A stretch of DNA of 64,000 bases from Cryptococcus deneoformans JEC21 (taxonomy: Eukaryota; Basidiomycota; Tremellomycetes; Tremellales; Cryptococcaceae), in NCBI RefSeq assembly GCF_000091045.1, contig NC_006687.1:1404001-1468000 (forward strand), written 5' to 3'. This document shows positions 1 to 64,000 of this stretch, piece after piece (position 1 is the stretch's first letter; every line of letters begins with the position of its first letter). A program made the position numbers and the translations under genes. The notes beneath the pieces were generated by a model that was not told the origin of the DNA, ran no database searches, and worked only from the letters and a program-made list of their open reading frames with translations.

Positions 1-186
1 ATAACCCCTAAGCTCGTAGATACACGTAAAAGTGGCGCATAGGCGAAATATTTATACAAGAGTACAAGGACAATCGCATCATCAACGGGGCGGATTACTC
101 AGAGCAACTCATGCATTCATTACCCTAGGATGTTTGCCCCTTTACGCCCGGGATTCTCTTCGAATACGTATTTTACTCACGTAAAT

Positions 187-1336
187 ATGTTCACGTGGAT
201 AATGAAGGGGAACAAGGAGGAATGGTTTCGGCTCAAGCCGTTGCTGCTTATAGGGAAGCTGCCTCAATTACATCCGCGTTATCCACGGTGAGTTTTCATC
301 TTATCCCGTCTTATCCCGTAAATCCACCAAGCATGGATCCCTTTGTTCACACTCCAGCCTGCGTCAGCCTTCTGGTTCTTCTGTGCCCACCTCCATGAAA
401 CTGGGATCTACTACACCGGACGTAACTCTCATCACCGACAACACCCCTGTCCCAATCCTCAACGGTGTTGCAGAGTTGAAATGGCTTACCCTAGAGGAGA
501 TGAGGAATGGCAGGGATTCCCTGGAATACCTTGTACGAGAAGGCATCTATCAAAACATGTGGTATTTGCTGATGGCCTATGTGACGTGGCTGTCGCCACT
601 CGACCTCTTGACCTCCACCTTTACATCAAACAGGATCGCTTCCACAAAACCTTCTCTTCTTCTTGTCAGCACGATTATGACAGTAATCCTTCTTCATCCC
701 ACTTCAGTCCGTTCTGGGCAAGGCTTCCCAACAGTCTGATCAAAGATCATGTAGCTTGGGAACTGGACATATCCGCGAGGGACCGGCTCGATGCAACCGT
801 CCTGTTCCTCCTCGCCTCGGCGCTGCCGTCCCGGTTTCGCGCCGATAATAGCGCTGACACCAAGAACCCTCCTCCTCTTGGCATGACTCGTTATGTCTCC
901 TGCGACAGCCGACCCAAATCGGCGTCCGATATCATGTTAAAGAAGTTGCACTATACCAGCAAGCGTTCCTCTAAGAGGTCAGCCAGGAAAGGGAAGTCGT
1001 CCGTCCAAGCGAGACAGGGAAGATGAACAAGAGGAAGGTGGGGAAGAGAGTGAGGGTGGTGAGGGGGGAGGCGGGACTGGTAAGGAAGATGATGGTGACG
1101 GGAGAGATGGAAGGGATGGAGGCCACGGTAGACCTGCGGATCACGAAGACCGTGGGAACAAGAATACCGAGGGTAGAGGGCCGGCCGGTGGAAGGGATGT
1201 TGGTTCCGGTTTCTGTCTGGACGACTTGAAGGCCAGAGGGGATGCGGATGGTGACATCGACAGGAAGGAAAGGGCAAAGAAGATAGGAGTGTGGCTTGAA
1301 GGTGTGCAGCCATGCCCCCCGCCTCAATGCCTGTAA
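187..1336 (+). CDS. Hypothetical spliced gene, acidic Gly/Asp-rich C-terminus
   Basis: I do not recognise this protein. A first exon can begin at the ATG at 187 or the ATG at 222 and end at the GTGAGT donor at 288. Acceptors at 357 (CTCCAG) or 367 (CGTCAG) lead into a frame reading TPDVTLITDNTPVPILNG and onwards. A frame change is needed further on, and the frame open to TAA at 1334-1336 encodes a strongly biased tail (residues such as DREDEQEEGGEESEGG) rich in Asp, Glu, Gly and Arg. Such composition in one frame only suggests real coding. I could not resolve every intron between 540 and 970, so the exon set and the start are provisional. The gene has no close partner within 1 kb downstream. 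Confidence 0.35.
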
Positions 1337-2318
1337 GGGAACGAGGAGAACAGTAAGGAAGATGGGGATGAAGAGAACAATAAGCAGTTGGGGAAGTAGT
1401 TTCAGAGAACCGAGGAGAGGAAGAAGACGAGAGGAAGAGAAGGAGGACTTCGCGAGGAGGCGTTAGGGAAGGGCACAGGACAATAACCGCAGAGCAAGCT
1501 ACTACATGATCTTTCTTTCTGGTTCAAATAACTGTCCATATCCTCGCTATCGACATGAGAGAAATGGGATAAGAAGAAGAAACCCATCTCTTTCTACTTA
1601 TTTACCTACTACATTATTCATCTTATCCGCCTCTGATGCCTTTCTCCCACAGCAATACGATCTCACATAAGAACAAACGTCGTGTGGCAAAGAAAAATAA
1701 CGTAAAAAGACAAAAGACAAAGCAAGCGATAATATGTTACGCTGCTATATAAAAAAGTCCATCAAAACGTCATTCAACCCCAGCGAGAATAAATTGTGCT
1801 GGGGGAAAGAGGCGTTGGAGAGATGTGGAAAACAGTGTAATTAAAAAAGAGTCCGTATAAAGAGCGGTAAAGTAGAGCTAGATAGACGAAAGCGACACAT
1901 ATATAACAAGATGGTCACGATATTCTTCGTCATGTTGAAATGTCCATTTCCAAAGAGCGCGACAGAGATTCCCTAAATGCAGCTCGAAACGCTTTATGCG
2001 AGAAAAGCCGCATAGAGGGTTGAAGGGATGTAGCCATGCCATGCTGGTAATTAATGAGTTGGCGATAATATGAAGGTCGGCGTGTGTTTAACTTCTACTT
2101 CTTCGTTCTTCCTTCTTCATATAAGTGCCAGGCGGTGGAGTGATTTTCATGGCTTAATATCTGACAACTGGGGAATGATGATGGTGGTGCAATGCGATCG
2201 ATGGTTCAACTGTGATTGTTGGGCGATACAAAGATTTTTTCTTGAAACTGAAAAGAGATTGAACTGGATGAGAGACAGATGGGAACAGCTGGAAGCTACA
2301 GCTCCACGCTGTTTATGT
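1337..2318. other. Intergenic, no gene seen
   Basis: About 1 kb, moderately AT-rich, without a convincing ORF, tRNA or repeat. It separates the 3' ends of two convergent genes and probably holds their 3' UTRs. Confidence 0.5.
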
Positions 2319-4622
2319 TTACGCGAGAACAGCCAGTGCTGAAAGCACGACTACAATCGCACTTCCCATTCCCATCCCACTCAACAGCGCAGGTGCTGCA
2401 CCAGATTCGCTTGATGACGAAGAGGAGGAGGAAGCAGAATCGACAGAGGTCGCTGTAGAGCTCGAGTCGGTCGCAGACGCAGAGGCAGAAGTGGTGGCGA
2501 TGGTGACGATGGTGCTAGCTGGGAGGACGGCGTTGTTCGTCGTGTTCTGGTCACCGAGTTGACCGTTGCCGACCATGATGAACTATTTCTCAAAGTTAAC
2601 GCTTTCCTCAAACAAAGAAGAAAGAGGGGAAACCCACCTCGCCGATAGAAGGAACACCCTTAACAACAACGAAGAACATGGCAGGTCCAGGTTGGAAGAG
2701 AGTGGGGCCTGGGTTACCGGGCAACTGAGAGACGTGAATAGTCGTGTTGCCAGTGTTCATATCAATAGTATAGGAGCTTTCCAACTCGAGCATCTTCTGA
2801 CCAAAGCCCATAGCGTGAGTGTTGAAACCGCCTCGGATGAGGACGACTTTGGTGTCCTTCGCTGTATCCTCATCGGTGCCAGACATGGTAAGGTTGAAAG
2901 AGTCGCCACCATAATACAAGTTGGTAGGCATACCGCTATAAGTAGGACGCTTTTCGTTGTAATACCAAGGGTACCACTTCTCAGAATCAGTACGACTTCG
3001 CCACTGATCGTTGGTGAAATCGGCGTTGGGGTTGGAACCGGCGATGAGAACGGAGGAGTCGGGAAGGAGGATGGCGGTGGAATGATACATTCGTTCATTG
3101 GCAGAGGCAGAAAGACCAGTTCGGTTCCATCGCGAGCCTTTGGGAGCAGAGTAATTGTACAGGGCGGGCATGTAGAGAGGGTCCTGACCGTAAGATTCTA
3201 TGACGAAAAGAATTAGCTCGAGTAATGAGGAAGAGAACGGATGACTTACGGCCAACACTGTACTGTTCGTTGCCATAACCAGCAGTTCCCATAGCAACAC
3301 CATTACCCATCCAGAAGGTTCCATCAGGCAAGATGACAAACTGTCCCATACTCCTACCCTCAAACATATAATCATCATCTTCGTACTGAGGGTTGTTGGT
3401 GTCGGGGCTGATCCTGACACATGTACCGTCAGCGGGGACAGCAGTGACGTTGTAACCGGCGCTACCATCATCACCCCATTGAGTAGTGTTCGAGCCACCA
3501 CAGAAGAGAAGAGTAACGGTGTAGTTGTTGGCAGGTGTAAGAGGGAGCATGACAGTGGCGGCGGAAGCAGGATATACTCGAGTGGCATAAGGCATGTCGG
3601 GCAAGTCGGTAGTTACCTTGGTAGTGTAATCGTAGAGGATGGTCTTGCGATACGCCTGCATGAACAGTTTACCTGAAGGCAACAACCAAACAAGGGGGTA
3701 GAGATTGACAGGAAGAGTGTCAGTAAGGAACTGCAGGTTGACGGGGTCCCCGTCACGAGGAGGGAAAAATTCGTAGGTGGGGTTATCTTGAGCGGCAGTG
3801 TTGACATAACCACCATTCTTGTCACCACCGATGACGATCAAACTTCCGTCCTCGAGAGTCTCGACCGTAGGGTACCAACGCTTTCCAGTCATTTGAAGCC
3901 AGCCGCCCGTGCCCTGGCTCTTGTCATAAGAGGTTTCGCCTTGGATGTACTCGCATGTTTCGTCGGTACAAGGGTTGATCATTCGGATGGCGCTTCCTCC
4001 ATCGGTATCGCTGTAAGCAGCAGCATCGGTAGAGGCGACACCACCTGTTGTGACGGCTGTGCCAAAAAAAAGCGTCAGCTATTTTACGGAACGGTGAGAA
4101 CACAGCACACTTACGTTGGTTACCACCGAAGATGACCCAAGTACCATTACCAAGAACATTACCACCAGCACAGAAAGTATTTGAGTACACATCGAGAGTT
4201 CGGTCTGAGGTGCAAGCTGTTAGCAACATATACACATGTATGAACGGTTCGCTACTCACATTCGTTCGTCTCAATGTCATACTCGGTGGCCCATGCGGGA
4301 TGGGTGCCGTACGCGCCGTTAATGGTGATAGGGTTGTTTTCTGCCTTGTCAATGACATAAACCTTCTTGTCATTACCCAAGAACATCTGACAGCTGTCAT
4401 GAGCATCTTCTCTGGCATCAGGTTTGATAACAGACTCACTTGCTGTGCACTGACACCAGTGTCGCCAACGCTTTCAAAACTCAGCGGTGTCGGAGCGTTT
4501 GATGAACCTCGCTTGTTGGCAGTATATCCGGGTGTCGCTCCATCTTGTGGTGAGGGAGAGGCGACAACGAGTGATAAGAATGGGAGGAGTGTAAGAAGGG
4601 TTACCATGTTTAGTGAAGCCAT
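2319..4622 (-). CDS. GPI-anchored glyoxal/galactose-oxidase-like copper radical oxidase
   Basis: An extracellular copper enzyme predicted to oxidise simple aldehydes or alcohols to acids or aldehydes with production of H2O2. The start at 4622 opens a signal peptide (MASLNMVTLLTLLPFLSLVV, then ASP). Six exons give roughly 680 residues: a glyoxal-oxidase-type beta-propeller followed by a C-terminal DUF1929-like domain. All expected copper/radical residues are visible by motif: the Cys in NTFCAGG (Cys of the Tyr-Cys crosslink), the Tyr in TRVYPAS, the Tyr-His pair in ERMYHST, and the C-terminal His in NTHAMGFG. The last exon (2581-2319) encodes a Ser/Thr/Ala-rich stalk and a hydrophobic tail (SAIVVVLSALAVLA-stop), the pattern of a GPI-attachment signal, so the enzyme is probably tethered to membrane or wall. 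Introns lie near 4445-4390, 4259-4211, 4115-4055, 3249-3197 and 2632-2582. The substrate is not deducible; no peroxidase lies next to it. Confidence 0.9.
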
Positions 4623-7600
4623 GGCAGACTAATAGTTCTGCTGTCGCGATTATAATACAAGAGTCGAGAAACGATGCTGGTCTTGATAAAAAACGATAAT
4701 ATCAAGGTGGCGGCGGGTGAGTTATGCAGGCGGAATGAAAGGATGGGGGCCTGTATAACGACTTTGAGGGGGCAAGGCGCGGATAACGAGGGCAAAAGTC
4801 AAAGGAGGCCAAGGCGGAAGAGGAAGAGGGAAGATTGTAGATCGGGACGTCGACGGTGATGGAAGAGATGGAAACAAGAGCAATAATCCGTCAGCTTGGA
4901 TCCTCTGCGCTACTCTTGGCCCGGCATTCCAATGTCCAGCATCCCGTAACAACGGAACATGGCCCCAGTGGAGAAGGACCGGCAGCAAAAAATGACGACG
5001 TGAGGCACAATGCTATGCTGTCCGTAGCTAGCGTTGTCTGCACACACCATTTCGCCTTGCGTCCCGCGCGAGCTGCGGTGGACTGGGATGGATTGAAGGG
5101 AGTTACTCACGGAAATGTAGACGAGTAGGGAGGTATGCTGGGGAGAAGGGGAGAATAGGGGGACGATGGGCGTTAAGTATGGTGATGTGAAAGTGAATTC
5201 GAGAGAAGCCAAGTTAAAGGAGCGTAGGAGGATACGACGTCCGATGCAGGCAGCCAGAAATAACGTTCAACGGTCCCCTACACCGACAAGAAAAAAGCAA
5301 ATGCGATGCGAAGCTGCCGACACGTCCCCGCAGTCCCTGAACTGGCACGTGAGTTCGTCCTGACGCTGCTGCCCAACATTGGCAAATTTCCCAACCACTC
5401 GGCCCACGTCACAGCCCGTCCCAGTTCCGCAAAAAGAAGGTGGAGGAGGCCGGTTTGGGTAATTCAGCCCAACAAGGACCAAAACCGGAAACTAAGTGAC
5501 GTAAACGACTTATTAGCGGCTTTCTATGCCGGGAGCCCAAATCCCGATTCCCCTGAACTTTGTGATTCCAGTCCTGAAAACTGCGATCTGTCTCAGATGT
5601 CGGACACTGCCGAAGAGCGAAAACTTCCTCCCGCCAAATAAATAGGTCGCAAATCGCAGAGTATCGCCCAACCGTATAAGCTTTGTACCCGCTTGAAATG
5701 TTTATTTATATCTGTGGACGGGCGTACATACGCATGTGGATGGCTGCACGGTACAGCAGGCGTATTTGATGCAAAACTTGTTCGCTCGTTTCTCCCCCTT
5801 GGGACTTGACATTCCTTCGGTTTCTTCCTCGCTCGTTCAAGATCATCCGACCGTTATCATCCTACTACTACCTCTCACATGCCCATTTTACGTCACTGGT
5901 TCTTCTCCCCCTTTGGTCATCATCTTCTCTCGGCTTTTAGCTCCTATCGACATCAACCCACTTTATCATCTAGTAATCTAGTACCGGCTATAGTGCAGGA
6001 AAAAGAGGAGTATGATCTGAAGCAGGAAGATAATCTTAACCGGCAGCAATCGAACATGTAACGTATTATCAACTCGAGCCGGGCGGAAAAGACATAAGAG
6101 GCTTTACCTTTTTGTCAACAACTTGATGTACGTAGTCATACATCCTAATACATGATCCTATCCTATTCAACAGCGGATAAGGCATAGAATGATACATTAG
6201 ACTTCAAGTGGCTTGTACAGGTTATTGTGCATCGTGCGGTTGATATTTCATCAAAAAAGAGAGGTTGTGAGAAGATACACCACAGGTAGCGAATACAGAC
6301 CGTGGACACTCATTAGCCGAGATCGGAGAGCTTTTTCAATAGTCTAACCCGACGCGAGTTATAAATAAGCGACTGACGGCTCTACATTGCCTATGTCTCA
6401 TCCGTACTCATGATTCTCGCTCGTAAACAGGTACATTGTAGAATAATGCAGAATCATGGTTGAATCAATTGCTTGGCCTGCCGGGTTTTCCAACAAAAGG
6501 GAGGTTTCAAACTTCCGACTGTTGTTATTTATACCAACAAGTGTTCGCAGAATAGTGTGGTGGTTGAGTTACGAGTCGTTGGGATCCTGATAGCTAAATG
6601 ATCAAACGTATAAATAGCGTAGACCAGCTCCTTGCTGCTTTATCATGAACAAAGACGTCATATCCCAACTTCCCGTTCCGGGAGCCTTGTTTTTTACGTT
6701 TGCTTGAAGGCCCGACGGCTTGGACGTCGCACTTCCACTTCTGCTTTGTGCACATTTCGTCCGGGCAGAGGTCCATTCTTTCCTGTTCCTCGTACTGACA
6801 GACTAAACGTTTACGCCAAATCTTAGGCCTAATGGCTGCTGAACCAAGTTGCTCTTTCTTAGTGAACACGAGAGATGCAATGCTAATGCAAAAGTTGGGA
6901 GTAATTGACGATGAATGGGATCCTGGTAAAGGCGGCGGGTTTCCCCCGGTGGAAATCTGGTAAAATATATAGAGGGATTTTGGCGCGGGCCTACGGCCAG
7001 GGAAGCCGGCGGCGGCAGCCGCAAGATTTCCGAGCGCGACCCGCGCGCCGTACCCCCAGTCAAATCACAAAATCTAATCATAAAATCTCCGGTAAATAAT
7101 TGTAAATATAACAAAAGTAGTGCGTCGTGCACCGAGGCCGGTGCGTTGAAGTAAGAGGCAAGTTGGGATCCTCGAAGTAGAAGAGATAAGAGATCATAGG
7201 AGGGAGTTACGTAATATAGGAAGGCAAGATTGTTTCAGATACGCTAAGAAGGTCCAGCTGGACCTCCTCCGATAGAAGAACTGGACTTCCAGCTGGACCT
7301 CCAACTGGACCTCGAAGGATATAAATAGATTTCTGGAGAAGTATAGAGTGGAGAAGACGGGCTAAAAAAGAGAGTACAGCAAGGAAAAGGAAGGAAGGTA
7401 GCGTAACGAGCAAGAAGGTAGTCTGACATCATATTGCCTCACGAAAGTCGGCAGCTGGCTGGTCAGCAGAATCATGGTAAATCATAGCAAAGCTTCCTTG
7501 TTGGTTATTGTCACAATAACTCCGAGGAGACTTGATAAGAAATGCCATGGAATTGGAATGCTCGTCGCCGGATATCATAAGGGATAAACCGTCGCCTGTA

Positions 7601-7848
7601 GCATAACAATGGGCAGGAAAGGCTTACGTGGATGTTAGGAATGGGCGATCGATAAACTGAAGTACAACAGTTATGAACTTGCCAATCCAACAATGATCAT
7701 AGAAAACTTCCACGAAACGTAATATTAGGTTATTTAACAAGGTCATAAACGACATTTACATGGCAGCTGCTTGTCTGTCGTCCTCGGCGAAACTGCCTCC
7801 CCAAGATGTGAACACATAAAGATTAACCTTACTGAGAGATGACTGCGA
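4623..7848. other. Gene-poor tract upstream of the oxidase
   Basis: About 3.2 kb with only short, composition-poor ORFs. The first kilobase upstream of 4622 is presumably the oxidase promoter. A GC-rich island at 6930-7050 includes the inverted repeat GGCCTACGGCC, and a palindromic cluster lies at 7250-7312 (listed separately). An ORF of 91 codons at 6594-6869 (-) has balanced composition but no ATG-anchored splice model or recognisable domain. I see no tRNA or rRNA. Confidence 0.4.
7250..7312. repeat. Perfect 16-bp palindrome plus CTGGACCTC repeats
   Basis: Positions 7250-7265 read AGGTCCAGCTGGACCT, identical to their own reverse complement. The next 45 bases carry three more related units (CTGGACTTC, CTGGACCTC, CTGGACCTC). 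The arrangement may be a multi-site binding region or a slipped-strand repeat; no gene is close enough to assign a role. Confidence 0.6.
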
Positions 7849-8250
7849 TTATACAGGATACTGAGCTAGTACAAGAGATCGCGGTGAAGCAGAGCCTTGA
7901 TTGACTTCGCCATCCACAGGCAAGACGACCCAATACACATCACCCTTCTCAACCGCTTCTCGACATCTATCATCCAACACTTCCCTGTTCTTTTTAGGAT
8001 TTTTGAGGTCGCGTAGGCCGATTTGACAGCCTTCACAAATAACCAATTCCAGGTGGAACATTTCCCGGAGGTGTTTAGGATCGAAAATGGCAATTTTGCT
8101 ATCTGGCGTCGAGGTCAGCTTCCGCAGTTCTCTGGATTTTTGTCGTGCCGCATCTATTCGAAATCGATCTATCAGATATTCATCGCACGGATTTTTGAAA
8201 GTGATCCTCGACCAGACTCCCTGAAAACCTTTAACGACGCGCTCTTCCAC
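7849..8250 (-). CDS. Possible exon of an unknown protein
   Basis: A 133-codon open frame with protein-like composition (for example VWSRITFKNPCDEYL and FHLELVICEGCQIGLRDL) ending at a stop at 7849. It opens at a GTG with an in-frame stop just upstream, so an upstream exon would be required; ATG codons with nearby donors exist around 8290 but give an intron of only about 25 nt. No domain recognised. It may be a remnant of a lost gene or a true terminal exon. Confidence 0.3.
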   Translation of the reverse strand: MEERVVKGFQGVWSRITFKNPCDEYLIDRFRIDAARQKSRELRKLTSTPDSKIAIFDPKHLREMFHLELVICEGCQIGLRDLKNPKKNREVLDDRCREAVEKGDVYWVVLPVDGEVNQGSASPRSLVLAQYPV

Positions 8251-8343
8251 CTCGCTTCAGCGTGCTTTCTGTTACCTGGTTGTACTTCATCGTGGGTGCT
8301 GAAGCAGCACCACTGTCCTCGTAGAGGCCGGAAAGTACCTTAG

Positions 8344-9320
8344 GCTACAATAGTTTCGTTGTCCTCGGTCGTTTGTATTCCATTGCTCTAGAAGCTCTGA
8401 AGTGGTTCGGTAGACTGGAGAGTTCGAATAGACTAAGCTGTTTGGGCTATGCATTTTATCTACTCTAAAGGCTACGCCTTTTATATCTTTCTCAGCTCTA
8501 CGAGCTGACTCAGCTTTCCCACACTTTCCTGTCTCCTCCACTCGTACCTCTCTCTTCCCTAACGCCTTCTTGCGCAGTCCTCCTTCTCTTCCTCTCGTCT
8601 CCTTCCTCTCCTCGGTCCTCCGAAACTACTTATCCACTGCTTATTGTTCTCTTCCTCTCCATCTTCCTTATTGTTCTCCTCGTTTCCTTACAGGTGCTCA
8701 TATCTTTGCTGGCTTAAAGCGATCAATTTCCTAGACTTGCTATGGCCTCGAAGCGACTTACTTTTTGCCCGCTTAAGAAAATTTCCGCAGCAGTATTGCT
8801 TCGTATTACCTCCCCAACCCGCTGAAACTCCTCCTCTTGACGCCTACACAGCTCATCATCCACCTCCAGATCCTCCTGTAGTTCGTCACTTCGGAACTGC
8901 CACTGCCCCAGCCTTCCGCACTCTTCACCAGCATCATCCAAGGAGCCTCCTTCACCATCCTCATCTCCTGACTGCTGCCTTACGTGGTTGACACCAATCT
9001 CTAAGCGTCAACCGACGCTGAGGTAGACTAGGTCCTGCCGGGCATGGTGCAAAGGAAGATGAGGAAGACGGTATGGCAACAGTCGGGATGTCACCACTTA
9101 GTTCCTTCCCTTTACCTGTACTTGCACAGCAGTAAGAAGTTTATAATCGACAGGTTCTTCTTCTCTATCCTCATGTACTTGAACGTTTGAGGAAGGCCGG
9201 TGAGGAGTCAGGTGTGAAAGGGGTGATATCGAGGGTGTATGGATGTTCGGCGTAATTTGAACTGGAATGTTGCGCAATGGAAGACATTGTGGAACTGGTA
9301 TTCCCTCAGCACCTTCGTAC
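8344..9320. other. Intergenic, nothing convincing
   Basis: Pyrimidine-rich tracts dominate 8500-8700 and produce spurious Ser/Leu/Phe-rich ORFs. No coding signal persists in one frame with plausible splice sites. Confidence 0.4.
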
Positions 9321-9329
9321 AAACAGTCT

Positions 9330-9714
9330 CAGAGAGCAGTGTACAAGATAGTGATGAGGAAAGACCAGAAAGCTACAAAGGAGAAAAATAGAGTAGGGTA
9401 TAGAACCTGAACGAAAAAGACCACGTAGTCATCTTTTAAACGAGTAGCTAGACGCCACAAAGTCTTCATAGCAGGCTCGTACAGTGTCAAAAGAAGGACT
9501 CGGGTTAATGACAATTTCATTGTCGTTTCCGCTTGTTCCGATCGAGGTGTTTCCGTTCAATTCGGTGGTATTATCTTCGGAGACGCCAGTTCTTACAGGG
9601 GCGGGTGGTCCATCATCCTTCTTGATCTCGGCTCATTGGAGCATCATAAGGAAAGGTGTAGCCGATTGGTTGAAGAATGACATCCGAGTTCGCTCGCGAA
9701 GAGCAGCGGCGTAG
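9330..9714 (-). CDS. Possible gene fragment with Thr/Asn-rich stretch and hydrophobic end
   Basis: Read on the minus strand, one frame gives a polar stretch (PVRTGVSEDNTTELNGNTS) running into SPSFDTVRACYEDFV. A second frame downstream gives LKDDYVVFFVQVLYPTLFF, a strongly hydrophobic segment that could be a membrane helix. Joining them needs a frame change that I could not tie to a clean intron. No family recognised; it could equally be a decayed gene. Confidence 0.25.
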
Positions 9715-9898
9715 AACCGGGTTTCAAGTCGTCTGCTGTACAGTTTATGTAGCTCTGCAGCATGTGTCAATTAATCAAATCGTTAATCCATAAAAAAGTC
9801 ACATGGAAAATTATCAAACTGACGGTGTATATTTTCCACAAGCTGATTCATTGAGCTTTTGGGTCATACCCCCGCAATGAGGTCGTAAAGCTCCCTCG

Positions 9899-10301
9899 TC
9901 ACCGCAGTTTTGGCAAGGAAACGAGGTAAAAAGACCTGTTCGATTGGTTACGCCTTTCAATAGCTCTGGCTGGTACAGATGGGCAGAAACTCATCTTGCT
10001 CCCACGGCACACATCCCTCCCAATAAGTATCTGCAGATGGCGAATAAACCCCATGCTCTGCGAAAATATATTGAAGGCTGACGACTTTGATGTTATGATC
10101 CACCCGTAAACGCTCCGAAAAGGTTCCATCCTTTACGTTTGACCGTTGACTGGCATCCGAGAGATCTCCTCCTTTCCAATCTACAATCCAATTATTGGCG
10201 TTCTTTCTCTTCTGCGATTCATCGTCTCTTTTCTCGCGACCCTTACAAGCCTCGCGGAGCTGAAATAGAGCCACTTGGATATTGAATGATATGGATGACA
10301 C
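9899..10301 (-). CDS. Possible exon of an unknown protein
   Basis: An open frame of about 114 codons with protein-like composition (NNWIVDWKGGDLSDASQRS, SADTYWEGCVPWEQDEF). There is no ATG at the upstream end (it opens at GTG after an in-frame TGA), so an upstream exon is needed. One candidate begins with the ATG at 10668 (MWIQANESDDDTSAKE followed by GTGCGC), but that lies within the promoter of the divergent WASP gene. No domain recognised. Confidence 0.3.
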
Positions 10302-10739
10302 GTTCCAAAATCAGAATGTGACGAAGCGATTGTCGAGTAAATGTATCGTGAAGAAGTGTAAAATGAATGAATGTCAAATAGAGGAAGAAATATAACGGTT
10401 ATAATTAATTTTTAATTGCATCAACTTAAGGAATTAATTATTGTTACCAAATGTTGCGGCGCCCGCCGAACCTTACCATATTTGGACCCTGAGAACCTGG
10501 TAATTCTGGTAACAACGTGCTGGGGTCCGGATGTGAGTGTAGTAGGGTGGTGCCGAGAAGAAGGCGAGGAACCAAATGCGGTGGAGGCCGCTTCAACGTA
10601 TCGCTCGATGACATGCGCACCTCTTTTGCTGAGGTGTCGTCGTCACTTTCGTTTGCTTGAATCCACATCTTCCTCTGGCACTTTTCACATTCTCACCTTC
10701 TGCCCTTCAACTCGTGCGTTTTCTTGGGCATTCACCACC

Positions 10740-12503
10740 ATGGCGCCAGCAACATCTCTGTCGGTGGATGACAAGACCAAAGTAAAAAAGGCTATCCCTA
10801 CCTCAAGCTCGACGAACAAGATTATCACCGCTACTGTTGCCCGAATCTATCAAGCCAAGCCCGGTGCTAATTCGTGTGTATCCAGATTTGGGGGAAACGT
10901 GATGGATGAGAAGAATGCAGCTGATAATTGGGACTCTTCTGGATGTAGATGGTCGTACTCTGGTGTCGAAGGAGCACTTGTATTTTGTGTAGACAAGGCG
11001 AAAGGCGGTTTATGGTTTCGAGTTGTAACCCTGTCTGTAAGTGATTGCAGTCGCCAGCTTCTAACTGAATACTCTTCGGCTTACGAGTATACCCCTGTAT
11101 AGTCTGGAAGAGGTGTTATCTGGGAGCATGAATTACCCATCGAAATAGAATACAATCAGGAGAAACCATTTTTCCACACCTGGCAGGGCGATGTAAGCTT
11201 ATAAAGTTCCATCTCTGAACCTCAAGCCATGATACAGTTTATAATGACGAGGCATGGCTGTAGGAAATGCAATTTGCATTTGTTTTTGCTTCAGAGCATG
11301 AAGCGCACGATTTTTACAAAAAGGTCGCCAATAGGTCGAAATATGCTAGTAAGTTTTGCGAGAAATCGTCGGCGTGCTTCACTGTATTTGCTGTGTGCTG
11401 ATAGGTCATCATTCTTTAGTGAAGGCGAAAGAGAAGAAGGAGAAGAAAGAAGAAAAGTCTGCACCGACCAAAAAGCGAAAGGGGAAGATTGACAAATCTA
11501 TGATATCTGGGCCGGTACGTTTCTTTCCCTTGTCCCGTTCACTTCTTTCATGTTCTCCACCGGCTTTGTCTCGCTGATAAGAGCACCCTTCTGCTTCCAG
11601 TCTGTCGACTCATTTAGACACGTCGCTCATATGGGATTCGACTCTGAGAAAGGCTTCTCCTCCACTGGCGTTGACCCAAGCTGGCAAAAATTGCTTGAAC
11701 AACTCACTCAAAAGGGCTTTTCAGAGAAGGATATCAAGAAGAATGAAAAGTTTATCAAGGACTTTGTTGATCAGTCAGGAGGGATCGAGAAAGCCACCGC
11801 CCCGCCACCCGCGGAAGCACCAAAGAAACCTTCACGACCCCCTGCACCACCGACGTCCAGACGGAAACCAGCGCCTCCTCCACCTGCATCTCGCTCCGCC
11901 CGTCCAAGCTCTGTGGCCCAACCGTCCGCTCCATCCGTGCCGCCTCCCCCCCCTCCACCTCCACCGCCGGGCCGTCCAGCAGCCCCTCCATCAGCTCCTC
12001 CATCGGCTCCTTCTGCGCCTCCTCCCCCTCCACCACCTCCACCACCAGTCCGTTCAGACGGTACTGGCGTCGCACCTCCACCCCCTCCTCCACCTCCTCC
12101 CGCTCGTCCCCCTGGGGGTGCGCCACCACCTCCACCACCTCCTCCCACCTCCGCTCCCAGCGCCCCTCCACTCCCCACGGCCAGTGGCGGCCGTTCAGCC
12201 CTCCTCGCGTCTATCCAAGGTAGAGGTGTTCATTCCCTCAAAAAGGTCGACCCTTCTGAACAGAAAGTCTCCGCCCTTGCTGGTGGAGATACAGCTGGTA
12301 CTGGTACTGGTACTGGTACTGGTGCAGCTGCAGTAGGAGCGGGTGCAGGGGCGGTGGCAGGTGGAGGTGCGGCGGCGGCTGTGGCGGCTACGACCGAGGA
12401 TACCCCTGATTTGGCTTCAAGTTTGGCGGCGGCACTGTCGAAGAGGAAGGCGGATATTGGAAGTGATGAGGAGGATGAAGACAGCGATGATGAGTGGGAT
12501 TAG
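10740..12503 (+). CDS. WSP1: WASP family Arp2/3 activator (WH1-CRIB-polyPro-WH2-acidic)
   Basis: A nucleation-promoting factor that binds and activates the Arp2/3 complex to build branched actin at endocytic patches. Exons read as 10740-10873, 10949-11036, 11103-11192, one or two short exons to 11348, then 11405-11514 and 11601-12503. Start: ATG in a CACCATGG context. Order of parts: an N-terminal WH1 domain (GALVFCVDKAKGGLWFRVV, then RGVIWEHEL and KPFFHTWQGD); a Lys-rich basic stretch; a CRIB/GTPase-binding motif (SVDSFRHVAHMGFD); about 110 residues of polyproline runs alternating with Ala/Ser, the profilin/SH3-binding region; a WH2 actin-binding motif (RSALLASIQGRG); and an acidic tail ending in DSDDEWD with the terminal Trp that contacts Arp2/3. 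The exon carrying YNDEA near 11230-11250 could not be joined in frame to HEAHDFYKKV with a canonical intron. The symbol follows the Cryptococcus WASP homologue. Confidence 0.92.
12295..12330 (+). repeat. GGTACT tandem repeat inside WASP
   Basis: Tandem GGTACT units encode alternating Gly-Thr between the WH2 motif and the acidic tail. The repeat is a multiple of three, so length changes keep the frame. Confidence 0.7.
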
Positions 12504-13325
12504 AGAGTGCGTCAAATGTAGCAAATGTCTGAGAGTGTATCGAAAAGGCTAGCGAGCTCAGAGAGAATGAGGAACAGGGATAGATACAGAATGACTGACT
12601 AGGTGTAGTTTTTGTTTAATGCTAATTGTACATCTGCACCATCATGCGTTGGATTGTATCAGGGAGGGGTCTACGATAACTTCGGTCGGTTACAGCTTCA
12701 TTTGGATCGAGGGGTTGAGTGCACTGGCAAGAACACACGCAAGTCAGAGCTCGAACCCCAAGCTTTTCCTTCCCCATTCCATTCGCAAGAAATTCAGTTC
12801 CCGATGATGGCAACCCGCTTAACGTCAAGAGAAAGGCAAAGGAAGATAACCCATCCCCAAATGTATTCATAAATCGTATAGAAGAAGGTACCAAATGACT
12901 AGAATAACTAGAATACCATATAGTAACCTTCAAAAAGAGGCGTCCAAAAGAAAGAAAAAGGACACAAGTGAAAAAAAGACGAGAGACGACAAGAGCCCAT
13001 TCCGGAAAGCATAAAATAAACAACCTTGATTACACAAAGTATCCTATCTCGATTAAGTGGGAAAATCGGAGAAACAGAATGAGAGAAGAGTGGAAGAGGA
13101 GGAATAATGGGACCGAGGGGTAGTAAAGGGTATAACCCGCGAAAAGGTGAGATGATAAAGAGGAATTAAGGAAAATAGAATAAAGATAAAAAAGTCTACG
13201 TTGAATAAATTGGTGTCTTCTATAATCAGCCCCTTTTCTTAAACTTCTTGAACTTCTTGGCTGCTTTCCCCCCTTCTCTATCTTGTTCTCACTTCGTCTC
13301 CTCTTCCCGCCGTATCCTCTCCGAT
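12504..13325. other. Convergent 3' intergenic region
   Basis: Lies between the 3' ends of WASP (+) and the SR-protein kinase (-). Short AT-rich tracts at 12860-13210 suit 3' UTRs and polyadenylation; no gene seen. Confidence 0.5.
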
Positions 13326-15596
<2,271 letters not shown>

Positions 15597-17709
15597 GTTC
15601 GAAGATGAAAGAATGTTGACGAGTAATGTGTTGAGTCCCGGTATGTGTTGTTGAGTTAAGGTTAATATTCACCGATGATGGGCGGAGAGCGCGGATCAAT
15701 AATCGATTTATTACAATCGTTTCCCAGTTAGGGCGCGCTCGGCGGCGAAAGGCGGGATGAATAAGAGTATGGATCGATGTGAAGAGTACAGAAGAAGGAT
15801 GTCGTGTCGGGTGTTGTCAACAAATGGGCGGAAGGGTAATGGAATGGAGCTCTGCGCCGCGAGGTGCGTTGCTGCAAAGTGGCGGGGTGCGACGTGCGGA
15901 TGGGTGCGTGACACCGTCTATTGCCGGGGCGTGGGAGCGGTCGTAGCTGTGTCTGCTGGCCGGCGGTGGTGAGAGGAGCAATGGTGGGGCTGAGAGGGAT
16001 GCTGATGGCGAAGAAGAGGCGGATTCCAGACGGTGGAATCAGGACAGTCTAGTAACCAGTTACAGGGGAGAGGGAAGAGGGCAAGAAGCGAGAGCGACAA
16101 GATAACGCTACGGGATGTCTAAGGGTCAAGGGTAATCCAGGGGTGAGCCACACCACTAATCACTAATCGCCTTTCTAATCCCACTTTCTAATTGGTCCGC
16201 CACCGGCATTACAATCCCACTCCAATCTATTACAGTTTATCAATAGAAATATGGCGGGGATTCAAAAACAAATAAGAACAAGGCCCAGAGCCTAAATCCG
16301 TAGCCGCAAGCGCTGTCAGAATATATCGACGCCTGCTTGTCATCATGCATCGTACCATACATTCGTCTCAGTCTATCCCCGATGGGTTTTGCGGATTTCA
16401 CATGCGATAAGGACCTTCCCGCCATGCTCTTCTTTATGGTCTATCATTGCATGTTGACTGGCTGAGACAACACATCACATCCAGCCAACCACAGCGTCGG
16501 ATTTTATGCGTTTTTGGTGAGTCGGTCAACGGTGGACGCAATTAGATCTGCCCATCAGGATTGGTTTTTGTTATTCAACAGGGCAAGGGCAGGACCCGTG
16601 GAAACTGGAGGTCGGGCTTCGCGGCGGGCCCTTTCGGCACTCCGACACCTGAGCGCTTCGTCGGCGCACGTCCGAAAGATCCGATGCCATAATCCACGTG
16701 GAGGTGGAGGTCGTCGGTGGAGGTTCAACCAATCAGTGCAGGGCATTCTTCAGCGCTTTTCCCATACGCAGCATGATATGTTCTCTTTTCTTCAGTTCTT
16801 TATTCCTCTGTTTTGACTTCTCCAGTACTTTGATTTGTTCTTCACGTCCCTTTTACCTGTTGTTTAACCTGCTCAAAGCGGTTAGTAATTACATTGTGAT
16901 ATCATCATATTTCCCATTCTTCGTCTATCGCCTCTGCCTCACGCATCACGCGTGATGCACGACCTCTTAATCAACCTTGGCCTTGCTGTACCTGTTACTG
17001 TTAGAGACAGGAACTTGCAACTTATAAAAACACCGTTATGCTTACCCACACCAACACCTATCAGAATTATAGCAAGGAAAATAACACCGAACAGGTTCCC
17101 GCCGGAGGCGCCCTAGGAACGCTCGTATCACATGACTCTTCACCAAGATTGCTGATTCATGATCACTGAAGAAAGACAAATGCAATGCAATGCAATTCAA
17201 AAACGAGTTCTTCAGTAAGACGTTGCTGAGGGGTAAAATCCTCATTGCCTGTTAAACATGAGCAGTTTCGCCTTGCATTATTTGCTTTGCGCTGAATATC
17301 CCCTCCTCAGCCTCTTCGTCACAGCCTGAAAATGGTCATGGTCGGGCAAGGGGCCGCATTTCCTTGTTAGGTCAAAATATCGGTAGATCTACTGCAGAAA
17401 AGATCGACATCGAATAAATGAGCGAAAATGCATGATAGGTGTTGTTTTGTTTGGGTTGTGGAACTTTGCACCTGAACATATTAACGTGCTGATTTACGGT
17501 TATTATTTAATTATGAGTGATTTAAATGGAGATGAGAGACTTTGGATCTACAATTTCAAGCTCTAATAAACCCGAGCAACGGAGAGCCTCATGGGAAAGC
17601 CTTTGTATAAATATTCTATCAAACAGTATTTACGTACAATTCGGCAAACCCAAAGTCGCTATGGACTTAATTGATTGAGGCTCACCCATGTTCGTCTAGT
17701 CAAATATGT
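15597..17709. other. Long intergenic region upstream of the SR-protein kinase
   Basis: About 2.1 kb between two minus-strand genes. I see no ORF with splice continuity, no tRNA and no long repeat. The 400 bp next to 15596 is probably the kinase promoter; 16930-17650 is AT-rich and featureless to the eye. Confidence 0.45.
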
Positions 17710-20700
17710 TCATCTTGTTGGTCTTTCTTCGCACATATTTACCAACGCCCTTGGTCCAATGTCACCACATCTTTCCTCCCCCATTCTCACGTTCGTTCCT
17801 TCTTTCCTCTTGAACGCCAAAATAGAACAACACAAAGTCTTGCGGAAAATTATATCGACACCGCACTCGCAGCTGCGTTCGTGCTCAATTAATACTCGTG
17901 CTTGCCAGCCATCTCTCGAGATCCTACCGAAAAGGAAATACATATCAGCTCGCCATTCCTATACATAGAGATAAAGAAGAACCATCCTGAGGAGAACCAT
18001 CCAAAAAAGAACCAGATAATTACTTACACTTCGAGGCAGCCCACTCTTTGGCGGCCTTACTCCACTCTCCATCCCAGGTGTCAAATCCACCCCACCCCTT
18101 CCACCTCGAGCATAACGTTTCATAAGGGGGAATTTATCTCTTGTACCCACTGCATCCGTTTTTATAGAGGTGACACTGGAATTAGCTCTAGAGAAACCGC
18201 CATCTTTGTTAAAGTGCTTAGGCGGTGAACGAGCAGAGTGTGAGGGAAGGTTTCGGCAAGGTTGAAGAGCAGTGAGGGTGCGACGGCTCGCGGCGCTGGA
18301 TGGTCTATTTTTGGTGTTGTTATTGGGTTGGAATGATGAAGCCACGTTTGCTCGAGGAGAGATGGATGCGGTAACAGTAGTTTCTTTGGAAAACGAGAAA
18401 GTGAAGGGTACAGTAGAGGTCGGAAGACTGTTTGAGACGAAAGTCGGAGTTGAAATTGAATTTGCGGACGGAGGGGCTGGCACAGGACGACTAGGTAATT
18501 GCCGAACTATTGTATTCGACAAAGCGCTTTCCTTTGCGTTTCCATCATGCTTCTGATCTCCTCCAATCTTGATCTTTTCACCAGGTAAAGGCGACTTGCT
18601 AGGTGGTGTAGGCGGCGCCGGCGAGTCTTGCTTTCCTAAGGTGAACGGGTGTCGAGGTCTGATTGGCGTCTTCGGCTCTTTCTCCTTCTCTTTTTCTTTT
18701 CCCCGAACTTCCACACCCTTGATTGCCTTGAAGCTCCCTGTCCTCTTCATATTGTTTGGCTCTACATTAGGATCAACACGCAAAAGGGACGCTACCCCCT
18801 CTTTACTTCTAAGCTTCTCTTCAAGCCCAAGCCCATCTGCGAGCCCACCTCCAAACCCGAGACCAGATCCAGGGATGATAGCCCGACTCCAGCCAAGTTG
18901 GTCAAGAGATGCAGAGAGGATATACGAGGTGACGGGCGAGTAAGGAGTAGGAGGGGATGAGGACGTTGTTGATGTGGATAGGATGGGTGTTGCTGGCATA
19001 AGAGCTGCAGAAGTGGTATGAGTAACGCGGATTGGTGTGGTTGGTATAGACGGTTTCGCAGGCTCGGTGAGAGTAAGAGCACTAGGCGGAGAGGCGGGAG
19101 AGCCAGTGACCTCGGCTGAAAGCAGTTGGGATGCCGTATTCTTCTTGCCCTCCTCTTCCTCGCTGTCATTAACAAGCTTCTTTTCCCCTGTTTGCCAAAG
19201 TTAGTGTGAGGTGTAGGGAGAGGGGAGAGAGGGTTCAAAAAAAAGAAGGGAAGGCAGGCGACTTACGGATGTCATCGTCATCTTTTTTCTCGTCTTCATT
19301 TTCATTTTCATTTTCATCTCCATCTACGACTTTTGGCTTCACCATTTCTTTCTGCTCTGCCATCTCATTCTTCAGCTCCTGATCTTCAATAACCTTCCTC
19401 CCGGCTCCATCGAGCGCTAGCAATGTAGATGCCGCAACAGACACTTGTCTGCCCCTCTCCCTCTCCTTAGCGTCTAATTCCTGTCCGTTGGTTGATGGCA
19501 TGGAAAAGATCGAAACAGAGCGGGATACGGAGATTTGCACGTCGTGCCCTGAATCATTTATATTTTCAAACCCGTTTTCATCTCCTTCACCGTTCCCGAG
19601 ACAGTTATCATCGTCATTCCCAGTATCCTGAGCCTGTGCTGGCAGGTCGGCCGCAGAAGGCGAGGGAGAAGAGGAAGGAGGAGAGGACGGGGCGAAAGGA
19701 GTGTAGTGACCTAGTGTTTCAAAGCTTTTTCGACCAAGTTTGGACTTGGCGATGATAAGATTAGCCGTGGAGTTGCTGTCAGTGTTGGCATGGAGGGCGA
19801 GATTGGTGGAGTTGGCGGAAGTGGTGAATGGGAATGGTTTGGAAGTGCCAGAATGGGCATTGGGACTGGATATGGAGACCGAGTCGCGGAGAGGTGCCCA
19901 GGTAGGTGTATGAATAATGGAAGACGTTTGTGTTTGTGGTTTCAATTGTTGAGTTACAGACTTAAAAGGTAAAGAACGGTGATCCGGACTCGGTGTCCAG
20001 TTGGGGTACGATACAGGGAGCGTGGGTACCATCCTCCCACCAAGGCTCGACAAAGGAACAGGAGCGGGTGTCGTCGACCTCCTGGGCGGGACGGGTCCTC
20101 TTCGCCAGTTATTTGGACTTTTGCCTCGTTCTCGTTCACGGTCGTAATGCTGTTGATGTTGATGGCCGGAAATATTGTCGGACAAAGCTCTATATTTCAA
20201 AGCACAAGGGCTTCCCTCACCTCCACCCCTTGCGCCGTTCCCCCCCACACCACCAGCGCCGACGCGGGTGGAAAGGGCAGCAACCTTTGCACGCCATTCG
20301 CGCTCAGCCCGTCGAGCAGATTTGACAGATCCAGATCGAGCGGATTTAGTGCCAGCTCGTTTCCCCAAGGAGTACGAGTGGGTCGAAGAATGTGAATCGG
20401 GGGAGAAGCCAGGAGAGGTGGGTGATGATGAAGAAGGGCAAAGATGAAGAGGAGTAATGGAGGAAGAGATGGGATATGGAATAGTTTGGCGGATTGTTGA
20501 AGTAGACGGTGGAGATCTGGAAGCGGTAGCATGAGGAGCAGTGGCCAAAGATCTTTTGTATCCAATCATAGTCGTACTTTCTGTACCTTTTCCCTTCCCC
20601 ATTCCAAGCCTAAATCCTTTGCTCCATGTACTGCCCTCCAATGGTCCAACGCCTTGTCCGTCATGATCCTGATTGTTTTGACGGATATGGATGCCGACTT

Positions 20701-21609
20701 CTGTCTCCGCTTCGATCACCATCGCTTCGAAAGCTTTTAACTCTTGTTTGTCATTGATTCTCTCGACCCTCTCAACCCGTTCGTCTTTTTCTGCTCTTCC
20801 TACCTTGTTTGGCTTGTCTACCCTGCATACCTTCATATCATTCTCTCCAGAAGAGGAAGGCACAAAAGTGATACCGGCGGTGATAGCTGTGGGAGTACTA
20901 ACTGTATCCGCTCGACGATGTTGGCGTGAACGTGAACGCTGTGATTGCGAGAAAGACCGGATAAGGCCGATGGATTTATTTGTGCTCGTTGCAGAAATGG
21001 CTTGAAGGGGGGTGTTATGGAAGTTGGAGGTGATGACAGGTGCGGAATGGGGAGGGCAATAAAATTCTGGCAAAGGGGGTTGAGTATGAGGTCCTTGATG
21101 ATATGCACAAGTAGAAGTTGGGGTAATCATTGCAGGTTTCGAAGTGTTATCGCTAGCTCTCCCTCCCCCACCTTCCTCACCGCTATTCTTGCTACCATGA
21201 TTTTGACCCTCAGTTTCAAGCTCGATTCGACCGTTAACTTGACCCATATTGCTGTTGACTGACAATGGAAGTTCAAATGGGAATTGTGGTGGGACAAGTG
21301 GCGGTGAAGAAGAGGTAGATGGACACCCAAGATGAGCTGGGTGCTGGCGTTGATGTTGTGGAGATGGAGACGGTGGGCGAGATGATTTGTGAGAGAAGAA
21401 GATTGAATGGAAAGGGGATCGCATGGCGGGCGATGGAGAGATGACTTTCGGAAGTTGATCAACAGTAAACAGCGGTGTTATCGCCTTCCTGCCGGCTTTG
21501 TCAACTTTGCTTCGATGAATAATTGGTCCTCGACAGTCAATTGTAACAGGGTCAAGAGGCTGGAAAACTACTTACAACGGGACCTTCTTCGGTTGAGATA
21601 GTAGACATA
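17710..21609 (-). CDS. Very large Ser/Pro/Thr-rich protein of unknown function
   Basis: The main exon is open from about 21560 down to 19266, with ATGs at 21424 and possibly an upstream exon at 21609 (MSTISTEEGPV before GTAAGT). A canonical intron (donor GTAAGT at 19265, acceptor near 19185) joins it to an exon starting GEKKLVNDSEEEEGKK that continues to GVRPPKSGLPRS, where another GTAAGT donor occurs near 18038; a short last exon reading EWRADMYFLFGRIS would then end at 17710. Total about 1,150 residues or more. Composition is Ser, Pro, Thr, Asn and charged residues, with basic patches (RSRSRQHRRADT, SARRAEREWRAKV), an acidic run (DENENENEDEKKDDDD) and many SP/TP sites. No folded domain recognised; the pattern suits an intrinsically disordered regulator or scaffold. 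The start and the final exon are uncertain. Confidence 0.6.
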
Positions 21610-21948
21610 CAAACAACGAAAGAAACGGGGGAAACAGGAAAAAGCAGCAGACAACAAAGATGCACAGGATTGGATAAAGAGGATCGGGTTTGAAAGGCAG
21701 CGTAACAGCATGGTGTGGCTGTACGATGTCAGTTTCAGGTTCACAGTTGTGTGATGTGTTCATGTGTGTATATCGACAATGAGAGGTGTCTGAAAAGATG
21801 ATAGAATAATATGATGACAAGATGGACAATCTTCGAGAAATTCTTCGCCTACGAGACGCAGTGAGATGATATCAAGCGAAAGTAAAGGCGAAAAATAGAT
21901 TCTACGCACTTTGTCGGCAAAAGAAAGTGCCAGGGAAAGATGTAAGAG

Positions 21949-22269
21949 TCAGCCAAATAAGACATGATGCACACCCCGTGTCTGTGCCTTGTGCATCATT
22001 CCATTACATTTTTCTTCTGAGAGGAAGTCCGGTGATCCTTCTGCAAAACGCGGAAAGGGGTTTTTGAAGGGTGGATCTTTATGTTTCGGGCTCGATGTTT
22101 CGTTGAGAGAAGAAGAGTCGGTTTTATCCAGTGGACTGGCAACTTGGCCGGGAGGTGGGTGGAGGCCTAGAGGGATGTGAAGGGGATTGGGAAAGTGGAG
22201 AAGCTGTGGGAGCTGGTGGATGTGTGAATAAGGTGCTAGCGAAGCGCAAGTCACGTCAGCTCTATTCAA
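21949..22269 (-). CDS. Possible 5' exon or small Pro-rich ORF
   Basis: An ATG-initiated frame of 106 codons (MNRADVTCASLAPYSHIH, then Pro/Ser-rich, then PRFAEGSPDFLSEEKCNG). A GTAATG within that end could act as donor, and the ORF lies upstream of and on the same strand as the large Ser/Pro-rich gene. It may therefore be an upstream exon of that gene; if independent, it is an unknown small protein. Confidence 0.3.
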   Translation of the reverse strand: MNRADVTCASLAPYSHIHQLPQLLHFPNPLHIPLGLHPPPGQVASPLDKTDSSSLNETSSPKHKDPPFKNPFPRFAEGSPDFLSEEKCNGMMHKAQTRGVHHVLFG

Positions 22270-23143
22270 TCAGCCCTTCCTAAAAAGGCAGGAAAAGCAC
22301 CCTTCCTTCCAACCCTGCTTCATACGCACAGATTCTTTCGTCATCCCTGTCCGTGCACCTGCGTTGAGTGCCTTTAATTTCTCACACGCCCCTTTCACCC
22401 ACCTCGGCTTTCTCTCTTGTCTCAGAACTTTAATCTGTGTGTTTGATTCCAGTTTCGATCAAGGTGTTTGACACTAAAACGACATGCTGTCAGGAATTTG
22501 AAAGCTTAGGGTTGGGGCGTTGACAGCTCACTCTCCACAATGAAACCTTAACCATCGGGAAAGTATTTGCGAACTGCGAAGAGACATGAGATAGAGAATA
22601 ATTGGCCTCTCGCGATGGAAGAACTTTGGACGATCTTCCTCCGAATGGGCGTGAGTTATAATGTCACTTTCCAACTCTCACAAGTCCTCATCCCGGTTTT
22701 CCCATCTTTGTCCTTTCGGAACCACCCACCACGTCTTTTTGGAGCATGGGTCGAAGCCCAATGCCCAGCAGTGGCTGTAGGCCGGAGGTTTCATGTTCCG
22801 ATGGTGTTCCCATTATATTTCGAATGTTTCCCCACATCAACTCCCACCTCTTTACAAAATCGAGGCTATCGTAAATCTCTTCTTCCCTTTTAGCTTCATT
22901 TTCTGCGCTTTGGGCGTGTCGGTGTCCTCAGGTTGTTTCGTTTTCAACCATCGTCAAAAAACCATCCGTGGTAAGAAGGTGATTAAAGAGCTGAGTTGCA
23001 ACGTAAACATGGAGACAGGAGTCAATGTGGCGGGATGATCTGGCACAGTATGGATGAAGGAGACTGTGAGTACCAGACTGGCTTCTTCATCGTTCTTTCC
23101 ATCTTGCCGACGACGAGGAAGCCGGGCCGAAGGTGTGCTAGAA

Positions 23144-23167
23144 AGCGGAGATTTACATATCTCCGCT
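23144..23167. repeat. 9-bp perfect inverted repeat, 6-base loop
   Basis: AGCGGAGAT, then TTACAT, then ATCTCCGCT. All nine pairs are Watson-Crick. It could form a hairpin in RNA or be a dyad binding site. Confidence 0.65.
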
Positions 23168-23408
23168 CCTTATCATAAGCTGCCCGCCGGCAAACGAATC
23201 GCCTGTGGTCTCGTACCGACTCGGTTTCATTATATTCGTTGGTGTTTATCTGATCGTCGTGGTTTGTCCAGAGTTGGGCACGAATAGCGAGACTTGTAGG
23301 CTGGTAGGCTCGCATTTTTTCAAAGTACGTATCGCAGCTCATCATGCTAAAAGTCTAATCGATCATAGCTGATGTGGTCTCTCCTAAATATAAAGTTAAG
23401 CGGGTTTC

Positions 23409-23422
23409 GCTACGTACGTAGC
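23409..23422. promoter_or_regulatory. Perfect 14-bp palindrome GCTACGTACGTAGC
   Basis: Self-complementary with an ACGT core repeated twice, 324 bp upstream of the membrane-protein start at 23746. The ACGT core resembles bZIP half-sites, but no factor is assigned. Confidence 0.4.
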
Positions 23423-23745
23423 TCCCGCTATAGAGTCTTCCCAGGAGCGGACATTGCAGCTATCAGATGGTAGTCATTATGGAGAGATTTCTTCATCCTT
23501 TTTCCCTAGGCAATGATCCACCGCTCGATATCGCTGTAGATGATCGTCATCCTTTCTTATATCCACCCCTTATTGCTAGACAAAGGACTGGTAAAAAACC
23601 ACCAAAACGTACTGATTACATTGCGAACCTGATGATATTTCAGTCTCCAAGCTAGCTGGCTATCCTTGATTGGGCTTAAATCGCTCTGAAGACCAATCGC
23701 ATCAAGTGCCATCTCGCCTACCTCCACCGGACCGAAAACAAAACG

Positions 23746-26684
23746 ATGCCAGGTGACATAAATAGCCCATCCCCTCCCTCTACTCCTCTCTCTCCCACCG
23801 CCTATAAAATCGCTCTTAACCGCATCTCCCCAGGCGAGCGCCTGATCTATTACCTCTACCTTCCTTTCCTATTCCTCACCCTCTTCCTTCTTGCTGTCCT
23901 CGCTACTCTTCCATACCTCTTCTTCAAACGCGCCAGACCACGACTCTTACCCGATTCGAAACCCGACCCCAAACACCCCCAGAGCAAATACGAGTGGTAT
24001 GGCCCGGAGAAGGACTATCCGCCTGGGTTGGCGTTGGCGCCGTTGGGACAGGGACCAGGGGTGAAGTGGAGGATATGGGAGATGTACGGGTATTTTAGAG
24101 AGTTTTGGCATATGACGACAAGGCAGGGATTGCAAGTTGGGGGAGTGGGAAGTGGGGTAGTGATGTTAATTTTTCAGGTGGAGATGATGTGGCATGATTA
24201 TTCTGCAGGTAATGTGAGTTCAGCACTTTTTTTCTTATGTCCTTTCCTTCTCCTATATACAATGGGAAGCTGATGTGAGCGATGGTCTTGGCAGATTACT
24301 GGCTATCAAGACTCTTCGAGCGGTGGAGAAGGAAATTCAAGCAATGAACTTAGAGAAGATAGTACGTGTGCGTATGCGACGGGGACGGGGATAGCCAATT
24401 GGGGTAGCAGACTTGAACCCTTGGGTGCGTTCACCTCTTTTTTCTATTCATGTCTATCGTTTTTTTTTTTTTTTTGAAAATGAGCTGAATGAATGGGATA
24501 GCTTGGTATGGATGTTATCATGGATTCATCTGTCAGTCCTCTCTTCACTCTCCTTTTTCTTAGAGTACAGACTTCTGAAGTTGCAGATGATAGGTATAAT
24601 CTGCATCTGCCTCATCGGTGATGAACTCCTGAACGTCCGGTTTGGGTGTTTTGCGCCGCAGTGGTATAGAAGTGGGATTGGATATACGATAATGTTGTGA
24701 GCAACCCCTTCACTTGTCCACATGGTGTTTCACGATGGAATGACTGATGGGATCTAGTTTGGCAGCTGCTACACTTTCGACAAGTCCGAACTGGGGAGTT
24801 ACTTCGTAAGCACTACCTCTCTTCCTCATACTTGTTTCTTCCCATCATTGATCGCCTGCTGCTGTCATGTATAGACTGATCCAGCTCCGCTACGTCATCA
24901 TCACTGTAATTTTCCTCTTTGGGACATACAACCTCTTTCGCACATTTGCCTGCGCCCTTGGCATGGCGACCTCTGGTTTTCGCCACACCGATTATCGTGT
25001 AGGCCGTAAACCACTTCGTCCATGGACAGAATCCGAATGGATCGATCCCTATTACCGCCAAAACTTCATCCCCCACAAATATGATAGGTACTTTATCACC
25101 GAGCGGTGGCAGTTTGCAGTAGGGGATTGGAGCTTTCCATTGGAGAGGAGACCGAGAGAGGATGTGGAGCGGCAGATGGACGAGTTGGATGGATTGAATC
25201 CGTTCATGATGGATGGGAGGATACAGAAGGTTTGGCAGAGAAGTCCGGAGGAGATTAGGAGGATGCATGGGAAGATTGGACGGACGTGGGTATCTTTTTG
25301 AGCGCTCTACCTTGTTATCCACGTTTTTCCTGTGACAAGCTAACTTTATTTTCCTTTCTCTGTACACTTAGTGTCATCCACGGAGGTCCCAAGAAGATGC
25401 CACCCCACATGACAAACGATCTCAAACAACGTGAGCGGATCCACATCGGTATCATCGACCCCCGCAACCCTCCAACAGAAGAAGAGGAAGAGGAGATGGT
25501 CAAAGCGTTAAATGAGGATAAGGGGTACTTTGGAATTGCGAATTGGAAACCGAGAACAAAGAGTTTTGGGTGGTGGTGGTTTGATATGAGGAGAGTATGG
25601 GCAATTGTTTGCGGGCTTGCATTGATGGGAGTGAGGATTGGGTTATGTGTTTTGTGAGATTATCCCATCCCCTCCTTCATTTCTCTTCCTTGGAGTGTCC
25701 AACTGTTCGAGGATTAAGCGAATAGATCGCTGACGACTTGCCTTATCATATGTTAGTGATCTCGACTATTCGAACCTAGCGTCGTACAGAAACCAATACG
25801 ACCAGGCCAAAATAGCTTGGCAAGCGACCGATAATGGCGGGCCGGATGCTTCGAAATGCCAATACTACCAAGGAAGTAGTGTGCCGATCTTTGTCATTAC
25901 CGGTGAGGACTCGTATTCTGGTGGTAAGTCCTCACGTATCATGCGAAGTAGTAGTGGCATATAGAGTGCTGACGGGTTCCTCTTTGGCCGTTGTGCTGTT
26001 TTAGTTACCGCCAAGTAAGTCTCTTGAACCTCCGAGCCTTCTTCATTTTTAGCTAACACAAATCCGTTACCCTCCACTTCCTTATATTCGCCGCCTGTTA
26101 CAGTATGATTTGGCTAGGCGTTTGGCACACCTTCCTGATCGGCATGTGCGCAGCGGTCATTTTCGTATCGATGTCGAATAATATGTGGTGGGGAATGCAC
26201 TGGCCGTTCCCTCCAATGACGCTTATTGGACCAAGGATGAGTTCAATGAGTATCGGGATTACGCTTGGGTTGTGGGTTTTCCCCCTCTTCTTCTTCTTCT
26301 TTTTTTTTTTTTTTTTCGGAGATGTGTTTAAGGGGCGTATAATCGGGGAAGTCTGGGCTGATGTGAGTTTAGCGTGGCTTTTGCGACGTTGCAGCAAGGT
26401 TTCTTCTTCAGTAACGAGTATGTCACCTTTTCCCCCTGGCGTCTGAGGATATCGAGAAGATGTGGATATGAGCTGACAAGAGAACATCGTTAACTAAATT
26501 CAGCTCGGTAATCCTTGTCACTCGGATAATTTGCTATGCTTCTGTCATAGGATTCATTCTGTTTTTGTACCCCGTTAGTAAAGAATCATGTTTCTACTTC
26601 ACCTTCCACCCTTACCTTCTAACCTTCGTAACCAAAAAAAAGCTGACAATCATTATTTCCGACGTAACTGTACTAGAATGAGCC
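23746..26684 (+). CDS. Multi-pass membrane protein, unknown function
   Basis: Starts MPGDINSPSPPSTPLSP, a short cytosolic-type lead, then a first membrane helix (YLPFLFLTLFLLAVLATLP) followed by basic residues (FFKRARPR). Many exons follow: a long one to 24213, then 24296-24420, short exons near 24590-24700 (GIICICLIGDELL) and 24760-24805, then 24876-25287 (YVIITVIFLFGTYNLF; YYRQNFIPHKYDRYFITERW), 25374-25600 (IHGGPKKMPPHMTNDLKQRE), 25755-25920 (VPIFVITGEDSYSG), 26100-26275 (WLGVWHTFLIGMCAAVIFV) and a last pair ending GFFFSN plus VILVTRIICYASVIGFILFL. That makes at least five hydrophobic helices and about 650-700 residues. I do not recognise the family. An intron near 26275-26336 has an 18-base T run before its acceptor. 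The exact C-terminus (about 26580 or 26684) is unsure. Confidence 0.65.
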
Positions 26685-27006
26685 CCTAAGGACGAGCTAC
26701 ACCCGTGATCCATTTTGGCCTTGGCTTTCTCGCGTTGCTTTCAGGTTCATGGATAGAAAGAAGTGGCATTACTCGATGAAAGATTTCGATGATGCTCAAG
26801 GATAACAGTTGAAAACTGCGACAATCAGAGAGGAGAGAGAGATAGGGTCTTCGGACAAGGTGTAGAAAGTAGCGAAAAAGGCCTTGTGGGAATTGAATTG
26901 GTGAATGGGGAATTAGAATTAGGATTTGAAGTGGAAGATAGAGCTAGATGCGGGGTGTGATCATTATTAAGATGCATAAGATCGTCAATCAGCCGTATAG
27001 TAATGT

Positions 27007-29008
27007 AGTCTACATCGCGCTGTTTCATCCCGGGATAGTCAGCATCAGTCACCAACATGAGGGATAAAAGAGTTAAGAGTTAGAAACGTACTTCTGCCCA
27101 GGCAATCCAGGTAAATCCCTCAGCACAAACACTACCATCTCACTCCTCATTTCCGCTAAGGCGAGTTTGTTTCTCGTATCATCCAGCTCTGCAAGGTCCT
27201 CTTGATCTTTCAACTGTAACAGTCCTCTTCCCCCTTCTTGACCATGACCAAGACCTAGAACTCTCTGTTCCCTCGCAAGCACAACCTTCTTCTTATCCAT
27301 TTCCGCCCGACGCCTTTGCAAGATATTTCCCATCGTCTTGTAAACACTCGAAAGAAGTACGGAATAACATCGGGATAGGTCGACGGCCCAGAGGTGATAT
27401 TCGGCAGAAGAGGAGGAAGGCATGTTTGCACGGGATTTGGCGGCTGTTTTCGGAACTTCTTGGGTTTCGACGAGAGAGAGTTTTTGAAGTTCGGCGAGAA
27501 TGTAACGCGCGTCCTTGAGGGGGAGCATCGCGCAGTCTCGGATCTAACATGGTATATGGCTTTAGTATTTATGCGGGTAACAAGAGAAGTAGAGGATGGG
27601 ACGCACGGTAGTTTCAAATGCTTTGCTTGAACGAGTTACTACTGCCAAAACCCGTGCCGCTTTATCTCCCAACTTTTCCCTAACCAAATCACTCAACATC
27701 GCTTCTCTCATCTTCACACAAATCGCTTCAAATTCGACTTTATACCCTGGGTTCGTCGATCCCTCTCTCTGTAAAAAAACTCCGGCACCCGTACCCGTGA
27801 GCTGATCTTCTCCTGCAAGGATTGAGAGGTATGTGCGGACTAGGTCGGGGATTGATGATTTGGAGGAAAGGCCGAGACCGGCAAGGAGGATAGGTGCGGA
27901 AGAAGGTGGGATAAGTGAGATGATAGAATTGATACCGACCGGGTCATGGGTACGATCGTCTTTGAGGAGAGAGGTATCACGTAATGAAGCATCGAGAACA
28001 GCGCGCATGACGATACCTGCGCCTTTGTTCCATCGATCTTCTGCAGCTTTGACGATAAGGTCGTTCCTCATCAATACACCGTAGCGATCATAGTTCACCC
28101 TGAGATGTACATCTTGCTTAAGCACGTAGTCAGATTCTTCGATTGCTTTTCCACCCTTGCGTCTCTTGGTGTTTTTGTCGACTTTAGGCTTGGTGATGAG
28201 TACTCGGGTGATGGCGCGGAGTGATTCATTCGCGGTACGGACGTCGTGTGCGGCTTCTAGGCGGCAGTTGGTGATGTCATTGGCAGAGAGGAGAGCCGAG
28301 CCTTGGGCTTGGGCGAGGCGGCGTTTGTTAGCGGCGAAGCGGCGGGCAATTTGGTCGGATTCGAGGATTTGGAGTTCGGGAGCGGTGGTCTGTAAGAAGT
28401 GGTTTTGCAGGAGGGCGATGATAGATCCGGTGATTGCTTCGGCTCCTACACATGAATTAGCACATTAATCTCTATGGAGGAATTTGGACGCACGTATGGC
28501 ATCAGCGTCACCGCCAAGGCCGGAGATGATGTCTGGAACTCGAAGTTTACCAAAGATCATGAGCTGTTTTACAACTTGCATGGCCTGAGGTGAGTTAGTA
28601 GCGACCTTCAGTATAAAGTTCGATTATTATCTCACCAAGAAATCCACTCTCTCATGCGTTATCGCCAACATTCTGCCCCATCGCAACCTTAATAGACACT
28701 CCTCCACTATGAACTCATACTGTTCATCTTCTCCCGTCTCTTTTGCTGAGGCTCCATTTGACTGGACGAGATTGTGTTGCATTAGGATGAGGAGGGCTGA
28801 TAAGGCGACAGGAGGTGTGAGACCAGAAAGTCTGGCGATTGTTGGGGCTGGAAGACGACCCCTATTGAGTAAAGTGGAGGCGACTCTCTATGGGAACGGT
28901 GAATGTATGTTTTGGAATGACAGCTGTACTTACAGACACAATATCCCCAAACGCATGAGCTACAATCTGCTCACACAGCCTAACAGCTTCTTTTCCTCTA
29001 TCTTGCAT
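27007..29008 (-). CDS. RPC82: DNA-directed RNA polymerase III subunit C82 (Rpc3-like)
   Basis: Subunit of the Pol III-specific C82-C34-C31 subcomplex, which acts in promoter opening and initiation at tRNA and 5S genes. Exon 1 (29008-28934) is exactly 25 codons, MQDRGKEAVRLCEQIVAHAF and on to DIVS, then GTAAGT; exon 2 resumes in phase with RVASTLLNRGRLPAPTIARL, the first winged-helix region of the family. Following exons give KQLMIFGKLRVPDIISGLGG, FLQTTAPELQILESDQIARR, LKQDVHLRVNYDRYGVLMRN and EFEAICVKMREAMLSDLVRE, then an exon with MLPLKDARYILAELQKLSLV, AEYHLWAVDLSRCYSVLLSS and the C-terminal coiled coil (TRNKLALAEMRSEMVVFVLR). The order and length (about 620-640 residues) match fungal C82. 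The last intron starts at the GTACGT after LPGLPGQ; the final few residues and stop (near 27007) are uncertain. Transcribed divergently from the CLASP gene with only about 220 bp between starts. Confidence 0.93.
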
Positions 29009-29227
29009 GGCTTTTATTGCTGTGGATATAGGTGTTTTTGTTGTAATTTTCGTGGAAAGAGAATATGGGAAACAGTCACGTGATACGTTTGATAATTAAT
29101 TCCGTTCGTGCCTCTTTTGTTTTGTTTTCGTTCTTGTCATTGGCATATTTGGCATATTTATTGATCTGTCCTGTACTTCCTTATTTCTGTACTTCTATAT
29201 TATTCGGTGGGAGACACCGTAGGGAAC
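29009..29227. promoter_or_regulatory. Short bidirectional promoter (RPC82 / CLASP)
   Basis: 219 bp between divergent start codons, AT-rich with pyrimidine runs; both promoters must lie here. No single motif stands out. Confidence 0.5.
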
Positions 29228-32220
29228 ATGCCAGCAATAACATCGGACTCAAAAATACCAGTGAGCAGCCACAGTCTCTTGTTGACGCCGCTCACCCCGC
29301 CAGGTCCTCACGATCCGTCATTTTACAGATGAATTAGACTCCCTGGCTTATGCCCTCGAACCCGAAGAAAGAGAGGATACATGGGAAAAGTTTGAAAAAG
29401 CTATCATTAGATTTATAGCAGTCACCAAGGGGGGAGGATATCAATTTACAGAGAGTTATGTCGAAGGCGTTGGAAGAGGAGGCGTTGGATCAAAAATCGT
29501 TAGATGTGTAAGCATTCACCTTTGTATCACTTCACAGCTGAAACTCTAATGATTCTTTCTAGATGCTTTCCGACAGAGGGAGGCTGTCGGGAGTAGCAAT
29601 TGAACTTCTTCAAACATTTGCTCCTCAATTAGGGCTGCACTTTAAGCCACTCGTCAATCTCTACCTCGAACCCCTTGTCGTGCTCTTGGGACGTCCTAAT
29701 AAAGTTTTCCTTAAACGGGCCGAAAAATGTTTAGCAGTCATTATCTCCAACTGCCAAATCCCTGCTATCCTTACTTCTCTCCGCCGAGGACTAGACGACA
29801 ATGCAGCGAGCTGTAGAAAAGGGTGTTCAATGGGCGTCGAAAGAGCCCTTAAAGAGTGGCCGATTGAGTTATGGACAGAAAAATGGCTGGTGATACTGGA
29901 AGAGAGCTTGAAGAAAATGGCGACGAATAAGGATCCGGATGTGAGAAAGGCCGGAAAGAATGTGTGGGCATTGTTCATGGATGCATGGCCGGAAAGGGTG
30001 GACGAGTGAGTCTTCAATCCCATCCATAAAAACGAGTCCGTCAACGCGTCTGACGCGTCTTCAGATTTTCAGCACCTCTTACTCCTACCATAAAGCGCTA
30101 TCTCGACATATCCGGTGCTGGAGGACCTTCCAAACCCAAATCAACACGTCCAGCACCTGCTCGCAAAGCTCTCCCGCCTCTTACTTCATCTACCACCTCA
30201 TATTGCAACAAACCTCTACACAGCAGTCGACCTCGTGCGGCGCACATCTCTTCTTCCGCTGCGGTCACGGAAGCGGGTCTCTCTGGGAGACGATCGCCTC
30301 ATAAAGAACCCACCTTCAACCATGAACCATCTTGCGCTTCTAAAGCGTATCACGAATATTCTCAACGCGAACGGTCTCGCGCATTAGAGACGGCCTCGCT
30401 TGCATTTAGTCACGCCGATGCACCATCCCGGGTTTTTCCCCATGACAATCTTCCCTCGTCATCAAATCCATCTTCATTCTTCTCTCCTCCTGTTCGGCTT
30501 GAACATCATACCCAACAAGCAAAACCAAAACCTCTCTCCAAACCTGTCAGACCAGTTATGCCCACATCATTTTCCGTTCCTGCACTTCACACCAACCCTT
30601 ATTCCTATGTGAGCTCGGGCAAAAGCGGGAGAACAGAGGAACCTGTTAGACCGAGGAGATTGGGACAAGCTCAAAGGATCAAGGTGACACACCCCATGGA
30701 TGGAGAAGAGGGAGACCAAGAACGTGAGCAGCGCGAGCATGGACGTGAACTGGGCAGAGAGGGCCCCTTGAGAGGTGCTGTAAGACCCGGCACGGCTGGA
30801 ATGGGCGGACTGGGAAAGAAAGCCGGGTTAGGCCGTGCCGAAAGGAGGGTCGTAACAGCTCCTCTTCCTACGGCTACCGGTGCAGTGACAAATGGCACGT
30901 TGGAAGGAGGGGCAGTGAGATTGAGGAAAAGGGAACATGATATTGCCGCTACCGGTCAAGAGCAAGCGGATTACGGTTCTACAACGCGCGTACACCTGCC
31001 ATCACAACAAGAAACAGTACTAGAAATAGAACCTGGTTTACATCATCATCAACCCGAACCTCAACAGCAACAGCAAGGGCTGTTCTCTCCTGTTGCGGTA
31101 CACATCCTAAAAAAAAATGCCGACTCCCCGCTATTACCTGTGCTTATGGGTTCACGTTCGAGATCATATTCGACTTCCTCCACCCCGTCGCTAGAAAACC
31201 AGTTTGCACCGACGACCTCTACTCCATCCATCGCCCATCCTAGTATTCCTGCATCGGAATTGGTATCCCCCCTGAAACAAAAGAACGTCTCAGAAGCGGA
31301 AGCACAAGACGAAAAGAAAAAGGACCAAGAGGAAGAGATGGAGCCAGTGAAGGTCTCCTTGAATGAAGTTTATCCCCTCAGCCCGCCTTCAACGAAGCCG
31401 TCTAGCGAACAAAAGGAGGAACTAGAGCTGGCTAAACGGTTAGAGTTGCCTGCGAGTCCGAAAAGAGGAGATGGAGATGATGGACAGGAGAAAAGACGTG
31501 AGGATAAGGACAGCCCAGAAAGGAAAGGAAAAGGGCGACAACAAGCCGTGGTTCCGATATCCACACTCACTACCGCTTCAATTCCCGCCCCAGCTTTGAC
31601 TACAACCTCGGCGCCTGTCCCTCCCCCATCTTCTACCTCCGCCACTACCGTCCCACCTTCTCGCAAACCTCCCGTTCCCACTGCCGCCTCTTCCCGTCCC
31701 CTGAAACCCCGTTCACGCGTGATCAGCGGCTCTTCAGTATCTACCAAACCCACGAATAAAACCTTTACCAAGCCGATAGTGCGCAAAGCATTTCGGCCTA
31801 CATCTTCTACGTCTTCCACTTCTGCGACTGCGACCGGCGCAGCTTCCGCAGGTGGAAGTGGAAAAAATCATTTGACGGCGGCCACAATAGCGAGTCGTGC
31901 GAAGGCTGCTGCTGCGACTTCTAGTAAACCGGTAGTCGTAACGTCAAGCACGAGTGCCAATGCCAGTAGCGCTGGTGTGGGAGGTGCAGCTGCTTCTTCG
32001 ACAGGAGAAAAATGTAAGGATACAGAGGAACGGGGGTAGGAGGAAGAGAAGGTGGAGAACGAGAGGAAGAAAGGGAAGTAGTTTTGGGGCGCCGAGAGGA
32101 GAGAGAGGGAGGGAAGAAGGAGAGAGGAAGAGCATTAGGAGGACCGTGCGAGGAGGCGTTAGCGAGGAGAGAAGTCCGAGCAGAGGGTACAGGGTGTTGT
32201 AAGGTGTCTATGAATGCATA
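29228..32220 (+). CDS. CLASP-type microtubule-binding protein (Stu1-like)
   Basis: Predicted microtubule plus-end or spindle stabiliser. Exon 1 encodes MPAITSDSKIP; a 43-nt intron (GTGAGC to CGCCAG) leads into VLTIRHFTDELDSLAYALEP, a CLASP-N HEAT/TOG repeat region that continues through TWEKFEKAIIRFIAVTKGGG. After an intron near 29511-29563 it resumes MLSDRGRLSGVAIELLQTFA and LGRPNKVFLKRAEKCLAVII, then WPIELWTEKWLVILEESLKK and DVRKAGKNVWALFMDAWPER, repeated helical pairs typical of TOG arrays. A long exon (from about 30065) is disordered and rich in Ser/Pro/Thr/Arg/Lys, the expected microtubule-binding linker. That frame stops at 32039, but another frame stays open with an Arg/Glu-rich tail (KKERGRALGGPCEEALARRE) to 32220, so a short intron near 32011-32040 is likely. 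Only one TOG-like region is visible, fewer than in animal CLASPs. Confidence 0.75.
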
Positions 32221-32641
32221 AAGAAAAAAGAAAGGGACTATAATAGAATCTGATAGAATATGTAAAGATAGCCATGCAACAGGCACACCACAAATGGTCT
32301 CTCTCCGAATCTCCATGTCTCAGGCTCCCATTTATTTGCTCGTCCAACGCAGGGAAGGTATGCGGAAGATGAGTCAGCTCGTAGAGCTGGGAGAGATACA
32401 AAAGGCGTATTCCTTCGAGTAGATAAAATACCTAGCCCAAAGCAGCTTAGTCTTCTCAAACTCTCGAGCTCAGCAATCCCCGACTGAATCTAGTACAATC
32501 GATACGTAGTCTTCCCATGTACAAAGAGCAATCACGCATTTCCAGTCTGTTTCGAGATTGCAGCAACGCGTCTATAGTGTGATATTCTTTAGCTATGGAA
32601 TCGCTGCAGACCAAACATCTTGCACAATTACGTCTGTACCT
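32221..32641. other. Convergent intergenic region
   Basis: About 420 bp between 3' ends of the CLASP gene and the membrane-protein gene; no ORF or repeat of note. Confidence 0.5.
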
Positions 32642-34102
32642 CTACTCCGGTCCAGGCCCGGCGTACCAAGAGTTGGCAGTCGTCATTAACACCGGCGGCG
32701 TCACGCCTTCAATCGGCACATCCGCCAATTTCTTTACCCAATCTCCATCATGCTCGTACAGGTAGCTTGTACTGCCAGTTAACAAAGTGGGCTTTGGTGC
32801 ACTCTCGTTCTTGGCCGCGCCTGTGAGCTTATCGATCGCTTTCCAGACGTGCTCCATATCGACAGGAGGGGAAAGCATGTCGTCGATTTCAGAGGAGACG
32901 GTACGGTAGATGAGGATGGCGAGAGCAATAGCAGCAATCTTCTTGCTCACTGTTTCACCTGGTCAACGGCAATTCGTTCCCTCTTTGGACACCCTCTTTG
33001 GACCCCCGAAGGCTTACCGAATGAGACCATAATGATTACGCTGAGAACTTGTATATCCCTGATTCTCCTCTTCCACAACCTTTCTTGAGCTTCTCGAGCC
33101 ATACTGGCTTGTACACGCTTCATCAGTACGTCTTCATTAGGGTTAGGAGGTACGGGTAGCTTTGGTCGGTTAAAGTGACCCTAAGATGCCAGGTGAAATG
33201 GCATCAGCATAGGTACAATCAAAGATGAAGCAAGCGAAACGAAAACGAGCAGACGTACGACGTGAGGAGCGTTTCCACCTTCCCACCAGAGTTCTTCTCT
33301 GACAGCAGCTTCTGGTCTTGTTTTACCCAAAGGGAAGGGGAAGATACGAGGAGCAGCTTGACGAGTGGTGAGGAACGCCGAAGGGTGGGCCTTCATATTC
33401 GCCTACTAAGACGAACATCACCAGTCATTAGCTCGGTACTCTTTCTGTGGTGTACGCAGGGAACGAGGAGCGGAGAGGGGGGAATCTAAATGGAAGACTG
33501 ACCCAGAGATCTTGCCGAGGTTTCTTCGCAGCTTTGTTCGCCTTTGCAGAACTAGATTCATCCTGTTTCGGGAATTTGGCAAGAGCTTGCTGATAGCCAT
33601 AGTAAATCACTGACGCCCTCGCAACATAACAACTTTTCGTGTGAAAGTCAGCTAGGGTAAGGATTTAGGCGTGAAGAGGCATAGTAATAATGCAATGTAC
33701 GTTACGGCGAACATTGTGAGAGTACTGAATATGCGGTAGAATGGGATAAGCTGGATCGGCAAAGGTGAAGCAGCCATCACTAACAGAATGTCTATCAGTT
33801 GAAACTCTCATATTTCAAAGCGCGAATGGCAAAATACCGAGACTTATGGCAGACATGACGGAGATGCATTGTGCGACCTCATTAAATTGCAGACTTTGCT
33901 CGTTTCATGGATTAGTTATAACGCTAAAGCGTAGACGCACCACGCCAAACTGTACTTACGCAGGATGCGGTTGTGGCTTGGCCAGCTCCTCTTTAAGTTT
34001 CTTCACCTTTTCCTCATACTTGGAGGCGCTTGATAAGCCCCTCTCTCTTGCCGCTGCCAGATCTTTCTCTGCCTTTTGGAGCTGCTCTGCGAGACTTGAC
34101 AT
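32642..34102 (-). CDS. Membrane protein with N-terminal coiled coil, unknown function
   Basis: Start at 34102: MSSLAEQLQKAEKDLAAARE continues into a charged heptad-like helix (YEEKVKKLKEELAK) that looks like a short coiled coil. Next exons give QSLQFNEVAQCISVMSAISL and VMAASPLPIQLIPFYRIFST, hydrophobic and probably membrane-inserted. Then VIYYGYQQALAKFPKQDESS, a Lys-rich segment, AAPRIFPFPLGKTRPEA, HFNRPKLPVPPNPNEDVLMK, a second hydrophobic region spanning an intron (IQVLSVIIMVSF then KKIAAIALAILIYRTV), and a polar C-terminus ending NSWYAGPGPE. At least five introns of 50-90 nt, roughly 370 residues. I do not recognise the family; organelle membrane residence is only a guess from the amphipathic N-terminus and helices. 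Confidence 0.7.
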
Positions 34103-34855
34103 CGTGATTGGACGTTTGCAATTACTCGCCTACAGCGCCATCATTTTCATGTAGTGGATGAGCAAGATATAGATAAGTGATACAGAGTCAGGTGGAAGTC
34201 TGTTAAAGTATGTCTCAGCAATGATCCTGGGAAGTTCGAAAAGGAAAGTATGTATGAAAGGAGGCTCACAGGTCACATCCGTTTTATCCCTCGACCCGTC
34301 GTCCGTTAACCCTCCTTTTGAAGACCATAATTATGAGGTTATACAGACCATAGTAATTCGATGCAAAGCGCTATTATCGTGCCTATTTCATGGTCACTTT
34401 ATTATTAAGGAGATGAAGTGACACAGAATTTTGAGTCTTTCGAACGACAGCTAACGAAAGCGGCTCGTTTGCCGTTGTTGTTTAATAGGCAGCGCAAGCC
34501 CGTCGGTCTTTAACATTACATAATACAGCTAATGCCGTAGGGTTTGAACTTTTACTATAAAATAAGCCCTTGGTCCCTGTCTTAACGGAATACTCGATAA
34601 TAATATTGAAGGGTATTCGTCAAGGGTTGAAACATCATAGGGAGTACGAGAAGATCGGGAGCAAAAGGATTAGGAGCATGACCTTCAGGGAGAGAGGGTA
34701 AGTTCAGCCAAAAGATTTGAATGTACGAAGTGGAACAACTGCACAGCCCAAAAGATACAAATCCATTTCAGATCGGACGGTTCAAAAGCGTCCTTTCTCC
34801 TCTACCCAGTGTCCCAAGACTCTGTCCTATGCATAGCCATAAACGGAGTCCCTTT
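34103..34855. other. Intergenic region upstream of the coiled-coil membrane-protein gene
   Basis: About 750 bp between two minus-strand genes, AT-rich at 34400-34650. It probably contains the promoter of the upstream gene's neighbour and the Rpb3 3' UTR. No gene seen. Confidence 0.5.
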
Positions 34856-36294
34856 CTACCATGAACCTCCATAACCCTGCTGAGATCCGTACCCTCCGTA
34901 TCCACCTGCCATGGCCATCTGATCTTGACCTATCCCCGCAGGTATATTCGGTTCTACCAAACCCCCTCCCATGCCCACGCCCATCCCATCCCCAACAACT
35001 CCATCTGCGGCCGCTCCATCTTCCCCCTCTTCCTCTTCGCCACCAATCTCTTTCTGTACGCCCAACACGACATTTGCGAGGCCTTCTATCAGAAGGTCGA
35101 GACCTTGTTCGACAACGGAACGGACGGGGATGGAACCGACAGATTCGGCGGAGAAGTAGAATGTGGACGGGACCGCATTGTAGTCGAATGGTTCTGCGGG
35201 ATTTGGAGGGGGTTCAAACGCGGCATTTGAAGAGAGAGGCCATTCCGCACGTTCTAGCGACATATATTAGGATATAAAAAGACCAGGAACACCGAGCAGG
35301 GGAAGATGGAAAACATACCATCAGTCTCGAACCAATGCGTTGTATGACGAAGTTTGTTATAGGGGTCATACTCAAAGGCTACAGTTGATAAGGGAGACCA
35401 TTTGGCATGGTGCTTCGCGATACCCTATAGTGGCAGTCCATTAGTATTACAGCACAGGAAGACACGATGTAGCGGCAAAATCACCTTATAAGCCTTGCAT
35501 AAAACATCAATCTCCTGCCCCTTGCCCATCTTTGCGATCAATATCGGAGGTACAGTGGGATTTCCCTTTCCAATAGGCTGGCCCATTTCAGGATCACGAT
35601 TGTTGATGATGATGCGATCTTCTTCTGAAAGTTCAGGTGGAGGTCCATAAGGATTGGGGGGCGGGGGCTAGATGAAGAAGTCAGAAGGATCAGCGGGGAG
35701 TAAGAAATATGGGTAACGCCGCACGATAGTGAAAGAAAAGGAAGAGAAACGTACCCCACCAGGACTCGGAACCACTTCCAACATATCACTCGTCACCCTC
35801 ATGAACTGCTCTCCATCATTCCCACTGAAAGTCACCTTTAATCTCAAAGTTACCATACAGTAATAACATCCTTCGTCACAGTCACAGTCTCGAGTGTAGC
35901 GAAGTCCCTTCGAGACGTTACGGGAGATAAGGGGAATGAGACCTAAACGGTGGGCAATCATTTCGTCTGCTAAAGGCGTTGTATTTTGCATAAAGAGGAC
36001 TTGATCGATGGCTATTTGCGACGTATTCGACAACGACAGGAACGCAAGAGCGTTATGTCAGCAAAGTATACAGATGCGCAAGCAAAAAAATTATGAAAAC
36101 GAACCGATAGTAGGCACATCGGCCATCATAACTCTTCTCAGACTGTTCGCATAGGCGAGCTCCACGCCAGAAAGGTGGAAAGTGGCGTCCGTCTCATTGA
36201 GGTTACGAAGGAGAAGACGTGGTTGATTCGTAGGGCCTTGCGGGATCTCGATATTAGTCGATTGGTGTTGTTGGGGGTCGTAGTATCCGTTCAT
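34856..36294 (-). CDS. RPB3: DNA-directed RNA polymerase II subunit Rpb3
   Basis: Core assembly subunit that pairs with Rpb11 in the alpha-like heterodimer of Pol II. The start at 36294 gives [20 protein letters not shown], then the alpha-motif [11 protein letters not shown] preceded by [11 protein letters not shown]. After an intron: [20 protein letters not shown] and HRLGLIPL. The zinc-binding loop is intact ([11 protein letters not shown], spacing C-x-C-x3-C-x2-C). A further exon gives [20 protein letters not shown], then [60 protein letters not shown] and [20 protein letters not shown], all in family order. The C-terminus adds a Glu run and a Gly/Tyr/Gln-rich tail ending [12 protein letters not shown], longer than in Saccharomyces. 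At least four introns. About 350 residues. Confidence 0.95.
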
Positions 36295-36602
36295 GGTATA
36301 GCGCGTTGGAAAAGGGTTGTTGGATGCCTGTAAATGAAAAGATGGGCTCGCAAAAGAGAGTAAACAACGCGAAAATAGAGGATTCGAACGAAGAGACCGA
36401 TGAACGAAGAACAATCCGCGAACTGAGCCTGAAATGCATATAGAGCAATGAGTGATTATGTAATACAATCCGCAACCTAGTTGCATATCAGGTTCATAAT
36501 TCATTTCGTCCGATTCTGTCTCCTTCCTATCGTTTTGAGGCCGGGCATAAATGCTATACATTTTGATATCATGGATGCATCCTCAACATGGTACACATCA
36601 GT
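36295..36602. other. Intergenic, RPB3 promoter
   Basis: About 310 bp between two minus-strand genes. It must include the RPB3 promoter and the 3' UTR of the acetyltransferase gene. No extra gene. Confidence 0.5.
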
Positions 36603-37577
36603 CTATTCCTTCAATGATTCTTCAGGCTTCTTGAACACATATCGCATCCCATAAGCGTCCTCACCATCAGCGTCTACAGCGCATAATCATCAGCTCCAAG
36701 GCTCTTCTTTTCGACATCATTCATAGGGAAAAGAAAGTAAGGACATACAGTAACTCTTTTCCATCCCATGAACTTCGAATCCAAGGGTATCCCTGTAAAG
36801 AGAAATAGCCGCTCTGTTGGATTTTCGAACATGTAATGTGATGTGGTGTGCATCGTAATGGGCTACCATGGCTTCCTCTGTAGGATACAGACTGTCAGCA
36901 AGGACTTTGGACAGTTCTAGTGGGGAGGCTCTGTAGAGGCCGGGGGACGTACGAGACTGTTTCATGAGTTTGTTGGCGAGACCCAACCGTCTGTATGGCC
37001 GAAGGACGGAAATGGAGGTGACGTGACCACTAGGAGCGTCGCTGGGTTCTTCTTCCCTGCAGAAGGTATAAAAGACAAAAGAGTCAGAGGAATACACTAC
37101 TGCTAAGAGGGTCCCGAAATTGCAGATGGATATGAAGAGGAGAGACTTACATCTTGGCAAGAATGTACCCTACAATCCTCCCTTTTGGGTCAACTGCCAC
37201 ATACGACAGCTCCGGCCATGTCAAAGCGTGGTAAAGATCTATTTGGAGGATCTGTCAGCTCAAGAAGCCCTTCCACGGTCCGTCTTCCTTCCCATAGTCT
37301 TCGCAACAAAGCCCCACAACATAAAATTGATCCGTATGTCGCAACGGCCGATTCTTGAAGATGGGCGTTGAGCACGGGATGGGATGACTGACAATATTTG
37401 AAAGTGTAGTTCTCTGGTAAGTTGAGAAGGTTGGCATTTTGCATACCGAGCAGGTCATCTATCTATACGGGCGTCAAGTCACAAATAACAACGGTCAAAC
37501 GTCAGTCCGTTTCAATTAAGGGATAATCGAATGATGAATAAGGCGAACATGCGTACCGTTGCTTGTCGAATATCCAT
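36603..37577 (-). CDS. ARD1: N-alpha-acetyltransferase catalytic subunit (Naa10/Ard1, NatA)
   Basis: GNAT-fold enzyme that acetylates nascent N-termini after Met removal, working with Naa15 at the ribosome exit. Exon 1 is seven codons (MDIRQAT, start at 37577), followed by [39 protein letters not shown] with [10 protein letters not shown], then [20 protein letters not shown] and the acetyl-CoA loop [11 protein letters not shown] (R-x-x-G-x-A pattern). Then [35 protein letters not shown] and, across a last intron near 36740-36675, the ending [19 protein letters not shown] and stop at 36603. Short for the family at about 190 residues; the Glu-rich C-terminal extension of animal Naa10 is missing. 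Divergent from SWC4 with about 410 bp between. Confidence 0.93.
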
Positions 37578-37988
37578 TTTGCTTCAAACTTTTATGTTCT
37601 TCGATTCTCTAAAAGGTTGAGTGATTAGACAGTGAATATATGTATTGTAATACGATTAACCTAAGTTGTTCGAAGGTAAGAAGATGAATGTCGAACGAAT
37701 ACCTGGCAGCTCCGACTGGGGGGAGAAATATACTAGCCCATAATTTTTCCGCCCAAATGCGGTTATGCTTGGCCACAAATCAAGCTCTTACACAGATCCT
37801 TGCGAATATAAATCCGGAATTGAGGAGCCTGGCAGAGTACTGGCTTGAAATTGTGGGCCTAGAATTGCTAAGCGGAATCAAATCTATTCCTTACACTCTT
37901 TCCGAATGTCTGTTTACGATTGTACGTATAGTCACTGCAACTTGCCTCTCTCATCCGTTATCAGTTTTCTCGTGGCCCATCACCAACA
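37578..37988. promoter_or_regulatory. Bidirectional promoter (ARD1 / SWC4)
   Basis: 411 bp between divergent starts, with pyrimidine-rich tracts (TTGCCTCTCTCATCC) just before the SWC4 ATG at 37989. No other gene is supported; the 138-codon plus ORF here is out of frame with SWC4. Confidence 0.45.
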
Positions 37989-39598
37989 ATGTCAGCTCAA
38001 GACGTGCGCTCCATCCTATCCCTTCCCCCATCCACTCCACTTCCAACGCTCTCCAGCTCAAAGAAGGTCCCTGTTCCGCGCAAACCCGACGGTATCACCC
38101 GTGAACTCTACGCTCTCATTGGAGACAATGCCCCTTCTCTCGCGGATGCACAGGCGAGTCTGGCCGCGGTAAAGTACAGGGAGAAGCCAGCATTGAAAGG
38201 GAAGAAGGTTCATTGGTGTGTTGTTTTTGGAAAGGCATGGGTGTGTCGTTGCTGATATTTATGATGGTGTGAAGGGAATGGACAAAGTTTACACCGGCTG
38301 CGAGGCGTGACAACCCTGTACGGCTAGGACATTGGGCCCGCATAACTGATTCTGATCCTAATGATTCCGGTAAGCAGTCCTACTGTTGCCGCTATAAATG
38401 GTTCTGACCTCAACCAGTTGAATACTTTGGCAAATTCAACCTCCACGGGCCATCAGTCATGGAATACTCGCAGTTCGAATACGATCAACACCTTGTCGAC
38501 CCTAACTGGACCCTGCAAGAAACAGAGTATCTGTTTGAGCTATTGAAGGAATACGATCTGAGATTTATCGTTGCGGCTGATCGGTATGCGTATGTTTCGC
38601 CTGAAGGAGAAAAGAGGAAGCGAAGTGTCGAGGTGAATTACTTCTGATTATAACTTATCAGACAGCGAAGTAGCTGACTGATTACAATCAATAGGATATG
38701 AAAGACCGATACTACACTATCTGCCGCCGACTCATCCGAACCCGAACCGCTTCTGACCCCGTACATCAACAACATCTCATCCAAGCCTACGCATTTGACA
38801 AAGCTCGCGAAATCAAGCGCAAACAGTACGCATCTGATCTCTTCCATCTAACTCCGGCCGAGATCGCGGAGGAAGAAGCGCTCTATGTGGAGATCACGAG
38901 GATGCAACAGAATGAGAGGCGGTTCCGAGCGGATAGGGATGAGTTGATGAGGAGCGTTATGGGGCTGGATAGTGGGCTGGTGGAAGTTGATCAATCGGCT
39001 ATGGAGAATGCTATCGGTGTTGACAAGGTGTGTCCTATATTCCCTTACTGTTGAGCATTACACTGACCTGTCACAGAACAAAAAGAAGCGGAAGGCAGAG
39101 GACGAAAGTGCCGCCCCATCTCCCGCTCCTACACCCAAGAAACCAGCACCCAACGCAGGCTTTGACAACTCGCGCTGTATTTATCACCTTCCTACACCTT
39201 CCAACGCCAATTCTCTTACTTCACATCTCTCCCAAAAGCATCCTCCTCATCAGCAGGCTTTCCTCCGCGGTTCTCGCTTACCACTTCCTAAACCGACCGC
39301 CGCTGGTCGTATCACGGACTTGCTTGCCGAACTAGGTCTCTCCGCGAACAGGCTTGTCATGCCTACAAGACAAAATATGGAAGTATTCGAGGGATTGCTA
39401 AATGCAGCGGCGGCTTTAGTGGAGATGAGGAGGCAAGTGAATAGGGTAGAGCAAGAGTTGAGGGTAGTGAGGATGCAAAAAGAGGGGCTGATGCCTGTTA
39501 CGACGAATCCGAGTGCGAGAGTCAAAGGTGAGGCTGGTGTGGTCACAGGAGGAAGCGAAGCGACGGTGAAGGCGGTTACGCCCGTAAAGGAATGTTAG
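37989..39598 (+). CDS. SWC4: Swc4/Eaf2 (DMAP1 family), SWR1 and NuA4 subunit
   Basis: Shared subunit of the SWR1 remodeller (H2A.Z exchange) and the NuA4 acetyltransferase. Start 37989: MSAQDVRSILSLPPSTPLPT. The first exon also contains DGITRELYALIGDNAPSLAD, the conserved DMAP1 N-terminal motif. After introns: KWTKFTPAARR, VEYFGKFNLHGPSVMEYSQF, then the SANT-like domain (DPNWTLQETEYLFELLKEYD, LRFIVAADRYAYV, SVEDMKDRYYTICRRL). Further regions are DKAREIKRKQYASDLFHLTP and a helical segment with EEEALYVEITRMQQNERRF. After a short intron near 39029-39077 come a Lys-rich, nuclear-signal-like stretch (NKKKRKAEDESA), a Pro-rich linker and a C-terminal helix (VEMRRQVNRVEQELRVVRMQ). The last exon stops at 39598. 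About 440 residues. Confidence 0.93.
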
Positions 39599-40034
39599 AC
39601 CGACATCCCTACTTATTTTATGATGGAATCATGCAACGCAGATCCAGAGCTTTCTAATATTGTTTTGGTCAATTCCCCTATTTGGGATGGTCATAAGAAC
39701 CTAAATTCTGACAGTGAAGGAACTGTGTTTTGTGATACAAGCCATATGCCTGGACTCTTCGCCCTCGGTATGTTTGATAATGATGGTCGCAAATCCTGAT
39801 CTGTCATATGGCCCTGATCTCAACGATTTGAGCCGGAAATGAGTTGCTGAAGGCGGGTAAAATTGCTACAGATGACTGGGAGGGAGCAAAGTGCCAGAGA
39901 TGCTCCATAGTATTAGCGTATTGATGTTCAATAAGGTCAGTAATCCGGTTTATGGTAATGATAATGGTCAACTGTAGTACGAGATTGCATGAGGACATCA
40001 CCTTTTAGATGTCGCAACATCGTGAACTAGACGA
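39599..40034. other. Convergent intergenic region
   Basis: About 435 bp between the 3' ends of SWC4 and the DEAD-box helicase gene. Nothing beyond likely 3' UTRs. Confidence 0.5.
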
Positions 40035-42098
40035 TCACGCAGGTTGCCATCGTCCTCGCCCGTTACCGCCGCCACCTCTGCCTCCCCTCCCACCTCTCCC
40101 GCCGCCTCTCCCGCCGCCTCTCCCGCCTCCTCGAAGGGTATTCTCGGAAGTAATGTCCGATTCCCGGCCCCTTTTGCCTGTATGCGGCTTGTCTTGACCC
40201 CCAGCACTTTTCTGGACCTCCTTGACGATGTTCAACCCTGGCACACCCCTCAGACCCATCTTGCTAACGGTCTTGGCCAGTAGTCCTGGGGGTTGAGGTC
40301 CATTACGGAGTGAGACTCTAGCATAATCGCCAGCGTGTCTTACGAGATCCGCCTGAGACCATCTGAGCGATTTGAGGTGAGAGTTGTAGTACCCGAGCCA
40401 AGCTTGGTACGCCTGAGCTTTGGATTCTGGTGAGACAAATTCGAGAGCTTTGTTGACGGCATCACGAGAGCGGGACATGATCTCGGGCGCGATGGTCGGG
40501 TATGGGTGGAGGGTGAAAGTTTGGAGGGTCTTATCCCGAAGAAAGTGAGACTCAAAATCGCCGAGCATCAGAATGCCATGACCTTCGGCTCCAGCACGAG
40601 CGGTTCGCCCAAGTCGATGTACGTCTTTTCGTCAGTTCAGATTTCTGCTTGGTCACTTACATTGTTCTGAGCTACTCGGAAGGCCAATCTGTACCACTGC
40701 AGTCACGCCCTTCACGTCGATACCTCGTGCAGTGACGTCCGAGGAGAAAAGGACGCCTCTTTCAGCTTGACGGAACGCCTCGGTTGTTGAAGCTCGTTTC
40801 GATTGTGATAGGCGAGAATGTATCTCCCACACTGGGTAGGGGATCGGTAAGGACGAGAAGACGTCGTGGAACAGGGCGGCAGCCCGAGCGGTAGGGAGGA
40901 AGGCAATGACTTAAAAGTCAGCTTTGCTGCGTGTCAACCTACACACCTTTAAAATCCTTGTTCTTAGACTCCTCATTGCGCATGACTTCCATCGCAGCCG
41001 GTATGAGATCTTCCGCTGAGACCACCAAAACCTCTTGCTTAACATGCTCGTGCGCGTTGACATCCTCCTCGGTCAGCGTAGTGATGAATTTGTAATCCTT
41101 TCTGAGTGCGATTGACGCGATCTGGCCAGTCAGCTGTGTTTATCCGGTCTCACTCACTGAATGGACCTCCGTGGGCAGGGTAGCAGAAAATAAGAGGGTC
41201 TGACGGGGGACAGCGTGAGGAGCCGGCAAATAATCGAATATCTTGACCAATTCTCGACGGAAACCCGCGTCTAGCAGACGATCGGCTTCGTCGAGGACGA
41301 TCATCTCTACTCATCAGCCTAAATTGGTCATGTTCCACTCACTTAGCTGGGCGAAGCGAGCCTTAATGCCTCCATTTTCCATCAAATCGAGCAATCGACC
41401 AGGAGTGGCAACAAGGATGTCCGCGCTTCAAGAGGTTAAGCATAAATTCCCGGCAGACGTACGAGGACTCACCGCTTTGACTTGAGATTCTTGATATCCC
41501 TATCCATATTGGTCCCGCCGACGACGCTTCGAGTGCCAAACTTTTTACTCAGAGCAGTTGACATTCGCTCGGCGACCTCATTGATCTGCTGAGCCAGTTC
41601 CCGGGTAGGGGATAAGATGAGAATTGACGTGAGAGCGGAGGGAGGCATGGGTGCCGATAGCAGACGTTGCACCACTGGGACCAAGAAGGCAAGGGTTTTT
41701 CCAGTCCCGGTCTTGGCTTGAGCTAGGACGTCGTCTCCGGCGAGGATGGTTGGAAGTGTGGCCGCTTGGACCTTTGAAAGGTCAACTGGGAAAAATGGTT
41801 TCGGATTGAGCACCTAGCTCACTTCGGTACACGTCTCGAAAGGAAGAGATGGGAAGATCTCTGGGCTCAATCCATTAAAGTCTCGAAAACGAGGTCTATC
41901 AATACCGGCTGGTGTACTGATCCCACTAGGCACAGGTGTTGAATCTGTTGTCTTGACGATAAGACCAGGTTGAGTGGTTGCAAGACTCCTTGTCGGGTTG
42001 GCTTGAGCGCGAGCAGCATGAAAACCTCCACGTTTGAAACGATTACCAGCTCCACGGATAGGAGGATTTGACATGATGGGTACAGCGGTGTTACTCAT
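40035..42098 (-). CDS. DEAD-box ATP-dependent RNA helicase with RGG tail (Mss116-like)
   Basis: RNA-dependent ATPase. Start at 42098 (MSNTAVPIMSN; an ATG at 42074 is an alternative) with an Arg-rich lead (RFKRGGFHAARAQANPTRSL) that could be a targeting or RNA-binding region. Motifs in order: Q-motif area (FFPVDLSKVQAATLP), motif I (AQAKTGTGKT), Ia (PTRELAQQ), Ib (ATPGRLLDLM), DEAD (MIVLDEADRLLDAGFRR), SAT (TLLFSATLP), FLPTARAA, motif V (SSDVTARGIDVKGV) and motif VI (HRLGRTARAG). A C-terminal helical extension follows (AYQAWLGYYNSHLKSLRW) as in the Mss116 group, and the tail is an RGG array of about 30 residues ending GRGRWQPA at 40035. Introns are short (44-60 nt). Mitochondrial location is likely for Mss116 relatives but is not proven here. 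Confidence 0.9.
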
Positions 42099-42355
42099 CG
42101 GCTTGCAGGCGTGAAAAAAAAAAGAGAAAATGAAAGAGTACCACTGTAGGTACAACGTCCCAGTTCGTCCCTGACCTCATTCTTCCTACCTCCACCTGCC
42201 CAGGCACGTTCTCGCTAATAATATAGAAGTATCTGTTTTCAATACCCGTAAACTCCGACATTGTCTACCATCTACGTAAATCTCAGGAGCATTGTCTTAT
42301 TATTCGTCACACCATTCCGACCTCGTTCAAATAGGGCAGTTATACATGTACTTGG

Positions 42356-45300
42356 ATGTCTGTCCAACCCATAGCAAAGCCCATAACTCCGACTCCGAAG
42401 AAGATCAACAGTGCGTCTGACCTATCCTATCTATACCTCGGTAGCAAGTAGCTCGGCATCTAGCCTTAACGGACATGATTTTCCCATTCACTAACTGGAA
42501 TAGGTTGCGATGCCTGTCGCTCTAGGAAGGTCCGGTGTGAACGACTCTTTCAGACAGAGGCACCACGACCTGGACCGTCGGTAGGTCAGCCGTCTCTACC
42601 GCCATGTCGGGTATGTCTAGCTACCTACTTTATCGGAATGTTATGCATTGGCGCTGATGTGGACGAGGGCGGAAAAGCAATGCGCCGATTTGGGCATTGA
42701 ATGTACTACCACCTGGCGACCTAAGAGGGTTAGTGACCCTTCATCCATTTGATCAATGTACTTGACTTAATAACTGTTGGTATATAGCGCGGACCCCCAA
42801 ACGAATATTTAAAGTGAATTCCAGTCCCTGATCAAAGCAGAATTCTATATTGATCATTCATGGTTGATGATGTGCACACTAGGAAGCTCATGGCTTCCGA
42901 TACAGATAGTCAATCGCATCCGGTCCCCGTCCCCGTACCGATGACCACCATACCCTCTCTCCCCGACAGCGCCTCTTTATCGCCAGTATTGCATTCTCCC
43001 TTAAACCGCTACATCCCAGTTTCCCCACTTTCAGCCCGGCCGACCAGCCACCAACCCCATTCGCTGGAAGATATCATTGAAAGAAATGTGGCGATGTCCA
43101 TATTTGCGCTCTTCTTCGACTATGTGGGTTTTGAGTGTTTTCTTTCTCGAATCCGAATTTTCTTTTACTCCATTCCAACGGGTGGCCTTCCTCAGGCCCT
43201 TCTTCGTCAGACTTCCTCTATGCTGGGGCGGAGACTTATAGCTTTTTGAACACAGGTACATCCCTTGACGCCCTGCCTTCATCGACCCACATTTCTAATG
43301 GAGGTACAAACTATGAGAGACGAGAAAGAGCCGGTGTTCTTGGCTTTGGTGTTGAGCGTGTTAGCCTCTGCCATGGTCCAGGTATGTCCATTTCGGCACA
43401 TCCATATTATCTATTCTCTCCATTCGATCTATCATAACCTCGAATTTGCGGCCTGAAATGAACTTCTGATCTCTTGACACAGATACCCAAACCCTTGTTG
43501 CCCACTATCAACAATTGCCCGGGGAGAGAAGTGGCAGACCGCTGCTACCAAGTTTCCCGGCTTGTCTCGCTGAACACCTACGAACCGCCGACAATTGAGA
43601 TGGTCATCCTGAGATTCCTCGATTCGGTGTATCACATAGTATCAGGTCGACTAGGCGCTCACGGTATGTCCCTCGTTGTCTTCCCCTGTATATCGGGCGT
43701 AGTGCTGAACTGGGGGTGTGATGATAGCCGCAAGTTGGGGAGAAGCATTACAGCTCGGTGTATCTTTGGGCATACATCGTGAAGCCAGTTATGCTGGGCT
43801 AGGTGAGTATTTCTTTAAGTGCTTCAGCTCAGCAACCTACCCCATGTCAGTGTTGACGCTGAGATGATAGATCCAATAAGTGCCGAAGTCCGAAGAAGGA
43901 TGTTTGGTTTGTTATTCACATCTGACAAGGCTGCGTGAGTGACCTATCTTTCTGCGCATCACTCGTCACGTCTAAACTTACGACGACCATGGTGATAGAG
44001 CTTGCTTGAGAGATCGGCCAATATTCCTCCCAACGGAAGATTGCGACACGCTCATGCCGAAAGCAGTGTACGTAGCCTATTCCCACTTTCAGTCGGGCTA
44101 TGCGCTAATTGATTAAGGGACGACGAGTATATCACTCGTACAGAATATCGTACTTTTCCGGTCTATGAGACTTCCACGATTGCAGGATTCAAGTGAGTCA
44201 TCTTCCTTTGAGCTTTGATAGGTCAGACAAGGGCTGAAAGAATGTTAGTATCGCTACAAGGGTCTTTGGGTATGTCTGTGCCAATTTGATAATTGCTGCC
44301 TCGACAGAGCGAGACTGATCTGAGTATTAAGGATCATCGGAGAAACTCTTTTGCTACAACGTACTGTCCGGCGTCAGTCCCCTCTTGCGCCGGAGGACAT
44401 ACTAGCCAGACTCAGACGAGTCAAAGCCATTTCCGAGGATCTTGCAGAAGTCTTGATCGACATCCCTGCCGCTCTGAGGTTGGCAGACACCCCAGCTCCC
44501 TTGCAGTTACGGTAAGCCGTCTTCACCTGCTTCTCCTTTCACTTCTTGACATTTCCGCTGATGAAGCTGTCATAGAACCAATACTCAGGATTGGGGTCAA
44601 GATATCTTTGCTCAATTGGATTTGTACTTTGCCCAACCTGAGTCGTCTCGATCAATCGCCAAAGAATCATTTTTGGTGCTCAAAGGGAATATATACGTCA
44701 CACACGCTTTGGCAAGATTCGCGCTCATGTGAGTTGAGTCGCCAACCATTTTGACCCAAAATGTTTTGAATTAACGGCATACCGCACGAATGCTGATATG
44801 CTGTAATCGGTATTATAGCGGCTGTAGGGATGAGATTATGGGGCAAACAAACTCGCTAGGCGGCGTTACTCGGACTGGTCAGTCTGCGAGGAGTAGGATT
44901 GCTGCAAAGAGCAATGCTGACTCCCTCTCTTGTATCAGCTACAGAGACGATCGTCACATATTTGTACGATACTCTGGATCGATATGAGACCGTCATTGTA
45001 GATCTGCTCAAGGCGTTACACAGGCAAGTGCCCGCGACAATAAAGCTGGGTCTCCACATTGTGCTGATGTAACCTCGCAGTATACCAGTACAAAGTGCAA
45101 GTATCATATTCTCTTCCATCTTGTCTCTTAAAGGCCGAGACAACGACTAACGTTGGATTACTGCAGCTCGCAGTCAATGGACCGTCACTAGTCAACAAGA
45201 TCCGATATGTCGCCGTATCCCTCTTGGACGCTTTGGATGCCAACAACCCAGTCAGCCCAGAGGGGGCGTACTTGCTTGATTTCTTAGCCATCTTATCGGA

Positions 45301-45386
45301 GATTGAACAGGTGGGTCCAGCGATGCCTTGGGCATGTTGGTTGACCACTTCCATCTTTTGCGCTAATGCCTGAACAGACTCTATAA
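42356..45386 (+). CDS. Zn2Cys6 transcription factor with fungal-specific domain
   Basis: Start 42356: MSVQPIAKPITPTPKKINS, then an intron, then the binuclear zinc cluster CDACRSRKVRCERL. The second half of the cluster is encoded after another intron (LPPCR, then KQCADLGIECTTTWRPKR), so six Cys are present with an unusually long loop of about 20 residues between the third and fourth. After RGPPNEYL comes a Ser/Pro/Thr-rich linker, then the fungal-specific transcription factor region: ERNVAMSIFALFFDYV, CLHRPTFLMEVQTMRDEKEP, VFLALVLSVLASAMVQ, YEPPTIEMVILRFLDSVYHI, EVRRRMFGLLFTSDKAA, RLRRVKAISEDLAEVLIDIP and YVTHALARFALI. The last exon contributes only two codons (TL, stop at 45386). More than ten introns. 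Lies tail to tail with the beta-glucosidase gene (210 bp apart), suggesting that it controls the neighbouring sugar genes. Confidence 0.88.
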
Positions 45387-45596
45387 TACCTTTACATATT
45401 GCTTCGAAAGTCACGCCGAGAGAAAGCTTTGATGTACGCGTGATGACTCGCGTGGGTTATATGTACTATTATGCATATCAACTTGCTGTCTTACATGTAA
45501 CGTGCAGCAAGGCTACGAAGTACGCAAGCACAGGCGATAAGATAAATTCTCAAAAGAACAATTAGGTCTATAAGTCAGATGAACCTATTCTACCAA

Positions 45597-48500
45597 CTAG
45601 ATCCAGGTCGGCTCATACACCTGAGGCTCTTGGAGACCTATCCACTTGAATGACCTAGCAAGATGAACAGGTTTCGAAAGATGGATGAGAGTAGAAGACG
45701 TCCCGATCCTAATTTCATAATCGCCTTTCCTGCCGATCCAGCTCTTCTCTTGGATGCTGTAGAATGAGAATGCTTTGTGCTAACCACATCCCACAGCCGG
45801 ATATCAGCCATTATCTCAGAAGATCCCTCAAGACAGCGAGGCGCAAAAGGGCTCGTCCACTCACATCAAGACTAACGGAAACAGTCTTCGATTCTCCGGG
45901 TCTTAAGTACACTTTTACGAATTCCGCTAGTTCATGTTCTGGTCTTTCGACTATCGGTGCTAGATCGTGGATGTAGACTTGAGCGACTTCTGCGCCATCG
46001 ATTTCACCGGTGTTGGTGAGGGTGAAACTCGCTTTGGCGCCACAAGCCTCGGATTTAACAGATAACTCGCTTCTCACACTTTCGTCAGTTTTTCCGATCC
46101 AATCACGGTCATTCTTAGGAGGAGGGAGAGGGTAGAATAATAGGAAGCAGTGAAATAGTCAACTAACCTAAAGGTGAAAGAAGTATAGCTCAACCCATGT
46201 CCGAAGGGAAAAGCGCTCTTTGGATGATCCCCTCTGTCAAAATACCTATACCCAACCCCCAACCCTTCACAATAAACGGTATCGATCGGGTGTCCGAACC
46301 CTTCATGGCTCGGATAATCCTCCAATACCCTGGGCCAGGTGATTGGTAGCTTGCCACTTGGATTGACAACGCCAAAGACGACATCGGCGATGGCTGTGCC
46401 GCAGTTGTTGCCCCCGAAGAAGGCTTGAACGATAGCCGACGCGTCGTCAAGCCAGGGGAACTCGACTGGCATACCGGATTGGTTGACTATAATCGTCTCT
46501 GGCTTCGAGGAAAGTACGGCCCGCACGAGCTCGTCGGTCCCTGGCGGAAGCTTCATATCTTCTCGATCATAGGATTCAGACTCCCACTCTGAATTCGTAC
46601 CAATACAGAGAATGGCGACTTGATCGAAAATTTGTCAGTCCTTGAATTGAGTCTAAAGATGTAAAATTGAGATGGACTCTCACCATCAGATTCAGTAGCG
46701 AGCTTGACAGCTTTCTCAATTTCTGCTCGGACATCGCGCTTCTTTCTTCCACCGATTCGAATCCCACCTCGACGGCCGGTCTATCAACACACATCAGATA
46801 GGATCAGCTTACACACTCAGCGCAGCCGGTTGAGGCTGCAGAGGATATACGTACATAGGGAGACATTGCATTTAGCTGTTTGAAGTTGGAAAATCGGACT
46901 TCGAGGTCGTACGATTTTCCAGCCTCAACGTTGAGTTCACCTGTACGCTCTTCTGCGCCTGTATTGAACTGGATTGGGAGAAGAAACAAACAATACAATA
47001 TCTCTTGTCAGTTATCGGAAGATAAAGGGCTTGTGGAACGACAATAAATACATGAACTTACGAAAAGCAAACCCTCTTTCTGATCAGTGGAGTTATCGAT
47101 GATCTTCTTTCCGTCAATGAACAAATCGGCCTGTCCAGCTACACCCAGACCAAGTTCCCACTACCCTGTCAGCTTGAGCCCGCAGGTTGTGGACTTACAA
47201 TCCCGCTTTCGTCGGGAGTGAAGATTGTCTTGAGCTACAGGTAATGTCAGTTTGTTATGGTCGGAAGAAAAGTTGTTGATTGGTGGAGCTCACAGATACA
47301 TATCCTCTGACTGGTACTTCTTTCGGTATACCGTCGATGAAGTACGAGAATGCCGAATTGTTATATTTTGAGAAAATAGGTTTGACCTTGTTCTCCCATG
47401 GGCTTCAAGTTTTGCCGTGTTAGCTTATGTGGAAAAGTAGGAAAGCGAAGGGGCTACTCACTTTTGGGCGTAGAAATTGCACTGCACCCCTGGTCCGGCA
47501 TCTTTACCCATCGTGGGATGATGAATGAAAGGCGTCAAAAGCGGCGTCCATCTCGAGCTATCGGAGCCGATTGTATATTCTACTTTTGCCCCTACGCTTT
47601 CGGCATATGTGGTGATCGCCTCCAAGGGAGTGATGAGGTACGTCGGAGGAAGGTTGGCACTTCCCCCACCTGAATAGGAGGCTGTTTTGGCATTGGGGCC
47701 GATGACGGCGATCTTCTTGCCGTTGGGAGAAGAGATGGGCAAGACACTTTTGTCATTTTTGAGGAGGACGACGGCAGAATCGGCTGCTTCGCGCAGTAAT
47801 GCTCGGATATAGGGCGTATCGATGGTTTCTTCGTCTTTTTCAAAGTCGATACCAGACTGTTGAGCTTCTTGGACATAGTGCAGGACCTATATCAGATGAA
47901 AGATCAATAAGCCCTGTGCTAAGAGCATTAAGCACGACGACTTACCCTCAAAGCACACTCGTCTATATCGGCAGGGACGAGTTTACCGCCAATGATATCC
48001 CTTTCCAAACTTGAACCCCTCATCAAGGCAGGTCCGGGCATCTCAAGGTCCAAAGAAGCCTTGACAGCTTCTGAAGAAGAGTATGTCCCACTCCAGTCGG
48101 ACATGATCATACCCTGGAACTCGAAGTCGCCTCGGAGGATCTTGCGCAGTAAGAAAGGGTGTTCAGCCACGTGTAGACCATTTACTCGATTGTAACTTGT
48201 CATCTATGTGAGACATTAGCATTAGGTTCCTTCAACTAGAAGAACGCAAAAGGTCTGGTTGAAGAGGCCTGTGGCAATTCGAAAGATAGAAACCTACAAA
48301 GACGGCAGGTCGTGCCTTGCATTGAATTCTGAAGGGCTCGAGGTAGATTTCATGCATCGTCCTTTCGTCAATGACCGAGTTGTTGCTTCTTCGCAGGTAT
48401 TCTTGTTCGTTTGCGAGGAAATCTGAAAACTCAGCTTTGAACATTCCTCCAAATACTCACGCTTCGGTGCTATACCAGAACAGATCAGCATTTGCGTGGT

Positions 48501-49212
48501 ATACAAAGATCAAGAAATAGTCAGAGTTGCACACGCACTGGTCATGACCTTCTTGGACTGTACACCTTCTATCCATGCCAACGCGATATGACCACAAAGA
48601 AGAGGATCTGTGCAACGTACCATCTGGTCAGCTCTGAGCTCAGTCTTTGAAAGGCCAATGGACGACGGGGACTCACCTTCGCTGAAAGACTCGAACCCTC
48701 TTCCACCACAAGGATGTCTCTGACAATTCGTGGTGGGACCTAACAAGCAGTGCACCCCGCGGGCTCGGCATTCCTCTCCCAAGGCTTCGCCAATACGACG
48801 AGCAAGATCAATATCCATAGACGCCCCCAGGCCAGTGGATGAAGGGAAACATGATGCAGTTGCGCCATTCGTCCCTGTCGACTACAGATCAGTTGCTCTC
48901 CTATGTCTGCTTGAGCGTGGCTTGCTATCGCTTACAGGCTGTACCTCTGACTCCGTTCTGCTATCTGATTAGCTGGGCTCAGATGATCGACCCGGGTCAC
49001 TCACAGGCCCGTCACTGCACTGTGCAGCATTGTTAGCTGAGTCCCATCAAATCTCTGTCAATTCATCGATCGCTCACTCGCACTCGAGGTATACCGAGCC
49101 TGGGTACAGCTACCGTATGCCACATGTCATCGCCGCTCAAGAGCGCGATCTTCTCCTCGCTTGAGAGCTCCTTGAGTACTGCCTCGGGATTGATAATAGT
49201 CATCTTCGTCAT
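45597..49212 (-). CDS. GH3 beta-glucosidase with PA14 insert
   Basis: Hydrolyses terminal non-reducing beta-D-glucosyl residues. No signal peptide at the start (MTKMTIINPEAVLKELSSEE from 49212, or MTII from 49203), so it is probably intracellular. Order: KIALLSGDDMWHTVAVPRLG, then ARRIGEALGEECRARGVHCL and LGPTTNCQRHP, then the catalytic barrel with CGHIALAWIEG, NSVIDERTMHEIYLEPF, SYNRVNGLHVAEHPFLL and the nucleophile Asp in GMIMSDWSGTYSS. A PA14-type insert follows (IFTPDESGIWELG and FNTGAEERTGELNVEAGKSY), as in secreted and intracellular GH3 enzymes such as yeast beta-glucosidases. The C-terminal domain has VVNPSGKLPITWPR, AFPFGHGLSYTSF and a fibronectin-III-like end (IDGAEVAQVYIHDLAP, EFVKVYLRPGESKTVSV), closing with SFKWIGLQEPQV and stop at 45597. 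At least fifteen short introns. Divergent from the sugar transporter. Confidence 0.92.
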
Positions 49213-49923
49213 GTTGCCTATTTGCTGCTCTGCTGAGGTTATCCGCAAGAGATGGGGGGAATCGAGTGCTCAGGGTTGAAGCTGTTGGTCTTTTAAGGAC
49301 ATTCTTTCATAGAGAGAGACACACCATGCTCCATTATCTTCAAACGGATACCTTTTTGGCGTACACAAAGACTCTCGGCCTCCTGAAAGGAGACATCAAC
49401 GAACTTCGGAGAAACTTAGGCGAAAGATTATACCAGTGAAAGGCAACCGACGGGTGAAACCTCGGAGCTGCAAAGTGCTTGGCACGAGACTGATCAGCTT
49501 CGGAAGGTCACGTTACCAGAATTTTGCGTTCCTCCAAGTGAATTTGGCACAGGAGGGTAGATCCGGACCACAGGCAATGTGGACGTGGGGTCCCTGTGGA
49601 GGCTTCCGCTTACGTATTTGACTCACGTATTTGGCTCTACGGGGTTACTTTTCATCTAGCCTCGCGCCGAGGTTTCTCCTTAGCATACAAACCTTTCAGC
49701 ATCGAGCCATCCGGTCATGTTACCGACGACACATAATACTGTTTGCTTTGCATCAGAACAGGTGAGAGCCAAAAAAAGGGCAACACGCAAATCCAACAGC
49801 GAGCTGCCACCGAACAAGGATATTGAGATTCCGACCGATGTGAGAGGTATAAGAAGTCCCATATCTGCCCCGTGGTGTCCCATCTCCCCACCACAGTTTG
49901 AGTTTCGAGTCTAGCGTAACAGC
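49213..49923. promoter_or_regulatory. Shared promoter of beta-glucosidase and sugar transporter
   Basis: 711 bp between divergent starts. Visible motifs: inverted repeat CCTCGCGCCGAGG at 49660-49672 (CGAGG arms around CGC), a possible zinc-cluster dyad; and GTGGGG (49585-49590) and GTGGAG (49596-49601), which fit the SYGGRG consensus of Mig1/CreA carbon-catabolite repressors. Motif matches this short occur by chance, so binding is a hypothesis. Confidence 0.4.
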
Positions 49924-52030
49924 ATGTCTACCAAGTTCTCTGATCTACCCAACAACACTGCCTCAAAATGGTGGAAGGACCCAGGTATGAGGAAGAGTGA
50001 GTTCACCCCGGCAAGAAGATCTGATTGAAGGCCCATGACTGACAACCAAGATAGGCTTTGTCCATATTATTACACTCTATACCGCCGTGTCAGCATGATC
50101 GACTTCCCTGCTATACTGCAATGAGTCGAAAGGCTGACGCAATAATGCAGCTACTCTTTAGGATATGATGGGTCCCTTCTCAACGGTCTTCAAGCGCTCA
50201 CTGAGTGGAACACAGACTTCGTAAGTGGCGCATCGCTCGGAGCAGAGTCGATCGACTGACGCCCCACTCCCTACAGGACACGCCTACTGGAACTCGACTT
50301 GGTTTGATTGCTGCCAGCTACTACTTGTGAGCTAAGACTGGGCCTTGAAACGACCATTTAGGTAGAGTTGACTATTTATCGGCAGGCCCAAGATCCCTCT
50401 CACATTCGTCATTGCTTGGATGGTTGATCGATATGGCCGAAAGATCGGACTTGTAAGTTGTACCTGTCTTGCAAACACTTGTACTCGCTGCTGACTTTCG
50501 CATTTACAGTACTGTGGCGCCCTCTTTATGTTTGCTGGCGCTCTCTTGGGAGGTTTCTGTCACTCCACTGCTCAGCTTGTGGGCTCTCGTGTTCTTTTGG
50601 GTGTGGGAACTGCTTCTGCCCGTATGTGCGCCCATATCATGTCGAGCAGCTCTTGGGATTCGCTAACGTCAAACGCATCAAACAGAGGTGACTGCTGCTG
50701 CTCTGGTTCCTGAACTTGCTCATCCTCGTATACGACATTATGCTGGTGGTTTCCTCAACACGACTTACTACGTGAGTCGCGGTTCCATACCGAGCATAGG
50801 ATCACGCTTCATGCTGAAATCAATCTGTATATGCACAGGTGGGTTCCATCTTCGCCGCCTGGCTCACCTTTGCGATGGTTTACTACCCCGGGACCAGCTC
50901 ATGGTCTTGGCGAGTGCCCACCCTTATCCAAGGGTTTGGTCCCCTTCTTCTTGGTTTAGGAGCATACTTCATCCCCCAGTCGCCTCGGTGGCTTGTCAAG
51001 AAAGGGCGTGTTGGCGAAGCGCACCAGATTTTGGCGACTTATCAGTGAGTATTCTTCAATGTGCGATCAGATCCCAGCAATAGTCCCCTCTCAAACCTCA
51101 GCATCTGGCATCGCTCTCGCTTGGCATGCTTCGTTGACTGGATCTTCATGCTGATGATATGGGTACAGTGCCAATGGCAAGATGGATGACGAGCTTGTCC
51201 TCCTCGAGATGCGAGAGATCAAATCTTCCGTTGAACTTGAGAAAGTGGCTGAATCTGCTTCATGGCTCGCTTGGTTCCACACCAAAGGCAACCTCCGGAG
51301 GTTCTTCGTCATCATCATCCTCGGAACGGCAACGCAATGGGTTGGCAACGGCGTCGCGCAATACTACCTGGTTCCTGTGCTCAAGACTGTGGGCGTCACC
51401 AAGCCCGCGCAGACCACAGGCGTCAACGGAGGACTTGCGATTTGGAATTGGTTCATCTCTATGAGTGGGGCCAGTCTAGTGGAGAGATTCGGACGAAGAC
51501 CCTTGTTTTTGACATCGATCATTGGTATGTTCTTCTCGTTCGTCATGATCCTCGGTCTTGCAGGTGGTTACAACACCACCCACCATTCCACAACGGGTAT
51601 CGCAATGATACCGTTCATCTTTATTTTCATGGGCTTCTACTCCCTCGCCCTGACCCCTCTTCCGATGCTCTACGTCCCCGAGATCTGCCCGCTTGCCCTC
51701 CGCGCCAAAGCCGCGGCATTGCTATTGCTAGCCCAAAACTGCGCACAAACCTTCAACCAATTCGTCAACCCGGTCGCCCTCAGCACCATCAGCTGGAGAT
51801 ACTATGCAGTCTACGTTGCGGTCGACGCGATCTACATCGCCCTCTTCTGGTTCATGATACGCGAGACCAAGGGTCTTACCACAGAAGAAGCTGCTGTCGT
51901 GTATGATCCCGATGATGTCAAGGAGGCCAATAAGGAGGCCGAGAAGAGGATGTACCAGGATGCTATAAAGGTGGTTCATGTGGAACATATGGAGAAGGAG
52001 GAGGATTTTAAGGAGGAGTTTAAGGTATAG
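49924..52030 (+). CDS. MFS sugar transporter, lactose-permease type
   Basis: Plasma-membrane proton symporter of the sugar porter family. Start 49924: MSTKFSDLPNNTASKWWKDP, then TM1 with the sugar-binding motif YSLGYDGSLLNGLQALTEW, which is typical of the lactose/cellobiose permease (Lac12-like) subgroup. Then LGLIAASYY, VIAWMVDRYGRKIGL (the D-R-x-G-R-R/K loop), GSRVLLGVGTASAQV, PELAHPRIRHYAGG, the PESPR-type motif as IPQSPRWLVKKGR, GNGVAQYYLVPVLKTVGV, VERFGRRPLFLTS, PLPMLYVPEICPLALRAKA and a C-terminal ETKGLTTEEAA. Twelve helices are countable by eye. Seven short introns in the first half; the last exon (51175-52030) is long. The C-terminal tail is Lys/Glu-rich (EHMEKEEDFKEEFKV). Likely substrate lactose or cellobiose, given the neighbouring GH3 enzyme. 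Confidence 0.93.
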
Positions 52031-52261
52031 ACCATTTTCAGGTGTGTCGTATTGGTATTCATAGTGTCAGAGGACCTTAAGCGTTGTAGTACTTCCATGT
52101 TATGCACAGGATAGGTTAGAGGACCGCTAGGCCGATAGAGAGACTCGATAGCTAATAGAGTGATGGCGGTATAGTACCGAGGGCTGACTTGCAACAAGTA
52201 ATCACGCTCACAATTATTATTTACATAAGCTAGTCTAGTCAGCGAAGGCCGCTCATGATTC

Positions 52262-53650
52262 GGGGGTTATAGAGGTTGCATTTTTCGTTGTTTAATTTAT
52301 TGGGTTGTCGTGTGGGTTGCCCGAATTAAAGAAACTACTTAAATAAACAACTTTTTAAAGAAAAGAAAAAATAATCCAACCTCCTCTTCCTCACAAGACC
52401 AGCGTCCTAGCCCTCGCCTTTACTAACTCGACACCAATCCGTTTCTCCATTTTCTCGAACCCCCCCACCGGCATCGCCTCCCTCCACTCCTTCCATTCGT
52501 CTGCTGTGCTCCTGCTCATCAGGCCACCAGTGGAAAGGATGATCGGTTTAAAGACCCCACCAGTGACTTTCGGAGCGTTCTTCGAGACGACCTGACCCAC
52601 CTTGTCGAGCCAGTTCACGCACCGGTCCAAGCAGAATTCGGCCAGCTTGCTGTTGGGGGTGCTTGGGGTGGCTGTGCTCCTCGCGTCTCGGTCCCCGAGG
52701 GAGTAAACCTTCAGGTCGTAGTCAGTGAAGGCCAGAGCGCTGGAACCTCTGACCCGAAGGTCGTTTCTCCTTTGTCCCGACAGCGTGTGGGGCTCAATCT
52801 CAACCGTGGCACCTTGGATTTGTTTGAGGTGTTGATAGATGACGCGGTTGATGGCATTGTGCCGGCGCTGGGTCCAGGGGTTGCGGGCGCGGCAAAGCTC
52901 GTCGTGACCCAAAGGTGAGTCCGACCCACAGAAGCGACAGACAGGTATCGAGGAGCCGACCAGGGTGCGGTCGTGGAGACCCGAGGCAATCTCGACGTTG
53001 GAAAGGCGCAGGGGCTGAAGGTAAGGGATGACTGATAACCAACTTCGGCCGAGTCTGGAGGCATTCTCGGTGAGCCGCTTGCGTTCAGTGTCGCCGAGAT
53101 TACGTAGAATGGCTTCCTGTTGCGATTCCCAGAGTTCTGCGCATCGAGTTCGTTGGGGGACCGGTGTTGGAGGTTCCTCTGGCGAAGAAAGGAGACCTAG
53201 GTTATCGAGGAGAGTGTCGGAGGCCTCGGCTGCCGAGCGGTAAGCAAGGGGGGCTACATCTTTGAAGGAAAGTAGACCTAGTCCGCCCAGTCGCGCTGGT
53301 AGCTTCGTCAACGATCTCCCTAGAGCCTCCTCTTCCGCCGTATCCTCCCGCTGCCTCATCCTCATCCTTTTCACCTCCTCCCATAGCATCGTGTCCAGCC
53401 TCTCCCATAGGTCTACAAGGTCGTCCGAGCGCAGACTTCTCTGCAGGTGTCGTAGATTTTGCTGAATGCAGAAACGTAATAGAAGGAGCGCGTGTTGATG
53501 TGGAAGATCCTTGAGCTTGCCCACCTTTGCCATTTCCTTCCGAATCCTGCCTTCCAGAAACTCCGCTCGCTTCTCCTTACCTCCTACCATCGTCCCTAGC
53601 ATCTTGAAGCCCTCCTGCCTGATCTCATCGAAGCTGATTAACTTGCATTA
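52262..53650 (-). mobile_element. LINE copy A, 5'-truncated
   Basis: A 1.39-kb 3' fragment of the same non-LTR element as copy B. It lines up with 53651-55036 at a constant offset of 1388 bases; I found one difference in reading both (A at 53204 against G at 54592), which is silent in the ORF. Its 3' end (GGGGGTTATAGAGG at 52262 on the plus strand) abuts unique DNA 230 bp downstream of the transporter stop, and its 5' truncation lies in the sequence CTTGCATT, fused to TAGGGG of copy B. Confidence 0.85.
52391..53602 (-). pseudogene. Truncated reverse transcriptase ORF of copy A
   Basis: An open frame of 403 codons identical in protein to the last 403 codons of the full copy, beginning inside the RT thumb region (MLGTMVGGKEKRAEFLEG) and including the zinc knuckle and endonuclease region. 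It lacks the catalytic RT core and the N-terminal fingers, and has no promoter of its own, so it is presumed non-functional. Confidence 0.8.
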
Positions 53651-56600
53651 GGGGTTATAGAGGTTGCATTTTTCGTTGTTTAATTTATTGGGTTGTCGTG
53701 TGGGTTGCCCGAATTAAAGAAACTACTTAAATAAACAACTTTTTAAAGAAAAGAAAAAATAATCCAACCTCCTCTTCCTCACAAGACCAGCGTCCTAGCC
53801 CTCGCCTTTACTAACTCGACACCAATCCGTTTCTCCATTTTCTCGAACCCCCCCACCGGCATCGCCTCCCTCCACTCCTTCCATTCGTCTGCTGTGCTCC
53901 TGCTCATCAGGCCACCAGTGGAAAGGATGATCGGTTTAAAGACCCCACCAGTGACTTTCGGAGCGTTCTTCGAGACGACCTGACCCACCTTGTCGAGCCA
54001 GTTCACGCACCGGTCCAAGCAGAATTCGGCCAGCTTGCTGTTGGGGGTGCTTGGGGTGGCTGTGCTCCTCGCGTCTCGGTCCCCGAGGGAGTAAACCTTC
54101 AGGTCGTAGTCAGTGAAGGCCAGAGCGCTGGAACCTCTGACCCGAAGGTCGTTTCTCCTTTGTCCCGACAGCGTGTGGGGCTCAATCTCAACCGTGGCAC
54201 CTTGGATTTGTTTGAGGTGTTGATAGATGACGCGGTTGATGGCATTGTGCCGGCGCTGGGTCCAGGGGTTGCGGGCGCGGCAAAGCTCGTCGTGACCCAA
54301 AGGTGAGTCCGACCCACAGAAGCGACAGACAGGTATCGAGGAGCCGACCAGGGTGCGGTCGTGGAGACCCGAGGCAATCTCGACGTTGGAAAGGCGCAGG
54401 GGCTGAAGGTAAGGGATGACTGATAACCAACTTCGGCCGAGTCTGGAGGCATTCTCGGTGAGCCGCTTGCGTTCAGTGTCGCCGAGATTACGTAGAATGG
54501 CTTCCTGTTGCGATTCCCAGAGTTCTGCGCATCGAGTTCGTTGGGGGACCGGTGTTGGAGGTTCCTCTGGCGAAGAAAGGAGACCTAGGTTGTCGAGGAG
54601 AGTGTCGGAGGCCTCGGCTGCCGAGCGGTAAGCAAGGGGGGCTACATCTTTGAAGGAAAGTAGACCTAGTCCGCCCAGTCGCGCTGGTAGCTTCGTCAAC
54701 GATCTCCCTAGAGCCTCCTCTTCCGCCGTATCCTCCCGCTGCCTCATCCTCATCCTTTTCACCTCCTCCCATAGCATCGTGTCCAGCCTCTCCCATAGGT
54801 CTACAAGGTCGTCCGAGCGCAGACTTCTCTGCAGGTGTCGTAGATTTTGCTGAATGCAGAAACGTAATAGAAGGAGCGCGTGTTGATGTGGAAGATCCTT
54901 GAGCTTGCCCACCTTTGCCATTTCCTTCCGAATCCTGCCTTCCAGAAACTCCGCTCGCTTCTCCTTACCTCCTACCATCGTCCCTAGCATCTTGAAGCCC
55001 TCCTGCCTGATCTCATCGAAGCTGATTAACTTGCATTTCTTTTCATTGAGCTTGATGATGTGCTGCTTGTCGGCGAGGAATTGGGTAGTTTTGCTGAGGA
55101 CTTGCGAGTCGTTTGAGAAGAGGTAGATGTCATCGAGATAAGCGAGCGCTTGCGTAGATGGACCTAGCGATTGGCTGAGGGCATTCAAGGTTGGTCGGAG
55201 GGTGATCGAGAAGAAGAGAGGGCCGAAAGGGTCACCCTGTCGAACGCCTTGAGAGGATTGAAGGATTTTGTCGCCACACACAAGGTCGGACGAGTCGCCA
55301 TAGGCCCATTTGCAAGTCCTCCAAAGCGTCGGCGCATGGGTCTTGACCGCCGCTGCCATCTCGGCCCTATCTACACGGTTGAAAGCGTTAGAAGCATCGA
55401 GCGAGGCTAAAAAGGAGAACTCAGCGCCGGCAGAACCCTCCAAGACTCTCTCTGTCAGCCTCACGATCGGCTCTACACCACCGATTGACTTGACCCCAAG
55501 CTGGAATGGGAGGAGGAAGTCGGGTTGGAAATGCGAGATGATGAGAGCTTTCGCACACAGCCGATAGATAAGTTCACCAACAGCGATAGGTCGGATAGAG
55601 CCATCGTCCTTCTTCAAGGGGATGAGACGAGAAGTGCGGAGCATAGAGCGACCAGGGGCGGTGTTGTTGGCGATGGCGGCGCAGAGGAGTTGGAGAAACT
55701 GCTTGACTGGCTCCCTCTTGGCAGCCGTCTTCAAGAGAGGGACCGACCAGCCACTAACGCCGGGTGCTGTGTCGGGCTTGAAGGAGTCGAGGGCCTTTTG
55801 GATGGTGTCGATGTCGGGAGCTTTACCAGGAGTTGGACCAACTGCATTGCCGAATGGACAAGACGGCCCTTTGGGGTGCTTGGCGATGAGCTGGTCGATG
55901 ACCCCTTGATCAAGTTCGGCTACTGAAGCATCCTCCTCCAACACTCTCTCTGCCGCACCTAGGCGCCCATTCTCAACGAGTTTGATGACTTGTTTGGTGG
56001 TGTCTGGACGAATATTGCTGGGAGGACGACGAGCGGGTGGCTGTTCTGGCCAGGGGATATGCGGGAACTGCTTAAGGAAGGTTGACGGCCTGAGGGGCTG
56101 TTCTGGAGCGAGCGCCTGGGTGAGGCCGACCTTTGGAAGGGCGAGAAATGCCAGCAGTGTAGAGTCCGAGGGTTGTGCAATGTAGGCAAGAGCACAACGC
56201 TCAGCGGCGTCCATGAAGTCGGTAACTAGGTTGTTGGGCAGAGGCTTGCTCCGAACAGGCAGGTGCGCAAGGTACAGGAATCTTTCGTTAGCACACTCTT
56301 GGGACGGAAGTAAGGAAGGCAACGTCCCAGGGGAAGGCCCCAGCGTTGAGCTCACCGCGTTCTCGAGCCCTGCTGGGGCAGTTGGGTTGGTATGACTACT
56401 CTCCTCCTCCCCACGATGCTCCTCCTCCGGCGCTGCCATGTTTAGCTCCCTAACTCGCGCGCCACTTTCCTCGGCAGATCTCGGAACGGATTCCGGAGCT
56501 CTCCGGGTCCCTTCCAGCGTGTCAACAGTCTCGGCAACAACCTGAGCGACCTCCTGCACCTCCTCGGCTTCAGACAGTGGTTCGAGACCGGCAACAACTT

Positions 56601-57034
56601 CAGCAGGCTGAGGGGGGCTTGGGCGATCTGGGGAAGGCGAAAGAACGATGGGTGAAGCTGCAGTATTTGAGGGAGGGCGGCGAGGTGTGTTTGTTGAGTT
56701 TCCCACGCGATTTCGGCGGATTCGAGGGGCAGTGAGACCACAATACCGGCTCTGGTGACGAGATAAACCAGTACCAGCCGAGCAGGGGGTGCCGCAGCGA
56801 GGGCAAGCGACTAGGGAAGAGCCACGGAGGTCGGAGGGGACGAAGAAATGGGTGGAATGTTGTTTATTGAGATGATCTTTGAGGTCCCTATAGTCGGCAG
56901 AGCATAGGTTGCACCGACCAGGATCTCCACGGGCGTTTTTGGCCCTCTGCAGGGACATGTTGGTGGTGTTTAAGGTGCAGAGAACGTTGATTAGGGGGTT
57001 GTTATGTGTTATGGGGTATTAAGAGGGTTATAGA
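53651..57034 (-). mobile_element. Cnl1: LINE copy B, full-length Cnl1-like non-LTR retrotransposon
   Basis: About 3.4 kb from a 5' UTR containing telomere-like tracts (56991-57034: TTAGGGGG, TTATGGGG, GGGTTATAGA twice) through one long ORF to a 128-nt 3' UTR (53778-53651). The 3' UTR has no poly(A) tail; the element simply ends in CCCC (sense strand). The joint to copy A is CCCCTAA. No long terminal repeats. The name follows the Cryptococcus LINE known for telomere-associated insertion; assignment is from architecture and target, not from alignment. Confidence 0.82.
53779..56958 (-). CDS. Site-specific LINE polyprotein: zinc finger, reverse transcriptase, restriction-like endonuclease
   Basis: A single uninterrupted ORF of 1059 codons, start MSLQRAKNARGDPGRCNLCS. 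N-terminal DNA-binding fingers: CNLCSADYRDLKDHLNKQH (C2H2) and CPRCGTPCSAGTGLSRHQ (C2HH), residues ~16-75. A disordered linker (~75-330) follows. RT core residues ~400-660: IPLKKDDGSIRPIAVGELIY, SLDASNAFNRVDRAEM, GVRQGDPFGPLFFSITL and the catalytic box ALAYLDDIYLFSND. Thumb ~660-800. C-terminal zinc knuckle CRFCGSDSPLGHDELC (C-x2-C-x7-H-x4-C) and restriction-like endonuclease elements RRHNAINRVIYQHL, RRNDLRVRGSSALAFTDYDL with K next. This one-ORF plan (fingers, RT, REL-endo) is that of early-branching site-specific LINEs such as the R2/CRE groups. It has no apurinic endonuclease and no RNase H. All catalytic motifs are intact, so copy B may be active. Confidence 0.92.
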   Translation of the reverse strand: MSLQRAKNARGDPGRCNLCSADYRDLKDHLNKQHSTHFFVPSDLRGSSLVACPRCGTPCSAGTGLSRHQSRYCGLTAPRIRRNRVGNSTNTPRRPPSNTAASPIVLSPSPDRPSPPQPAEVVAGLEPLSEAEEVQEVAQVVAETVDTLEGTRRAPESVPRSAEESGARVRELNMAAPEEEHRGEEESSHTNPTAPAGLENAVSSTLGPSPGTLPSLLPSQECANERFLYLAHLPVRSKPLPNNLVTDFMDAAERCALAYIAQPSDSTLLAFLALPKVGLTQALAPEQPLRPSTFLKQFPHIPWPEQPPARRPPSNIRPDTTKQVIKLVENGRLGAAERVLEEDASVAELDQGVIDQLIAKHPKGPSCPFGNAVGPTPGKAPDIDTIQKALDSFKPDTAPGVSGWSVPLLKTAAKREPVKQFLQLLCAAIANNTAPGRSMLRTSRLIPLKKDDGSIRPIAVGELIYRLCAKALIISHFQPDFLLPFQLGVKSIGGVEPIVRLTERVLEGSAGAEFSFLASLDASNAFNRVDRAEMAAAVKTHAPTLWRTCKWAYGDSSDLVCGDKILQSSQGVRQGDPFGPLFFSITLRPTLNALSQSLGPSTQALAYLDDIYLFSNDSQVLSKTTQFLADKQHIIKLNEKKCKLISFDEIRQEGFKMLGTMVGGKEKRAEFLEGRIRKEMAKVGKLKDLPHQHALLLLRFCIQQNLRHLQRSLRSDDLVDLWERLDTMLWEEVKRMRMRQREDTAEEEALGRSLTKLPARLGGLGLLSFKDVAPLAYRSAAEASDTLLDNLGLLSSPEEPPTPVPQRTRCAELWESQQEAILRNLGDTERKRLTENASRLGRSWLSVIPYLQPLRLSNVEIASGLHDRTLVGSSIPVCRFCGSDSPLGHDELCRARNPWTQRRHNAINRVIYQHLKQIQGATVEIEPHTLSGQRRNDLRVRGSSALAFTDYDLKVYSLGDRDARSTATPSTPNSKLAEFCLDRCVNWLDKVGQVVSKNAPKVTGGVFKPIILSTGGLMSRSTADEWKEWREAMPVGGFEKMEKRIGVELVKARARTLVL

Positions 57035-57386
57035 GGGTTATAGAGGTTGCATTTTTCGTTGTTTAATTTATTGGGTTGTCGTGTGGGTTGCCCGAATTAA
57101 AGAAACTACTTAAATAAACAACTTTTTAAAGAAAAGAAAAAATAATCCAACCTCCTCTTCCTCACAAGACCAGCGTCCTAGCCCTCGCCTTTACTAACTC
57201 GACACCAATCCGTTTCTCCATTTTCTCGAACCCCCCCACCGGCATCGCCTCCCTCCACTCCTTCCATTCGTCTGCTGTGCTCCTGCTCATCAGGCCACCA
57301 GTGGAAAGGATGATCGGTTTAAAGACCCCACCAGTGACTTTCGGAGCGTTCTTCGAGACGACCTGACCCACCTTGTCGAGCCAGTT
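57035..57386 (-). mobile_element. LINE copy C, 0.35-kb 3' fragment
   Basis: Contains the same 3' UTR and the last 69 codons of the ORF with sequence identical to copies A and B as far as read. Its 5' truncation lies at CCAGTT, fused to TAGGGGG of copy D. Confidence 0.8.
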
Positions 57387-57985
57387 AGGGGGTTATAGAG
57401 GTTGCATTTTTCGTTGTTTAATTTATTGGGTTGTCGTGTGGGTTGCCCGAATTAAAGAAACTACTTAAATAAACAACTTTTTAAAGAAAAGAAAAAATAA
57501 TCCAACCTCCTCTTCCTCACAAGACCAGCGTCCTCGCTTTTGCTTTGACCAACTCGACACCAATTCGCTTCTCCATCCTCTCAAACGCACCCGCCGGCAT
57601 CGCCTCCCTCCCAGTCCTGCCACTCATCGGCTGTGCTCCTGCTCACCAGGCCACCAGTGGATAAGATGATCGGTTTGAAAACCCCACCAGTGACCTTTGG
57701 AGCGTTCTTCGAGACGACCTGGCCCACCTTGTCGAGCCAGTTCACGCACCGATCCAGGCAGAAGTCGGCCAGCTTGCTGTTGGGGGAGCTGGGGGGGACA
57801 GTGCTTCGAGCATCGCGGTCGCCGAGGGCGTAAACCTTCAGGTCGTAGTCAGCGAAGGCTAAAGCGCTAGGTCCTCTGACCCGAAGGTCGTTTCTCCTTT
57901 GTCCTGACAGCGTGTGAGGCTCGATCTCGACAGTGGCACCTTGAATTTGCTTGAGGTGCTGGAAGATGACACGGTTGATGGCGTT
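57387..57985 (-). mobile_element. LINE copy D, diverged and frameshifted 5'-truncated copy
   Basis: The 3' UTR and the first bases of the coding end (to about 57534) match the other copies, after which the coding part differs at many sites (for example GCTTTTGCTTTGACCAACTC against CCTCGCCTTTACTAACTC). One extra base near 57610 shifts the frame, so the reading ends DEWQDWEGGDAGGCV. The 5' truncation is about 57985, where it meets unique DNA. Part of an inactive older copy, possibly mosaic. Confidence 0.75.
57581..57985 (-). pseudogene. Endonuclease-region remnant of copy D
   Basis: Starts abruptly at INRVIFQHLKQIQGATVE and continues through RRNDLRVRGPSALAFADYDL; the frameshift near 57610 abolishes the normal C-terminus. 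Confidence 0.7.
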
Positions 57986-57999
57986 GCCGCAGGGAATGG

Positions 58000-58476
58000 C
58001 CAACCTGCGTTGGAAGTGCCGGTCCCATCCCCATCTCCCCCAGCACTTCCAGAGACGACAGTGGTGAGTGCCTTTTTCCTCGGATGCTAATTCAAATTCT
58101 GATCAGTGTTGAAAGTGCAATTCGGTTTTCGACTTCATCCGCAGGAAGTACCCTGGCCCCCAAGAAATGCAGGAACTGCTGCGAAGTTTCAAGGAAAGGG
58201 GGATTCAAATCCCTTGTCCTGTGGGCGGTCCTGGGGAAGGACACGAGTTACGGAATGCTGGAGGGAAGGCAAGGTTCCGGTTGCGATGCAAGTTCCGGAA
58301 GTGTAAAACTTCAATGGAGCTTGTACCATCACCGTACTGGATAAAAACCTTGATTGAGGAAGGCCGTCTGTGCCGCTCACCATGGAGCAATTCTACGCAT
58401 TCGGTCTTTCTGATCGCCCAGGCTATGAAGCACTGCTCTTCATTGTGGGCCTCTCTTTCAAGAGCCGACAATAGAC
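58000..58476 (+). CDS. Possible remnant of a zinc-binding-type gene cut by the LINE
   Basis: One frame runs KCNSVFDFIRRKYPGPQEMQ, ELLRSFKERGIQIPCPVGG and KARFRLRCKFRKCKTSMELV, with paired Cys spaced as in zinc ribbons, then SPYWIKTLIEEG; another frame further on reads MEQFYAFGLSDRPGYEALLF to a stop at 58476. A GTGAGT donor at 58060 and a TGATCAG acceptor at about 58105 suggest an intron. The 5' end lies exactly where copy D ends. It could be a decayed gene or a mobile-element transposase fragment; function unknown. Confidence 0.35.
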
Positions 58477-58777
58477 GCTTGGGTTCAAGTGTAACCGGAC
58501 CGAGTCCGATGGACGCGACGGAGAGAGAAAATATATACAATACCGAGTAGATAGACTTTGTTACCAACATGCCATTTATTCTCGCTTGAGTCTCAATCTT
58601 TTTTGACAAAGACTTATCCTCTCCTTACCCAGCCACCTACTAAGGAGTCATCAACGTATAGAAAATACGATCAAGAAGCACGATATACGATACATCTCTA
58701 TACACCCTTATGCAAGATGGAAGCACTGATTTTCCCCTTTTTCTAACACTACTTCACTTCAGCTCATCGTCTCTGTT
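58477..58777. other. Intergenic, convergent 3' region
   Basis: About 300 bp; nothing beyond a likely 3' UTR for the minus-strand gene. Confidence 0.5.
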
Positions 58778-61400
58778 CTACCCAAGCGCTACCCCACTCA
58801 CATCCACTTCCCTTCCTTGTTCCTTCTCCTTCATCTTCGTCTCACTCTTACTCCCCGCCGCCGCCACAGCCTCATCGGCCCGCGCTTCGATTAACGCACG
58901 AGTTTCGGCAGCCTCAATAGCTTGAGCTTCAGCAGCCCTATCTTTCGCTCTGCGCTTTCCCGCGAGGACCACCTCCTGCCTATGCTGGATTTCTTCTTTC
59001 AGGCTCGCTAGTTGGTCGAGTTTGGTTTGCAGGGATTCGAGATGGGTTCGGATGTCAATGTTAATGTTGCTGTTTGGGGTGAGGGAGGGTGTAGAAGTGG
59101 TTATGTCGTTTAGCTGCCCTTCTGACGTGTCCACAGAGCTCTCATCCCCAGTGGCGCTCGCGTTCACAACGTTCGCGGCGTTGGCTCCGCTCGTCCTCAA
59201 CATTTCCAAAACCCTAATCTCCTCTTCTAACCGTCTCTCAAGTGTTTCAATCTCCTCCTTCAACACCACTGTTTTACCGATAGCTTTCTTGTTACGGCCA
59301 GCTGAAGAGAGGACAATTCGGAGGGCGGTGTTGAACCAAAGCGGGTTGGGGTGGATTCTCGGTTGAGTGATTTTGAGGGTAGGGCGAGAAAAAGTGGAAT
59401 CGAGAGTAGAAGAAAAGAAAGTGGTGACGATTTGGCTTAACCATCGGACTTGCTCCAACGCTGCAAACCTCAATCCTGCTCTGCACACGTACAACCCCAT
59501 CTCTCTCACATTTGGTCGTCCTCGTCCGCCGTGGAAAACAGCCTCAGGGTCAGGGTGACGATGGAGGTAGATGTAATGAAGCATGGTTTTGATCATGTAG
59601 TCGGGTGGGATTGAGTTGGCATCGTCAAAGTCGGCCAAGTTGACGCACGCGCGCGCGGGTTCCGAGGAGGATGAGGAGGAGGAGGGAAGAAGAGAGAGAG
59701 GCATGGGGATAGATGGTAAGTATGTTGAAAAGGAACGACGATAAGATGGTTCGTGCTCCACCATTTCTGCTGGTTCTGTTGATTCTGCTGATTCTGCTGA
59801 TTCTGCTAATATCGCCGTGTTTGCAGATGTCGAGGCAGAGATGTCTGAAGCATCTGTGTCGGAATGACGCACCCGACCTAACCAATCCCTCTCAGCTCTT
59901 GCAGCCCGTTCTTTGGCCATCATACTGCTCAACGTCGGGATCTCCTCTTCTATTACTTCTTCCGGGGTCAACTTTGCCGTCGTCGCTTCAGCCTCCATCA
60001 TGTTTTCTTGGAACTCTCCGACCACAGAGGCAGAGGTAGCCATCATAGTGGAAGTGGGGGTGGTGGCTGACGCGGGGGCGGGAGAGGGAACCGAAAGATC
60101 GGGATACATCTTCTCAAAAGCTGTAATCATCCCCCACAGATTTCCTTCCCGGCCCATCATCTCAATCACCGCCAATTTAACTTGCGTCGGTAACTCCACT
60201 TTCAATCCCTCCCAGCCCAGCCCCAATCCACCCACATCCCTCCTCTTAATCCCGTAGCCTCCTCCCAAAATCACCCTCGTAAGATCTTCAAACCCTTCTC
60301 TCACTTTTTGATCCTGGACAGCAGCAGGCGAAGAAGTGTATCGTCCAGCGTCGAGGAGGACCAAAGCCGTTTGCTCGCCGGCTGGGACACCTTGGGATTG
60401 CATACCGCTGATGAGACGTTTAAGGGAAGAGATAGCAGAAAGAATCTCGCCTTGGGCTGTGGGAGCACGGTAAATGTTGAGCGAGAGCCAGCGGACGACG
60501 GAGCGGAGGGAGTAGTCGTAAAGGGTCCGCCATTCGGAGGGAGAAACCGTCGGGAGTGATGAGGAAGCGGCATCGCTAGAAGAAGAGGAAAGGGAAGGGG
60601 GAAAACGGGATTTGAGCTCGAGAAGAATCGATTCGCATCCCGTTTTGTCGCCTAATATTGAAAGTTTTCGAAGACCACCCGTGAGCACTCCAGGGGTATG
60701 CAACACTTCTTTCTTCTTTTCTCCTTCTTGCCTCGCACTATTTCGCCTGGGGGCAAGGATATCCCCAGCAACAACCCTCAACCTCATCTCCCACTCCGCA
60801 GCCAGCTTTCTAACTTTTCTTCGATGTTCTCTCACGACACTCGGGTTACGGGTGCGTGGATTGCCAATAAGGATTTTGATATCCGAGTATCGAGGGACGA
60901 CTTGGCGGAATGTTTGATGGAGGACAGAGAGAGGAAAGGTCCGGCGGTATGCTTGTGGAAAGCTTGAGTAGAGGAGCCAGACAGCTTCAGCATGTTGGAT
61001 GCTCAACATCTCGCCAGTGGTACTGGCGCTGATTGATTCAGGCTTTTCACCAGAATAAGGTTGAAGGAGTTTTTGAAGTTGACCAAGGGAGGCAGCAGGA
61101 ATGGAGGAGGTAGGCGTTTGGGACCATGAGCCGCGTAAAGGGCTGGTAGGGAACGGGAGTTGGGAAATGGGAGAAGGAGGGATGGCGTTGATAGCTGATG
61201 GGAGTGGAAAGGGGTGGTAGCTGTCACTCTTTTTGTTCCTGTTGCTCCTCCTTGCAGATAGGTGCAGGTTGGAAAAAGAGCCTCTGTATGACGAGTCAGC
61301 GGCATTCGATTAGACATTGGAACTTTGAAGGGACGTACGTGTAAATATGGTTTTTTAACCTGACATTATTCAGTTTTCGGAGGGTATGGGGTACGCGCAT
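58778..61400 (-). CDS. Probable mitochondrial protein, helical repeats, unknown function
   Basis: Exon 1 (61400-61339) encodes MRVPHTLRKLNNVRLKNHIY, an Arg/Lys-rich amphipathic start without acidic residues, which suits a mitochondrial presequence. A 54-nt intron leads to GSFSNLHLSARRSNRNKKSD, a Ser/Pro linker and then a long exon of about 770 codons: MLSIQHAEAVWLLYSSFPQA, YDYSLRSVVRWLSLNIYRAP, KLAVIEMMGREGNLWGMITA with FEKMYP, DYMIKTMLHYIYLHRHPDPE, LRFAALEQVRWLSQIVTTFF and a coiled coil near the end (VVLKEEIETLERRLEEEIRV). The helix-pair spacing resembles pentatricopeptide-like proteins, as in fungal mitochondrial expression factors, but no motif is decisive. The central third is Ser/Ala/Glu-rich and disordered. 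About 865 residues. Confidence 0.7.
59764..59815. repeat. GATTCTGCT 9-bp tandem repeat
   Basis: Four to five units in the plus strand encode, on the minus strand, a run of Ala-Glu-Ser (AESAESAESTEPAE) within the mitochondrial-type protein. The unit is a multiple of three, so copy number may vary in frame. Confidence 0.75.
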
Positions 61401-61671
61401 GGCAGGATGTGAAGGTAGTTGCCGGCCTGACTGAGATGGGCAGCTGTGGTGGCCTTTTTTTGGTAGTTTTTTCTGTGGTGGATAGAGGGAATGGATGTTA
61501 TGGCAAGTGAAGAGTGAATGCGGAAAAGACGGTTTTCGGCCGTCGTCGTGGTTTATATATGATGTTACGTAATTGGCCTCCACCCGCCAGAGTATTTTCT
61601 CAATCCCAACAACTACACTTTCTCTTGCACATCCAAAAATACATTGTAATCATATATCCGTATTCATCGAG
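61401..61671. promoter_or_regulatory. Bidirectional promoter (mitochondrial-type gene / TMA16)
   Basis: About 270 bp between divergent starts with pyrimidine-rich tracts before the TMA16 ATG. Confidence 0.45.
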
Positions 61672-63008
61672 ATGCCCAACAACAGGAAGATTACAAAAAA
61701 GACAATCAAGGGAAAGGAAGGCCTCCATCCGGGATCACGAAAGGCTGCCCAGCTTACGCGGGTCCAGCTGAGGGTCGAGAAGCTCAAGGGAAATAACAAG
61801 GCAAGAAAAGATCATGTTTCTGCGAAGGGTACGTTTCGGGATGAACTTTGTGATGCGTCGACATATTGATTGATTTGTATCTTTGTCATCTACTGTCCCT
61901 TCCATTTACATTCCTATTCCTCGCGCGATATACGTGTACTTCTTTCCTCTTGCTCACTTTGTTCGCCCTGTTTCAACCATCTTCATCTGATCGCTCGCTC
62001 TCGCACAGTCCAGCGGCCACTCTTCTTCATCCACTCCCTCTCCTCCCCAAACCCGCTTACCCTCCCTTCCCTCAAAGCACTCATAACGGAAGTGTATCTC
62101 AAGCGACATGATCCCCGCATTGAAGAGCTTACACGAGAACGGAGGCCAGGGAGACCAAAGCCGAAGGAGTTGCTGGATTTGGAGGAGGTCAAAAAAAGGG
62201 AAACTGGAGAGTATGAGACAGGAATGGGTGGGTTTTCTTTTCCTTTTGCCATGTTTCCTTATTTGGGTTTTGGATTTCCTTCGATTTTTTGCGTCTTTTT
62301 CGAACATTCCCTGCGTCGACTGGTTTCCTCGTCTGGTGTATCATATCGCATCGCAGGCTTGGATGTTTTGCATTTTCGGATGCAGTCCAGCTTTGTAAGA
62401 GATTGTCATGCCCATAACTTAGTTAAGGTCTTATTCTGTTTCCGGCTTTATCCTCTCTTCTTGTGAGAGATACGAGGTATCTACGAGGGTCGCGTCGTCT
62501 GCGTAGGATTCTCTAGGTAATGAGCGGAGCTCTGTGGTATCATAAGTATGGCTTGAAGAAAATTCGGGTTTGGCGATGACTCTTCGCCCTTTTGCGTCTA
62601 CGTCTTTGTCTTTAATGTCGTTCCTTGCAATCCACTCGACTCCCAGTCCGCTTTCCAATTTTTCCAATCTTCTCCTCTTTGTTTCCACCATCCCCTTTTT
62701 CACCTTTTTCCGGACCACCTGCTAACTCTCTCCCAATCGCAGAGGTCCCAGACCTAACCCATCCCCCAACGACCCTTCTCATCCACTCATGGCTCAGTTC
62801 TCCCAACCCGCCTTCTATCGACCATTCACACATTGACCTCCTTCGACATATACGTGTATCCCCTCATGGGGAGGTATTGCTTACAAAGGAAGGGAGAACA
62901 GAAGAGATGGGTTTGGGGAATTGGAAGGGAGAGGGAGAGGGAGATGATTGGACTACTTTTTTGGAAGGGGTGAGCACGGAGAAACAGGGGCAAGAGATGG
63001 AGGAGTAA
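61672..63008 (+). CDS. TMA16: Tma16-like ribosome biogenesis protein
   Basis: Protein associated with pre-60S particles. Exon 1: MPNNRKITKKTIKGKEGLHP then GSRKAAQLTRVQLRVEKLKG, the signature N-terminus of the family, ending at AAG G before GTACGT. Exon 2 resumes in phase 1 (VQRPLFFIHSL), then LPSLKALITEVYLKRHDPRI and EELTRERRPGRPKPKELLDL, ending ETGM before GTGGGT at about 62227. Exon 3 starts after CGCAG near 62739 (EVPDLTHPPTTLLIHSW), and the protein ends in an acidic tail (STEKQGQEMEE) with stop at 63008. About 180 residues. The second intron is about 510 nt, roughly ten times the usual size here. Confidence 0.9.
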
Positions 63009-63385
63009 AGATGCTAAGGAGGAGTAGGTGTTGGGGGGTTGTTGAGTTATAGATGGTTATTTTTGAACATTATAACCCTCATCTTCGCTTATGTATGTAT
63101 TATACGTTCGTCTCCATGTCCATCGTTGTCAAATGGTCATGATCAGTTCCGCAATAAAAGAACCTCATCCTGCGGCGATTGCAGTATAAACCGTCTTCAT
63201 AGATTCATGTTCATAGCTCCATAGCTTCATGGTTTCAAGGTTTCATGATTTGATAATTTACTCGGAAACAATCTGCAGACCCGACCAGTAACCCCCACTC
63301 ACCCACCCATCCAATGTATTCTCCCTGGACAGACCGACCATGCTTCATTCCCCTGCCCACCGCTCTTCCCATCAACCCAACCGCT
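63009..63385. other. Convergent intergenic region
   Basis: About 380 bp between TMA16 and the small Cys-rich gene; AT-rich, with the short direct repeat TTCATAG/TTCATGG near 63196-63250. No gene. Confidence 0.45.
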
Positions 63386-63718
63386 TTACTTCTCCGCATC
63401 CGCGCCAGCCCTCCCGACCTTCAGCTGCACCCCCTCAGAAGGTCCGTTTTTCTTGACTTCGTACATCCCCGGAACGCTAGCAGGCTCATGAGGACAGTCG
63501 CACCGATCGGAAGGGGGAATGGAGGCAAGGGCTTGTTCGACGTGTTTGCCTTTTTTCAGTATGGGGTTTTTGTCAGCTCACGCCGTGAGTTGGTTGGTAA
63601 GTGGGGGTGGAGAGGGACGTGAGAGGGGAGAGGGAACGAAGAGGGAAAAAGAAGAAGACCCACCGCAACCCCACCAAGTGGGTTTACCATCGTTCGGGCA
63701 GGTGACTTGTTTACACAT
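63386..63718 (-). CDS. Small Cys-rich protein, 72 residues, two exons
   Basis: Exon 1 is 63718-63664 and exon 2 is 63549-63386 (219 nt in total, 73 codons with stop), joined across a 114-nt intron with GTGGGT donor and AAAAAAG acceptor; the split codon restores Gly. Protein: MCKQVTCPNDGKPTWWGCG then KHVEQALASIPPSDRCDCPH and on to stop. Five Cys plus His residues fit a metal-binding or redox role. Similar short proteins with a CK-x-VTC, PTW-x-GCG-x-H and RC-x-C pattern are, to my knowledge, widespread in fungi and uncharacterised; this comes from memory and needs a search. The C-terminus is Lys/Gly-rich and variable. The unspliced ORF hides this gene. Confidence 0.75.
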
Positions 63719-64000
63719 CTTTCTCCTACTTTTCCTTAAGAGGGTGTGTGAGGGAAACCAATTAATGATAAGTGCAGAGGATGGCAGCCGAACGAATGAA
63801 AAAAAAAAAAGAACAATGAATAGACGAAACGAGCGAGATGGGAATGACTTCTGACGTTGAGTCTCCACCAACATAATTAAGTTATTTCTACTACTGCGTT
63901 ATCTTCACATCATGTCCCATGACGTCGTAAACTTCGATCTGCATAGAACCAAATGATTATGTAATCGATTTTGGCTGAGTTGAGGCAAAGTTCTATTGAA
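63719..64000. other. Upstream region of the small Cys-rich gene, window end
   Basis: About 280 bp with an A-run at 63799-63811; likely promoter or 5' UTR sequence. Nothing else seen. Confidence 0.4.

Follow-up and report, generated by a model that had tools for sequence, protein, structure and literature searches.

A Cnl1 array at the probable proximal seam of a transferred chromosome end in Cryptococcus deneoformans JEC21

Introduction

Why does a head-to-tail row of four LINE copies, partly joined at telomere-like TTAGGGG units, lie about 46 kb away from the right telomere of chromosome 5 in Cryptococcus deneoformans JEC21? The row was found in a stretch of 64,000 nucleotides of this chromosome (NC_006687.1, positions 1,404,001 to 1,468,000; here called the window and numbered from its first letter). 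The original prediction explained it by repeated targeting of a single telomere-like joint, perhaps at an old chromosome-end fusion.

The right end of chromosome 5 in JEC21 is described as carrying the identity island, about 40 kb of subtelomeric DNA from C. neoformans (Kavanaugh et al., 2006). As cited from that work, partial copies of the LINE Cnl1 were already reported at the borders of the island. In print, its identity to H99 is put at about 98.5%. Published excerpts also state that a 14-kb segment of it is duplicated in JEC21 and that hybridisation data fit its presence or absence among strains. One review assigns the island to chromosome 6 of var. neoformans, other passages to chromosome 5. 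For Cnl1 itself, the relevant passages of a recent study (PLoS Genet 2026, PMC12810828) call the exact target specificity undefined and leave undecided whether telomere repeats, the element's own sequence or both are the target.

Results

BLAST of the genome with copy C as reference bore out that window positions 52262-57986 (C5:1456262-1461986) hold four copies of one LINE, on the same strand and head to tail. Their sense order had been given as D, C, B, A. This is the order on the plus strand; the elements lie on the minus strand and their sense order is A, B, C, D, with copy D closest to the centromere.

57389..57986, minus strand: Cnl1 copy A, 89.6% identical to copy C, 5'-truncated with its start near reference position 2799
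57035..57386, minus strand: Cnl1 copy B, 5'-truncated, 100% identical to copy C over 352 bp
53651..57020, minus strand: Cnl1 copy C, 3,370 bp, reference for the copy comparisons
53779..57018, minus strand: reading frame of copy C, open over 1,079 codons (stop to stop), with reverse transcriptase and C-terminal CCHC and RHN motifs
52263..53649, minus strand: Cnl1 copy D, 5'-truncated, 99.93% identical to copy C with one difference in 1,387 bp

We assign the element to Cnl1, a telomere-associated LINE, by its length, single open frame, reverse transcriptase and arrays at chromosome ends. The published excerpts on Cnl1 (PMC12810828) describe, in the same genus, an element of about 3.5 kb full length (about 3.4 kb here) with one open frame containing a reverse transcriptase, with 5' truncations and with subtelomeric arrays bounded by TAACCCCC-type repeats; the open frame is printed as 2.5 kb and measures 3.2 kb here. 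Among the fetched loci, the 5' 450 bp are covered by copy C only.

The frame of copy C contains a reverse transcriptase (RVT_1, E 5e-18). Copies C and D encode the endonuclease motif C-X2-C-X7-H-X3-C-X9-RHN (CRFCGSDSPLGHDELCRARNPWTQRRHN), which matches the restriction-like endonuclease pattern C-X1-3-C-X7-8-H-X3-4-C-X9-10-RHD/N as printed in the excerpt of PMC12857005. Of the 12 best homologues tested, 9 have this pattern as well. Of the downstream endonuclease residues, judged by eye, E is present, RND replaces R/KPD, D follows 12 residues on and one spacing is one residue short. A structure search with the copy C protein gave weak matches to R2 structures, and the nearest matches to the Cnl1 protein that carry an organism name are C. 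neoformans hypothetical proteins (94-95% identical). The predicted protein shows a LINE with reverse transcriptase and part of a CRE/R2-type endonuclease motif.

The array was thought to sit between ordinary unique genes. This holds for the left flank, which carries a sugar-transporter gene and whose longest matches, apart from itself and Cnl1, measure 181 and 163 bp (chromosome 10, 76-77%), but not for the right flank, which repeats the left end of chromosome 5 exactly.

The joints of the array read as follows:

57385..57391, plus strand: TTAGGGG of joint A/B, CCCCCTAA in sense
57021..57034, minus strand: joint B/C, the Cnl1 3' end reiterated (TCTATAACCC twice), then the 5' end of copy C
53648..53654, plus strand: TTAGGGG of joint C/D, CCCCTAA in sense
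52257..52266, plus strand: junction between the 3' end of copy D and the flank, GATTCGGGGG; in sense CCCCC/GAATC, one base off CCCCCTAA

The claim that every internal joint carries CCCC(C)TAA is right for two of the three. Joints A/B and C/D contain this telomere C-strand unit, whereas joint B/C (ACCCTCTATAACCCTCTTAATACCCC) is without CCCCTAA. The 3' joint of copy D has no TAA. The 4-base microhomologies proposed at the truncation points (CATT, AGTT) are too long; the overlap of the telomere unit with the truncated 5' end is 3 nt at A/B (AAC) and 2 nt at C/D (AA). Neither the element nor the present flank supplies the extra T of CCCC(C)T at these two joints. The array contains no interstitial telomere tract of several units. 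TTAGGGG occurs 6 times in the 64-kb window (6.67 expected), so it is the position of the units and not their number that carries the signal.

The Cnl1 3' end reads TATAACCC(CC), which is close to one telomere unit (TAACCCCC). Listing the flanks of the Cnl1 copies, a check proposed with the original prediction, showed that in the fetched loci 18 of 31 3' ends run into CCCC(C)TAA, compared with 11 among 526 C-runs used as control (P about 2e-18); without the two duplicated joints the count is 17 of 29. The other 13 lack C-run plus TAA, two of them having a C-run with TA. These counts exclude the 3' end of the copy at C14:759100, which lies only partly inside its fetched locus, the 65% relative at C12:348218, which is outside the fetched loci, and, apart from that of C3, the 400-bp right-end loci L031-L038, in which BLAST found no element. 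CCCC(C)TAA is present at 8 of 12 distinct head-to-tail joints, with joint C8_2/C8_1 (the same as B/E on C5-left) and the duplicated joint A/B each counted once. At 13 chromosome ends lie 28 of the 38 BLAST rows, including the four of the window (under C5 right) and three of a 68% relative family; in 28 of 28 the 5' end faces the telomere. Cnl1 arrays at chromosome ends adjoin TAACCCCC repeats, and many copies abut either a telomere repeat or the 3' end of another copy.

The left ends of chromosomes 3 and 4 have 1,698 bp in common at 99.88%. On C3-left a telomere repeat is followed by TAACGTGC, and on C4-left a Cnl1 3' end (CTATAACCCC) is followed by TAACGTGC in the same way. This pair, without and with Cnl1, would place the Cnl1 3' end at the first telomere unit; C3-left could, instead of being a true empty site, be an end which was stripped of Cnl1 copies and then healed. 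The pair and the genome-wide junctions support repeated targeting of a telomere-like joint. An empty site for the array itself, sought with a 180-bp repeat that ends beside copy D, was not found: the homology of this repeat to C10:748201-748381 stops at 52259, and a second match on chromosome 10 stops at 52240.

Copy A is the most diverged of the four copies and its 5' end abuts island sequence. It falls into two parts:

57535..57986, minus strand: diverged part of copy A, 62 differences from copy C in 452 columns (14%)
57389..57534, minus strand: last 146 bp of copy A, 0/146 differences from copy C, the putative JEC21-type side of a crossover

The divergence change point inside copy A was matched in 0 of 2000 permutations. 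At 9 species-fixed residues, the outer part agrees with the C. neoformans proteins in 6 and with JEC21 in 3, the JEC21 set leaving out C7R_1 and C5L_A; with the divergent JEC21 copy C7R_1 counted, which shares position 42, 5 of 8 are C. neoformans-like. The three C. neoformans proteins share a single locus-tag prefix, and two of them do not differ from each other in most of the stretch, so they amount nearly to one witness. The position of copy A in a protein tree was unsupported, with no starred branch, and we therefore use the residue counts only. In other copies, differences in the outer stretch and then in the 3' end are 41/451 and 2/145 (C7R_1), 30/451 and 5/145 (C5L_E), and 10/451 and 0/146 (C14R). 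As the 3' untranslated end is less diverged in several copies, part of the change in copy A could be due to constraint or gene conversion. Judged from these sequences, copy A is apparently a hybrid, its outer part partly C. neoformans-like and its inner end ordinary JEC21 Cnl1.

Copies B and D differ from copy C at 1 of 1,739 sites, which has a P of 1e-10 at the published 1.5% divergence of the island. Given this near-identity, B and D probably arrived later than the introgression, at the telomere-like 3' end of an older copy. The youthful appearance of B-D could also be an effect of gene conversion.

The position of the array fits the island, with about 46 kb to the chromosome end compared with about 40 kb in print and 16.1 kb duplicated compared with 14 kb. 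At C4-right, an 86% relative of part of the island ends at the telomere, as expected for a native remnant. The duplicated part is:

57187..64000, on to C5:1477318: block of 16,132 bp, 100% identical to C5-left (C5:37-16168, inverted)

It includes a second copy A (C5:15369-15966) and a second joint A/B with identical bases. Its inner seam lies inside copy B: as far as 57187 the sequence agrees with C5-left at 100%, and within 57035-57186 this agreement is lost; on C5-left, copy B ends like the chromosome 8 copies. This seam marks a second, very recent exchange. A reading of B(3')-C-D as the resident array and A-B(5') as the arrival was dropped once the left arm had proved to be the chimaera. 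The direction of copying was not taken from copy B, which fits both ways. It is decided as right to left by the outer end and by a relative on chromosome 14. The left-arm copy ends abruptly at C5:37, where telomere repeat is joined, and the right-arm copy continues; the chromosome-14 relative crosses the matching point (query bases 173-1397, breakpoint 719) as C5-right does, so that C5-right has the older order. We regard the reverse, with the left arm as source, as hardly credible.

Discussion

We consider it rather probable that a transferred chromosome end has its proximal seam in this array, and that the array grew afterwards through the preference of Cnl1 for telomere-like ends. Cnl1 would insert by target-primed reverse transcription, with the 3' end of the G-strand (GGGG-OH) pairing with CCCC at the RNA end. 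Each copy would bring a TAACCCC end and so re-create the landing site, and for this reason Cnl1 arrays would grow head to tail. Building on the published work, a C. neoformans chromosome end may have been joined here some 2 million years ago when Cnl1 copies recombined, with copy A as the hybrid at the seam. Copies B, C and D would have been added later at the interstitial site, every one at the 3' end of the copy before it, as their divergence suggests. Later still, the 16.1 kb outward of copy B would have been copied to the left arm by recombination inside Cnl1; the telomere that caps the left-arm copy would be new, and break-induced copying may have produced this structure. The idea of an old chromosome-end fusion holds in part: the locus agrees with the proximal edge of the island and not with a bare telomere-telomere fusion.

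The exchange would be older than most of the array, because copy A is diverged and apparently hybrid and B-D are young. We favour an insertion order from A first to D last, towards the centromere, which differs from growth at a chromosome end and makes copy D the presumed youngest. Distal growth at a telomere is disfavoured because the outermost copy A is the most diverged. The favoured order gives no simple account of the extra T at joints A/B and C/D.

It is also conceivable, though unlikely, that the array was built at the real chromosome 5 telomere before the island was added at its outermost copy, and that B-D were homogenised by gene conversion. Cnl1 rows at chromosome ends share one polarity, and CCCC(C)TAA at two joints would be natural in a telomere tract. 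The array at 252 kb on chromosome 8 adjoins a sequence with matches over 800 bp both near that chromosome's own right end and at seven ends elsewhere in the genome, so an array inside a chromosome can be the sign of a former end; a telomere-telomere fusion is also described for JEC21 in published excerpts. However, the flank beside copy D is not a subtelomere family, the 3' joint of copy D is without TAA, and B and D show the single difference from C noted above.

Very unlikely is an origin without transfer, by four independent insertions at one interstitial TTAGGGG seed with copy A merely old and divergent. The 5' truncation points of A, B and D do differ and show separate insertions, and the protein tree lends no support to setting copy A apart from the JEC21 copies; but the right flank fits the published island and exactly copies the left arm, the change point in copy A is sharp, and TTAGGGG seeds are at chance frequency in the window. 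A wrong joining of near-identical copies or of the 16-kb duplication is more improbable still. Copies C and D and both arm segments, nearly or fully identical, would be hard for an older assembly, but joint A/B is present twice in the genome with identical bases, albeit within the duplicated block, and the published excerpts contain both the 14-kb duplication and the agreement of hybridisation with island presence or absence.

In Drosophila, HeT-A and TART likewise form head-to-tail LINE arrays at chromosome ends. They replace telomerase repeats, whereas the Cryptococcus ends examined mostly carry telomere repeats. In HeT-A arrays, members act as promoters for the next member. The extra ten bases before the 5'-complete copy C (TCTATAACCC), which match the Cnl1 3' end, might be a 5' tag of a transcript started inside the 3' end of the upstream neighbour, so that arrays would promote their next member. 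This is a doubtful reading, and a reiterated 3' tail of copy B explains the same bases at joint B/C. If it were true, head-to-tail growth would be required for expression and would be more than a mere result of targeting.

MoTeR of Magnaporthe oryzae is also a telomere-inserted LINE with tandem copies joined by telomere-like units, some joints being a single unit (Rahnama et al., 2020, PMC7367193). Where its joints break, the telomere is healed, the array changes and other telomeres are invaded. The frequently breaking MoTeR joints are long telomere tracts and the arrays lie at telomeres, whereas the JEC21 array is interstitial. FoTeR of Fusarium oxysporum is a further telomere-associated fungal LINE with REL endonuclease, grouped in the excerpt of PMC12857005 with MoTeR1, Cnl1, SLACS, CRE and CZAR; its open frame (about 1,150-1,184 aa) is larger than the 1,059 aa here, and it is described as having tandem repeats at its 5' end and as being linked to telomere helicases. 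Compared with Cnl1 in the passages of PMC12810828, the JEC21 array lies inside the chromosome, at a species-transfer boundary, and contains an apparent hybrid copy.

Cnl1 and the island were already known; base-level seams and a chronology are the addition. The locus agrees with the island as cited from Kavanaugh et al. (2006) in its place at the right end of chromosome 5, a size of about 40 kb, partial Cnl1 copies at the border and a duplicated part. It differs from that account in that copies A and B are here named as the places of the two seams and that the array's later growth is ordered in time against the transfer. Since the Cnl1 3' end itself closely resembles a telomere unit, the junctions suggest that telomere repeats and Cnl1's own sequence are one target, a directly testable rule. 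The locus yields base-level candidate seams of an interspecies transfer and of later arm-to-arm copying, both inside retrotransposon copies and both in a much used reference genome.

Structure of the Cnl1 array

Four copies of one LINE lie on the same strand of the window. BLAST with copy C and reading of the joints confirmed the single orientation given in the original prediction, but its sense order D, C, B, A had to be reversed: the elements lie on the minus strand and the sense order is A, B, C, D.

Cnl1 copies of the array (window positions; the reference comprises copy C and 25 bases from its 5' joint)
57986-57389, minus strand, Cnl1 copy A, 5'-truncated at 2799 of the reference
57386-57035, minus strand, Cnl1 copy B, 5'-truncated at 3043 of the reference
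57020-53651, minus strand, Cnl1 copy C, whole element as far as known here
53649-52263, minus strand, Cnl1 copy D, 5'-truncated at 2009 of the reference

The truncation points of A, B and D differ, so these copies are separate insertions. The open frame of copy C encodes a reverse transcriptase (RVT_1, E 5e-18) and carries the CCHC-RHN motif of restriction-like endonucleases. R2 retrotransposon structures match this frame weakly, over the RVT_1 stretch. Its nearest relatives from named organisms, among the best 7,994 candidates, are hypothetical C. neoformans proteins with 94-95% identity. By its size, arrays and flanks, the element is taken to be Cnl1.

CCCC(C)TAA had been proposed for every internal joint. 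In sense orientation it is present at the A/B joint (CCCCCTAA) and at the C/D joint (CCCCTAA), but the B/C joint reads ACCCTCTATAACCCTCTTAATACC and contains no telomere-like unit; here TCTATAACCC, which resembles the Cnl1 3' end, might, with low probability, be a 5' tag of the full-length copy. At its 3' joint, copy D passes from CCCCC into GAATC. TTAGGGG occurs six times in the window against 6.67 expected, which is not above chance, and its significance therefore lies in its position. A repeat of about 180 bp (window 52081-52259) ends two bases from the copy D 3' joint and has relatives at C10:748201-748381 and C10:802476-802638 (76-77%).

3' junctions of Cnl1 across the genome

The genome (14 contigs, 19,051,922 bases), of which the window is C5:1404001-1468000, contains at least 36 matches to the element. 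All were compared apart from a 65% relative at C12:348218, with C14:759100 partly covered. Copy C as BLAST query against the fetched loci gave 38 rows. At 13 chromosome ends we counted 28 of these, including the four of the window under the right end of chromosome 5 and three of a 68% relative family, and in all 28 the 5' end of the element points towards the telomere. The other 10 are interstitial, with both strands represented.

The genome-wide link to telomere-like units considered in the original prediction was found in part. Among 31 element 3' ends, located by exact anchor within 291,265 bases, 18 are followed by CCCC or CCCCC and then TAA, compared with 11 of 526 control AAC(3+) runs in the same loci (P 2e-18); with two duplicated joints removed, the count is 17/29. 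The remaining 13 of the 31 lack this sequence; two of these carry just TA. CCCC(C)TAA is present in 8 of the 12 distinct head-to-tail joints and absent from 4. Telomere-to-telomere assemblies in the literature contain 16-39 full-length copies. CACCCCT was seen in target duplications of new Cnl1 insertions in a study that leaves the specificity open (PMC12810828).

Flanks of the array and the identity island

On the left, the array borders a sugar-transporter gene. The original prediction placed the array between ordinary unique genes, which does not hold on the right: window 57900-64000 is 100% identical, in inverted orientation, to C5:9355-15455 on the left arm of the same chromosome. The array is indeed not at a visible telomere. 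The distance to the right end of chromosome 5 is about 46 kb, and the array is therefore taken as the proximal border of the identity island.

The accessible literature on Cnl1, telomere LINEs and the island comprises PMC12810828, PMC12857005, PMC2374700, PMC7846113, PMC3861523, PMC6895784, PMC2677675 and PMC7367193. According to papers that cite Kavanaugh 2006, JEC21 chromosome 5 carries at its right end a 40-kb island which is 98.5% identical to C. neoformans H99 and was transferred about 2 million years ago. Its borders carry partial Cnl1 copies, a 14-kb part of it is duplicated in JEC21, and it is absent from NIH430 and NIH433. One review places it on chromosome 6, not 5. Kavanaugh 2006, Fraser 2005, Goodwin and Poulter 2001, Priest 2022 and Starnes 2012 are known to us through citing papers. 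Seams inside copies A and B are not mentioned in the accessible text of the literature surveyed, for which the searches were not worded for seams and which did not include Kavanaugh 2006.

A relative of window 58762-60485, 86% identical, ends at the right telomere of chromosome 4 and is probably a remnant of the native allele; the island relative there covers C4:1780557-1783013 (86%, 77% in one part) and stops at the telomere. The outer, unduplicated part of the island (C5:1477319-1507550) measures 30.2 kb, near the 29-kb stretch which hybridisation found divergent in NIH433 and which, in the accessible literature, is reported without the inner 16 kb. The island also contains an 843-codon open frame (window 58778-61309, minus strand) with a weak, sub-threshold Pfam match to CENP-Q (E 0.0027).

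The right arm (C5:1477318-1461035) equals the left arm (C5:37-16321) at 99.957%. The differences are confined to the final 153 bases of copy B, and the 16,132 bp ahead of them are identical. The first 36 bases of the left arm are telomere repeat, and the duplicated block follows them directly. The right arm runs on past this junction point, and a chromosome-14 relative (82%) spans it unbroken (query bases 173-1397, break at 719); the right arm order is therefore older. Judged from these alignments, the left arm carries a truncated, telomere-capped copy of the right-arm block. The tail of left-arm B shows 0 differences to the Cnl1 copy C8_2 across the last three 60-column blocks, and the joint that follows is the one found in the chromosome 8 array. 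Since both match chromosome 8 copies, left-arm B is the recombinant one. Many copies share the first 180 columns of copy B unchanged, and these columns are uninformative on origin.

Copy A as a candidate hybrid

Copy A shows 62 differences to copy C in the outer 452 columns and 0 in the last 146, a change point not equalled in strength by any of 2,000 permutations. Among the control copies, C7R_1, C5L_E and C14R are likewise less diverged in the last stretch, so that constraint accounts for part of this change; C10R_2, with 13/333 and then 7/146, does not follow this pattern. Comparison of three C. neoformans proteins, which come under a single locus-tag prefix and amount to little more than one witness, with 13 JEC21 copies, leaving out the divergent C7R_1, gives nine residues fixed between the two sets. 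Copy A agrees with C. neoformans at 6 of these and with JEC21 at 3. C7R_1 has one of the six C. neoformans-type residues, and counting it gives 5/8. In a tree built from this short stretch, copy A has no supported position. We infer that copy A is a hybrid formed when the island was joined.

Order of insertion

Copies B and D together show a single difference from C in 1,739 sites, where about 1.5% divergence is expected if they predate the transfer (P 1e-10). Hence they either arose after the transfer or were homogenised. If the chromosome end was already 46 kb away at that time, the new copies would have landed on an older copy, at its telomere-like 3' end, and not on a telomere. Landing on the 3' ends of older copies would give the insertion order A, B, C, D, progressing towards the centromere. 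This order leaves an extra T at two joints unexplained, which a telomere tract would account for. For this reason we retain, as a rather improbable alternative, that the array was built at a real telomere before the island arrived and that B to D were homogenised. However, the window array has no subtelomeric flank of the kind seen at the chromosome 8 array.

The latter lies at 252-257 kb. The sequence next to it (C8:250001-252190) recurs, in matches of >800 bp, towards the right end of its own chromosome and at seven ends on other chromosomes. The array keeps CCCCCTAACCCCCTAA at its inner edge. With this sequence and a subtelomere-like neighbour, the chromosome 8 array looks like a former chromosome end. 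A JEC21 rearrangement that involved chromosomes 8 and 12, with telomere fusion and duplication, is described in the accessible literature. Three stretches of the window (8969-9087, 9206-9287 and 9453-9643) match parts of C8:257944-260000, immediately outside the chromosome 8 array, at 94-95% identity, and may represent a dispersed piece or another exchange.

Chromosome ends with and without Cnl1

The left ends of chromosomes 3 and 4 have 1,698 bp in common (L011:17-1714 and L012:761-2458, 99.88% identical). A further family of Cnl1-like elements, with about 68% identity to Cnl1, is present at three chromosome ends: at these two (L011:26-1114, L012:770-1858) and close to where the identity island ends on its outer side (C5:1503957-1505523). 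On chromosome 3, telomere repeats are followed by TAACGTGC. On chromosome 4, where the junction contains two additional Cnl1 copies, the Cnl1 3' end CTATAACCCC precedes TAACGTGC. The chromosome 3 end may either be a true empty site or have lost its Cnl1 copies and been healed. This pair is the cleanest single case in which a Cnl1 end replaces the first telomere unit.
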